From Diphasiastrum complanatum (Eukaryota; Streptophyta; Lycopodiopsida; Lycopodiales; Lycopodiaceae): a stretch of 64,000 nucleotides of DNA. This document shows, one piece after another, positions 1 to 64,000 of this stretch. The stretch's first letter is position 1. Every line of letters starts with the position of its first letter. The DNA lies in the NCBI GenBank assembly GCA_029204225.1, contig MU832104.1, positions 1 to 64,000 of the forward strand, read 5' to 3'. A program made the translations under genes and the position numbers. Under the pieces are notes generated by a model. It was given only the letters and a program-made list of their open reading frames with translations. It was not told the DNA's origin and did not search any database.

Positions 1-800
1 AGGCCTCCGCCCTCGGGCGCGCGCAAGCCTTCCGGGGCGGAAGGGCCTCAAGCAGGACCTTCCCCCCAAAAAATTTGCCTTGGAATGAGAAGGCGACACC
101 TTTTGCTCAGATTCTTACCAAAGAATTCAAATCAATTAAGGATTTCTTTCTAATTTTTCACACGTTGGCACTGCACAAGGGGCTCAGGCCTTCCGCCCTG
201 GTTGGGGGCACATGCTCTTGGGGGTTATTGTCCTCCTAAAATTTAGATCACCCTCTTTGACGGTTTGACAAATCTCTTTGACCAAAGAACAAACACTTGC
301 CATCCAAAGGCAAGGCCTAAAAATGGGAGATAGGCACTCCAAGGGCCATCCCTCATAACCTACCCACATTATTTCTAGTAAATAAAAAAACCTAAATAAA
401 TATATAAAAATAAATAAATAAATGAAAATAGGGCGATATTATTATTGACAACTTATCCTTACCTTCCGAACGCGTTTGAGTAGTAGCTTACCCGACTTGC
501 CTAGTATCTCTGGCACGCCAGGCTTTTAAGCCCGCCACCATTAAGATCCTGCCAGCTGGTCTACATCGATCGTTCAAAACAGTCCAAGTGGCACATAGGA
601 CGCGTGGCAAGCATCGGAGTGGGTGGACCTAAGATGTGTCGTGCTGATAAGATTCATCCCTGGCCCCTGGACCTTCCTTTCGCTGTTCCGTCTACTCGGC
701 CTTTGTTCAGTATCTTAAAGGCACCGGGCATTTCGAGAGCTCTACCGTTGGATTTACGATTAGCGTTCAGAACTCGCCACGTCCTAACCAGCTCTGACCG
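1..800. other. upstream intergenic DNA, no gene recognised
   Basis: The first 80 bases are GC-rich and the region turns AT-rich around 380-440. Only short, unconvincing open frames occur on either strand. No domain, transposon end or RNA gene was recognised. It lies upstream of the probable SMG7 leader and may hold its distal promoter, but no specific site can be supported. Confidence 0.5.
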
Positions 801-1557
801 TTGAGATGGATTTAAGTGGTATTACGACACGTGGCAAGATCTAGACCTTGGGCATGGAATATGCTGTGCCCAACGGCGCTATATCTCAGCTTTTTCCCAT
901 TCATTATAATATTTCCTTCTTCCTGCTGCTGTTGCTGTTGCCATTGCTGCCGCTGGCTGCTTTTCCTTTGCTTTTTCTTCTCTTTCTCCTTCGCTTTTCC
1001 TTCTGCCTGCTGCTCTGCGTATGCTCTCATTGATGATTCCTGCAGGTCGATGGTTGCTGTCCAATAGCGCATGCTTTGCATCTTCCTATACCCTATCTTT
1101 TGCGTTCTGCATCAGCCAATCCTTCCAACCCCTCTTTTACCCTCTGTTGGCAGCGAGTTTAGCGAAGCGCCTCTAAGTTTTCTCTTATTTGGCATCATTT
1201 TGCAACATCCCTCTATCAGGTATGCCCATTCGTACTGGTTTGATGCAGATCTGTTACGGTTTGTCGAAATTTCGTCATGCGATGGCATTTGTGTGCTTGT
1301 TAGGGTTTGTTTGGTGACACTTTATTTTCGTTGACAGTGTTCGTTCCTAATCTTGGGGCTTTGTTCATGTTTAGCGGCGGCAAGATCTGGTGGTTTTTCG
1401 TAAGATTGCTGCAGCCGTATTGTGAAGTTATACAACCGTACAGTTATTTTGGTATTTTCTTGGAACACATTCCAGATTGGAATATTTTCAAAGAAGCAGC
1501 GGCTTTTCGAGGGTTTGAAAGGAACATCATAAAGGCTCGTTATCTGTGAGATGGACC
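800..1557 (+). promoter_or_regulatory. probable SMG7 promoter end and 5' leader
   Basis: A TATAAT-like stretch near 903-910 is followed by a strongly pyrimidine-rich tract (about 910-1015), a pattern common in plant 5' leaders. The region ends at the proposed SMG7 start codon at 1558. Frames here have many short upstream AUGs, so a spliced 5' UTR is possible. The assignment rests on position relative to exon 1; transcript data are absent. Confidence 0.35.
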
Positions 1558-1623
1558 ATGAGCCTGCCCAGTGATCATTCGTCTTCTTCATCTCACGAAC
1601 TGGCGCAACGGAGTTACAACCAG
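1558..1623 (+). other. SMG7: SMG7 coding exon 1 (22 codons)
   Basis: An ATG at 1558 opens a 22-codon frame with a Ser run and then HELAQRSYNQ. This matches the conserved plant SMG7 start, in which a Ser-rich leader is followed by an (E/R)-AQR-xY segment that runs directly into the (A/V)-LE-LE motif. Exon 2 starts exactly at ALELEK in phase 0, so the two join well. The exon would end at CAG/GCATAT, a GC rather than GT donor, and the intron would be about 13.4 kb. The alternative is that this resemblance is chance and the true exon 1 was not seen. Confidence 0.65.
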
Positions 1624-3375
1624 GCATATTCTCTTTACTCCGTGTCCTCAACTCTGTAGCATCTAGTCACTAAAGTTCGATTTCTTTTACTTTTGTTGCT
1701 ATTTATTTTTTACCTCGAAATAGCAGATTATGCTTTTGTTGCAGTCCTTTTTCCTTCGACTCATGCCATAGATACTGACTGCTTTACGGGTTTCCATCTT
1801 TGTTTGGCATGCTTCATTACCATTTACTGTGTTGGTGTTATTCTTTTTCGATACAGTCATGCGGTAATGTGGTTATGTCCCTTATTCTTGCTCATTTCTC
1901 TTCAATTCTTTCATTAGTGTTTTTTTGAAAGGCCTACTCTTCTTGCAATGGTGGCGCTTTGGTGGATGTCATCGCGGGTCAGATAAACTCACCTCGGGAC
2001 TTTATTTCTCAATGATTTGCAGTATATAGGAAAACATTCAAAGGTATTTGTGTGCCTCTTCATCTTATCAGAGTCAGGAGGTGGAGTGGTACACATCGTT
2101 GAGAAATTACGGTCTTTTTGCTAGAAAGGTCTACTCATGACATTTATATAGTGGTAAAGTCCATGTTTGCAAATCTCCCACTTGGCTTGCTCATTTGGGA
2201 AATTTCAGCTCTGGATCTGTTTTATTGGAACCTCTGGTCATGGCTTTCTGCAAGACCTGTTAGTGCTAATTCAAGGGAGGTAGGCTCCCTGCTTGCAGAT
2301 AATTAACTGCTGCCAACTACCAATGCCTATTAGAGCTATTGAACCCCATGTGTTGGCAATTCTTTACCAGGGGTGAAACCCCTAAATGTTAATGGCTTGC
2401 TGGGGCTCGGCTGGAGTCCACTTGCTAGATCTCGACTACCTAATTCCCATTGCCAGTTCAAAATAGCTGTACATCAGCATAGCAAGTCATTTGTGGAGGA
2501 GCATATAGGTGTTCATGAAACAAGTCAACTGTGCTCGGGTACCACCTAGCTACATACAATCAATTAGTGATACTTATGCCTAATGGGGCACCACTCCATA
2601 TAGGACAATTGGATCTGAAGTATTTAATCATCCGTGGGGCACCCAAATTTCAAAAAATTACTCTTTTCCTCAAAATGTGCACAACTAAGCTGAAGGTAAC
2701 TGCAGCTTGGGCAAGCCCGGAACAAACCTTTTTGGTTTCATACTAGTAACTGTAGTCTGTCTCTCCTGAAGGATTTCTTCAGTCAGCAGCGCATTTTATA
2801 AAGCTATAGGCTCATTGTCCGTGTGGGTTTTGTGGCTTTTGAATTATTTCCAGCTAGTCACTCGTCCATTTTCAACTTTTCATTTGTGTGGGAATTTCTT
2901 GTAAATAACATCAGTTCCATTATTTATATCATAAAACCCACAGTTCCCAGAACCGTGGCAGGAACCATACCGTGGTACGGTTCACCTAAAAAATTAATTA
3001 ATTAATTAATCAATTAATTAATATCCTAATCCCCCCCCCCAAAAAAAAACCCTCATAGCTCGTTTTTTGACCCCTCTCTCTGTAAAAAAAAAATTAATTA
3101 ATCATTCCCCCTAAAAAAATATTGTGAACCGTACGGTTCTTAGAACCATACTGAACCGTTAACAGTTCATTAATTCTATGATTTATATTTAAGTTTATTT
3201 TCTAATAAAAAAGGGTTTTTAAGCACAAATTTGGCATGTACGAGTGTTTCATGGCATTTGAATTTGCCACATGTGAAATAGATTCTTTTGGTCAGAGAAT
3301 CTGACTTTTGAGAGAAAGAGAGAATTTTTTTAAAATTTCTTTTGGTACCAATAGGTACATAAGAGTGAAAAGTAC

Positions 3376-3417
<42 letters not shown>

Positions 3418-6400
3418 GAAGAAGAAGAAGAAGAAGAAGAAGAAGAAGCTTTGTTAACGTCTTTTCCATGCCAAAAGGCGTATAAGACGAATAGGTACAT
3501 CAAAATGGATGGCACCAATATGGAGCAATGCCGTCAAAACAACATCACTAAAACCAAAACTAACTAAGAAGAGAAAAAATATCCCTTCAGTGCTCTAACT
3601 CTCAACCTAACTCTGAACAATCTCTAACAAGCGTCAATAAAAAAATGTTGTCCATCATGGAATATAACCTTTTTCCCTTTTGAATTCGCTTCCTCGATGA
3701 GTTGCTTACGGTCTTCATGGACGAAAATGTTGCTACCTTTAAGACATCCACGACGCTTAAGAACTTTGTCTCGATAATCAGTGTATTTGAAACGAATGAA
3801 AATTACCGAAGTGTCAAACTTACTACGCCATGCTGCTTTCACAACATCTTCCTGTTCCTCGTAAGAGAGTGAAGCTAACAGTTCCTTGGCTGCAAGAAGG
3901 GGCTCGGTTTCAAGAGAAAAACCTTGGACGCGAATGTTTTGGGTTTTATATTCCCTCTTGCTTTGTTCCTGCATTGCCTGTGAAATTACCATCGTATTCT
4001 TTCCTTCCGAGTTCTTGAGCAAGTCTGCCCAAGTTTTGGTCGAAGTTTGGATTTTGTCTTCCAGGGCTTTGACATGACTAGGATCAATTTGAGAGTTCTT
4101 GGCTGTCAACTATTCTTTGAGGTTTGCATTTTCATCTTCAAGCATCTTCACCTTTTCTTGTAGAGTGATACTACTGTACGAGTGCTTTTGAAGTTGGATT
4201 TCCATTCCGCTTATGATCGCCCGCATATCAAAATCCGTAAGTGGGGTTAGTACGGCAGTAGCTGGAGCAATGGTGGGAGTTGGTGAGGCAGGAACTTCAC
4301 TGGAAATTTTCTTGTGTTTCCGACGGGTGGTTACCCACTCAAAATCCATGGCGGTAGAGCCACAGATCAGCAACCCGCAACTAATTGCGCATCTCAACAG
4401 AAGAGATGAGCGTGCCCAAATTAGACCCTGCCCAGATCAGGCCAATGCTGCCCAGAGAGAGCGCTAGGCTGCCATTGCTGGAGGGGGAGTGCCCTAGGCT
4501 GCTATCGAGAGAGAATTAGAATTAGAATTCTTATTATTAACGTCTTTTGGGACCCAAAGGTACATAAGACAAAAGAGAGTACAAAAAGTGAGGAGCATTG
4601 TCCGCATACAGACTTATTTACTAATAAAAAGGAAAGAACTAGTATATCTATCTCTCTATATGTTGCGCCGGCGCCTCAAAGGGCGCTGGGACTTGAGCGG
4701 TTTCCCCAACACGCGCTTAAGTCTAACATTCATCCATCATGCACTTACGTAAAAGCCAACTCAGAAACGTAACAAGCTTAACCATTTAGACTTAAGAAAA
4801 CTGGAATCCCAACCAACCCGAAAGCCAACTCAGAATCTGTCCCCAAAAGGTAACCAAAGGCAAAGACAAGCCACACATGAAACCCAAGGCATAGTGGTCG
4901 CCAACTGACCAATTGGCATAGCGGCAAGCCCCATGTCGATGACGGGGGGCCTTAGGCGCCAGCGACGCAAAAAGGTTGTAGTAAGGGTCCTTCCACTTGG
5001 ACCAGTCCCGGAGGCGAAACCGAAATGGTAATCATCCCCAAGGATCAACTTTATTAGATTTGGAAGAGGTTACATTCATACATAGACTGACCGGTCTCGG
5101 GGCCACCAACACGTACTGGGCATTGTGCCTGGCTCGTGCTGGTAGAGGGAGCTGAGACCTGGCGACTGGATTCCTGGCGCTGGTTGAGCTGCCCAAGTTT
5201 CTGTCTGCCGGACTCCCCCTATAGTTCTGCTGTGATTCGGCGCACCCCCTCTGGTTTGAAACATAGTGCTTTCTGGTAAAGCACGCTTTTTAGGACTTAG
5301 TTTTTATTTTGCTGATTAAGCCTGGCAAGCCTGGCAGAATCAGTCTGGCTCCCGGACATGGGTCCCGGGAGCCGTCCCGGCGGCCAAATCAACTTGCTTT
5401 TCTGACTAGGCCATGACTCGAGCTCCAGAGCTAGCTCATGACTTGTGACTACTTGACTGGCTCACCACAGGTCGGAGGCTCAGTCCTTGACGTTCTAACT
5501 TGCTTTGGGACCTTAGAGAGTGTCACCCCTTTGAGTCTTACAGGGCACGCTGGGTGCACCCGAGTCAGCTTTACAACATCCTCCCCTCGTTTGAGAAAGC
5601 TGATGTCCTCATCAGGGCCAAACTAGAACCTAAGACTCATGGCACGGGCTTAATTCATCGGCCAGACTTTAGTCACATAGACAAGGGCACGGGCTTGATT
5701 CACCGGCCAAAGGAAACCAACTGTAAAGAGAAGTAATGATATTGTGTTTTGCACCCAGCACAGGAAAAGTGTGGATTTAGTTCACTTACGTAAAACCTGT
5801 GTAAAGCTGCTGCACTTAGACATTAGACTGAAGCTCACTCCTCAATGAGAAATGCGGCTTACTTTATTAACATGAAAGAAAAAGGTACTTACGGCTCCCT
5901 TAAGCCTCAGATATGTCGTTTTCGTCGCACGTCTGGATGAGTCCCCTAGGACTCTAGATATTTCGTTTGGTCGCCCAGGTTGAGCTCCTTGAGCTCTGCA
6001 TTGGCACTTAGATTCACCTCTGATGTAGAAGCTGCAGGCAATGTTGGCTCCATTTGACCTCGCGTCAGCTGGTTTGTCACTGTTGGATGTCCTTCGTTAA
6101 AGAAGTGAGCTTTCGCTTGGTCACACAAGGTGAGCTCCTTGAGCTCTGCATCGGCACTTGAATTCACCTTTGATGTAGAGACTGTAGGCAATGTTGGCTC
6201 CATTTGTTCCCGTGTCAGCTGGTCTGTCACTGTTGGCTGTCCTTCGTTAAAGAGGTGAATGAGATTGGGAGGAATGGTTGGCTCAGGTTCATTTGTGTCG
6301 TTCTTTTCTAGTTGGTCCCCTGGCACAGCTTTGACGACACAAGGTCTCCTGCCATTATATAATAACACAAGGTTAACCCCTTTTGCCAAGAAGGCCACCA

Positions 6401-9400
6401 CATGTTCGTTAAACCAGCTTAATCCCAAAATAGCGTCGAAGGCATCCATCTTCAAGATTGTGAACGTTAGTCGATTCTTCCAGGTTCCCAGGGAGATTGG
6501 TAAGTTGGTTGCCAATCTACAAGTGGTCATTGTACCTTTCGCGGTCTCCACACAAATAGGAGTCACATTTTCTTCACATTGGATGTCCAATTCCCCTGTC
6601 AATTTTTCTGACAAGTAGTTATGTGACGCCCCCAGGTCTACCATGAAGTAAATGATCCTGCCTTGAATACAGCCTTTCAGGTACAATAACTTTGATCCTC
6701 TCGCAGGAGTTGCCATAAGATGTTCACAATACGCCGCAAGTGCCCCTATTTGTTGTAAGGCATTTAGGTCAGACTCCGTCAAATCCGTTTCTGGGTCCTC
6801 TTCGTCATCCTGTTCACCATCTTCTTGATCAAATGCCTCTCTCTCCATCCTATCAAATCCTTCAATGGCAGCCATGATTTGCTTATTCAATGGTTTGGGG
6901 CATGACCTCCAAGAGTGACCTTGCTGATGACAGTTGAAGCAACGCATGGAACTGCCCACTGTTGGTGAGCTGTTGCTGTGACTAGCTGAAGGTCCAACAT
7001 TGTTTCTTCTCTGGAACATGTTCCCTTTATTGTTGCCTTGGTTGCCAAACCCTGTTTTTGTTGGGAATTTGTTCACGCTACTCGAGGCTTGGTTGCCATT
7101 TGAAGCTGAGTCCCCCCTTGAAAAGAAGCTCGGACTCGGTCTGGATCCACTAAATACTCTTGTTGAGGTTGCGGGAGCAGCTAGTGCCAATGTGCTCTCA
7201 TAATCACAAACCATTTCAGCTGCTTGAATAGTTGAATTGAAATCATGGGGCATGTAGCTGTCTATTGCACGCCGGGTCCAAGATTGCATTCCAAACAAGA
7301 GGTAATGAGTTTTGTCCGCCTCGGACATATCTTCAATAACCCATACACTCTGTCTGAATTTATTGAGGTACTCTCGCAATGACCCTTTCTGTTTGAGCCC
7401 CGATAATTTTGTCCTCAATCTCATGGTAACGCGGCTTTGAATGCGTCCCATGTCTGGAAATGCATTCCTGCCATCCGGTACCAGTTTGTAGTGTAGCCCT
7501 CAAAATATGCTAATGCCAAGTCCGTTCTTTCTTCCTCAGGAGTGTTCATCAGACGGAAGTAATGGTCCATGTGAACCAATCTTCCACAGCTCGAATGTCA
7601 CGCTCTCCTTTGAAAGTAGGTGGTGCTTTCACTTTGGCAGTCTTCCTTGGGCCTTCCGTGTTTCGCGCTCGTGGTTCTCTTGGTATCTGTGGAGGAGGCG
7701 CCACTGCATTCCCCCTAGTTGCTCCCAACTCTTCAAACCTGGCTTCGAGCTGTGTTAGCCCGTCTCTCATTTCTCTAGCAAGGTTAAATTGAGTAAGGTT
7801 CATGGTTCGCAAGGATGTTTGCCATTCTTTCCTTTCTGTTTCTCTGTTTTTCTTCACCTCGCTAAGCATAGCCGTCATTGCGCTTGATAAGTATTGTCGC
7901 ATCTTCACTTCAAAGAGGTCTTGTTGCGCCTCTGGCAAGGGTTCGTCTCTTGGTGTAGGTTCAGAAGGGCCACCCATCTCTTCTTGGAGAGGCGCCACTG
8001 TGGAGTGCATACGCTCTTTCTTTCTCTTGGACCTGGTGCCATCTCGATGCATGCGAGAGCTGTATTCTCGAGCCAGCTCTTGTCCGTTCGTCAATGCTCG
8101 TAACTCTTCAAGGTGGTCCTCCATTATAGTAAGAGGTGTACTTCCAACAGATTATCGCCTCAATCCTTTTTATTTTTGAAACTCTCCCTTCTGTCGGCCG
8201 GGCCCCACAACTCTCTTTTCTTCTTTATTAAATCAGCTTCAATGAAAATATCCCCTCCTCAGACTTAGCACGCCCACATCACCTGAGAGCCAAGTAGGAA
8301 CCAGGTCATTTGTGTCCAAGCAAGCACACAACAAACGGAACATACCAACCAAAGCAAACACAGAGGATCCCTCTCAAGCCACAAACCCCCCTATCGAACC
8401 ATCCGTGCTTTCACCATTAAGCAGCACATTGCCTCAGTCACGCCCCACCACTTTTTGGTCGATAGCCCTTATAGGTAAACGATCGGCAGCTATCCCGCAC
8501 CGGCAGCTAACCACCCGTGCTTTACACCCGAATTCGAGCAGCATCTCTGTATCAATGGTTAACCCGTACAGTTTGAATATGTCACCCCGCACCCCACAAG
8601 GCACAGACCGTGCTTTCACCAATCTAATGGCAGCAGATTGCCTCATCTGTCCTACGTGTAGACGGCGCCAGGCCCGAACCGCGGGAACTGACCGTGCTTA
8701 GACCTCGAGGGCAGCACTTTGACTCATCAAGTCCCCCGTTCTGCCGACCACCTCGACCGTGGACGCACCCGTGCTTACACTGTGGGCAGCACCTTGCGCA
8801 ACGGTTGTCTTGACAAATCCCAAAATGTGGCCATCCCTGTGAGACTTGCGTAGCTGACCGGCTAGTCGGCTCTGATACCACATGTTGCGCCGACGCCTCA
8901 AAGGGCGCTGGGACTTGAGCGGTTTCCCCAACACGCGCTTAAGTCTAACATTCATCCATCATGCACTTACGTAAAAGCCAACTCAGAAACGTAACAAGCT
9001 TAACCATTCAGACTTAAGAAAATTGGAATCCCAACCAACCCGAAAGCCAACTCAGAATCCGTCCCCAAAAGGTAACCAAAGGCAAAGACAAGCCACACAT
9101 GAAACCCAAGGCATAGTGGTCGCCAAACTGACCAATTGGCATAGCGGCAAGCCCCATGTCGATGACAGGGACCCTTAGGCGCCAGCGACGCAAAAAGGTT
9201 GTAGTAAGGGTCCTTCCACTTGGACCAGTCCCGGAGGCGAAACCGAAATGGTAATCATCCCCAAGGATCGACTTTATTAGATTTGGAAGAGGTTACATTC
9301 ATACATAGACTGACCGGTCTTGGGGCCACCAACACGTGCTGGGCATTGTGCCTGGCTCGTGCTGGTAGAGGGAGCTGAGACCTGGCGACTGGATTCCTGG

Positions 9401-12030
9401 CGCTGGTTGAGCTGCCCAAGTTTCTATCTGCCGGACTCTCCCCCTATAGTTCTGCTATGATTCGGCGCACCCCCTCTGGTTTGAAACATAGTGCTTTCTG
9501 GTAAAGCACGCTTTTTAGGACTTAGTTTTTTATTTTGCTGATTAAGCCTGGCAAGCCTGGCAGAATCAGTCTGGCCCTCGGACATGGGTCCCGGGAGCCG
9601 TCCAGGCGGCCGAATCAATTTGCTTTCCTGACTAGGCCATGATTCGAGCTCCAGAGCTAGCTCATGACTTATGACTACTTGACTGGCTCACCACAGGTCG
9701 GAGGCTCAGTCCTTGACGTTCTAACTTGCTCTGGGACCTTAGAGAGTGTCACCCCTTTGAGTCTTACAGGGCACGCTGGGTGCACCCGAGTCAGCTTTAC
9801 AACACTATATCTAAGAAGAAGTATCAAAGCTTGACCACCAGCTTGTGAGGGTACAATGCAAAAGCTTAACCACCTGCCCTGCAGAGGAGACTAGCTACGA
9901 GTAAGCTGGAAATAATGAGTGATCATAGTAGTGGAGCGTGCTGTAGACTTGCGGGAAGCACGTGAAGATCTGGTAATCCTGGATCTAGCAGAATTATGTG
10001 AGACTCTCTGTGTCTTCGATCTCCGAACGGGGAATTCAAATCCACAACTGAAATATCCTCTCTGTCTCGCTTCTGGAAGAACTGGGTAATATGAGCCTGA
10101 CTGTGATCCATGTCTGGGAGCGTAGGTAGAAGTGAAGCTCGTAGAGTATACATCTCTCTCAATAGAAGACCTACACATCTGGGGTTTGGATACTTGAGGA
10201 AGAATCGCAGCGTGAGAGGAGTATCTCTGTATAAACAGTGGTATCGCCCTTTGATCTCATAATATACTGGACAAAGAAAGATGAAATGAAACTCATCCTC
10301 CACCTCCTGAAGAAAGCAAAGCTGACAGATCCTCTGCAATCTGGGAGTGTCCTTGTATCTACCCGTCTCGATAGCAAGCTGATGAGAAGAGACTCGAAGC
10401 TGTCCCATATGATACCTTAGACCAAAAGATAGCGGTTGTGTAAGATATGCTGGAAGGATAGGAATGCCTGTAGTATCCAACCGTAGTAGATGTGTGCCAT
10501 AGAAATGTATCTTGACCCTATCAGGGTCAGGCTGTGACCATATAGTGCGTATGTAGCTCCGATAAATCTGCTGTCTGATATAAGCATGGGTCCCGCTTGG
10601 AAGATCAAGTACAGATAAGCCCTAAGTCTGAAGAAGGGCTGAGACACTACCATACCAAGAATGCTTGGCTCCTTGTCCAGCAATGGTGTTTGATGAAGTG
10701 AGAGCAACAACATCATATCTAGAATTATCTAACTCTGATATCTTGTGAAGAAAGGTAATGGTATGGAGCATAGCACCGATAACCGGGGGGGAAGCAAACT
10801 CTGCTAGTATGATATCATGGGGCACCGAGGGCTTAGCCCGAATCATCTTGCTGAGCAAATCTGGATACAAGTAAGATCCCTCCAAGTATCACAGGCTATG
10901 AGACTTGAGCTTTTCCACAGAAATGGTGCTAGCAATCATGGCATTCCCGGGTTGTTTGACACTGGCATTTTAGAGCAAATTTGGAGTACCATAGGGGTGA
11001 TCATTGAGTAGTGTAGTGGTGCAAGATGCTAACTCAGTGAATACTGATCGCCATCTTCATATATGCGGATGATGCAGCTCTACTCTCATCAACTAGAGAG
11101 GGATTGCCAAGACCGTTGGCCTCTATGCCTTCAATAACAAAATGGGGTTTGCAGGACAATACCATGAAGACCACAATTATGATCTTTAAAACATTTAGGG
11201 TTCATGCAATGACAAGAGCTTATATTTCATCATTCATGGACAGCCATCGGACGTAGTATCATTCTTGGGAGTACTTTTACAAGTCCTCTTTTCAACATGA
11301 GATAGGCAGATACATCTAGACTCAGGGACACTTCCCTAGTCCAATTGGAGAGGTCCTCTTTTGGAGATTTTTATTCAAGACGCCCAGAATAAGACTCAGG
11401 GACACTTCCCTAGTCCAATTGGAGAGGTCCTCTTTTGGAGATTTATTCAAGACGCCCAGAATAAGTGCCGACTTTTTTATACCATTGTTAGCCCCATAGA
11501 CTTATATGCAACATAGGAATGGTGTCCAAGTCTTATGGGTATCTCACATCTATAGATTAGCATGTTATCATATATGCTATGGGCCAAGCCCCATGTTCTT
11601 ATCAGATCATTCTTGAAGAGTTTGTAGTCTCACACCACCTTTCAAGTTATCATATAAATGCAGAAGGTTATCACATTCCCACATACTAAGATGAGATACT
11701 CACCTAGTAGGAATATTAGCGTCATTATCTGATTTGGAGTGTGCTCAACGTCTTCTCTTGGAGAAGGAAGTAATCTCAAGGTCACTCAGAACATTAATGT
11801 CACACCATACATATTACAATGTACAATGAAACACTCGTCTCTCTCTGTGGAAAATTCCAAAAAAAAAACGGTTTGAACCGTTTTTTCCTTTTTTTTTAAA
11901 ATGGTTCAAACCGTTTTTTCTTTGAAATAAAAATTTTAAGTTTTTTTTCCTGGTTAGAACCGGGCCGATTCAAACCAGCTGTTCGGACCGCGGTTCGACA
12001 CAACTATGCTCTCTCTCTCTCTCTCTCTCA

Positions 12031-12072
<42 letters not shown>

Positions 12073-15000
12073 GAGCTTGAGAGTAGTTCAACTTCAGATG
12101 CCCTATATACTATGAGAAACACCATTTTTCTGCATTTCTCATAAACGCGTCCCAGAAACGTAGAAAAAAAAAACTTATGCAGGAGGATAGATGGGGGGAG
12201 GGTGGGCAGCTTGACTTAAACTATGGAACTGACATATGCTCAGATGATGGTACGCTTCTTAATTATCTTAAAGGGTGGGTGCAAAACCAACTGGGAATTT
12301 CTGAACAAATTCACTAATTTTTTTCTATTTCACAGCACTAGCTAAGCATTGGAAAGAAAGAGAACAGCCTGATACATGTCAACATGAAGGTTCTTTGAAG
12401 TTTAACAATTCTTTAGCATCAAAGATTCGAATTTCCTATTTCATATTTAGAAAAGTAGAATAGGTACTATGCGGATGATTTGTGTACAAAAGACTCTGCA
12501 ATTCAAGTTTCAAGTATTTGTTATGTTAAATCCTTTAGGTCTATCAAAAAGTTTAGGGAAAACTAAGATTTGATATATGCAAAAACTACCTTGGCATAGT
12601 AACTGCTCATTATCGATGCAGGGATTTGACAGGAAGTGGAACACATTTCCATAGAAAACTTTTAACCTTGATAGAATCCAATAGGCATTGTTGCCCGCAA
12701 ACTGGACCACATTGTACCCGCGAGGAAGGTGGAGAGGGCTGTCCCTTAGCGGATATTATTATCCCCATTCTCCTATATGCTGATGATGTGGTTCTTCTCT
12801 CATCCTCCGTAGCTGGTTTACAGAGACACCTTTCTGCTTTACATCGGATTGACGGTTAATACTAAGAAGACCAAGATTATGGTGTTCAACACCAATAGAC
12901 AGCATATGAGAGATGTGACATTTTATTATGATGGGCTGCCGATTGAGATCGTGGCCTCTTACACCTATTTGGGAGTACTTTTCTTTGGTCCACTACTCAC
13001 ATTTGGACCAGCAGCCCACACCAGACTCCGTAAGGGAAGACCGTGGGACAGAAGTAAATTCTTTCTTGATGTGTTGAAGGCCATAATAACCTTGGTCTTC
13101 ATGATGTTAACCCCAAATCCCATATGTACAATAGGTGTGGAAGCTATCCAATTGTGTCAGTGATCACTCTCTAGACGGTGAGATTGCATCCTGCACTGCT
13201 GCCCTCTCTCAATATTCATGAGTCCCCATACAAAATAAGATAGCTTGTTGAGTATGGAGTCTCATAAGTCACCTTGCAGAAATGATGAATGAATGATACT
13301 GCAGGTCAAAGACCCAATTTGCAAAGGTTGTGGTTGGAGGCCAAGAACCTCAAAAACCTCCTGGAGCATATAGAAGAGCGTGCCTCAGTAAAGTGTGCCA
13401 TTTTGGAAGGCCTCCCTACCTATATGTACGTTAAATGAAAATTGATGTACTGGGATTTGTACCTGTTGCAAAGCTGCGTGTATTCTTTCCTGTGAATTGA
13501 ATCCGATAAGCAAGGTTGCCATATCTTGCTTGGGCTGCCAAGCCTTCTCCATGCTAGGAGAAGCAAGAACGGCCAATATAGTGTCTAGAAACATCTTGCC
13601 TCCTCAATTAACATGTGGGGCAGATGTGAACTTGAGGGTGTTACCTCCCTTTAATCTCTTCTTTGACAGTGTTGCCAATATGATTGCTGCGAATGTCCCA
13701 ACTGGAATCTCCAGTCATCACTGATGCATGTCTTCTTGTCCTCACCAATTTGCTCTCCTGTTTCCGAATCCTTGTCGAAGTGTTGTCATATAGTATTTTA
13801 AGATCAAGTGTAAGGGCCTCCAACGTTGTGGCATGGGTTTATATCACGGGTCTGCAGATAGTTGATTGGTTTTTGTAAGTCCTCTATGAGTTGTTGAAAT
13901 TCATAGGGAAGGTTGAGGTTGGGCATTATGTCCCTTACTATAGTGTAGCCATATCAAATAGAGCTAGCTGTATGTAATGGTCCTCTGTAGGATGTATATG
14001 TTCACATTGTAGTTTAAGGCCTTTCAAAGGCCTGTTGTTACTTGTAGAGGAATGCAAGGGAGGCAGTGCTAGAGACAGCAAGTTAGGTAATCTGAGGAGA
14101 AAACAAGGGAGAAAGAAAACAAAATTCAGTAAATTAGGGGTCAGTAGCTGCTGTGTAGGTAAGAAAGCATCACAAGAACAGAGTGCAGTGCTACTGCACT
14201 GAGGCGGTGCAGGGAGTGCCCTTTTTCATTATTGTAACAATTTAGGTACGAAGTTAGGATAATATATATGTTAGGATAATATATATGAGCAGGCTGAAGT
14301 CTAGTGGGATGTTTCAAAAGAGTATCCACGTGCTTGCTGAAAAAGCTTAACTGCAGCCTTGATTCTTGCTGTACCAGCTAGATCACTTCTAATATCTGTG
14401 GATCGTTGTACACTGCTGCATGTTAAAGCCAATGTTTGGTCTGGTTTTGGGTCCTGGGAATTCTGTTTTGTTGGAAGGTTCTGATTCTTGACTTTGCATT
14501 TGGCATCCATTTTTGTTTTCAGCAGCACTCTCTGTAATACGGATAGAGGCAAAAACTGTTTTCCTTTCACTGTATTTGCCCTACTCCTTGATATCACTCG
14601 CTGAAAAGGTGCATTCACCATTAGGAACTTGGGGCCAGAACTTCTTCACTTCGATATTGAGACATTGTAATCGTTAAGCCTTTAAGAATACTCTTGTTAG
14701 CAAGTTGTCGGAGCATTGCATATTCACAAACAAATACGGTTGATCCAGCCTCAAGGTTGTGTTTAGGTTATTTTCTTGCAAGTAACATGCAGTGTTTTTC
14801 TTAAGGCTTTTCCTGAAACAGGTACTGGGACTTATTGCATCAAAGTATACATCTTTGGGGAAGATATTTGACCTATAGATTGTAAATTGTTATTTTCACA
14901 TCGGACCTTTAAATATGTATGTGCTCTTTCTATATCGCAAATATCGTGTTGCCTATTTTCTGATGTCAGTTTGTGGATCTGTCTGTTGTCCCATAAGGCT

Positions 15001-18000
15001 TTGGAGCTAGAGAAGCAGCTGCGGGTTTTAATTCAAGCTAAAGGGCCGTTTGATCCTAATGTACGTGCTCTGCGAAGCAATATCCGGGAAAGTTATGAAG
15101 CAGTTATTCTTCAGGATCATGAATTTTCAGAGTTGCATGATGTGGAGCAAGCACTCTGGCGCTTGCACTACAAGCGCATTGAGGAGTTTAGAGCCAGGAT
15201 AAGAAAAACCATGGCAGCAGTGGGAGCAACCACACCAGCTCCACCTGTTCCTGCTGCTGGATCCAGAGTTGTGACAAGAAAAGAACCGCTACAAAAGTTA
15301 CAGGCTTTTTTTAAGAGCTTTTTGTCAGAGGCAACTGGATTCTATCATGATCTTATCATGAAGATTAGGGCAAAATATGGTTTATCACAAGAGTATGCAT
15401 CAGTCCAAGGGGAGCCTCAGTGGCCTGTGGATGAACAGGGCTCCACTAATTTGAAGCATTGTCAACTTTCTTGCCATCGATGCTTAATTTTTTTGGGAGA
15501 TCTTGCCCGGTACAAAGAACTACATAGTGAGGGAGGTGGGCATAGCCGTGATTGGTCTGTTGCTGCTGGATATTATCTTAAGGCAGCTTCTTTGTGGCCT
15601 TCCAGTGGAAATCCACATAATCAGGTAGCTTTAAATTTGCCACCGCTGGCTTTGAAGAATTATTTGATACAAATGTGTATAGACTTAGTGTCCCCCAAAA
15701 TTTTTCCAGCTTTAAAATTTTTCAAGGCAATCTCACTGTTGTTACTACTGATGCAGCTCGCTGTGTTGGCAACGTACGTCGGTGATGAATTACTTGCTGT
15801 ATATCAATATTTTCGGAGCCTTGCAGTTGATGGCCCATTTTTGACTGCAAGGGAAAATCTGGTTCTTTTGTTTGAGAAGGTATGTGTAGAGCACTTACAA
15901 TCATTTCATCTTGATCAACCATGAAAGTTGGGGCTTCAGTGAATTTGACAAATCAGCGAGCTTGGTTTAAGGTTCCAATCTGACACTAATGTGAACTTGA
16001 TGTTGTACTGTTATGTCTGTTTTGTAACTTTACTTGGTCGTAGGTTCATGGTGGATAATAGCTACCTAACTAGGAGCTGTTCTAACATAAGAGAATTTAT
16101 TGGGGTCTTCACTGACTGAATTCTGGGTGATGTCTATTTGGACGTGTTAACATAGAATTTTCTGGCTATACAGCTATTTTTACATAAACAGAACAGGATT
16201 GTGTTGCTCTTATAACAGAGTACTTTTTTCTTTAGTACCATGTGCTAATAGCCAGCCATGTATATCTGATACTGATTGTGTCACAGAATCGCCAACATTA
16301 CACTAAGCTTTCCAGTCTTATCCCTGGTACCATATTACCACCTTCAAAGCTGGACAGCTCAAAGGCCCCTGAAAAGGAAAAGACTGGTAAAGGAGAAAAG
16401 ATCCTCCCACTCAATGATGGTGCTGCAGTGAAGCTTGCATTGAAGGACATTAAGAAACCTGAGACAGATTCATGCTCAACCACTGTAACTATCGCAGAAA
16501 CAAGAAAAGCTTTTCGGATTCGTTTTGTGCGACTGAATGGCATACTGTTTACAAGGACCAGGTACACAAATTCCAATTATTGAGGTTGCAGAGAAAATTT
16601 ATTTAACTAGTCGTGACATGATATGCTTAGCTAGTTAGTGGTTGGATTGTTGTACAAGGATGCACTTAATTGAATTAGTTTTAAGCTTTGTAACATGGGA
16701 AGACATGTAGGGAAACCAAAGCCAGGGCAGTGAGTCTTTTCACTATAGACGATAATTTTGAGCTTTATGTTCCTGTATCATGAATATCAAGGTACTCATC
16801 TTTTTTCTATGGCATGCTCATCAGCTTGGAGACATTTTCAGAGGTTTACTCGGCAACGATGCGGGATTTGGAGCAACTTCTTTCATACGAGGATTCTAGC
16901 CTTGAAGCGGGGCTTGGTTTGGATCATCGTAGTGGGATTGGAGGTGGAAGTGGAGGGGTGGCAGGTGTTGTTCAACTTGTGTCTGTTTTGATATTCTCAG
17001 TTCACAATGTAAACTGGGGACTTGATGCTCACCAACCAACATATGCAGAAATCTTGCAACGTTCTGCCCTGTTTCAACATGCCTTCACAGCTACATTTGA
17101 ATGTACTGGCCGTCTTATGAGAAGATGTGCAGAGACAAAAGATGTTTCTGCAAGTCCCCTTCTTCCTGCAATGTTGATATTCTTGGAGTGGCTTGCTTGC
17201 AGGCCGGAGATGGCTGTGGGTAGTGAAATGGATGAGAAGCAGGCCAATGCAAGGTCTTTTTTCTGGAAACAAGCTGTCATTCTTCTTAATATTTTATCTG
17301 AAAAAGAAAAGGGGTATAATGATCTGACATCGAACTATCAGATTGTTTCTTCAAATGGAATGCGGGATGAATGTGGACTTGCTCTATGGGAGGATTTTGA
17401 ACTCAGGGGATTTATTCCATTAGTTCCTGCTCAGCTTGCTTTGGACTACTCTAGGCAGCCCTCTCGAGCAGGCTTAGGTGACAAGGAAGAAAGGAAAGTG
17501 CGTGTTCAGAGGATATTGGGGGCTGGGAAAGCTGTTGCCAACACTCTTGAAGAGAGTGGAAGAGGAATTTGTTTTGATGAAGAACTGGAGGAATTTTTTA
17601 TACCTGGGGAAAATCGAGAGAGAAAGATTACAGGGATGATAGATTCACTAAATAAGGACACTGTTGCTTTAACGAGCAAGGGCATTGTTGCAACAGATAA
17701 GTTTTCAGTCTCAGTTCATTTGCCGAATCAAAGCTTAGGTAATGGGCTGGCAAAAGCAGTGTCAGAGGAAAAGCAAAGCTCGGAGACTCAGAATATTTCA
17801 TCGTCTAAATCCTCTAGTGGAGAAGAGGAGGAAGAGGAACTCATTGTATTCAAGCCATTCTCGACAGTGAGCAAACCTTTTCCTCAACCATCTCAGCCAG
17901 ATTGGTTGCATCAGAACACTTTGGGCACCTCTAACAACCTTTTTGTGGTTCAGTCTTCATTGCATAATTCTAGTGCTGTTGGAAGTAACATACCTGAGAG

Positions 18001-19507
18001 TTCTAGTTTCCGGGAAGACTCCAAATACAATGTGTCTGCTCCTCATGCCTCAATCTCCAAAGTTATAGGATCAAATCTTGGTACATTTACCTCTGACCCT
18101 CTGGTAGATGAGTCAAGAGGCAGAACAGTATACGTCAGTGCAGCAAATCCTGTGAACAGTCTTAGCAGTTGCCTTACTAGCAGTGGACACACTGCACTCA
18201 TGGTATCTTCAGAATTGAATGTCCCCAAAAGCACTCTGGTTAAGGGTGATAACTCTCTGCAAAAAATTAATGCTCTAAGTAGTGCACTTGGACCTGTAAG
18301 CTCTGCAGTAGATTGGGCAAACCTTTATAGTGGATCTTCTGCTTACCCATCGTCTAACACACCTTGGCGTGCTCCTTCTGTTAATAGCATGTTTTCTAAT
18401 GGTCCTGACAGACTCTCTGCTAATGCAGCCACTGATTGGCATTCTAAACAAGCAGCAGTAAGCCATTCTTCATGGAGCTCAGAACTTGAGTCTCTAGCTA
18501 GAAGTGGCTTGACAGGGTTAGATCTTAGTGCTTCAAATGGAAGTCTGTCTGACAAACTAGCACCTAAAGCAGTTGCAGGAGGATCAAGCACTATTCCAGC
18601 TGTTCCTGATCAGGTTGTTGGAAAGGGAAATATTCCCATGGCGTCTTCCGTTGTCGCATTGACCTCCTCATTGCCAAATCAGGTGTACACCTTATCGACC
18701 ACAGCAATTCCTAATTTTGTTGGCTCTGTGGGGCACAATAAAGTTGAAGGACATTCAGCTTTGCCCTCTGCATTGATCTCTGAAACAGGTCACAGTCCTA
18801 TGTTGGAGACCCAGACAGCAGGGGCTGGAAATGCGGCACTTGCAAAGAGCACTCCTGGAGCTGGCACACAGGGCAGTGCTAGTTGGAATGTGAATAACAG
18901 CTCTAATGGTAGCTGGGTTCGACCCATGGGAATTCGACCACCACCTGGTTTTGGTCCTTTTCCAATGGCAAAGCCCACCACAAAAGTGGCGATAGAGCAT
19001 CATCAGGGAAGTTCTCAGTCACCAGAGAGTATTGCTGTAGGGGAAGGGGAGGAGCAGCATGTAGTAGATGATTATAGATGGCTGGATGATGATACAGCTA
19101 GCAAACCAATTGCAACTGAGACAGGCTATCAAAGATCGGGCTCTATAAATTCCTTGGGCTATGGAATCTGGTCTAATGCCGTATCAACCTCAGCAGCAGT
19201 TGCCTACCCATTTCCGGGCATGGGTTCCTCTCCCCATCGTGCACAGCAGAGTAGTCTTCAGCAGTTTCAGCATCAATTATTGATACAGCAGCAGCATGAT
19301 GCCCATCAGCAGCAGCTACATTTAGAAATTCAAAAGCAGCAGCAACAACAACAACACTTGTTGCTTATGCAACAGCAACAGCAACAGCAGCAGCAGCAGC
19401 TGCAGCAACAGAAGCAGCAGCAGCTGCAGCAACAGAAGCAACAGCAGCAGCTTCAACAACCCAGCTGGTTTGGGCAATATTGCTCTCAAGATCCTTTTGT
19501 GTCCTAA
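1558..19507 (+). CDS. SMG7: SMG7, EST1-family nonsense-mediated mRNA decay factor (five coding exons)
   Basis: SMG7 binds phosphorylated UPF1 through a 14-3-3-like TPR domain and commits premature-stop mRNAs to decay; in Arabidopsis it is also needed for meiotic exit. Proposed coding exons are 1558-1623, 14998-15624, 15757-15879, 16287-16561 and 16825-19507, joining in frame to about 1257 residues (the Arabidopsis protein is roughly 1060). Family landmarks are ALELEKQL, YEAVILQDHEFSELHDVEQALW and LHYKRIEEFRARI (residues about 23-95), WSVAAGYYLKAASLWP (about 210), LAVLATYVGDELLAVYQYF (about 232) and GILFTRT/SLETF across the exon 4/5 joint. There is no PIN nuclease domain, as expected for SMG7. 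The tail is Ser-rich with RPPPGFGP (about residue 1068), then a Gln-rich run, ending SQDPFVS. Exons 2-5 have canonical GT-AG borders; exon 1 would use a GC donor. No frameshift or stop interrupts it, so it is probably functional. Confidence 0.9.
2935..3178. repeat. AT-core repeat flanked by AACCGT/ACGGTT inverted motifs
   Basis: Both flanks are dense in AACCGT and its complement, including ACCGTGGTACGGTTCAC on the left (about 2969-2985) and GTGAACCGTACGGTTC on the right (about 3124-3139). They enclose a low-complexity core of ATTAATTAATTA, poly-C and poly-A. The heptamer ACAGTTC occurs at both outer edges (about 2940 and 3163). It looks like a miniature inverted-repeat DNA transposon. Family is unknown. 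Confidence 0.5.
3378..3449. repeat. (GA)n followed by (GAA)n microsatellite
   Basis: About 18 GA units run directly into about 12 GAA units. The GAA part may be the simple-repeat tail of the adjacent - strand LINE. Confidence 0.95.
3445..4505 (-). mobile_element. ORF1-only LINE ('half-LINE')
   Basis: Reading on the - strand, a leader (about 4505-4350) precedes a LINE ORF1 (4349-3624). This is followed directly by a 180-base 3' region that ends in a GAA-type simple-repeat tail at 3445. No reverse transcriptase ORF2 lies between ORF1 and the 3' end. The 3' region shares the pattern TTAACGTCTTTT, CCAAAaGG and ATAAGAC with the 3' end of the LINE at 4515-4660/9805-9922. In both copies GTCTT pairs with AAGAC to form a hairpin. 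This suggests a deletion derivative mobilised in trans. Confidence 0.6.
3624..4349 (-). pseudogene. LINE ORF1 protein (RNA-binding), one in-frame stop
   Basis: About 241 codons begin with MDFEWVTTRRKHKK. A coiled-coil-like segment (MEIQLQKHSYSS, LQEKVKMLEDENANLKE) is followed by a LINE ORF1 RNA-binding region: NIRVQGF, a stretch containing LLASLSYEEQEDVVKAAWRS, then VIFIRFKYTDYRDKVLKRRG and LKGSNIFVHED. ORF1 proteins coat LINE RNA and chaperone target-primed reverse transcription. A single TAG at 4112-4110 splits the frame; otherwise it is open. The product ends HFFIDAC just before the 3' region. Confidence 0.7.
4515..4660 (-). mobile_element. 3' end of a second LINE, separated from its coding part by an LTR insertion
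   Basis: On the - strand this carries the conserved LINE 3' hairpin (GTCTT/AAGAC, about 4541-4572) and a tail of repeated AATTCT units. The rest of the element resumes at 9805 beyond the LTR retrotransposon. The tail abuts the start of the half-LINE at about 4505, so two LINEs lie head to tail. Confidence 0.55.
4661..5578 (-). repeat. 3' LTR of the gag-only element
   Basis: 918 bp. Its sequence matches the LTR at 8883-9804 nearly base for base. For this - strand element it is the downstream LTR. Confidence 0.93.
5579..5945 (-). other. polypurine tract and 3' untranslated interior of the gag-only element
   Basis: On the - strand the tract CGAGGGGAGGA lies immediately before the LTR and would prime plus-strand DNA synthesis. 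The remaining bases up to the gag stop show no coding sense. Confidence 0.7.
5946..6260 (-). repeat. two-copy in-frame repeat at the gag C-terminus
   Basis: The segment with FNEG(Q/H)PTVT(D/N)QLTR and AELKEL occurs twice in tandem, with a period of about 140 bp. Both copies are in frame and similar, which indicates duplication inside the coding region. Confidence 0.8.
5946..8124 (-). pseudogene. broken Gypsy-type gag with zinc knuckle and protease-like domain
   Basis: The N-terminal part (8124-7549) is a gag capsid start ending in APPTFKGERDIRAVEDWF. Capsid sequence then continues in another frame (HMDHYFRLMNTPEEERTD at about 7594) and again in a third (7451-5946), so at least two frameshifts separate the pieces. 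The last piece has the capsid motif FRQSVWVIEDMSEADKTHYL, a zinc knuckle CFNCHQQGHSWRSCP, an acidic linker and a retropepsin-like domain, MVDLGASHNYLSEKL, in which the usual D-S/T-G reads DLG. The C-terminus holds a repeat of about 47 residues in two copies. No polymerase follows. Confidence 0.85.
8125..8867 (-). other. gag leader of the gag-only element
   Basis: About 740 bases lie between the primer-binding site and the gag start. Repeats such as ACCGTGCTT (about 8401, 8512, 8607, 8691 and 8768) recur at irregular spacing. No conserved reading frame was recognised; the region may hold packaging or dimerisation signals. Confidence 0.5.
8868..8880 (-). promoter_or_regulatory. primer-binding site (initiator tRNA-Met type)
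   Basis: The - strand reads TGGTATCAGAGCC, two bases inside the 5' LTR. This is the classic plant LTR-element primer site. Confidence 0.9.
8883..9804 (-). repeat. 5' LTR of the gag-only element
   Basis: 922 bp. It is the upstream LTR in - strand orientation and would hold the element's promoter. It pairs with 4661-5578. Confidence 0.93.
9805..10990 (-). pseudogene. LINE ORF2 C-terminal part with zinc-binding motif
   Basis: The frame 10885-9923 is open except for one TAG at 10624-10622, and a further stop lies just upstream near 10892. It encodes the post-RT region of a non-LTR reverse transcriptase: YLYPDLLSKMI, then LSFGLRYHMGQLRVSSHQLA and the CCHC motif CQLCFLQEVEDEFHFIFLC (C-x2-C-x9-H-x4-C), ending near LPASLQHAPLL. 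The RT core itself is missing or decayed beyond about 10990. Its 3' UTR continues from 9922 into 4660-4515 across the LTR insertion. Confidence 0.75.
11041..11310 (+). pseudogene. LINE reverse transcriptase remnant (YADD)
   Basis: The + strand reads FIYADDAALLSS followed by NTMKTTIMIF and later SFLGVLLQ-like residues. This order (catalytic YADD, then the N-x-KKTK-type motif) is that of a non-LTR polymerase palm. Frames shift several times. It is on the opposite strand to the LINE C-terminus just upstream, so two insertions meet here. Confidence 0.65.
11318..11466. repeat. 74-bp tandem duplication
   Basis: The unit starting GACTCAGGGACACTTCCC begins at 11319 and again at 11393. The copies are almost identical, differing by one T in a run, so the duplication is young compared with the decayed LINE around it. 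Confidence 0.9.
11467..11849. other. AT-rich intron DNA, probably LINE-derived, no gene
   Basis: Phrases such as CCATAGACTTATATGC and CAAGTCTTATGGG recall the region just after LINE RT domains, but no readable frame remains. Confidence 0.35.
11850..12008. repeat. palindrome-rich AT element with CGGTTTGAACCG motifs
   Basis: The perfect palindrome CGGTTTGAACCG (11869-11880) and GGTTCAAACCG (11903-11913) alternate with T-runs. Further CCGG and CCGCGG motifs follow, and the block ends with CAACTATG. The same octamer closes the element at 54133-54466. It is probably a miniature DNA transposon end. The left border is unclear. Confidence 0.45.
12009..12070. repeat. compound (CT)n(CA)n microsatellite
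   Basis: About 10 CT units, an ACTCA interruption, then about 18 CA units. Confidence 0.95.
12626..13165 (+). pseudogene. LINE reverse transcriptase fragment (YADD)
   Basis: The + strand encodes GCPLADIIIPILLYADDVVLLS, a polymerase palm with an intact YADD, then GLQRHLSALH. A frameshift near 12850 moves to the frame with LTVNTKKTKIMVFNT and VASYTYLGVLF. These are standard successive motifs of a non-LTR reverse transcriptase. Sequence relatedness to 11041-11310 suggests the same LINE family. Both ends are truncated. Confidence 0.8.
13166..14997. other. 3' part of SMG7 intron 1, no element recognised
   Basis: No convincing frame or repeat was seen. The splice acceptor CCATAAG precedes exon 2. 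Confidence 0.5.
19246..19464 (+). repeat. CAG-rich polyglutamine tract inside SMG7
   Basis: An in-frame run rich in CAG/CAA codes for long Gln stretches broken by Leu, His and Lys near the SMG7 C-terminus. Mixed CAG/CAA codons argue that the tract is kept at protein level. Length probably varies between individuals. Confidence 0.9.
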
Positions 19508-20840
19508 AATCACAAAGATCATGCGGTGAGTTTACTATTCCAGTTTAAATACACATCTGTACTTGCATTTTGACACCGGCCACCATACAGATCTCTTAGA
19601 TTTGTTCTAGTTGTCAATGCTAAGAACACATATGCTTTGTTTCACACATGAATTTATTCATTTAGAACTTTGTTCTCTTCAAATCTTTCACAAATTCTTA
19701 AATCTGTAAATCTTTTTGTTATTATGTTCTTGTGAGCTGTGTATAGAATATGCACTTTTGACATATGTGTGTTGTGGAATAAGTGTTGAGTTGGGCCCAA
19801 AGTTCATGATGTGGAGGCTGACCTACTAAGTCTTCCCACGCCCGACAATTGTTAAGAGTTTCAGCAGATGGGGATGGTTCAGTCACTATTTACGGTGAGG
19901 ATCTCATGTAGATAGATGGATGGGTCTCATGAGCTGGTCACGTATAATGGCTTGTCCATCTGGCCTGCGTCATGTTTTCCTTACAATGGTAGCACAAGTA
20001 GTTGATTATGTCATGGGGTTATTGTCTTTTGTTTCCTACATATCGTACCTAACCATCATATCCATTGCTCTTTTTAACCACTCCATGTCCTTTCAGATTG
20101 CTCTGATTACAAATCGTGCATCCACGCCACCCTTTTTTCTTCCTCGTGCATCTCACTATCCTTCAGTGCCCCTCATGTCCCTCTATATAAGATGACATTT
20201 TTCACAGATACAACATTCCCCTCACGATATCACACTCGACACCCAAGTCAACTTCGTAGAGTCTAGACCGTAGGACCGTAGATTGTAATTTTGTTTCAAA
20301 GTTGAAAGTTGAAGTTCAAACTTATTTGCAAATTGCAATGTCGAGATCGGAGAAAAGAATAAACAAGAAGGTTATGACAAGGTTTGAGAAAGCCAAAAAA
20401 ATTTAGGTTGGAAACTTAGAAGGTTAGATTCATCATTCAACATTGAACATTCTATATGTAACTACTAACATAATACATTAAATACCAAAATCAAAATTGT
20501 AAAACCATTAGTAATTACCGAATCCTGATATTACTAATCAGACGATCGACTAACAGACTACAGTTAACTTCAGGAATCAGAAATTAGAATCCATAATATA
20601 TCATGATTCATAACATAATAGTAAATACATTTGCCAGGTGCCTCATGAGTCCCGTCACCAATGTAATGCCACATGCGACATGTCTGATGATAAATCATGA
20701 TGTGTAAACAGCTCAAGAGTCAATGCTTATCTAGTCACTAGTGACATCTACAATCTACAATGTACAATGAGCACTCTAAGCTCTCCTACGCCTGAGTCCT
20801 CCTCGCTGAAGTTTAAACTGTAATGGACCATGGTTAGTTT
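19508..20840 (+). other. SMG7 3' UTR start, candidate donor, then non-coding DNA
   Basis: A good 5' splice site, GCG/GTGAGT, lies at 19525/19526, only 18 bases after the stop, so the 3' UTR may be spliced. The rest is AT-rich with no recognised gene. Several stretches of short palindromic ATTC/GAAT phrases between about 20280 and 20640 may belong to the hAT element that follows. Confidence 0.4.
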
Positions 20841-20841
20841 A

Positions 20842-22193
20842 TTACTGTCTCTCAAAAGCGTTGGGCCTCCAAGGTCTCCTGCCTGAAAATCTGGAGCTCA
20901 TACAGCAGGTTAGCCTGCTCGTGTACGTCAGGATAAACTTGGAAGATATAGGCATTCCAGCCATCCCCGAGCTCCCTATTTGTGTCTTGCTCCTCACTCC
21001 TCCAAAGTGGATGGAGTATGTGGGCCATGGCATGCAGGGGCTTATGAAACCACTCCCACTTGCTCTGCCAAAGGAGCTGGACCTTCGCAAGCCTGCAAGA
21101 ATCAAGATTGAAGACACATTAATAATTATAGTACATACTACATACTGATACTACATTTGAAATTTGAATTTTGAATCTTCAATCATGAATGTCGAATGAT
21201 AACTGATTTTATGATGATTCAAATTTCAAACCTTAGTTACAACTTAGAAGTTTCAAGTTAGTACCAACTAGTTACTAGTAACTACTAAATAGTAAGGCTT
21301 AAGTAATAAGCGTCAGCCATATACCTCTCTGGGCTAATGGTCGTGCAAAGGCTCAACAGCTCGCCCAACCTGTCCATGAACTCGTACAAGAGGCCCAATG
21401 TGCAGCCCTCTTGATCTGTAACGTGCAGGACAGTGTAGATAGGCTGTAGGCCCACCACAATGGATCGAGCCTTATCCCAAAATGATGAAAACGTAATGGT
21501 CCGCTCGAATCTCTTACTCTTGGGCTCCTGTGATGGCCCCCACTGTGCCCACTCAACGACAACAACCATCTGCCTCAAGCCCCGATGAACTTTTAGTAGT
21601 CGTTCCAGGACCAGGAACATAAATGCAAACCTGCACAGTGCACGAGTGACAAGTGCTAGCGTTTGACAACACAATACATGCATGAAACATGATGCATTAC
21701 ATTGAACATTCAAGAGTAGGACCTAGGTAGTAGGTACAAACTACATTGAACATTCAGTGCTCGCAAAGTTACAAACTACAATAGCGGCATAGCCATTACT
21801 TAGTTATTATTAACTAAACAATAAATACTTACCAACAAAAGCGCACCCAAATTTGAGTTGCAACTTGCATACCTGGTGGGGGTAGGTCTCACAAGACATC
21901 CAAGGTGGACTGTCTCCTGAACATGGCCAGGACCCTTGGCCTCTTGGTGACGAATCTCACCAAGGACCGTGCGGTAGTACCACCTCCGCAATCCATAAAA
22001 TCTTGGCCACATCCTTGACCAATAAGTCCAGGCAGTGTGCAACACAAGGTGTCCAAAAGATGTGGGGGTAGGTCTCATTAACGAGCCTACCCATGGAGAC
22101 GCAGTTTGACGTATTGTCTGTGACCACCTGCACAACCATACAACGCAATGTGCATGACTTTGGAATTCCGAATTCAAGTGAACCATAATCCAT
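20842..22193 (-). pseudogene. decayed hAT transposase, DUF659 type (copy 2)
   Basis: On the - strand, [20 protein letters not shown] then [17 protein letters not shown] is the DUF659 core with its D and C-x2-H. It continues in broken frames through LERLLKVHRGLRQMVV, LQPIYTVLHVTDQEGCTLGLL and, near 21060-20860, AMAHILHPLW. The same order of motifs occurs in the neighbouring copy at 22.4-26.5 kb. No N-terminal BED finger is seen. Several frameshifts and missing segments mean it is dead. hAT enzymes cut and paste short inverted-repeat elements. Confidence 0.8.
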
Positions 22194-22397
22194 TGTTAAT
22201 CAATCGCCATTGAACAATGAACATTCAACATTAACATTTACAAATTACCATTTAACATTATAGTAATAAGTATAATATATATACCTGTACAACGTGTTGT
22301 GGTCCCACCTCCTCAATGGCAGCTCAAATGTGTGAGAACATGTACTTGCCTGTGACTGCCTCCCTGGAGGTGTCGATGGATCTGAGAAACATCGTCC
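22194..22397. other. boundary between the two hAT copies
   Basis: AT-rich spacer between the end of copy 1 and the start of copy 2. No clear terminal inverted repeat was found by eye. Confidence 0.3.
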
Positions 22398-23440
22398 TCA
22401 TGCACGAAGACACCAAGATATTCCTGCTGGTGGAGGAACTAGATGTGGAGGGGCCGTCCCTGCAGGAGGCAAGTACAACAACGATAAGTACTGAAAGGGG
22501 CGTTGTGGTGGACGGTACTGGTACACCCTGGGTGCTGCCAAAGGAGGAGGATGTGCTGTGGGTGCTGCCAAAGGAGGAGCTGGTGCCGTGGGTGCTGCCA
22601 ATGGAGGAGGATGTGCTGTGGGTGCTGCCACTGGAGGAGCGTCTGTAGATGTGGGTGCTGCAAGAGAAGATTTGGGCACAGATGGTGGCCTGCCATGGAG
22701 ACCTGCTGCTGCAAAAGTGGATGGCGATGAAGGGGCTGCAGGCCTCAACGGTATCGGTGGCACTGGAGGTGCTGTGCGGCGCACATACACCCTCTGAGGA
22801 ACTGGAGGAACTGCAGGCACCTCATGTAGCTGCTCTGGCTGAGACTCTGTGTAGGGCATGCTGGCTAGAGAGGATGGGGGTGCCCTGACGCTCGGCATCT
22901 GCTGGGCCTCTGAATCCAAGTCTGCAATCAAGTCGTCCAGCTGGGCATCCGAATACAAATGCTCTAGGCTCTAGGACTCATCATGAGCACCATCCTCTGG
23001 AACATCCCGTGCCTCATCCTGTGCACCATGCGGACCCTGCATGGCCTCCCAATCGGTACAATCAAAGTCATCTGGTGACTCCTCTGGTGTGCTGTCATAG
23101 AAATGCCTATGGCTCTGTGACGCACGCATCCAAGCAGCTGCGGAAGGTAAACCCAAATCACTCTGCCCCCTATCAAGAGCCTCCTCCATCATATCAACAT
23201 AAGAAGGTATGCCACTGGCCCCCCCTTGTGTGCCCTGCCCGTCTCCCGGTATAATCTGTGGCATGTGTCCCACCTCTACCACGTGATGCACCTGTGACCC
23301 CTGCTCTAGGCGTGTGCCCAACACCTATATCATATGCCTCATCCCGCTCTGATCTGGCGAACACAACCCGAATGGGCTCATCCTCATCCTCTGACACTGG
23401 ATCATTTGCCTCGTACAATGGAGGCTCTCTGTGCTCAAGC

Positions 23441-23472
<32 letters not shown>

Positions 23473-26450
23473 ATCTCGGCAAGCTCCCTCTCTCTCTCTG
23501 CCATCAACTGTGTGCAGGTCATCTGCAGGCATGGGATGGGTGCTGTCCGTAGGCAAGTCAACCTGGCGCTCCAAATCAGATATCTTCGTCTGCAAGGTTT
23601 AAAATTGGCATGTCAGGGAGACAACTCTATCAAGAAATGAAACCAACATACCAGGAGTCAACCAACATGCTATGAAAGGTTAGCTTATCACCTGCAATGC
23701 GCTCGTAATGGTCGGAAGTCTCCTGGCGAGACGTGCGTTGGTGCTATAGAACACCAACCGCTCCAACTGACTCACTGACAACTGGTTTCTTCTCCTCGTG
23801 TGAATGAGTGCCCATGTGCTCCAATTACGCTCACACACGGAGGCAGCACAGTCCTGTGGTACGTGCATTGAAATACTTCAGCACATTGTCTTCAACGAAA
23901 CACAACAATGGAGGATAAAATGAGATGCATACCTGAGAAAGGACAGGCAGTGCAAGACGCTGTATAGATGGGTATGTGCTACCGAACATGGTCCACCAGG
24001 TAATGGGTAGCTGCCTCCTCTCTGGATCCTGAGCAGCCGGGTGGCCAAATGTGCCCATGCCAAAACGAAATGCAGCGAGCTCCTCCATGAGCCTGATAGG
24101 ATCCAAACCAATGTGTGGACCCACTCTGTGAATGTACTGAAGCCAATCGGCCTCGAGCTCCCTGTCTGCGATCTGTGTCGGAGAGAGGAAGAGGGGATGC
24201 AGTATGTGTGCAACGCTGTGGATACTCCTGTGGAAGTAGTTCCACCGCGTCTCCCAAATGAACTTTAGCTCTGTCATCCTGCAGGTGAGAGGCATGTGGT
24301 GTAGGGCATTACGAAAAAACTTAACATTGACAGAGAAACAAACTAGCAATTACTAAAAAGATAAAGGCCAATTACATTACTATACCGCTTACCTCTTTGG
24401 CTGCAAGATGGGCAGCTGCAGGAACTGTCCAATCTGGTCCATGAGCTCATATACCAGTCCAAGTGTCGACCCCTCGCTGTCAGCCATGCGGAGCACAATG
24501 TAAAGTGGTCGAAGCAGTCCTGACAATGTCTGTGCATCCCTCCAGAGCTGGTCTCCCCTCACCGTGGAAGAAAAGTGCTCCCCATCCTCAGTGCGCGGAA
24601 ATGTACTGGCACACCAAAAATCACTGGCAACCATCTGTAGAAGCTGTGCCTTGCACCTGATCAGACGTTCGATGACCACCAAGTCGAATGCAAAGCGTGT
24701 GGGGGCTGGCTTACGGAGGTCTAGATGGCTGAACACCCGGAACATGGCAAGAACACGCCTCTTCCTGGTGACAAAAGTCACCAGGAAGAGGGCCTCACGG
24801 ACGATGGCTCTAACCCAGGGAAGTGCACCTATGTCCCCCATCAGAAGGTCTATGTCGTGCGCGGCACAGGGGGTATGAACAATGTGAGGGAACTCGGCCT
24901 CTAGCAGTACAGCCATCTGAATGCAGTTCGTGGCATTGTCCGTCACCACCGTGATGACATGCTGTGGGCCTATGGCTAGGATGGAAGACCTGATGACATC
25001 AAACATGAACTCTGCAAATATGACTCCCCCCCCCCCCTGCTGCAATCCACTGCCCTCAAAAACTGTGTGCCCATGCAGCTGGAGACCAGTATGTTGAGGA
25101 TCGGCCTCCTCCTGACATCAGTCCAGCCATCGGACATGATGCTGCAACCGTAAGTGGCCCAGTGGCGACGTAGAGGTTCCATCTCTCTAGACAGTGACTC
25201 GACGCTATCCCTCAGCATGTGTGTGCGGACAACCTCTGAACTAGGGACTCTCCAGCTAGGGCTGACAGACTGTGCAAGGCGGAAGGCCCTTCTGAAGGGC
25301 TCGGAGTCGGTGATGGCAAATGGAAGGTTCAGCTCATAAATCAGGCTGGCCACGGCCTGTGTGGCCTCTCTATCCATGTGCGGCTGATGCGCGCCGCGAA
25401 TGCTCGGCTGCCTAAGAACTCTCCCAGCTGGGCGACGGGTAGCGAACCTCCAGCACGGTGCACCAAACGTGATGGGAATGGATGATGATGCGACAGGCTG
25501 GGCACTAGTGGATGCATCAGCTGTAGACGTGGAATGGGGAGAGTGGGATGCACTGGCTGGGATGGGTGTAGCAGCGTAAGTGGGGTACACTGGTGGAGGG
25601 TGGACATCTGGCATGGGATACGAAAACTGCTGGGTAGGGAGGTCATCCGGATGTTAAGGGAGGGAGGAAGGGATCTCCTCAACATCCTGGAAGGCCTCGT
25701 CACTGGCATCGGGGGCCTGCTCCTGCTTGGGAGGCGGAGAGTCCATGAGAAAGTCGTAAACTGGGGGAGTGCGAGCAACAGTAGGTGGTGGTGGAACCAC
25801 AGTGGCAACTGGCGGACGCGGTGGGACAGGATCCACCGGAATGGGTGCAGATGGGGGTGCGTGAGGCGGAACTGTCTGAGAGGGACGAGGGGCAAAGGGA
25901 CTGGATGAGGATGCACTCTCTCTCCTCGTGCGTGCCACCCGAGCAGGCAGCAACTCGGGGTCAACCACGTAAGGAGCGGTGCAAAATCGAAGAACACCCT
26001 CCGAAATGGTGTTCTCCCCCGCCACAAGACGTGGCCCGTAGGTATCCAAAAGTCGCTGCCTGACGGGAACGGACATGTTGGCACAGGGGGCAGCATTCAG
26101 TGTGCCACCATCTCTCGCGCGTGCGCTAAGTAGGTGGCCTTTAAGGCGAGTGAGGGTGGCAACGAACTCGGTCAGCAATATCGACAGCGCACTATCCTTG
26201 CACCGGACTTGTTAGACTTGTCGGGAACCCGCCTGACAATGTCCACCTCGTCCCACAGATCGGCAAGGTTGGAATGCACCATCTCTGTAGAAAGGACTAC
26301 GGAAAGAAGGCAGAGATCTCTGTGGGTGCGATAGGAGTCGGAAGGCTTGAAAAAACCACAATAAAGGCCGAAATAGCAATAGCAGGGGAGGATGCGATCA
26401 GTGCAATGCGAAGACAGTCGGGAGGGCGCGGACAGTAGGGCGATGGGCAT
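22398..26450 (-). pseudogene. hAT transposase gene with introns, BED finger plus DUF659 (copy 1)
   Basis: The - strand encodes a BED-type finger split by a frameshift (VRCRYC at about 26180, then RLKGHLL), a Pro-rich linker, the DUF659 domain (SIMSDGWTDVRRRPILN, VVTDNATNCIQMAVLL, TPCAAHDIDLL) and a dimerisation-type segment (FIWETRWNYFHRS, AASVCERNWSTWALI). Plausible GT-AG introns separate exons ending 24393, 24278-23933, 23853-23692 and starting 23589. The tail is Pro/Ala-rich. Damage seen: a frameshift near 26190, a stop at 25654, a frameshift in a run of about 13 G at 25028-25040, a frameshift near 23290 and a stop at 22971. The gene is therefore probably dead, although the G-run shift could be a sequencing error. 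Confidence 0.85.
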
Positions 26451-26520
26451 ACAACAGAGAGGGCGCGGACAGCAGGGAGGGCGCGGACAGTAGGGCGACG
26501 GGCATGGAGAGAGATGAAGC
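26430..26520. repeat. GC-rich short tandem repeat upstream of the hAT coding region
   Basis: The phrase GGAGGGCGCGGACAG recurs about three times. It lies in the presumed 5' leader of hAT copy 1. Confidence 0.7.
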
Positions 26521-26602
26521 GAGGGGGGGGATTAGGTTAAAAAAGAAAATATTAGTATATTAAATGTTAAAAAATATTATATATTAAAAAATAATATATA
26601 TT

Positions 26603-26684
26603 GTGGTACCGCGGATCAGTATGGATCCGCGGTACCACACTGGATCCGCGGTACCGGGATCCGCGGATCCTGGTACCGCGGATC
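26603..26684. repeat. cluster of perfect GGATCCGCGGTACC palindromes
   Basis: Arms of 15 bases at 26603-26617 and 26624-26638 are perfect inverted copies around a 6-base loop. A second inverted pair, GGATCCGCGGTACC (26642-26655) and GGTACCGCGGATC (26672-26684), follows. The cluster sits in otherwise AT-rich DNA about 150 bp upstream of the hAT BED region and may be that element's subterminal repeat array. Confidence 0.85.
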
Positions 26685-26696
26685 TTGTCTATCTAT

Positions 26697-26726
26697 TCTC
26701 TCTCTCTCTCTATATATATATATATA
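26697..26726. repeat. (CT)n(TA)n microsatellite
   Basis: Short compound dinucleotide run beside the palindrome cluster. Confidence 0.9.
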
Positions 26727-27422
26727 ACATTTTCTAGACACTTTCTTGTAAATTCAATTTTGAACATGTCTGGCGCACTTCAAGGAAATGAGGCGCTGTT
26801 GATTTTTATATCCGTAAGGGCATTACGAGGCCCCTGATTATTTTATAAAATTCGTTTACAGTCATAATAGAAAATAACCAAGAGCATTATATCAATCTTC
26901 TCATGCATGTCTATATAGCTGTGCCATTGCAAAAAACCTTAAAAAAATTATACGGAATTGTTTGAGCAAAAACATTTGTAAATCCCTAGATTCGCGGTGT
27001 TGCCTTTTGTGTAGGGATCTTAGATGTTCACATCATAGTTACCTGCAAACTCGACTGCTGGTGTTTGCAAACTTGCAAATGCAGTTGCTGGTAATACCGT
27101 CAATTATAATGTTTAAGACCAGTAAACATTCAAGTGGTTGCTAAAGATACGAAAAGGAGCATCAATTAACAAGTTTGTTCAACTTAAAGAGATTTGAAAG
27201 GGCTGATATCTTAAAGTTTCAATAATTGCCTCAAGGGTTGTGGGTGCTTTCCAGAATTTTTACCCAGATATGAGGCATAAAACTTTCTCTCTGTCTTCTT
27301 TGGTCACAACGGAATTGAGTTTTGTAATGTTGGAGGTTTTAGTCAGAAGTTTAATTTCTTGAGTAGGTTTTCAGGCTATGTGCAGGTTCCATCTTTCTAT
27401 CTTTAAGTTCTCATGCTACGTG

Positions 27423-27425
<3 letters not shown>
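26727..27425. other. AT-rich non-coding DNA, nothing recognised
   Basis: No coding, RNA or transposon signal was seen. Confidence 0.5.

Positions 27426-27503
<78 letters not shown>
27426..27503. repeat. (CT)39 microsatellite
   Basis: Uninterrupted dinucleotide run. Confidence 0.97.
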
Positions 27504-27506
<3 letters not shown>

Positions 27507-27532
27507 CCCCAATCTAACAAAGTTAATCAGGA

Positions 27533-27931
27533 CTGAAGATTATGTAAAATGAATGCTGGTTTAAGGTAGAACATTTCAGTTGTCAAAGGCTGAATTTTGG
27601 GGGGAAATACTTGACTACCGAAGGATGAATGGAACTTTTCTTGGTCATTTTTGTCAAAATGAACATACGGTTGACATGAACTGGTAGCAGTAGGAATTTT
27701 GTTTCTAACCAGAAAAACTGTTGCTAAGATGCTGAAGATTATGTAAAATGAATGCTGGTTTAAGCTAGAACATTTCAGTTGCCATAGGCTGAGTTGTGGG
27801 AGGAAATACTTGACTACCAAAGGATGAATGGAACTTTTCTTGGTCATTTTTGTCAAAATGAACATACGGTTGACATGAACTGGTAGCAGTAGGAATTATC
27901 TTTCTAGCCAGAAAAACTGTTGCCAAGATGC
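27533..27931. repeat. 199-bp tandem duplication
   Basis: The unit starting CTGAAGATTATGTAAAATG occurs at 27533 and 27732. The copies are about 95% alike by eye. No coding sense in either. Confidence 0.92.
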
Positions 27932-30900
27932 TTTTATTAACATTGATGCACTATGCTTTATGTTGTCTTTTTGACAAGGTTTATTGCTGCAGGCAAATTG
28001 CCAACCTGAATTTACTGAGTAGCACATTTTGCACTGATTCTTTGAACTTGAGCTGCCAAGCAGAAGTGCATGAGTGCTGAACTCTAGCTAAAGCCCTCCT
28101 GAATTATCAGTTGCAAGCTAACTCTCAAGTACATCCCAAGTCATCTATTACTTGGTGAATTCGACATACGAAGTTTATGGAGGTTGAACTTGGCAAAGGT
28201 CAACTTATATTGAAATTTTATCCACATGTTTGTTCCCTGAATTTAGAATGCTTTGATATGACTTTCATAAGCAAAGCATCCTTCGTAAGAGCTTACAGGT
28301 GGCTTGTGTTTGCAGAGGACAATCACAATGAGGTTCTAGGGGTACATTACCAAACTTGTGCTTCCTTCAACTTCTAAGGATCAGGAGGATGGTGACTAAG
28401 ACCCTTGAATCTCAATCTGGTCGTAATCAAAGGCTTGAACGTGCTCATAACTCAAGTGAATTTGAAAGTTTGCAAGCTAAATTTCATGATGGAAGATGGC
28501 TTTTGTTGCAATGCATCATTAGAGCATGGAGCTGAGTTTGGATGGTGATGATTGACATGAAAAGATTATATGGAGATCATAAACAGAAGTTGCAACTCTG
28601 AGCTATGATGATTGTTTTTTCTTAATGTTGCGATTCCTGTTTCGCCTTTAGTAAAACTGATGGCATTTCGTGAGTTGAAGGACATCACAGATAAAGCCTT
28701 ATGTTGAAATGCTGTACCTTGGATCATGATATCAGAACTTCACTGGATGTTTCAAGAAGATACTCTTCGTGCACTGCAGAAGATATGCTGTGTGAATTCT
28801 CTGGGATTAGAAAAAAACACAGCTCTTACTTATCACATGGTTCTTGGTTACCACGCTTTTGGAGAAACAAAAGCCCTAATAATGTGTGTTGTTACTTTAA
28901 AATATAGTTTGAGATATTCAATGCATAGGAAATATTATGTCTGTGATGGTGCTCAGGATGTAGTCTTTCAGGCAATTACGTTACATTATCAATACTCTAG
29001 TTTCTAGAAAGACGATGGTACTGAACTACGAAAGCACTTTTGATCCACATATGTATACACATTGCTGTTAAAATTGTCTTGTTAATTTCTGTGGGTAGTT
29101 CTGCTAATTTCTGTTTTTTGGTCAATGTTTGGGCATGATTTGAGAACTCATACCTTTGCCTAGTATCCAATCTGAGAACAGCTTCTTGTCATTGATTGGT
29201 CGGCTTCTGATCATTGTTTATATGTCAACTACATATCTAGGTACTTGCTAATTTGCGTCTTTGAACATGTACGGTTATCAGGTCTTCCAATCAATATTTT
29301 TTATTTAAAGTCTAACTTCATACGAAGTTTTTAAAGCTTGTTATCATTGCATGGGCATGACATTGAATGAACCTAGAGCTTCCTTGGGCACTGGAGTATG
29401 CTTTATAGCATGGGGTGAGACATGTAGTATACGGTCTATGCTATGCAGGATGTAGTAAATGGTTTGATTGTGGATGTTTTTTTAGGGTTGCATCTGTTTT
29501 GTTCAATAACGTTTTAGATTGAAAATTGTCATGATAGCTATAATCAGAAGCTCCTCTCGGGTACAATGAAAGCCAGTATTTCTATAAAGGTTTCTGGAAG
29601 ACGTTTAGGTGATTAGACTAGCTGCTTGAGGGTGGCTGTGACTTTTTGATAGGAACTTCTACTTTATTCTGACAATGAAGTGGTTCATAGTTGATTGCAG
29701 GGAATACTCTTTCGTTGAACTGGTTAAAAATGTCATTTGCTTGGTTAGTAGAGTGAGGTGTTTTGAAGAAACTCCAGGTTCTTAACCTAGATGAACATCG
29801 ATGTATCTTATGTGAATACTGTTAAGAATTTCATTTGTTTGGATAGTAGAGAGGTGTTTTGAAGAACTGGGGTTTCCTTCCCTACTTCAAACCTTGTTTT
29901 TTTATTCTGTGCTCATAGCAGATGGTGCATTCTGCTGTAAGGTTCTGCTTTGCACACGCCAAGTAGTTTCAAGTTCAAGAAAGAGCTATGCAGACATTGT
30001 GTCAATCATGTTTTCTAGTCCATGACAGGAAAATTCCAGCTCCTTAAGGACTCGGATGTGGTAGAGACATGTCCTCTGATTAACAACAAGCTCCCTGTAC
30101 TTTCACCTCTTTTGGTTGTATATGTGTACCTGTATAATATATATGAACTACTGTGCAAGTTTTATGAAGCTAAAGGTTTAAACACGTACCGAAACCTTGT
30201 TCAAAAAATGGCTTTCTTGATGGTGATAGTGTTTCTACATATGCTTACATAACAAATTAAATATTGGTGAGGGTTTAACGTTGACACAGGTTCAAAGGTG
30301 TTGTTACTAGCTGTAATGTGGTGGGTCCAAGTGAATTGCAACTTTTCACATCAAGCAAGCCATTTGAGTAATGCTGTGTTAGAATACAAATTAGCTTAGG
30401 AAGACTCTCGGTTTCTTACTCTTTAATCTACAAATTGTGTGGCAGCTAGCTACAAATTGTGATACTTTTCTTACGGGAATCCTTCGTTTGTTCAATTATG
30501 AACTTGGATTTTCCAAAGTGAAGAACAACCCCCCCCCCCCCCCCCCCAATGAAGGTAAAAGTACATGCTGTCAGAACATGCTCCGAGTATCTAAGCGTTG
30601 AGCAGCAGAGTATTGGCCTTTCCAGATCCTAGGACTAGGCTACGTTGCACTGCCACTGGAAGTTGCAGGAGGGTACTCTCAAGAACACAGACCTTCAAGG
30701 CAATGTGCAATAAGGTAGCCATCTACTTAGCTTTTGGCTTTGATTTCATTTCACATGCTTTTTTGCTTTCTATGAACCACATATGGCCACAAAAGGTCTA
30801 TCTTCTGCTTTTTAGGCAGGTATCAAGTTTATGCTTCAACAAACATGGAGCTTTGAGGTGCACTTTCCAAAAGTACAACTTTTGGTTAGCTTTGAACATC

Positions 30901-31425
30901 TTAAGAGTGCTTGGTTGTAGCACTAAAAGTGCACCATTGTACTGGTGACCAAAACTTTTGTTGCATTGTCAATGCGCACAAAATCAATTATTTATTTAGT
31001 CGTCCTTGTTTATATAGTTTGCCACATGTATAATGAATGGAGATGGTTGGAGTAGATGCTGAATTCTTGTGCCAAACGAAATTTGCATCTCTGTTTGGAA
31101 ATCTCAAACACCATAGCAAAGATGATGCTGTGGGACTTGTACCCATTTGTAGGGGGAGAATGTCACTCCATTCAAGCAACATGCCAACTCATCAAGCGAG
31201 CAAAGCCATTATGAATGCCACACACTATTAGTATGAAGTTCAGATGATGGTTGCTAGCATAGTGAGCATCATAGCAAATAACTTATGCCATGATCAACAG
31301 ATTTTATAGCTTACCAGTGAGATGTAGCCACATAATGGGCTAATCCTCATTGTAATTATGATTCAAAACCCTTTGCATTTTGGGTCTTCATCAATCATTT
31401 ACAAGAATAAAGTGTTTTGGGGTTC
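27932..31425 (+). other. non-coding DNA, possible spliced 3' UTR of SMG7
   Basis: A good acceptor, TTATTGCTGCAG, ends at 27992. The sequence after it is not repetitive and has the look of a plant UTR, with no long frame. It could be downstream UTR exon(s) of SMG7, joined to the donor at 19525 across the hAT copies, or an unrelated non-coding transcript. A 17-base C run lies at about 30531-30547. A 93-codon frame at 28726-29007 resembles no family known to me. Confidence 0.3.
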
Positions 31426-31448
31426 GCCCCCCCCCCCCCCCCCCCCCC
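31426..31448. repeat. poly-C run of about 20 bases
   Basis: Homopolymer; its length is prone to sequencing error. Confidence 0.9.
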
Positions 31449-32033
31449 AATACCACAACTCTATTGTATTCTGTTTTTCCTCTCACTCACTCACTCACTC
31501 CCACTCCATTCATTATTTCAAGATATGTTTGAGGGTTTATGTGATGCAAGTGAAGTAGGTATTCTATGTTTTCCTTCGATTTTTGTTATGTTTTACCAAC
31601 TATTTTCAAGGAACTAAAAACATAAAAAATAGGGCAATAAAAAATGCAAGCACCTTCGTTCACAATGATTGAAAAGATAATATAAAAAGAATATGATGAT
31701 GAAGTATATAGGAGATGCATAACACAAAAAGAGCCAATTTATATGAGAAGATTGTCATACTATGCATGTGGGCAACACATTTTAGGACAATCACAACACA
31801 ACTGATATTGAAGATTGTATTACTAATACTATGTTCAAAGATGCATAAGATTACCATATACAATGTTACATGTCAAAGGATGAGCAGATTGGATAAGCTA
31901 AGTAGAAACCTAAAAACAATTAGTTTCCTACTATTGTTTGAGAATTGGGAAGTAAACCATGTAGGCTCAAGTCAAATTGTGTCAAAGTTAGGCTAAAGGC
32001 AACACCTTGCTCATCAAATTTTTATTATTATTG
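31449..32033. other. non-coding AT-rich DNA, nothing recognised
   Basis: Only short frames of no recognised family. Confidence 0.5.
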
Positions 32034-32223
32034 GGCTAAAAATGGGAAGTAGGGTTGAATATTTTAGACATCCAAAATAGGCTCACCTTTGGGAAACAAC
32101 TCCCTAAGTTCCATGAGAGAGAATTCATGAGGCTAAAAATGGGAAGTAGGGTTGAATATTTTAGACATCCAAATAGACATCTTTGGGAAACAACTCACTA
32201 AGTTCCACGAGAGAGAATTTATG
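32034..32223. repeat. about 100-bp tandem duplication
   Basis: GGCTAAAAATGGGAAGTAGG starts at about 32033 and again at about 32132. The second copy has a short internal deletion. Confidence 0.88.
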
Positions 32224-32414
32224 AAATCAATAAGACTGGAGGCTAAGTTGCGGTAAACAAAGAGGTCCCAAAAATAAAATTCTCCACCATTTTTTAAGAC
32301 CGCATTGAACATACAAGGCTTGGGTAATGAGGGAGCCAAAGCAAAGGAGGCTACAATCAAGGAGAGAGCCATCATGTAAGGGAACCTATACACCAACCTG
32401 GTGTGTGTGTGTGC

Positions 32415-32480
<66 letters not shown>
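32415..32480. repeat. (CT)33 microsatellite
   Basis: Dinucleotide run preceded by a short GT run. Confidence 0.97.
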
Positions 32481-32483
<3 letters not shown>

Positions 32484-32489
32484 AGTGAA

Positions 32490-33112
32490 AAGTTGCTAGT
32501 TTTGTGAGTTTTGTATATATGGCATGTATGGTGGGTAATTGGGAGCAACCCCAAGCGGGGGCATCCCTAAGTGGAGGATTGTGCATCCATAAGTGGAGGA
32601 TTATGCTGGAGGCAGGGTCCTTGAAGCCTTTCCCTCCAAAGAATCTGCATGGTGCACCCCTTGGTCGCTGGTCCCTGGGGATCCTATGCATGGGCCTCCC
32701 TCCTCCTTACCTCGACCCTTCCCTCCCTTTGTCCCTTTGGCCTGCCTCTTGTCCCCATGCCTCTTCAACACTTTGGGCCCTCTTTTCTCCACACATCGGG
32801 TCCTATATCTTGTACTCAGGCCTCCTTCCTCCCCACCTACGCCCCAAACCCTCATGCACCTCCTTGCCCCACCCATTGTCTATGTCTTCAACCAAGGCGC
32901 ACTCCCATCCTTCAAAGCAACCACCTCCCACCCCCTACTTGCTTCTATGACCAAGGGGTGCCCTTTGCAGGTGTACTGCCCCTCTCACCGTGCCCCACCC
33001 CTAGTTAACTCCTGCCCACCTACTAGGCCCAACCCCCCTCCCCCAACATTACTGCCCACCCCATTGCCTACACTTGTGGCTAGGGGGTTTCCACCGCGAG
33101 CAGAAGGCGCAC
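32490..33112. other. C-rich, strand-asymmetric stretch without recognised gene
   Basis: From about 32640 to 33110 the + strand is strongly enriched in C and poor in A and G. A 218-codon + frame starting at 32593 is mostly Pro, Ser and Leu and runs into the GA microsatellite, so it is a composition effect rather than a gene. Confidence 0.5.
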
Positions 33113-33238
<126 letters not shown>

Positions 33239-33459
33239 ATTTCACATAATCCCTCTTGACAAGTCAAGACCAAACACTTTGAGCCCTTTTGTTTTATAGC
33301 ATAACAGGTTTAAACAGAGCTGTGCAAAATCTTACAATACAAAGTACCATATTCAGGACACTCAATTGTTATCTACCACCATCCCACAACACAAAGCCAC
33401 ACGAGTTAGTACATTGGAAAAGAAAAGTCACCAAAGTCTTTTGAGCACTTTGTTGTAAT

Positions 33460-35800
33460 GATCTCCACTCAACCTGACCTGACTCTTCAAAAGGTCATCG
33501 ATCATCTTCTTCAAGAAGGGATTCAGAGAAAGACCAGTGATCGAGAAGGAAACTCTTTTGTAGATACTGTAAGAGGGTGAACCATGACATCAAGGATTGT
33601 CGGATCCGGATCTACAACGAGACAAAGAAGTAGCAACACCAATAGCCGAACTCTAACAATGCAGTAGAACTTAAGGAGCACACCTCTGATGATGACAAAC
33701 CATTAGAACTGTTAATGGCATACAACAATAGCTATGCAGACTACGACAACTCGTATCTCGGTAGTGGTGCTACCCAACACATGACGCCTCAAAGAGAATG
33801 GTTTACTGAATATGTAGCTTACACCAGAGATCAATTTATCTACCTCGGAGACTCTAGCACCATTAGCGTGAAAGGCAAAGGAACAGTCAAGATTGTATTC
33901 AAGGATACTCTTTCCATTTCTGGTACGACTGTCCTTCATGTACCCCGACTATCTAAGAATCTGTTATCAATTTCAAAGATAAGTAATGAGGGCTATGCTA
34001 TTACATTTTCTTCTAAACAGTACTACTCTGACTACTTGCACTCAAGTTGGAAACTTATATGCACTTTCTGACTCAATTGCACTAGCTACTACTTCTCATG
34101 AAAATGTAAACGATCAAGCTTTATTGTGGCATGATCGATTTGGACATGCTAATACAAGATCTCTTTCTTATGCATTGTAATAATTTAGTTGATGGATTGA
34201 ATTTCCCTCTTTCATTAGATAGGAAATCATTATTCTGTGAATCTTGCATTTATGGCAACCATTCTAGATTCCTAGAACACATTTCATTAAGACAAAACAC
34301 ATATTAGATCTTGTACATAGTGATCTTTGCGGTCCAATGCCAACTCCATCCTTAGGAGATGCACTTTACTTTCATAGATAATTATTCTAGGTAGTCAACA
34401 GTCATGTTCATAAAGCATAGCAAAAATATGAAGCCTTTGAATGCTCAAGAAATTCAAGGCCATGGCTGAAACCCAAATATCTAGAAAGGTGAAAGCATCG
34501 CGAACTGATGGTGGTGGTGAATACATCTCCAATGAGATGTCCGACTATCTGGCCGAACAAGGCATTCGAAGACAGAATGGAATTGCAGAAAGGAAGAATC
34601 GAACGCTACTTAACTCAGCCAGATCTATGCTACATCAAACACACTTACCTTTGAAGTTATGGGCAGAAGCTACTGCCATAGCCTATTATGTATAGAACTC
34701 CTTATCAAGTATGGCATGGACACAAGCCTAGTGTCAGCCATCTAAATATCTTTGGTTGTAAATGTTTTGTTCATGTTCCTAAACAACTTAGGAAGAAACT
34801 GGACTAGAGGTATTTTCCTTGGCTATCATGATGAACATAAAGCTTATAGAGTTTATGATCCATCCACCAAAGTAGCATTTGTTTCTAGGGATGTAATCTT
34901 CAAAGAAGATACATTCTATGACTTTAAACAACATTGACAAATGATGTTGTGTCATTTCATCCAATTCTACACAACATAGAATCTTCCACTCGTGATGTTT
35001 CTTCTACATAACCTGCAACTAAAGCTACAAAAGCCGAGCAGCTGACAACTGCCAGTCAAAAGACCATATCAAACTAGCTCGAGTAAATCTGGAGAAATTC
35101 AAGAAGAAACACCATTCCAATATGGTCAACCTAATGCTCGAAGAAAGCAATGGAAAGCGAGTACAATCACTTTTGATGAACCAGACCTGGACACTGGTCG
35201 ACTTCCCCACTCACATGAGAGTCATCGACACCAAGTGGATCTTTAAGAAGAAGATCAACTCTGATGGTTCCATAGCAAACTGGAAAGTGCAACTGGTGGC
35301 TAAAAGATTCACTCAAGTCCAAGAAGTAGATTATCAAAAAAATTTCAGTCTTGTTGTCAAAATGCAGTCAATCAGGACTCTCATTGCATTAGCAGCCGCG
35401 GGAGACCTCGAAATGCATCAAATGGATGTCAAAACAGCCTTCCTCAATGGCTATGTCAAAGAGAAGCCGTACACCTTCCAGCCCAAAGGATTTGAAGTCA
35501 AAGGCCAAGAGCACAAAGTGTGCAAGCTGTACAAAGCAATCTATGGCTTGAAACAAGCTGCAAGGGCTTGGTTCGAAAGAATCAATGCCTATCTCATTCA
35601 ATTAGGTTTTGCAAACAATTTAGCTGACTAAAATGTTTATTCCAAATACATAGGTGTCAATTCAGTTCACATAGCTCTATACATAGATGATGCATTTATT
35701 TTGTCTAACGACACTTCCTTACTACATACTACTAAGAGTGATCTGTGCCTTCACGGAGGCGGCCGCCTTGTGCGTAGCTTGCACCCTCCAACACTCATGA
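33460..35800 (+). pseudogene. decayed Ty1/Copia polyprotein (gag end, protease, integrase, RT)
   Basis: In order on the + strand: gag end and zinc knuckle CRYCKRVNHDIKDC (about 33562), protease region YLGSGATQHMTPQREWF (about 33750), GAG-pre-integrase, integrase core (SRTDGGGEYISNEM and GIAERKNRTLLNSA, about 34498-34620), then RT (DTKWIFKKKINSDGS, MDVKTAFLNGYV, CKLYKAIYGLKQAARAWF, about 35200-35580) and LYIDDAFILS at about 35675. The protease catalytic Asp is replaced (LGSG for LDSG) and YVDD reads YIDD, a conservative change. At least five stops or frameshifts break it and it ends inside RT. No LTRs were found. Confidence 0.9.
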
Positions 35801-36600
35801 AAGTCTAAAAATTATGATATGCAATCTGGACAAATCCATGCCACTCAAGCCTCTTATAACCAAAACCCATTGACAATGCTAGAACATTTAATGCTAACAT
35901 AGTCCACTTATATCTAGTAGTATAACCTTATTATAGTCATTCCATTACTTTTTTTTTTCAAACTTTAAAGAGTAAGTGCATCATTAGACTAATAATAACT
36001 CGCTAAAATAGATTATCAGCTTGAGCAACAAGAAAGACGGAATGAAGAATAAACATAGCAATGTTGACACAAATCTGAACGCAGAACAAAGAGCTATTAT
36101 CAGATTAAGTATAACAAATATACATGTCAATAATGTAGTAGGACACAAGACAATAGTGGACGAAACCGCGTGCTCTACAAAGGTAATTCAATCTGTAAGA
36201 GGAATGAACCTATTATTGACAAATAAAGAATCAATGCACAAGGCATCTACTTCATCTATCTCTGATAAGCTTCTGATGCTATATTTACACACACTTGTTC
36301 TCGTGTTCTTTCTCATCAATCTGAATACGCAAGTGGTATTCAATATATATACACAATGTTACAGGTGTGTAGATGAAGAAAGTACAAAGTGGATGTGCTG
36401 TCTGTAGGAGATCGTGGGTGGCTGTTGTCGTTGTCAAGCCTGTTAGCACAGTTGCATGGGGTGAGCGTGAAAGACTGTGACGTCAGCTTTTGCTGAGATG
36501 AACGTTGGTGAAGATTTTGCCTTTTCATCGCCTGTGAGAATTTACTTGTATTCTACAGACAGTTGTGTTTTATTCGTTTGTCTTATTTTGCATGTAAATA
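35801..36600. other. unrecognised AT-rich DNA
   Basis: A 128-codon + frame (36021-36407) matches no family known to me. Its second half looks like degraded LTR sequence. Nothing can be supported. Confidence 0.35.
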
Positions 36601-36649
36601 TGCAGACTGTGCGACAACATGAGTAAAAATGCAGCATGAATAGAGGCAG

Positions 36650-37540
36650 ATTAAAATGGGATTTAGGAGAGTAGAGGTGATAAAATTGAACCATCACCTT
36701 TCAACAGTGTGGCCTTCTCGTGTGCATCTCATGCAGGTCTTCTTCTCACCATTTTGCTATCTCAGTTTATTCTGCTCTTCCATTTGCCTTCTTTGGCTTC
36801 CTCTGACTGTTGTTTTCGATCTTGTCTTTGGTTTGACTCCCTCTTAGACTTGAAATTCTTCTTTTGCTTCTCTTTGTTGTTGTAGAGATCTTGATCAGAG
36901 CTATCCTTGTCATCAAGGTGTTCACGGGCTTCCACCTCCTCTCTGATCTAGATTAAAGCCTTTTCAAGGGTCATCTATGGATCTTTAGCAAGCAATGTTC
37001 AGGTCGTCTGAAACAATCTTGGTAGAGCTCGCAGCAGGCATGTGAGCTACTTTTCTGCTGAGACTGCATTCTCTATTCCGGAGTTGTGTAGTGAAAGGAA
37101 CAGGTCCGTCATTCTTCTGATGAAGGAGGTGAGGTCTTTACCATCCCATTTCAGATTGGTCAGTTGATCTTCAAGAAGCATAATTTGGCTTCGTGATTTC
37201 ATTTGAAATTTGGTCAGCAAAGTATCCCACATTTCTCTCGCATTGGAGAGAGTGGCTAGATCAAGCATCAAGCTATCTTTGATGGAGAAAGATAGGACAA
37301 TTACTGCCTTGTCATTTCTCTCCATTCCCATAGCTGTTTGCCAGTCGTTGTGGTCATATCTTATGTGCCATCAACCCAAGGCCATAGACCTTCTCCTTTC
37401 AGTATGAGAGAATTCTTCACCTTCCATGCTAAAACGTTTGATCCTGAGGAGTCAAAGATCATGTAGATATTTGATTGAATGCTGCTAATGGATGCCATAG
37501 CTTGAAGGAATCAGACAAGGCTCTGATAGAGCTGAAGGAT
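36650..37540 (-). pseudogene. Copia gag on the - strand (5' half of the split element)
   Basis: Reading on the - strand from about 37490, the gag (UBN2-type) runs through LSFSIKDSLMLDLATLSNAR, MWDTLLTKFQMKSRSQIMLL and TNLKWDGKDLTSFIRRM, then a decayed continuation with REEVEAREHLDDKD and a zinc knuckle CMRCTREGHTVER in which the last Cys codon has become a stop (about 36700). The element stops here instead of running into protease. The 5' LTR and primer site lie just upstream in this orientation. Confidence 0.8.
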
Positions 37541-37553
37541 CGCTTTGATACCA
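37541..37553 (-). promoter_or_regulatory. primer-binding site of the - strand Copia half
   Basis: TGGTATCAAAGCG on the - strand, one base inside the LTR end GAACA. It resembles the initiator tRNA-Met primer site. Confidence 0.75.
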
Positions 37554-37554
37554 C

Positions 37555-38737
37555 TGTTCGAGATCAACCACCCCTTGATATCACTGATGGGAAGTTGGGA
37601 TCTCGGGTTGAACCGAAGATGAAGTTCGAGTAGAGCCGACTTGACAGAGATAGCTACTGCTACCGACTACGGTCTAATTCTCTTCCAAGCCCCAGATCGT
37701 CTCTAGCGGTCTTTTGTAAAACTAAACTTGTAGACAGCAGATAATGCTGAGTAAAAAAATAGCAAAAAGTTATCTACTACTAGCATGCATTTCAATATTG
37801 CAGATCATACACATTACAGAACAAAGCATTGCAGAAATTGCTTCTATTGTCAGAACTGAATTTACAATATTTTCTTGAGCACTGTCTGTTTCTCCAGATT
37901 AGCGTGTTGGTGCAAGAGAGATGTTCTCTCTCACGAGTAATATGACTAGCTCCTGCTAATATGTAAACTCACTTTGGAGCTATCTCAAAACTTTTACAGT
38001 TATGTGTGTTCAGTATCTGTGATCTCTTTCCCCTTATTTTTTGCATCCTTCGTTGATCCTTTATGTGATCAATCCAAGAACTAATTAAGTTAAAGCTCTA
38101 ATCAAAAGAAATGCATTAGGTTTAGTCAAAACTGATTCTGGTTTCCTGTCACTGTCCCTCCGTGCATCAGCCGCATTCTGCCCATTACTTCACGCTGCAG
38201 AACTTCGCACTTTGCTAAAAGATGCTTTAAGGGCAGTGTCGCATTTTTCAAGAGCAATGTCACATTTTTAAGGGCACCTTCGCATTTTTTCGGAAGGCAT
38301 TTGGAGACGGTGTCACTTTTTCCGAAGGGTGAAAAACCCGACAGTGTCGCTTTTTTTTTCGAAGGGCGAAAAAGCGCGACAGGCCTGAAAAACATTTTCT
38401 AAGGCATTTAGAGACTGACTTGTTTTTTTTCGAAATGCAAAAAATGTGACAGTAGGCCTAAAAACATTTCTAAGGCATTTATAAGATAGTGTCGCATTTT
38501 TCCGAAATGCAAAAAATGCGACAATGTTGGGACAGTTGGCCAAAATTATTTTCTAAGTGTTTTTTTACTTAGTGATGTATTTTCCTCATGACCAAAAATT
38601 GTGAACTGTGCAACGAAACAGTTCAAAAATGCAGACTGTGCGAAACATAGTTCAAAATGCAACAATCAGGAAAAACAGCAAGGAAAGACTAAGAAAAATG
38701 CTAAGGCTTTGAAGGATAGAAATTCTTAGTTTCTTCA
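37555..38737 (-). repeat. Copia LTR, - strand (5' LTR of the split element)
   Basis: It begins TGAAGAAACT at 38737 and ends GAACA at 37555, about 1183 bp. It is an inverted copy of the LTR at 45173-46333. It contains an array of degenerate hairpins with TGTCGCATTTTT and AAATGCGACA arms (38270-38525). Confidence 0.88.
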
Positions 38738-38989
38738 CTGAATAACCATGGCTATCTACGAGGCCTCAAATTGATCTGCATAGTTTTATCTATCTACTTA
38801 TTTTGAACAGGGTATCAAAGTTTTCATTCTTTGTGTGAATCACTAAGGTCCATCATTTATTCTTCCAACAAGAATAAGTCCTTGATACTAAAGGTGGTAG
38901 TTTGATATACCAAGTACTGACTAAAACTTATTGTACTTTGTACAAGCAACAATAGATATTTGATGTAGATATTAGAATCATATATGAGT

Positions 38990-40010
38990 TTGATAAAAAT
39001 TCACAACAAAGTGAATCACAATCAATTCTAAAAGTGGAGGATGCACATTTGATTGATCTAGATCTAAACTATGAGCTAGAATCAAGACTAGTTACCAAAA
39101 CTAGCTTTTCTTGGCATTTATCTCCACAAAAGGCACATAGATCTAATCAAACACTCCAAATAAAGGTACAGAAAGCTTCCTAGACCTGTAATCAACTTCA
39201 CTACCTTCGAATCAATGCAATAAATTCATAAGATCACTCACATATAGTAGTACTAACTCGCACACAAAGACAATGTGAAGGAAAGTGGAAAATCTTGACT
39301 TTTTTTTATCATTATACAACAAGATTTACTTTGATATATATATACATATCCTTCTCGAATCTAGTTTTTATTTCTAATCTTCATCCATATGTGACATAAA
39401 CCTAAAGTAAATACCCTAAAATAGGTCATCAACCCTAGACAAGACAAAAATTGCTAGAAATAGTCCTACATTCTCTCTACAATGCTAATGTACATTTTGT
39501 ACTCATCAGTAAAGATGCCATTTGACCTCGTGTAATGTATTAACATGATTATTCATAGGGCTAAGCATCTATACATGTGGCATATGCCACATCACAACTT
39601 ACAAGTGGAATTACATCAAACTAGACAAGCTAGAATTGTGAAATTTCAATACTCCTCCTCACAATCTAGCTGGATGATAACATGGCTTTATTAATTAAGC
39701 TAAGGTCTGATCTAAGCTTAAAAAATATAGCCTTTTGAAGAGGCTTTTTCAATATATCAGCAATGCATTCTTCACTTGAAACATGCTCCAATGAGACCTC
39801 CTTAGCTTGGACTTTCTCCCTTACAAAATGGTGAGAAACTTCTATGTGTTTGCTCCTTGCATGGTGGATTGGATTGGATGCTAGGTGTTGGGCTGAGATG
39901 TTATCATTGTAGATGAGTGGAATGACACTCGATCTGATCACTTTGAGCTCCTCAAGCAACCTCTTGATCCAAAGCACCTCCTTGGTTGTGGTTGTTAGTG
40001 GCCATGTTGC
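38990..40010 (-). pseudogene. 3' end of another - strand Copia (RNase H end plus LTR)
   Basis: The frame 39977-39666 carries the Copia RNase H C-terminus (HARSKHIEVSHHFVREKVQA, ECIADILKKPLQKA). A purine tract GAGGAGGAG follows, then an LTR starting at about 39651 and running down to about 38990. The element is truncated at about 40010. It is related to the - strand Copia at 42-44 kb. Confidence 0.75.
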
Positions 40011-40089
40011 TCTCTTTGGCTACCATCACAAATTGGTTAGGATCAACAAAAGCATCAAGCTTAAACAACCTCGCAAAACCTTGTTCCTC

Positions 40090-40682
40090 TTGTTATGATC
40101 TTTCCATTCTTAGAGTGCATCCATTGTCACAAAAAGGGTCACGCAACTATTGACTGCTACCAAAATCCTAGAAACAAGAAAGCTCAGTGTAGACGGGAGA
40201 GCAACAATAGCTCATCCTACATGGAGGAACCCGAGTCCTCCAAGATGGTCGAAGACAGAGTCAACAACGGCAAGAACCCAACAGCTTACTTGTGTACTGA
40301 TGTCTGTGCAACATCAACTTCAGATACACAAGAAATAATTCTTGATTCAGGTGCACCGTCACACTTCGTGACAACAAGACACATGATCACTAATTATTAA
40401 GAATCAGAATCTTCCAGATATATAATCTTGGAAGATGGTTCCAGACACAAAGTCAGCGGAACTGGAGCACTGTGGTTAAGCACCAAAGGAAGAGACAGAA
40501 GGCACGATGACACTCTATACGTGCCCAGTTTTCAGAATGAGCCAGTTCAATATCAATCCAGGCCCTACACACTGGAAGATAGCCAAGAGAATTCTGCAAT
40601 ACCTTCAATAGATGAAGGATTATGGGTTGTGTTTCTCTCAGCATGAAGGATTTTTGATCAAATCCTAAAACGATGCAAACTG
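40090..40682 (+). pseudogene. Copia zinc knuckle and protease fused to the RT end (+ half of the split element)
   Basis: CIHCHKKGHATIDCYQNP (about 40119) is a zinc knuckle and IILDSGAPSHFVTTRH (about 40340) the protease active site. At about 40520-40530 the reading changes abruptly to the end of the RT domain (PTHWKIAKRILQYLQ, then KDYGLCFSQHEGFLI in a second frame). Integrase and nearly all of RT are therefore deleted. RNase H continues after the nested Copia at 44710. One stop lies in the protease part. Confidence 0.8.
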
Positions 40683-40946
40683 TGTTAGAAATCAATGATA
40701 AACTTCATTGTTACACTTCCTAGTTATTGTTTACGATGTACTTTATTACTAGCTGTAACTAGCCATAGGCTAGTCTAGTAGTCTACTCCTAGGTTCTCTC
40801 TCTCTATCAGGGTTCATGGTTTATTTGTGCATTTTACATTCAGTATGAGTTAGAATGATAGAGTGATATTACATGTTCTTCTTCCGTCTCCCTACTTGGT
40901 GATTGCTTATGGTGAATGCTTGATGTTACATTTCTGATTGTTTACA
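40683..40946 (+). repeat. 5' LTR of nested Copia
   Basis: 264 bp, direct copy of 44446-44709, immediately followed by the primer site. Confidence 0.92.
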
Positions 40947-41457
40947 TGGTATAAGAGCTAAGATAGTCCTGCGTGCCTGATCAGTGGATACAACTTATCA
41001 CAGGCTCTACAACGAAGTGAGAAAGTCCTTCATAGGAGGTGAAAGCTTGGAGATACAAAAACGACTGGAAGAAATCCTTCTTGATGTAATTTGCAGGTTT
41101 TGGAGCTCACAGTTATTAGTGGAGAACGAAGACATAGTCCCGAAGGCATGGGAAAGGCCAGGGCAGCATCAGACAAATTGAAAATCTGTTGAGTGGGAAA
41201 AGTTTTACAATATTTTTTTTAGTCTTTGTGAAAAGTGTCATTTGTCAGAGATGTGCCAAGAAATCTCTCATTTGTTTGTTTGGGCTACTGCAAATCACAC
41301 CAAATAGTGTCTCATACCTTTCACATTACTGATATCTGTCTATTTGAATGATCACTTGTTTCGAAATCTAAGCAAAGAGGAGGCGGCGTAGCCACCGCGC
41401 CAAAGTAGGAAATCTGGAATATTCCCTCTGAAAGATCTTATATATATATATTTTTTT

Positions 41458-41694
41458 CCGTACCAATATCGGATCCAAGCGCGCTAGTTGAAGAGAAACC
41501 CTAGTAGTCGTACATCCGCGCTCCAGTCCGATATTGTCCGTACTGATATCGGATCCAAGCGCACGAGCTAAAGAAAATTCCGAGCAGTTGTACATCCGCG
41601 CTCCAGTCCGATATCGCATGCTCCAATATCGGATCCACGCGCACAAGTTAAAGAGGATCCTGAGCAGCCGTACTTTCGTGATCCATTCCGATAT
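41458..41694. repeat. three 80-bp tandem repeats with inverted ends in the Copia leader
   Basis: Three units start near 41458, 41538 and 41617. Each has ATATCGGATCCA(A/C)GCGC near its start and (T/A)TCCGATAT near its end, so each can fold into a stem. They lie in the untranslated leader just before the gag start at 41768. Confidence 0.85.
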
Positions 41695-41767
41695 CAGGTG
41701 TATAACCATATAAATATACAGTTCTGTGGTGTGATAAATTACTTGATCTGGACTCATCTGTTCAGTA

Positions 41768-41990
41768 ATGACAACTCTAAGCGAGAGTGTCCTCAATGAG
41801 TCAAGCAAATTGGAAGGAGCCGACAACTATGCAGTTTGGAAATTCAAACTGAAAAACATTTTGATGGAAAAGGAGCTATGGGAGATCGTGACAGGTAAAG
41901 AGACAAGGCCAGTGATTGAAGAAGATCAGCGGGCATGCGACAGGAGAAAACGAAAAGCACAAAACTGTCAAATTTCAGAGTTTATGGACT
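41768..41990 (+). pseudogene. truncated Copia gag start
   Basis: MTTLSESVLNESSKLEGADN then YAVWKFKLKNILMEKELWEI is the N-terminal Copia gag (DUF4219/UBN2 start). It stops after about 60 sensible residues where the - strand Copia fragment begins at about 41985. The same family of gag starts the element at 59741. Confidence 0.85.
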
Positions 41991-42632
41991 GAAATTGATC
42001 TACAAATGATCACAAAGAGTGATTGGTAGCTTGGGATCTTGATCTATATCAAGACTAGCTTCCAAATCTAGCTTCTACTTGACAATCTTTGTGTTTCCAA
42101 GCAAGAACAATAAAAAAAGATGATCCATGGCTTCACACGTGTGAAGTATAGCTATTGTACGGCCTGATAACAAAGAAATAGTTTACTTATCATTTACAAA
42201 GCATTCATCCACAAAGAAAGTGCTTAAAAGAGTCAAAAAACAATGATAGCTTCACAAACCAAGATTTCTCATCATTAGCTCAATAATGGACCCATCATGG
42301 ATCAAGTACAAATTCACCATAATCTCTCTCTAATCTGCATCCAACACGTGTAGGACATCTCATTGTACTTTTTATATCCACTTTGGATAAGATCTATCAA
42401 GTTTGCCACATCATCCATTGGTGGTTTGTGTTGACCTTCTAGATTCCTACAATCTAGGACCTAACTCCTATAGTTTAGGAGATGTCATATTAGACTCAAA
42501 TGAAAGCTAATCAAACTCAATCTGAATATTACAAGTGTCATTTCACACATGTGAACAGGTCCTCACACGTGTGGATCCACATAGATGTCTAATATTCATC
42601 AAAAACCATGTGAAAATTGCTAAATTCTAACA
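41989..42632 (-). repeat. LTR of the - strand Copia fragment
   Basis: On the - strand the LTR begins TGTTAGAATTTAGC at 42632, next to the purine tract TTGAGGAGGAG, and appears to end near 41989. ACACGTGTGA-type palindromes recur inside it (42134-42148, 42335-42345, 42543-42573). Confidence 0.7.
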
Positions 42633-42639
42633 CTCCTCC

Positions 42640-43957
42640 TCAATTTTTACATGATACAACTATAGTACATCTATCTACAACACCTAAGGCTGATCTTAAC
42701 TTGATAAATGAAGCCTTTGGCAAGGCTTTAGTGAGTAGATCAGCAAGGCAATCTGAAGAAGACACATGATGTAGCTTGATCTCCTTTGCTTGAACCTTTT
42801 CCCTCACAAAATGGTGAGCAATCTCTATGTGCTTGCTCCTTGCATGGAATGTGGGATTGGTTGCTAATGCTTGGCTTGATTGGTTGTCACAAAATATTGT
42901 TGGCTGATCCTCGGCCTCCATGACTTGTAGTTCCACCAAAAGCCTCTTCAACCATAGAATCTCCTTTGTTGTGGATGTTAGTGCCTTGTATTCCGATTCG
43001 GTTGAAGATAGAGAGATAGTATCTTGCTTGTTGGAAAGCCAAGACACTATGCCATTGCAAAGAAAGGTAACAAAAGCACTTGTGGACCACCTTATCACCT
43101 GCAAAATTAGCATTCGAATATGCCCTTAAGTCTAGATTAGATCCTTCATTTAAAATGCCAAAGTTCTTGGTGGCCGAGATGTACCTCAACACCCTTTTTG
43201 CATTTTTCCAATGACAAACCAATGGATTTTGCATAGATTGGCTTAGTTTGCCTACACTGTAATTTAGATCAGGTCTAGTTATAGTAAGATAGATCAAAGA
43301 GCCTACAAGTCTCCTATATAGTGTGATGTCCTCAAAGGATGCTTCATCATCACTATTGGAAACTTTTACATTTTGCTCCATAGGAGTATCTACTCCTTTA
43401 CAGTCTTTCATTTCAAACTTTTCTAAGATAGAAGAAGCATATTTGGATTGACAAAGAAAACTCAAATCCTTGTCTCTTGAAACTTCTATGCCTAATATGA
43501 AATGAAGATTACAAAGATCTACCATCTTAAATTCCTTAAACAATGCTACTTTCACTTCTTGTATACCATCAAGATCATTTCCACTAAGGATAATGTCATC
43601 AACATACAAAATGAGAATGATGATTTTATCATCATTAAATCTTAAGTACAAAGAAGGATCATAAGCACTTACAACAAACTTAATAAAGTTTAAGAAGGTA
43701 TTCAACCTAGAGTACCAAGCTCTAGGTGCTTGCTTAAGCCCATAAAGGCTTCTTAGCAACAAACACACTTTTTCCTCTTGATCTTCTTTGATGAAGCCCT
43801 CGGGTTGCCTCATGAAAATCTCCTCTTCCAAATATCCATTGAGAAAAGCATTAGTCACATCAAGTTGAAATAGAGGCCAATTGAAAGTAGTTGCAAGAGA
43901 AATAATCAACCTTATGAAAACTAGCTTAGCAACAGGAGTATGATCAGCCTGCGCCAA
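42640..43957 (-). pseudogene. Copia RT and RNase H fragment, - strand
   Basis: The frame 43957-42887 covers most of RT: LDVTNAFLNGYLEEEIF, LLRSLYGLKQAPRAWYSRLN, catalytic LYVDDIILSGND (intact) and LHFILGIEVSRD, then RPDLNYSVGKLSQSMQNP. One frameshift near 43100 leads to the RNase H end (SSTESEYKALTSTTKEILWL, HARSKHIEIAHHFVREK). It is cut at 43957 in the middle of the RT N-terminus and lies inside the + strand nested Copia. The RT is in unusually good condition. Confidence 0.9.
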
Positions 43958-44445
43958 TATTGATAGGATATACAGATGCTGACTGGGCAGGTAATATTGA
44001 TGACAGAAGGTCTACCAATGGTCATACATTCAGTTATGGTACAGTTGCAGTTTCATGGAGCAGCAAAAAGCAACCTACAATAGCCTTATCCTCGACGGAA
44101 GCTGAATATCTAGCACTCAGCAATGTTGCACAAGAAGCGGTATGGTTAAGAAGATTCTTGTGGATTTAGGTCAATTCCAGGTGGATGCAACTACTATATC
44201 GTGCGACAATCAAAGCTGCATTCACCTTGCCAAAAATCCAGTTTTACATGCTCGAACCAAGCACATCGAAATACATTATCATTTTGTTCGAGAGAAAATT
44301 CTTGATGGAGCCATTGATCTTGTTTTTCTGTAAATCTGAAAATCAAGTGGCAGATATTTTTACAAAGTCATTAGGTAGATGTAAATTTGAAAAGTTTTGT
44401 ACTCTACTAGGAATAGAAGAATGTAATTTTATCATTGAGGGAGAG
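43958..44445 (+). pseudogene. RNase H end of the nested Copia
   Basis: [20 protein letters not shown] then [20 protein letters not shown] is the Copia RNase H with its catalytic Asp. A frameshift near 44150-44180 continues with TISCDNQSCIHLAKNP and HARTKHIEIHYHFVREKI, and another near 44325 with SENQVADIFTKSLG. It ends at the purine tract before the 3' LTR. Confidence 0.88.
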
Positions 44446-44709
44446 TGTTAGAAATCAATGATAAACTTCATTGTTACACTTCCTAGTTACTGTTTATGAT
44501 GTACTTTATTACTAGCTGTAACTAGCCGTAGGCTAGTCTAGTTGTCTACTCCTAGGTTCTCCCTCTCTATTAGGGTTCAGGGTTTATTTGTACATTTTAC
44601 ATTCAGTATGAGTTAGAGTGATGGAGTGATATTGCGTGTTCTTCTTCCGTCTCCCTACTTGGTGATTGCTTATGGTGAATGCTTGATGTTGCATTTCTGA
44701 TTGTTTACA
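44446..44709 (+). repeat. 3' LTR of nested Copia
   Basis: 264 bp, matches 40683-40946. Confidence 0.92.
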
Positions 44710-45128
44710 AACTGGACATCCTTGAAAGATGACTACAAGAGCATCTCAGGAGGATGCACAATAGTAGCCGGTGCAGCTGTGATATGGGTCAGCAGGAAGC
44801 AGACCATAACTGCGCAATCATCCTGAGAAGCAGAGTATGTTGCAGCAACCAAAATGGCAAACGAGCTTACATGGATCAAGCAGTTCCTTGACGTACTGGG
44901 AGAGAACTCCAACGAGCCACTACTATTGTTCATGGATAACACATCCACCATTCATTTGACGAAGGATCCAGTGTTTCATTCGAGGACGAAACACATTGCT
45001 ATCAGATATCCTCTGATAAGAGATCTGATTGAGAAAGATAGACTGAAGACCAAGTCTATTCCAACGAAGCAAATCGTGGCTGATATTTTCACAAAGCATC
45101 TTGACAAGACAATTTTTGAGAAGTAGCA
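44710..45128 (+). pseudogene. RNase H of the split Copia, resumed after the nested insertion
   Basis: Before the nested element the frame ends in NDAN; after it continues WTSLKDDYKSISGGCTIVAG, VIWVSRKQ and, after one stop, EAEYVAATKMANELTWIKQF, then MDNTSTIHLTKDPVFHSRTK and VADIFTKHLDKTIFEK. This is a typical Copia RNase H, followed by a purine tract and an LTR. Confidence 0.9.
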
Positions 45129-45172
45129 TGCAAGCCTAGGAATAAAAAAAAATTCCAACTTTGAGAGGGAGC

Positions 45173-46333
45173 TGAAGAAACTAAAAGTTTCTATCCTTCA
45201 AAGCCTTAGTATTTTTATTAGTGTTTCCTTGCTGTTTTTCCTGAATGTTGCATTTTGAACTATGTTTCGCATAGTCTGCATTTTTGAACTGTTTCGTCGC
45301 ACACTTCGCAATTTTTGTTCATGAGAAAAATACATCACTAAGTCAAAAACACTTAGAAAATAATTCTGGCCAACTCTCCCAATACTGTCGCATTTTTTGC
45401 ATTTCGGGAATATGCGACACTGTCTTATAAATGCCTTAGAAATGTTTTCTGGCCTACTGTCGCATTTTTCGCATTTCGAAAAAAGTGACACAGTCTCTAA
45501 ATGCCTTAGAAAATATTGTTCAGGCCTGTCGCACTTTTTCGCCCTTCAAAAAAAAAGCGACACTATCGGGTTTCTCGCCCTTCGGAAAAAGCGACACTGT
45601 CTCCAAATGCCTTCTGGAAAAATGTGAAGGTGCCCTTAAAAATGCGACATTGCCCTTAAAATCGCGAAGGCGTCTTTTAGCAAAGTAATAAGGTCTGCAA
45701 CATCAAGTAACGAGCAGAAAGCGGCTGATGCACGGAGGACAGTGACAGGAAACCAGGATCAGTTTTGATTAAGCCTAATGCATTTCTTTTGATTAGAGCT
45801 TTAACTTAATCAGTTCCTTGGATTGATCACATAAAGGATCAATGAAGGATACAAAAAAAGGGGAAAGAGATCACGGATACAGAACAGACAAAACTGTAAA
45901 AGTTTTGAGATAGCTCCAGAGTGAGTTTACAGATTAGTGGTAGCTAGTCATATTACTCGTGAGAGAGAACATCTCTCTTGCACCAACGCGCTCATCTGGG
46001 GAAACAGACAATGCTCAAGAAAATATTATAAATTCAGTTCTGACAATAGAAGCGATTTCTACAATGCTTTGTTTTGTAATGTGTATGATCTGCAATATTG
46101 GAATACATGCTAGCAGTAGATAACTTTCTATTGTTGTTTTACTCAACATTATTTTTACAAGTTTAATTTTACAACAGATTGTCAGAGGCGATCTGGGGCT
46201 TGGAAGAGAATCAGACCGTAGTCAGTAGCAGTAGCTACGGCTACCAAGTCGGCTCTATCCGATCTTCATTTTTGGTTCAACCCGAGATCCCAACTTCTCA
46301 TCAGTGGTATCAAGGGGTGATTGATCCCGAACA
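45173..46333 (+). repeat. Copia LTR, + strand (3' LTR of the split element)
   Basis: It begins TGAAGAAACT after GAGAGGGAGC and ends CCCGAACA, about 1161 bp. It is the inverted counterpart of 37555-38737. The bases after it (TTTAG) do not look like a primer site, as expected for a 3' LTR. It contains four degenerate TGTCGCA/TGCGACA hairpins at about 45388-45597. Confidence 0.88.
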
Positions 46334-46739
46334 TTTAGATGGGTGGTTAATTCGTCATTGTACAAAACAACGTCGGGCAAAACAAAGGCAGAGATGAGCA
46401 GTATCTCCCACACGGGACTCCACTTATCATCAATGGTTGTCAATTACAGACTTATATCTCTGCTAAATGTGTTGTACATGTGGAGTTGCATGTCCAATCA
46501 TCCCTCAAGCATTAGAATGATAAAAGGCAATAGTGATTGGTGCATCATCAAGAGAAGGAATACTTGGCAAAGTAGGCGGACGGCCATGGGCAAGTAAGAA
46601 TGTAAAAACATTTGTGCTAGAACTGTTAGAGCTATTATGATGGTACTTGGCAAAACATAAATGTTGATCTCAATCACATCTAGTAGAAACAAAATGACAC
46701 AAGTAATACTCTAAGACACAATTAATGACCATAGATTGT

Positions 46740-48800
46740 GTGTTAGCATGTGAATGGTAAGTAGAACCTATAGTGGAACCTATGAGTATCTTGATATGCA
46801 AGATATGCATCAACTTGGTCAAGAATTCAGAAGTAAATTTGGTATCTCAATTCTTGAAAATGGATTGTGGAAGACCATGTAAGTGAGAAATATTTGAAAG
46901 AATAATGCAACCACACCACTTTTTTGACACGAATGAAATGAGTTTGATTGGACAACCTTCACCAAGCAAGAATCATGATTACGTTGGGTACAAAGAAGGC
47001 TAAGGATGAAGTCCATGGAGATATTCCAAGAAAACCATTATCATTAGCAACCAAGAAACTCAAAAACTCAATTTTGTATAACAAAGCCTACATTTAGACT
47101 GTTTGGCATATAAATGATGGAACACTGGTGAGTCAAGAGCAAGAAAATGTATTTGTAAATGGCATGCATGCACAACAAGAGTGATTTTTTTATTTATTTT
47201 TTTATCATTGAAATAGACAAGGACACATTGGCGAAGGAATGTAGAATATTGTTCGTGTCATTTTGGCAAGTAGGAAGGCCAATGGAAATACCAAAATGTA
47301 ACACTTTGAATTCAGATAGGTTGAAATGGGTACGAAAAACAGTTATGTACTCATTAGATCGATGCATACAGATTTAGTAATAATCAAAACAAAAGTCAAT
47401 TCATGGGAAACTATTATTTTTAATTTGGACCAATTTGTCAAAATGATTATCCATTTGGGTACAGGAATACTGGTTACAGATGATTAGTTTGTTTAGGCAA
47501 AGACATTCAATACCATCTTTCTTGTCAAAAAATGAAACAAGGGTACCAAAGGGCTAGGCCTAGAAACAATCAAGCCTTGGCATAACAAAGTACATACTTA
47601 ACACTAGACTTGATCACATTCAAATTTGGACATACGATATGAAGGATGTGAGACACAAGATCTATGTGATTGACATTTTGCAATGTCGATAGAAAAGACG
47701 ATTGCTTATCAACATAGAAAGATCATAAAGTATATGAGGCAAAGGTGGAGCAATAAGTGATAATGAATTATTTAAATCAAGTGATTGCGCCTGCTAGACG
47801 CATGAAAGTCGTGGGAAGGTTACACATGAACCGCTTGCCAGAGACAAGTTGGTATTCTTGCTAAGAACCAATCCAAGAAAAAAATATGTTGAATATCCTT
47901 GAGAAAAGAATAACATATGTCGTGTCAAATTCATTATCATAGATCCCAAAGGGGCAAATGAACCAACTCCAAGAATGTTGTCATATCATGTAATAGGAAA
48001 AATATAAAGATCTACCTAACCAATAAAATCTCAATTCAATACTTCAACTCTTGAAAATTATAAGTGCTAGGAAATATGAGAACTAACGACCTCCACCCAT
48101 AAAGGCTGAACTATATCAACTAGCATAGCCCGTGTGCAAGTGAGATCTTAAAGAAAAAATGAGGGTTGTTTGTATCAATCGATGCAATAAACTCACGACA
48201 AGTGATGTGCACCTAGAGGTGAATATGACATGGACTAGCTTACCAGCCCAAGTAGCTTCAGCAAGCTGAGTATGGCACTTAGCAGAATCAAAAGGATAAA
48301 AAAGGGTGTCAGTAGCCGGATCATCAACAAGTTGGAAGTAATGACAAATTTACAACAAGGTCATCAATAGTATCAATCTCATGAAAATAAACAACAGTGG
48401 TAGTAGGGGCCTAAGGACACTTGTGAACAATATGCTCTTGCAATTAAAATAGAAATGCTTCTAGCAAAATTTAGACATCTCAGTGATACTATAAGACAAG
48501 GAGCCATGAGAGGCTTGGGAATAGAAGAAGAAAAAGAACTAACAATAAGAGGAGACAAAACAACATGTCATGAGAAAGGGTGAGATATACAAACTTTGAA
48601 TTCTAGAAGGACCCTATAAAAAATACTACGCAGGAGAGAAAAACTCATTGGAATTTTTGAACAAAAAGTTTTTCATGTCTACGCACTCATATGAAATTTC
48701 TTAACCATGTCGGTCAGTTTTCTAGTCAACCTGGTCGTGTTATGTCATTTATTGATAGTTGTGATAATTTTAACCACCATTTCTTCCCAAGTATGCAAAA
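46740..48800 (-). pseudogene. heavily decayed Ty3/Gypsy element, - strand
   Basis: The best-preserved part is the integrase start, MDFILSLLCTQRNHDSCLV then a degraded NSFHSCQKS (47016-46930), matching the ISMDFI-LP-T motif of Gypsy integrases. The DNA just upstream on the - strand (47160-47017) retains an H2C2-like ICQTV and LVANDNGFLGIS. Farther up to about 48800 only scattered gag-like phrases remain. RT and RNase H can no longer be read, and no LTRs were identified. Very old. Confidence 0.6.
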
Positions 48801-51250
48801 TTTGAAAACCTTTCATGATCATGTCATAAAATAAGATGCACGTTTTTTTTATGGCATGAGGATGTAGTGAACACCAACTTTTTCACAAAACTATGAAGGG
48901 CAATAAATATTCAAGCATGTCTCTTATATGCTCTCATATAACATATGTAGTCTACAAAATAGTCATTTTATTGTAATATTTCAAAATTTGTTTATGATTT
49001 GTACAAGTTCTTCTAAGATGTCTAAATTTCATCTTCATATCTATCTCCTTGCAAAATTAGCTCCAATATTTCAAACAAAATATGAAAAGATCTTTGAAAT
49101 CAATGAATGTGTGCACCACAAAATGGATAACAAAACAAACTTGGACCTGTGAACTCAAGGAATTTTGTATCCATTGGATCCAAGCCTAATGCAACATTTG
49201 AACTTCAGTTCAGTTACTCGACACATCCTATCTGTGTGGACCAAATGGCTTTGATGGATCCTTTGAAAAGTTAAAATGTAGATTGTAAAACGAAATTGTT
49301 TGATTTTTGCTTATACTAAAAAGGAACACATGTTACTTAAAATCATGCAAGAGATTTAAAAATCTCCAAAAGGAAATATGTTCATTGCATAAGATTACAT
49401 TAGATTTTAACGAAGAGAATGAATTTTTTTTTTTTAAAATATAGAACAATTAAAATTAAAATAACAAGAGCCATTACGTAAATCATATGTACAATTCATA
49501 GATGTAGACAAAACAAGACAATAAAATGTCATAAACGTAAGCAACCAATATTAAAAGACATCAGTGACCTTTCTTCAAAACATGGATATCAAAATTAAAG
49601 TATTCAAACTTTTAAGTTTTCTTTTGGGCATTCTTTTGTTTACAATGAGTTTGTTTAGATTTTCTTGTTCATGTTGCTATTTAATCTTTAACTCCTATTT
49701 TTTTCTGGATCAGTGATAGTTGCACAACAAAATCTAAACAACAATTCAAGCTTAGGAAAATCTTTGGGTTCAATATTAAAGAGTAAGTCAGCACACTCTT
49801 ATTGAATAACAATAAATCTAAAAAACTGAATTCAAATTAGCAAAACTCGTAACAAGTCATGTTGGTAAGATTATAGTGTGGTAGTCATGGACTACTACCA
49901 TACACATGTACTACAAGACCTATATTCATTTGTTGGCCATAAGCATTTCAAATCATGTGCAAGCCTAAAGGCCTGCCTTTATGCATTTACTTTGCAACTG
50001 GTCGAGGCCTAACTGCTACTATTTTTGTTCCTAAGTGGGGGTCCTATCGAGGGGGCGCAAACCTTCCAGCAGGCTGCACAATTTTCCCTCGTGACCCTAA
50101 TTTAGATAGGTCAGGTCAAGCACATAGAAGCTTCATCTTAGGACTGTTGAGTATATAAGTCTTATGTACATTTTTTTTTCACCTTTGGATATTGGTATTT
50201 CTTGAGCTCTTCGTGGGAGACTCATCACTATTGCTTGTAAGGCTTAAGCTATTGACTACATGTGATGTACTTCAATCTTCTGTAGTAGAATATCACTGCT
50301 GCCTCATTTATGATCATCTTTGCTTCATTGATATTGATAACCTTCTCTCAGCTATGTTTGACCCCATATCAGAACCATGGAGGAGAGGGACAGCTAATTT
50401 TGAAATAGGCTCCTAAGCACATATCCAATTGAGATGGAGCTCAAAGGATCAGGACACGTGATTATGAACATTGGTGTCAGGGTTTTTGAATCTCTTGCTC
50501 AACTAGCCCCTGTGGATGTAAAAGGCAGGGAGCTTGATTCGTTTTTAGAAAGGTTAAAAATGTGTCCTTTGCTAAGGTAGAATAACATTTCACCTGATTG
50601 TTTCGTATCGTAAGCCTGATATTACTGAACATATTCATAATAGACCCTCTTCTTTATGGGCAGCAGGCTTTAGCAGAGTCTCAGCAATGATGTATGTCAT
50701 TCATTATTAAAATGTTTGCTTGTAAAATTAAATGAATGGTGGCAGCTGCATTTCAATAGACTTCATAAGAATATGTTCTTGATGCATAAAATCACCACAT
50801 GTTAGCAGTAAGTTGAAAGTGCTCAAAGCTTGTCCTAGGATCAAGCTTGAAAAGGAGCACTGATTTCTGCTATTTTCAAAGAATATGATTAACCGAGCAA
50901 TGTGCAATAAATAGACCAATGTTCATCAATATTCTTTGATTTAAAGATATGCTTACCATTGATAACAATGTCACAAGATTCTGCCTACCACCAATGGTGA
51001 TGGCATCTATTCACACAACTTCTGAAATTTCAATTGAGAAACTTTGTAAGCCTTAAGAAATAAGAAAAAAGGTGGTCTGTAATGTAGTTGATCACTGTTT
51101 GTTCTAATATGTCAGATAGACAGTTCTTTGTGTATGTACATGCACTTTTCAAAAAAAAATTATAAGTTTCTATACTAAGCTAGGACAGCATATTTAAAGC
51201 ATTCCAGCATCCACTCAAACTGCAAATAAATCAAAATCTGGAAACTGTGC
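48801..51250. other. AT-rich DNA with no gene recognised
   Basis: Short frames only, for example 67 codons at 49955-50158 with no family resemblance. It lies downstream of GET4 (which is on the - strand), and the part nearest 51600 is likely GET4 3' UTR. Confidence 0.45.
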
Positions 51251-51603
51251 AGCGGACCAAAAGCAGACATGCTGAATTGACCAGCATTGCATGTGCCCTG
51301 AAAGAAACAGTGTTTGTAGGTGAAAATTTGGTGATATAAGCTTTTTTGTACTAGCTCAAAGAATGGTGAGTCTCATTCATCGTGAGTTAGATTGAGACCC
51401 GATTAAAAGGTCGCAGAACATTTCTCCGTGATTGTATAGATGTGATTCTCGGCCTCAAAGTGCAGAGTGGTATCACATCATGAATCGGATGTTTGTGTGC
51501 ATCACATCAGCATCCCTGGCAGTTTCAGCACTGAGTGTTATCCACAACCTCAAGATGACTGATGAGTTGCAGAAAATCTTGAATGCACAAGGTCCAGAAG
51601 ATA

Positions 51604-52160
51604 TTAGTTGATGAACATCTGCAGAAGAAGTAGCTCAGGTTAGTGTGACAGATTTTCAACACGACATTGTCAACCAATTTCAACACATTATCATAAGCAA
51701 GGAATGCTTTTATTTGGAAAGCTAGTTGTTGTCATGTCGGTTCTGAAAAAGTGCTCACCTAAAGTCCTAATCAACTTGACTATCTTGAAAAGGGATCAAA
51801 AAACGAAATCTTAAGCAGACAGCCATCTACCTGCTGTAAACAGCAAAAGTTGCTATCTTTCATAAAACAAACCACCTCATAATCTCAAAAGGTGCCATAT
51901 ATGATTCATGAACATGGATATTGGACAGCCACCAACAAACATTGACCACTATTGGATAAGAAACTAAAAAAGAAACATGTCTGAAAATACCCGATAAGAG
52001 ACATTCAAATAAGAAACATGCTCTAAAATTTCATCTTATTTTGAGCTGGGCCTGCTTAGGCAAGTGCACATAAAGCCCTTTTGACCTCCTTCTAAATTTG
52101 GGGCCCAAAGTTTGAATATTGAACGTTTCAAACATCTTGGAAACCCAGCGAATGCTTCTG

Positions 52161-52243
<83 letters not shown>

Positions 52244-52993
52244 ATAAGGATGTCTTATATTGTCTAAAATGAGTTTTACACTGAAGGATGACATGGCAAA
52301 TCTACCATGAAACGTGAATGCCATTACCCCTACAAGAACTTGCATTCAAAGGTTTTAAGTATTCAACCATGATAAGAAATATCTTGTTAGAGAATGAGAT
52401 AGAGTAAGATAATATAGACAAGTTTATGCAAAGCAGTTCCCATCCTTCATATGACTCTCACGAAATAGAGCACTAGTTATTGGAGGCAAGCTTGAAAGGG
52501 ATGGCAAATAAACAAAGTCATGTGTTTTTATCTTGATCTTCTTATTGAGGACTTTATATTTCAAGAAACTTTCCAAAACATATAAATCTCATTCTCAAAG
52601 TAGAGGTAAAATTAATCACTCAGGAGTCAGCTATAATCTTTCCAGTATTTACTTCAAAATGTCCTTTTCTCCTTGGAAAAAAATCAAATATAGCAAAGAA
52701 TTAACCAAAGCAGCCTAGTCAACCCACCTTCATAATGTCTCCAAACATATTCTGGAAGCCACTTTTTCGACGAACCCCATAGAACTTCTCTGCTATGTCA
52801 TCGAGAAGCTACAAAAACGGATATCGACATGTCAGTATGTCATAAAAAACAATCACGGATCTGTGCAACTTTTAAGGCATGCTAGCACTTTGTGATGGGA
52901 CAACACACCTCATCCAATGAAGGATCACGTTCAATGCTCATCTTGTAATTCTCTCTTAGCATGCGGAACAAAGGTAATGCATCACGCTCTAAA
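51604..52993 (-). CDS. GET4: GET4, last three exons (partial gene)
   Basis: GET4 (TRC35 in animals) is a TPR-like scaffold in the cytosolic pathway that hands tail-anchored membrane proteins to GET3 for ER insertion. Exon 52993-52909 encodes LERDALPLFRMLRENYKMSI then ERDPSLDE. Exon 52808-52728 encodes LLDDIAEKFYGVRRKSGFQN then MFGDIMK. These two exons are phase-compatible and match the conserved GET4 C-terminus in length and sequence. Both are bounded by AG and GT. A candidate last exon starts at 51618 (CTTCTGCAG acceptor) with MFIN and a stop at 51606-51604; this final piece is inferred. The upstream 250 or so residues are not within 11 kb to the right, so the preceding intron is very large. 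No damage is seen, so the gene is probably functional. Confidence 0.82.
51619..52727 (-). other. GET4 last intron
   Basis: About 1.1 kb between the exon ending ATGAAG/GTGGGT and the proposed terminal exon. It contains a (GA)38 run and no transposon I recognise. Confidence 0.5.
52164..52240. repeat. (GA)38 microsatellite
   Basis: Uninterrupted dinucleotide run inside the GET4 intron. Confidence 0.97.
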
Positions 52994-53056
52994 CTGTATC
53001 ATTGAGGAACAAGCCAAGGAATGTTAGTGCACATAAAAGGACTAGCTATTGACAAA

Positions 53057-53058
<2 letters not shown>

Positions 53059-53122
<64 letters not shown>
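53059..53122. repeat. (AG)32 microsatellite
   Basis: Uninterrupted run just upstream of a GET4 exon (- strand gene). Confidence 0.97.
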
Positions 53123-53123
<1 letters not shown>

Positions 53124-53470
53124 CTTTCATTGCTATCTTTAAGACCTATGGTATATAATACACACATGTACATGTAACAACAAGTAAGAGTAAGTGAAAT
53201 AAATCCTAAAGCTAGACTAGGCTAAATGATTTCTAGATGTTATACATTAGCCATCCAATTGTAAAAGCCCAAATATGTTCATGCTAACAGAGTTGTGTAC
53301 ACAAATAGAAATAGAACAAATTAGATGTATTTAGAAATCTACCAATGATCATGAGGCTCTATCGTATTGTACATGTCAAAAGCATACACTCCATGCAATG
53401 CTTATGGCAATTGACATACACTGCTAAATATATGCAAAATCTGTAAAAACTTGATATAAAAACTAACGCT

Positions 53471-53815
53471 ATCCATAGAATGACTAATAGTCAAAGAGGT
53501 TTCACTAAGTATTGTCTACTTGAATTAGTTAAGTACAAAACAAAACAAGATAAAGTACAAGACTGAAGTACTACACATCATTCATCATAATGATGACACA
53601 AGTCTTGAAGAAAGAAGTCTATTATAAAGGTACTAAAGTACAATGATATCAAGTACAAAAATGGTAGCATAACAATGCTATCCTAGATTCTATACTAGCT
53701 TGCTACTAGGGCCTCTTTTTATAGATTTTTCTCTCTCTAGCTCTACCTACCACCACCTACCACTAGGCACATAGTCCTAGGATAAAGGCTACTAGATTGT
53801 ACTGTGATAGTTTAG
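53471..53815 (-). repeat. LTR-like repeat, - strand (copy 1)
   Basis: On the - strand a promoter-like TATAAAAAGAGG (about 53723-53712) is followed by sequence shared with 63778-64000. The shared part ends at TTCTATGGA. The alignment covers at least 220 bp at roughly 85% identity by eye. It may be a solo LTR or one end of a large element. Confidence 0.6.
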
Positions 53816-54132
53816 TTCCGTATAGAAGGCTGTGAGTGTCTTGATTCGTTGTCTGAAGTGTTTCCAGGGGCAGATTCGGCTGATTTTTTGAACTCTGCAG
53901 ATTGAACAAAGACTATTGTACCTAAACAGTCTGAATGGTTCGCAAAGAAGGATGTAAAGTACTGTTTTTCACTATAGAAGTCATTATTTGCTAATTTAGG
54001 CAATTTTAGTAGTTTCTTGATTAATTTTTAGGTTTTTTGGCCTAAATCAAGAAGACTACTATTTTTAACAACTAAAGTACGGTTTGTAGAAAAATGTAGC
54101 ACAATAAATTCTATTTTTGGCTATTGCTCATG
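53816..54132. other. AT-rich DNA, nothing recognised
   Basis: Presumed GET4 intron. Confidence 0.4.
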
Positions 54133-54466
54133 ATACTTGCAGCGGAACGCGTTCCGCTGCATGGAACGTTCCAGAACGCTCGTTCTAGAATGCTAGCATT
54201 CCGGACAGTGGAATGCTGTCTGGAACACTTTTTTTTAAGCTTTTTCTTTTTGAAAAATTCAAAAAGAAACACTTAATACATTAAAAAAAAAAAACCTGAT
54301 TAGCAGTACCAAAAAACTGATGTACTGCGTAAAAAAATTTATGTTAAAAAATCTGTTTTTTTACAAAAATTAAAAAAAAAAAACTGATGCGCATGTTCCG
54401 GGAAACCCTAATGGGATTTCCCGAAACGTGTTCTTGAACGTGTTCCGGAATGCCCCATGCAACTAT
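54133..54466. mobile_element. palindrome-rich, hAT-like miniature element
   Basis: 334 bp. The ends are ATAcTTGCAgcGG and (inverted) ATAgTTGCAtgGG. The flanks are TGCTCATG (54125-54132) and GGCTCATG (54467-54474), an 8-bp duplication with one mismatch, as for hAT elements. The left arm has a perfect 22-bp palindrome at 54139-54160 (GCAGCGGAACG and its complement), TGGAACGTTCCA and GAATGCTAGCATTC. The right arm has TTCCGGGAAA/TTTCCCGAA and GTTCCGGAA. The core is A/T runs. It codes for nothing. Confidence 0.72.
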
Positions 54467-54474
54467 GGCTCATG

Positions 54475-56195
54475 CTTACTTTTTTGGCAAAATTCCAAGA
54501 ATTGCAAGCAGTAGAAACTGCACTTAAAGTTTTTGCTATACGTAAAAGGTCTACAATACCAATGGGTTTGGGGGGAGCTTAACACTGATTAACCCGATTT
54601 CATGTGATTCCTTAAATGATAATTGTTATCACCTGACGACCTTGGACGATGTCACATGAATGGTTCATAAAATTGTTTTCTATTATATGGTAACTCTTCC
54701 TTGAAAAATCAATAAATCCTTTTCTGATTATATGGGTCGATTCTATAAGAGGTAACAAAGAAAATCTTTGGATAAGTCATTCAGATGTATGTGTTGGGTC
54801 ATTAACTGTATTAAGTTACACGATGCAACACATATTTTTGACTTTCAAGATTTTTCAAAGTTCTTCTTTAAACTTCTCTTTTGCCATATCTAGACTGATA
54901 TGCACCTCCTGGAAACTCACGTAGTTTCCTATTAAAAGGGGGAGAAGTAGGTGGATAGAAAGTTATCTCCGAGAAATATCTATAACATTGATCCCAGGAC
55001 GAATCCTTAATATGTATAGATGAAAGACCCGTTTCTAGAATTAGGATCGATAGATATATTTTGGAATCTTCTAAAGATTGTGGTGATATCTAGTTAGAAG
55101 ATGTAAGGGAAGGAAAATTAGAAGACATTCTTGTAGTAGACAAGTTACTGATGACGAATATGATCAATTTGTATCAGAACTAGAGAGTTCTATTATAAGA
55201 AATGGTTTGATCCTTGTGGTTGTGATCAGCTTGATCTTAGTAAGAACTAGGATCTGAGTTGATGCAAGAAATGAAATTCCCTCCAACATTATATTCTTTG
55301 AAATAATCTCCAATGGAGATTTTGGTTACAAAATAGCACTCTTTGAGTAATATTATCTCTTAGAGTTAACTAGGTTACACGATTCTCAGTTAAAAAAGTG
55401 TTGCTTGTAGTTTGAGTGAGATCTGTAGAGACATGCTATGTAGTGAATCATTGTGAGATCATGTTTTCTTTGCACAACTATGGATCTACAATGAATATGC
55501 ATGCATAAACTAGTAAAACATAGGCATATTGATGAGAATTGTTTGAATACAATTACTCTAGGTTAATAATGATTTCTTGATGAGAATTACTTATTGACCT
55601 AGAATGGGTTTAGAATCAGATTGAATGTGGTGTTTAAATTGGAACCCACACCTAAGCATTCCAATATTTCTAAATCAGGTACAACTAACCGGATTAGGAG
55701 CGTTACTTCTGAGTTAGTTGGTTTAAATCACAGAGTATCACACTCAGTGATACTGTAATTTATTTGTATTGCGCTTATAAGTCACAACTTTTATGAGTCA
55801 TTTTTGGATTCATTTAGAGGGCTACGTGCATAGGATACCTGAGAAATTTAAAGGATGGGAATCTATCTTGGAAACTCAGATGGAGTTGGATAGTTGATGT
55901 AAGCCAAAAGTCACAACTTCTCGTAAAGAAGTTCTAGTGAATCTTTTAAGTTATTTTAGATAAAAACTAAAGAGTAATAGAATCTAGACGTACTCTGGAT
56001 TGGACCCTAACTTTGGAATGACACTTTGTGCCATGTCTAGAGTAAGGAAATTTTGAGGATTAGGCATCGTAAAGTGAGTGATTAAAATCCGAAACTTTCC
56101 TTGTGGAAACTACTTTTTAGTGAAACTCATGTGTCTTCTAAGAATAATAATATTCATGTTCTCTTATTATTGAGTATAGAATAAAGACCCGATGA
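54475..56195. other. unrecognised AT-rich DNA left of the fold-back
   Basis: No readable frame. The phrase AAAGGGGGAGAAG at 54936-54948 resembles a Copia purine tract, but no LTR pair or domain supports it. Confidence 0.35.
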
Positions 56196-56245
56196 GTTCT
56201 ACTAAGTCCCATGTGCTAAACATAGCACATGGGACTTAGTAGAAC
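56196..56245. repeat. 23-bp perfect fold-back with 4-base loop
   Basis: Arms 56196-56218 and 56223-56245 are exact inverted copies separated by AACA. The right arm is the coding start of the Copia RT fragment (STWDLVE); the left arm is its inverted duplicate. Confidence 0.97.
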
Positions 56246-57077
56246 CACCAATTGGCAAGAAACCCATTGGTTGCAAATGGGTATACAGGACTAAGTACCA
56301 TGCAGATGGAAGTATAGCAAAGCACAAGGCAAGATTGGTGATCAAAGGGTATGCACAAAGTAAAGGCATCGACTATGAGGAGACCTTTGCGCCGGTCTGT
56401 AAGTGGAATACTCTATGTCTACTTGTTGCTTTAGCTTCACATTTTGGTTGGCCTTTGCATCAGATGGATGTGAAATCTGCTTTTCTAAATGGTGAGTTAG
56501 AAGAAGAAGTGTTCATGGATCAACCTGAAGGCTTTGTAGCGAAGGGATAGGAAAATTAAGTATGTCGCTTGAAGAAAGCGCTTTATGGTCTTAAACAGGC
56601 ACCACGATGCTTACTTTCGTTCAAAGGGGATGGTGAGAACACATTATGATCCAAATCTATATGTCTTATGCTTTGATGGTATGGTTGCTTTGATTGCTCT
56701 TTATGTTGATTACTTGATTATTACGGGAAATAATCAAGAGATGATAGACATGATCAAGAAAGACCTCATGGAACAATTCGAGAAAGGCACTTCAGATTAT
56801 GGCTTGATTTACAGGAAGCATGATGGTTTACCTGAGTTGTGTGGCTATGTGGATGCGGATTGGGGAGGTGACTATGATGATCGTAGATCCACCACAGGGT
56901 ATGTATTCCAGGTTTGTGGTAGTTGCTTTTCCTGGTCTAGTAAAAAGCAAAGTACAATTTCTCTATCCACCACAGAAGCAGAGTATAAGGCAATGTGTAG
57001 TGCAGCACAGGAAGCTATATGGTTAAGACAAATCTTGGAAGTTGGCATGAAGCAGAAAAATCCCACGACATTACATC
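56223..57077 (+). pseudogene. Copia RT and RNase H fragment, + strand
   Basis: STWDLVEPPIGKKPIGCKWV opens RT, followed by KARLVIKGYAQSKGIDYEET, MDVKSAFLNGELEEEVF and LKKALYGLKQAP. Frameshifts follow, then HYDPNLYVLCFDG and LYVDYLIITGNN, in which the catalytic YVDD reads YVDY. After DLMEQFE the sequence jumps directly to the RNase H domain (GYVDADWGGDYDDRRSTTGY, STTEAEYKAMCSAAQEAIWL), so about half of the RT C-terminus is deleted. It ends at KNPTTLH, where the - strand element begins. Confidence 0.88.
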
Positions 57078-57084
57078 TCCCATG

Positions 57085-58935
57085 GCCTTGACCCAAATGT
57101 CATCATCCTTCGCTTCACAATAAGTCGAAGGTTCTTTGCTTTGAATAATGCTAGATAAGAGAGCATAATTTGCTTCATACCTTTCAGGTTGTGTCTTCTC
57201 TCTTGTTGATCTTCGTAGCTCTCCCTGGCTAGATGATCCTGGAAAGTCATCCATGTCGCGGCTCTCCAACAATCTCTCAAACCACTTAGGGAGTTTCCTG
57301 TCAGGTGATCGGCTTCCTGGTGAAAATGTATCCCACTATACATCCTTCTCCTTGCGTTTGTCACCTGCAACTTCAATCCTTCTTGCACCAAAAGGTTTGT
57401 CCCTACCTCTCCAACCTATCTCTTGAGGTTGAGTAGTAGTATCTTGAGATGTATCCTCTTTTTCATCACTTGGAAGGTCAATGAATGGATCATCATCAGG
57501 TGGTATCCTCACTATACCATCTTTCCCACTGGATGTCTCTATCTTCTCAGCATCCTTGTCTTCATACATCTTGGATTCATCGAAGATAACATCACGACTT
57601 ATATGGACTTTGTTTTCCACTGGATCAAAACATCTATAGCCCTTCACACGATCATCATATCCTAGGAATATACACTTGATAGCTTTTACATCAAGTTTAC
57701 GTCTCTCTTCCTTAGGAACGTGTACAAAGGCCTTACATCCAAAGATTCGCAAGTGGTTCACCTTTGGCTTCTTCTTCGTGAATGCTTCCTCAGGTGTTAT
57801 CTTTGGTATGGCAATGGTAGGACTTCTATTTTGAAGATAGACTGTTGTGCTGCATGCTTCTGACCAAAAATCTTTTGGTAGTTTCATCTCAGCTAGCATA
57901 GATCTGGCACTTTCCACAGTCGTCCGATTCTTGCGCTCAGCTACACCATTGAGAGCAGGAGTATGAGCTTGCGTAAATTGTCTTTTAATCCCACATTGAT
58001 CACAAAGATCATTGAAGTCATTAGACTTGTACTCACCTCCACTATCTGATCTTAGGACTTTGATCTTCCAACCTGTCTGATTTTCGACCAATGCTTTGAA
58101 GCTTTTGAAGTTGTCAAATGCATCTGATTTCTTCTTCAAGAAGTAGATCCACGTCTTACATGACATATCATCAATAAAGGTCATGAAATAGAAGGCTTTA
58201 CCTAAGGACATGGTCCTCATAGGCCCGCATATATCTGTGTGGATTAAATCCAGGATGTTCTTTGCTCTTGCAACACCCCCTTTATTGAACTTCTCTCGAT
58301 GTTGCTTCCCATATACACAAGATTCGCACATTGATTTCAAGTGATCTTCTATGGTAGGCAATCCTGTTACCATCTCCAATTTTCTCATCAAACTGAGGCT
58401 TCCCAAGTTCAAGTGACCAAGCCTCTTATGCCACAACTCAGTTTGCGATGGAATGGACGATACAAGTCCATGTTGCCCCTTGATTGTAACATTCAACTTG
58501 TACAATTTTGTATTGGGCTCTCTTACTCCATCCGCAATAACTTTGAACTTTTGGTTCACATCCTTCACAAAGCAACGATCATGGGCGAAGTCTACTTTCA
58601 ACTTTTGATCAATAATGACTCCAACAAAAAGTAGATTTTTCTTCAAACCCGGTACGTAAAGTACCTCCCTGATCATCCTGCTTTTGCCATCAGGTAGTTG
58701 GATTGAAACGGTGCCTATCCCCTTGATCTTGCACACCTCGCCATTTTCTTGTGAAACGGACGTTCCATTATCCAACACTTTCATGCTACTGAACCAATTC
58801 TTGTTACCTGTCATGTGTCTTGTGGCTCCCGAGTCAATATACCACGCTTGATCATCTTGATTAGATGACAATGCAGATATGAAGATGCTAGAGTCTTCAA
58901 TCTCACCCTCATCGACAAGGTTACCTGCTTGTTTT
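57085..58935 (-). pseudogene. Copia protease and integrase, RT start
   Basis: The 511-codon frame 58871-57336 begins in the protease (WYIDSGATRHMTGNKNWF, intact DSG) and continues with the GAG-pre-integrase zinc region (LWHKRLGHLNLGSLSLM, MCESCVYGKQHREKF) and the integrase core with its D-D-E residues (LIHTDICGPMR, FIDDMSCKTWIYFL, GVAERKNRTTVESARSML), then HLRIFGCKAFVHVPKEERRK and the acidic linker. A frameshift near 57340 leads to TREKTQPERYEANYALLS and DDDIWVKAMGDVMS, the start of RT. The integrase portion is long and uninterrupted, so decay is recent. Confidence 0.92.
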
Positions 58936-59741
58936 GGTTTCCCCTTGCCTTGTTCCGCCAGGAATTTGCGACATTCACTCTTCCAATGGCCCTTTTTACC
59001 ACAATGGAAGCACTTGCCTTTCTTCTTGGTCTTACTGGAAGATCCCTCATCCTCCTGAGACTTGACAAATTGCTGCTTAGACTTCTTCTTGCCCTTGCCC
59101 TTGCCTTGTTTTTAGAGTGTCGCAAGTGCCTGATCGTCAGTATTTTGACGTCTAGCTTTCACCATTTCTCGCCGTTGCTCTTCCTGCATCAAGATTTCTG
59201 TGAGCTCGTCAAAGGTTGGCAATCTTTCTCTTGATGCTATTCCGCTCACAAACATCTGATAGAGTTCTGCAATGCCACACAATGCATTGTGCACCAGCTC
59301 CACATCACGTATGCGCTCACCAATAGAATGCAGTTCATCCCTCATTGTCTTGATTCTGGTCATGCACGTCTGAATGTGCTCTCCTTGCTCCATTCAAGCA
59401 CTATTCAACTTTGACTTCAGAAACATGATTCTTGACGGATTTGACGTCTCGAACTACTCCTTTAGCACATCCCATGCCTGTCTGGGTGTAACAGCATCAC
59501 AAATGTGGGTAATGATGTGATCCTTCACTGACAAGTTAATGAAGGTCAAAGCTTCCCTCATCTTTTTGTCGAACACTTTGATATCCGCTTCATTTGGCGG
59601 CCTTCTCTCATCACCTGTGACGACTTCCCACACGTCTTTCTCCATCAGTATGTTTTTCATTTTGAATTTCCACACTGCATAGTTGGAAATCCTGTCCAAT
59701 TTGCTACTTTCACTTAAAATGGACTCTCCCATGTTTGCCAT
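58936..59741 (-). pseudogene. Copia gag with zinc knuckle
   Basis: MANMGESILSESSKLDRISN, YAVWKFKMKNILMEKDVWEV and TPRQAWDVLKE form the gag N-terminus (59741-59454). A stop follows; the second part has MEQGEHIQTCMTRIKTMRDE and LPTFDELTEILMQEEQRREM (59393-59112). A frameshift precedes the zinc knuckle, CFHCGKKGHWKSEC, near 59015-58974. Gag forms the particle in which reverse transcription occurs. Confidence 0.88.
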
Positions 59742-60094
59742 CGCAAAACTGCTTGAAACTTCTGCCGTAGGCTAAAAACAGTATGCCGAGGCCAACAGTG
59801 ATGTCAGAAGTTGAAAATAATGACCTGCACTTTTTCCCTTACCAGACCACTCACCACTTTTCCACCAATTTGAAAGCCAAATCGGCGTCGCCTTCCAAAA
59901 TGCACTCAGTCGTCAACTCCCAACTTCGTGCCCAATGAAATGGTGAAATCACTTCCGGTGCGCTTTGAACACTTTCTCCGCTGCAATCACTCTGTTACAG
60001 TCCGGGTGCCCTTCGTTTGGAGGTTATAGCCTTTCGTTTGGTCAAAATAGGCTAAAGGACTAAAAAATAAGGGCTTTTTGAACTTTTGAACTGT

Positions 60095-60311
60095 TTCTTC
60101 ACCTTGAGGCCCAAAAGGTGTTTGGCATACCCTTGCTTTTGAGCATTGTCCTGGCCATCTCAACAATGGATCTATTCTTTCGCTCTGCAACTCCGTTTTG
60201 TTGCGGTGAATAAGGTGTTGTAGTCTGCCTCTTGATCCCTTGGTCTTTGCAAAAATCAATAAATTTTGTCAAAAAATACTCACCACCTCCATCAGAAACT
60301 TCACCTTTCAC
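60095..60311 (-). pseudogene. foreign Copia integrase fragment in the leader
   Basis: About 70 codons, VSDGGGEYFLTKFIDFCKDQ then TTTPYSPQQNGVAERKNRSI, are the end of a Copia integrase core. The family differs from the host element's own integrase at 57.9 kb. It lies between the primer site and gag of the - strand Copia, so it was inserted or copied into the leader. Confidence 0.85.
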
Positions 60312-61230
60312 ATGTGAAGGGGCCCAACTCCAATTTCAGTTTGAAAATTTTGATTGAAGTTGAATGGCCAATCTTCCTTCAATGGCCTTCAGGTCCTTTC
60401 AAAGGCCCCTTTCACCTCAATCCAATGGCTACCTTGGATCCAACGGCCCACAACTGTTCTTGGAGGCTCGATCTTTACCACAGATCTATGTGACTGGAGA
60501 TCCGACGGTCCTGGGCGCTTTTGTGCGCTGATCCACGCGCTTGCAGGCACGTCTCACTTTGGAACACTAGGTGTTCTTTGGTTTTGAAGCGCGCGACCAG
60601 TCCTCACGGCCTCCACGACCTCTCCTCCTCTTTCCGGATTTCTTGCTTCTTTTCAAGCCAAATCAGCTTGTTCTTGCGCGATTCTGGAGCGTTTTCGATC
60701 CAATCTGAATCTGTAGCTGGCTGCGCCCTGGAGGAACTTTTCAGATTTGTATTTGGCCTTGGAACGACTGAGAGCAGCTGGTTTTTCCAACAATTTTCTG
60801 ATTTTTACCAAGAAACCCTTCTTCAGCTCTTTTCCAAGCAATTCTCAGCTTTACTCTGAGTTTTTTTCTTACAAATTCAACCTCCCTGAGGTCGCCCTAG
60901 TCCTACCAATCTGATGGGACTGACGGCATACGATTTGGTAAGGATTTCACCACACACGGTTCAACTTTGCAGAGAAAGCTTCAAAACCCCACCGAAGCTG
61001 AGAAATTCACAATTTTCTCAGTTTTTCACCAAATCCTGCACTGTCAATTGCTATGGCCACTGTCACTGCTCTTTGCAGCTCCTCTACAAATCCCTTTACG
61101 CCTAACGATTGTCTATACAGTGACTTTTCTTTCCGTCTTCAGCCCGCCGTAAACCCCGAACTCTCAGAAGACTACTCTTCTCCTGAAGCTCTCTTCGACG
61201 GTGATGCTGTACTAAGTACACTCCCTGTAC
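60312..61230. other. rest of the Copia leader; antisense frame of unknown origin
   Basis: The sequence is mixed and relatively GC-rich for the region. A + strand frame, 61053-61238, starts in a good plant context (GCTATGGCC) and encodes 61 residues, MATVTALCSSSTNPF onward; its stop overlaps the primer-site complement. I do not recognise it. It could be a captured host gene start or chance. Confidence 0.3.
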
Positions 61231-61243
61231 GGCTCTGATACCA
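61231..61243 (-). promoter_or_regulatory. primer-binding site (initiator tRNA-Met type)
   Basis: TGGTATCAGAGCC on the - strand, about 10 bases inside the proposed LTR end. Confidence 0.85.
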
Positions 61244-61253
61244 ACTTAGAATT

Positions 61254-61547
61254 TGCTTTGCAAAGGAACACAGATCATGCTACACAGTAACATAGACAGA
61301 AAACACTCTCCACTGCAAGCTCACATAGCAACTGTATTTCTCAAAATGAAATTACACTGTACATATAGTTGTTCACTCAGGCAACCCATGCATGACCCAG
61401 GTTGCCGTTGGCGGGACGCGTGTCCCATCGACTTGCCTCGTGGCGAGGCCAACTGATCCTTATCCACTGATAGGACCCACAGTACAATAGCACAATGATT
61501 CTACTTTAATTCTAACTATGTGTACTTACATATAGGGGACTGTATCA
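61254..61547 (-). repeat. 5' LTR of the - strand Copia
   Basis: The start TGATACAG at 61547 and end AAGCA at 61254 are proposed from position and TG..CA ends. No second copy of this LTR was found, so the borders are uncertain by several bases. Confidence 0.5.
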
Positions 61548-61561
61548 AATTTTGAAAAAGA

Positions 61562-61840
61562 TTGGATCCTTGGCTTACCAATTGGACCTCTTGGAAAGAA
61601 TGCAAGGGTTTTCACATAAGGCGACTTAAGAAAAGTCTACATAAAGGAGAATATCTTGGTTTTGGAGACCGATTAGACATGTTGGATGAATCTTCGGGTG
61701 TGACTCACCTTGAACCTGAAAAGATCTTGGATACCAAAAATAAACGATTCAGAAATCATATAATTACCAAGCATTTGGTTCAATTGAAGGGTCTTACAGA
61801 TGATGATGATTCTTGGGAGCACGACAACTTGAATTTTCAT
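61562..61840 (+). pseudogene. Gypsy integrase C-terminus with chromodomain-like segment
   Basis: EPEKILDTKNKRFRNHIITK then HLVQLKGLTDDDDSWE is the chromodomain-like tail typical of Ty3/Gypsy integrases (PEKILD, LVKWKG, WE pattern). It lies immediately before Copia integrase sequence, so two unrelated elements are joined here. Confidence 0.7.
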
Positions 61841-63106
61841 TGGTTATCCATCTGATCATAAAGTATATAAGAGCTATGATCCAACATCATCAAAGGCATT
61901 TGTGAGCAGAGATGTGACCTTTGTTAAAGATCAGTTTTATGACTTCCAAGGCAAAAATGGAAGACCCGAATTCAACCATGTCAATATGCAGGTCCCACAA
62001 TAGACATAGGAGTAGCTCCAAATGTTCAGCAAGGAACTCAGACTCCAAAGAGGACACCTGATCAACCAGATGATGAGAGAATACATCAGAGATTTGTCAG
62101 GTCTACTATACTAAGTCAACCACCTAGAAGGCTTATCAATGAGACACTCTTGTTCTTTTGTTGAAGAACCTACATCTGTAAGTGAGGCTATGGTGCGCAT
62201 CCAAGTACGGATGAGTGGAAGCAAGCAACGGACACAAAGTATAACTCCTAAATGAAGAACCTTGGTCAGTTGTAAAGCTCCCAAAGAATAGAAACATTAT
62301 TGCATGAAAGTGGATATTCACAGTCAAATACAAACCAGATGGGTCAATAGATAGGTGGAAATCAAAACTAGTTGCCCAAAGATACTCTCAAGTGCCCAAT
62401 ATAGCCTATCGGGAGGCATTCAGTCCTGTTATAAAATTGGCATCAATTAGCATGCTATTGTCATATGCAGCAATTGAAGACCTAGAAGTACATCAAATGG
62501 ATGTATAGACAATGTTTCTAAATGGAGTAATTGAAGGAGACATTTGCATGTCTCAACTAGAGCCTTGAGCCAGTTCCTACCAAATCCAGTAATAGTACGT
62601 TGGAAAGCATTGCTAAGGTTCTTAGGTATATACATATTGCTAGGGACAAATGCAAGGCCTAAAAGGATACACAGATGCAGACTGGGCAGGAGATGCTAAC
62701 ACTAGAAGATCAACTTTGGATATGTATTTAGGCGAAACAATGGACCAATCTCCTGGAACAGTAGGAAACAAACCTTAGTGGCCTTGTCCTCAACCAAAGC
62801 TGAGTACATAGTGGCTACACATGCAACAAAGGAAGTGGTTTGGTTGAGACCATTGCCTATTAGATGCTAGTTTACCATATAGCTTTGACTCTAAACCCTA
62901 GATTTTATTCCAAAAGCAAGCACATTGGGATCAAATATCATTATGTCAAAGACAAAGTCCAACACAGAGATGTCGAGCTAGAACACTGTAGAATAGAGTA
63001 TATGACAGCTGATATTTATACCAAGGCACTGGCAAAGGACAAAAACACAAGATTTAACACTTAGATCTTAAAGCATAAGTATTTCTAGATCCCCATTAAG
63101 GGGGAG
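61840..63106 (+). pseudogene. decayed Copia integrase end, RT remnants and RNase H
   Basis: IGYPSDHKVYKSYDPTSSKA, FVSRDVTFVKDQFYDF (about 61840-61960) is the Copia integrase end. RT survives only as phrases such as DLEVHQMDV (about 62475) with many stops. The RNase H region shows SRKQTLVALSSTKAEYIVAT (about 62760) and KHIGIKYHYVKDKVQHRDVE, TADIYTKALAKDK (about 62910-63045). A purine tract AAGGGGGAG ends at 63106 next to the LTR. Confidence 0.8.
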
Positions 63107-63480
63107 TGTTGTCAAATTATCAATGTCAATTTAGAAATTAATTGTAGAGGCCAAGTTAGCTTCTAGACCCCTATGTGATTTTCTTTTTCTAAAAATAGGC
63201 AATACATCGAGCTAGTACTTGTACCTATCTTTGACTAGTACATGTTGACTAGTAGGTAGGTAGGTGAAGTAGGTGTGGTAGGTATAAATACTAGGGCCTA
63301 TAGCGAGTTTAAACAACCGTTAATTTTGTAGAATGTTAGTCGTACTTGTAACTACAAGTCTTAGTGGAGAATGATGGATTTGTAACTTCTCATCGTATCT
63401 CATTTAATGTATGTTGTATACATTCTTCAATGATATTGAAGTGTACTTGTCTAGTACAATCTAGGCTGAGCCATTCCATT
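63107..63480 (+). repeat. Copia 3' LTR
   Basis: It starts TGTTGTCAAATT directly after the purine tract. It has a TATAAATA at about 63282-63289 and a GGTAGGTAGGTGA-rich region upstream of it. The end is not clear; no partner LTR was seen in the window. Confidence 0.6.
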
Positions 63481-63777
63481 TTGAGCATTCAATAATTGAT
63501 ATAGTGTTTTCTTAGTTTGGATCCTACTTAGTTAGAAATTTCTAGAAATTCCTCATTTTGCAGGTGGTGTATTCTTTGCAGTACGAGCCATACAGTTTGC
63601 AACAGGTACAGATCATACTTGATTGCTTGCAAATGATAAAATCACCTTCAAATATGCTTCTGAACTGTTTGAAAGCTGCTCAAATATTATACATGTATTG
63701 CCTTCACTTGTACTTTGTTGACAAAATATTGAAACGAGGTATTGTATGGACAATCCTCAACTTGGAAACTTATGCTT
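63481..63777. other. AT-rich DNA, nothing firm
   Basis: No element or gene could be supported between the LTR and the repeat at the right edge. Confidence 0.4.
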
Positions 63778-64000
63778 TCCATAGAATGACTAATAGTCAA
63801 AGAAGTTTTGCCCAAGTACTGGGTAGATAAAGTACAAGACTGCAGTACTACACTTATCATTCATCACAATGACAACACAAGTCTTGAAGAAAGCAATTTA
63901 TTATGAAAGATATCAAAGTACAATGATATCGTGTACAAAAATAGTAGGCATAATAATGCCATCCTAGACTCTATACTAGCTCGCTACTAGGGCTTCTTGT
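63778..64000 (-). repeat. LTR-like repeat, - strand (copy 2, cut by window end)
   Basis: Matches 53471-53700 in the same orientation, starting at the same point (TCCATAGAATGACTAATAG on the + strand). Continues beyond the window. Confidence 0.6.

Follow-up and report, generated by a model that had tools for sequence, protein, structure and literature searches.

A Copia-type retrotransposon in Diphasiastrum complanatum split into two opposed pieces, most probably by a 3.4 kb inversion

Passages of a rice pan-genome inversion index place LTR-retrotransposon sequence at the breakpoints of small inversions in plants (PMC10030860). Primate microinversions, as summarised in one study, comprise 59 human-chimpanzee cases of 17-33 bp, each flanked by inverted repeats (PMC8755829). 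The word 'inversion' is absent from the main text of a survey of rice LTR elements (PMC1940013), and a search of titles and abstract openings found nothing describing the case presented here, which lies in a 64,000-nucleotide stretch of D. complanatum DNA (the window). It resembles the rice inversions, in the terms of those passages, in having a breakpoint within an LTR element; there, however, inversions were found by genome comparison, whereas the window needs one genome, in which other copies of the element give the unbroken order (PMC10030860). With the primate events, as that summary presents them, it shares the apparent turning of a local DNA segment in place, but it measures 3.4 kb and has no above-chance inverted match within 40 bp of its junctions (PMC8755829).

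The window contains a Copia-type LTR element broken into two opposed pieces, LTR-PBS-gag on the minus strand (38737-36685) and knuckle-protease-RNase H-PPT-LTR on the plus strand (40111-40682 and 44715-46333). A preliminary description, made from the sequence alone, had recognised an LTR with gag on one strand and a protease/RNase H body with the same LTR on the other, and this arrangement is borne out by the LTR alignment, a gag domain match, a PBS-like motif and a purine tract. The opposed pieces stand, but their inner ends, first put at about 36650 and 40090, are refined to 36685 and 40111 by comparison with contiguous copies of the family. In the minus-strand piece, the part that would have been inverted, the LTR (37555-38737) is followed by PBS, leader and gag, the last running through the first zinc knuckle (36685-37554). 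This region matches contiguous copies up to 36685, and a Pfam search identified in it Retrotran_gag_2 (PF14223; 37370-37050, minus strand, E 3.3e-11), a Copia-type gag. The plus-strand piece, which would have kept its orientation, carries the second zinc knuckle, protease and the start of the RNase H stretch (40111-40682), then the remaining RNase H and PPT (44715-45172) and the other LTR (45173-46333). Neither the protease piece nor the RNase H pieces, taken separately, matched a Pfam model at 0.01, and we take them to be such from their motifs. On the same basis, RNase H in the C11 copy presumably comes after protease, integrase and the beginning of RT, in that order; relative to the C11 copy, integrase and most of RT are absent from the window copy.

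The PBS-like sequence TGGTATCAAAGC, a near match to what we take to be the initiator-Met tRNA PBS, adjoins the minus-strand LTR on its 3' side, and the purine tract GAGAGGGAGC lies just before 45173, 5' of the plus-strand LTR. Because the PBS-like motif follows one LTR and the purine tract precedes the other, the minus-strand LTR is the 5' LTR and the plus-strand LTR the 3' LTR of the element. Read by eye, the left half terminates in the first knuckle, C-M-R-C-T-R-E-G-H-T-V-E-R, with a stop in the position of the last cysteine; the right half opens just before the second knuckle, C-I-H-C-H-K-K-G-H-A-T-I-D-C.

The right half had first been described as a protease/RNase H body with an LTR. These parts are upheld, but it encloses a separate nested Copia-type element on the plus strand (40683-44709), not noticed at first, whose LTRs (40683-40946 and 44446-44709) differ at 13 of 264 sites. 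The nested element is flanked by the target duplication AACTG/AACTG; one copy forms the last 5 bp of the interrupted segment (40678-40682), which resumes after the other (44710-44714). Inside it lies a third-level Copia on the minus strand (41966-43938; Pfam RVT_2 at 44011-42890, E 2.5e-55), shortened by an apparent deletion of ~7.1 kb relative to a second copy of the region on contig C5.

Both parts of the split element run in one direction at 9 of the 22 other loci read in this genome. In all nine contiguous copies (C11, C15, C4 and six more) the sequences corresponding to the window's two ends are separated by 7 bp (CCAAAGA). The halves are complementary and do not overlap, as had been proposed for a split between the knuckles, and the nine loci provide unrearranged copies for comparison. 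No full gag of a separate copy lies beside either half: the C11 internal region, compared with the window by blast, gave five matches, all to the complementary pieces. The C11 copy itself has CTTCC on both flanks. Identities of the two halves to seven relatives, one value per half, were 90.8/91.8% (C11), 90.6/89.5% (C15), 90.4/89.4% (C4), 90.5/89.7% (C15b), 90.5/90.3% (C18), 89.5/91.8% (C8) and 87.5/87.5% (C17). The halves are thus similarly distant from all seven, which supports their derivation from what would be one broken element.

The two LTRs of the window, which have TG..CA ends and are now oppositely oriented, align from end to end with 109 mismatches in 1158 aligned sites and 28 gap positions (K2P 0.102, or 0.104 on a MAFFT alignment). 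They are sisters in both trees (support 0.976 with 14 sequences and 89.9/89 with 20), so they do not belong to clearly different subfamilies. When the 3' half of the LTR is taken by itself, the right LTR is closer to C11_5 (0.098) than to its partner (0.110), and the left LTR is closer to C9b (0.108) than to the right one. These comparisons give modest support to the view that the two are probably a pair. Outside the 5' LTR stands TTCAG (38738-38742, minus strand, read 38742-38738) and outside the 3' LTR TTTAG (46334-46338, plus strand). These pentamers, already noted in the preliminary description, would be the two copies of a target duplication; they agree at four of five bases, and a match of at least four has a chance probability of 0.017.

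Two separate truncated insertions of one family, one without the part after gag and the other without the part before the second knuckle, might by chance have ended up head to head. This repetitive family gives numerous partial LTR matches, and the window LTRs are 10% apart, other copies being equally close over part of their length. Such an origin is nevertheless highly improbable, since two truncations would have to have fallen independently no more than 7 bp apart, judged against nine of nine contiguous copies, in addition to matching flank pentamers and LTRs that pair in the trees.

Most probably, the element was split after insertion by a 3.4 kb inversion in place, closed by end joining. 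One Copia-type retrotransposon would have inserted in plus orientation amid older retrotransposon debris, duplicating 5 bp of its target. The chromosome would afterwards have broken twice, in gag between its zinc knuckles and in the left flank ~1.4 kb beyond the 5' LTR, and the intervening 3.4 kb (36685-40110) would have been rejoined in the opposite direction. End joining would have removed 7 bp of the element and, if the host-side break was at the boundary described below, at least about 7 bp of the host side. An inversion of a segment with the 5' LTR, gag and left flank had been suggested at the outset, and the contiguous copies, LTR pairing and pentamers support it; that it took place in situ, as a single event and by this repair route is what we infer.

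The former left flank carried in the inversion would be 38743-40110 (minus strand), consisting of ~250 bp and then an internally deleted Copia, Copia-H. The 'Copia fragment' reported earlier at 38990-40010 is indeed Copia, but its extent changes: RNase H and a 3' LTR occupy 39998-38991, the LTR ending at 38991, and a protease-to-pre-integrase piece follows at 40110-39999. We take these pieces to be one element. At the right junction (40110/40111) the interior of Copia-H meets the split element immediately ahead of its second knuckle. At the left junction (36684/36685) gag abuts an LTR of another high-copy family, LTR-X, 7 bp short of that LTR's terminus; this 3'-truncated minus-strand copy, lacking the terminal 7 bp, forms the far-left flank (35985-36684). 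The 7-bp shortfall of the far-left flank and the start of the near-left flank inside Copia-H would both follow if LTR-X sat in Copia-H and the break fell there. None of the copies fetched has 36684 and 40110 as neighbours. Four retrieved copies of Copia-H continue upstream of the break with sequence that has no match elsewhere in the window, and a further deletion must therefore be added. That the break should fall within 7 bp of the end of an LTR is a coincidence too, and counts against the inversion model. Two candidates in this region were rejected: a plus-strand Copia at 33.2-35.75 kb as the other half of Copia-H (comparison with two relatives of Copia-H found no match in it) and a U3-like stretch at 36596-36637 as a 3' LTR of the left piece (it is part of LTR-X instead). 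A search for paralogues of the right flank found, besides C5, only relatives of 65-73% identity, none spanning the site. The upstream stretches of five of these relatives had no match to the near-left flank that would represent an empty site, the scores being reached by 2 to 26 of 100 shuffles.

Retroelement cDNAs can bear inversions and captured pieces, and the contact of the left break with the LTR-X terminus would suit an element rearranged before or during integration, by inverted cDNA, self-integration or a template switch capturing the Copia-H fragment. That course predicts a target duplication flanking 36684 and 46334. The bases there differ (ATAAA at 36680-36684, TTTAG on the right), and it is the pentamers outside the two LTRs that match instead, at 4/5; rearrangement of the cDNA is therefore disfavoured, and we consider it even less probable than two insertions.

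Both junctions recur in the near-identical second copy at C5:31.80-31.82 Mb, ungapped over 161 bp at 99.4% (left) and 151 bp at 100% (right). Although C5 and the window contig (C586) belong to one assembly, a near-identical copy lies on each, and the junctions are known from assembled sequence alone, a misjoin of collapsed repeats is the least probable explanation, as C5 keeps the same order and orientation while having differences of its own, including the indel of ~7.1 kb.

For the preferred reading, inversion after insertion, recombination between inverted repeats was rejected as the route: no exact inverted match longer than 5 bp occurs within 40 bp of the junctions, while among 1000 shuffles 743 had a longest match of at least 6 bp, 250 one of 5 bp and 7 one of 4 bp. 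One 14-bp exact inverted match (36743-36756/39837-39824, E 0.010) occurs in the 1 kb around each junction; it is not taken as the cause because its two arms are internal to the inverted segment and at a distance from the junctions. The 7-bp inverted repeat AGGTGAT/ATCACCT straddling the left junction is attributed to chance, because its left arm belongs to LTR-X and differs elsewhere: of eight LTR-X copies fetched, seven have GGAGAT, as does C5, and one has GGAAGAT.

Another copy of the split family, at C4:8187106-8194637 (8.187-8.195 Mb), is likewise split, with one half reversed together with its flank. It is the mirror of the window: what is reversed here is the 3' half plus the right flank (2.65 kb), the 5' LTR is truncated, and the halves meet with an overlap of about 5 bp in C11 coordinates, at a break in what we take to be the integrase region. 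The family LTR search gave 45 matches, with 40 of 2057 candidates scored. Among the matches listed, two close LTRs of the family occur at three separate loci: C11, C4 and the window, the last counted together with its C5 duplicate. The window and C4, two of the three listed loci, are split in this way; the window was chosen for being split, and the number is far too small for claiming a high rate.

The LTR-X end within 7 bp of the break and the cut and reversed C4 copy raise the idea that the break was not random, and that small inversions in this genome may start from broken ends supplied by retroelement termini or by integrations aborted at old elements. We regard this as unlikely; if true, split elements would be common enough for measuring the rate of small inversions. 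The event is of a known kind, ordinary genome wear, and the element itself, an old one of plant type, is not of a new kind. The locus is a clean case in which the repeat copies of a single genome, with no need of a related species, expose a probable kilobase inversion and the scar of its repair down to the base. Counting oppositely oriented LTR pairs with complementary halves would allow the rate of inversion in a large plant-like genome to be estimated.

The two opposed LTRs of the split element, at 37555-38737 on the minus strand and 45173-46333 on the plus strand, could be aligned end to end, differing at 109 of 1158 sites (K2P 0.102). On its 3′ side the minus-strand LTR had a primer-binding-like motif and then a Copia-type gag, which matched Pfam Retrotran_gag_2 at E 3.3e-11; ahead of the plus-strand LTR lay coding sequence resembling RNase H, together with a purine tract. 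The 5′ and 3′ halves of the element are therefore placed back to back. The protease and RNase H pieces, which we take to be such from their motifs, gave no Pfam match at 0.01 when taken alone.

To compare the halves with other copies, we used the 1.74 Gb genome (5176 contigs), which has plant-like content and in which the window is C586:1-64000; each search scored 40 candidates, so copy counts are lower bounds. Both halves were contiguous in three of eight relatives (C11, C15 and C4, leaving out the C5 duplicate) and in six of 15 further stretches, one of which (C13) repeats a locus among the first eight. At these nine of 22 loci the match to the gag half ends at window position 36685 and that to the protease half begins at 40111, the two being separated by exactly 7 bp (CCAAAGA). 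The nine are not all independent: the printed junction is identical in L038, L039 and L040, and L035 is similar to the C15 copy. The stretches read at the other 13 loci lacked one or both halves, and held solo LTRs, truncated copies, a distant relative (C17), the protease part alone (C12) or a misplaced stretch. The halves are thus complementary to the base. The preliminary description had stated that they make one element without overlap; its placing of the first zinc knuckle in the left half and the second in the right was also borne out, the last cysteine position of the first knuckle being a stop.

Both halves showed similar identities to the same seven relatives, and the two LTRs grouped together in trees of 14 sequences (FastTree support 0.976) and 20 sequences (IQ-TREE SH-aLRT 89.9, UFBoot 89). 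Counting against a single element, other copies were as close as the partner LTR, or closer, when the 3′ half of the LTR was taken alone. The pentamers outside the LTRs agree at four of five positions (chance 0.017), and the bases at 36680-36684 and 46334-46338 do not match; together these observations argue that the rearrangement followed integration. In the control copy, C11, the LTRs are 0.058 apart and CTTCC is present on both sides. Overall, we strongly favour an LTR element split by in-place inversion after its insertion.

The preliminary description had assigned a protease/RNase H body to the plus strand. It is present there, but it is not single, as a separate element at 40683-44709 sits inside it, leaving 40111-40682 and 44715-46333 (plus strand) as the 3′ part proper. 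The nested element has 264-bp LTRs with 13 differences (K2P 0.051) and a perfect target duplication, AACTG, at 40678-40682 and 44710-44714. It contains a third Copia on the minus strand, and an 80-bp unit in three tandem copies at 41457-41695. Compared with the C11 copy, the split element lacks integrase and most of the reverse transcriptase, which suggests that it was either defective already when inserted or deleted afterwards.

A near-identical copy of the region was found, reversed, at C5:31784001-31834000. Aligned segments over 30-48 kb were 98.3-99.6% identical, except for a secondary LTR match at 95.6%, and both junctions were kept gap-free in the assembled sequence (161 bp at 99.4% and 151 bp at 100%). 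The C5 copy has about 7.1 kb extra in the third-level Copia (C5:31804000-31811120, against window 43938-43985); relative to it, the window has apparently undergone a deletion here. LTR distances between C5 and the window's contig were 0.007-0.008, against 0.10 for the insertion, which would place the inversion after the insertion and before the two copies separated; it could have come before or after the nested insertion (0.051). The two copies may be haplotypes or a recent duplication.

Among the 45 matches listed (best 40 of 2057 candidates), three separate loci carried two close LTRs of this family: C4, C11 and the window, the last counted together with its C5 duplicate. The C4 copy (8187106-8194637, read within L016, C4:8186001-8196000) is split in mirror fashion, apparently by inversion of its 3′ half together with 2.65 kb of flank, which now lies between the halves. 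Its minus-strand part comprises the 5′ LTR, gag, protease and some of integrase, ending at C11-internal position 1872; its plus-strand part (8187106-8189061) starts at position 1868 and continues through the 3′ LTR, an overlap of about 5 bp in C11 coordinates. Its two LTR pieces also paired in the trees (FastTree 0.878, 14 sequences; IQ-TREE 89/88, 20 sequences).

As to the host sequence at the break, the near-left flank proved to be a Copia (Copia-H) when read in the orientation of the element. None of its 53 non-self matches (best 40 of 5992 candidates) began before query position 113 or passed 1137; the part from RNase H to the 3′ LTR is accordingly set at 39998-38991. The next 112 bp, up to the junction, matched at least 38 other loci at 89-91%, and at least 31 of these matches spanned all 116 bases of the query (best 40 of 567 candidates). 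In four fetched copies this stretch next to the right junction belongs to what is presumably, from its motifs, the protease to pre-integrase region, and runs on upstream. We therefore read Copia-H as an element with an internal deletion, broken off mid-gene at 40110.

The far-left flank, at 35985-36684, comes from another family of high copy number (LTR-X), of which it is a truncated LTR; by genome search it matched at least 38 other loci, and at least 33 of these matches reached the last base of the query (best 40 of 9931 candidates). All eight fetched copies extend 7 bp further before diverging; six have TCCAACA there, one TCCAATA and one TCCGACG. In two (C22, C1), a run of pyrimidines, which is a poly-purine tract when read on the opposite strand, follows TCCAACA on the inner side; the junction end of LTR-X is therefore the start of U3, on the minus strand. 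Over about 42 bp, the U3 regions of LTR-X and the split element are 81-83% identical (score reached by 0 of 300 shuffles). On the simplest reading, LTR-X had previously inserted into Copia-H at this point, and the break would have fallen at their boundary with loss of the terminal 7 bp of LTR-X. The rest of Copia-H was not found within the window, and in the C5 region its only further matches were 67-77% relatives inside the C5-only stretch and one 37-bp match; this reading therefore requires an additional deletion.

The right flank, apart from its C5 copy, had relatives at 65-73% identity, whose matches began no earlier than query position 25 among those listed (best 40 candidates). Upstream stretches of five of them matched the near-left flank no better than shuffled controls did (13, 9, 26, 2 and 19 of 100 shuffles reached the score); an empty site was not found among them.

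Elsewhere in the window, an open frame of 907 codons with a glutamine-rich end (16784-19507, plus strand) resembles, we presume, an SMG7/EST1-type plant gene. A 199-bp unit occurs in two tandem copies (27533-27932, 94% matches), and runs of about 20 C at 30529-30547 and 31427-31448 are possibly assembly artefacts.

Inverted matches in the 40 bp around the junctions did not exceed chance. Together with the small losses, this fits two breaks that would have been rejoined by end joining. In the rice inversion index (PMC10030860), 59 of 100 examined inversions likewise had no clear inverted repeat longer than 10 bp, and breakpoints were enriched in LTR elements. The event in the window is accordingly of a known kind.
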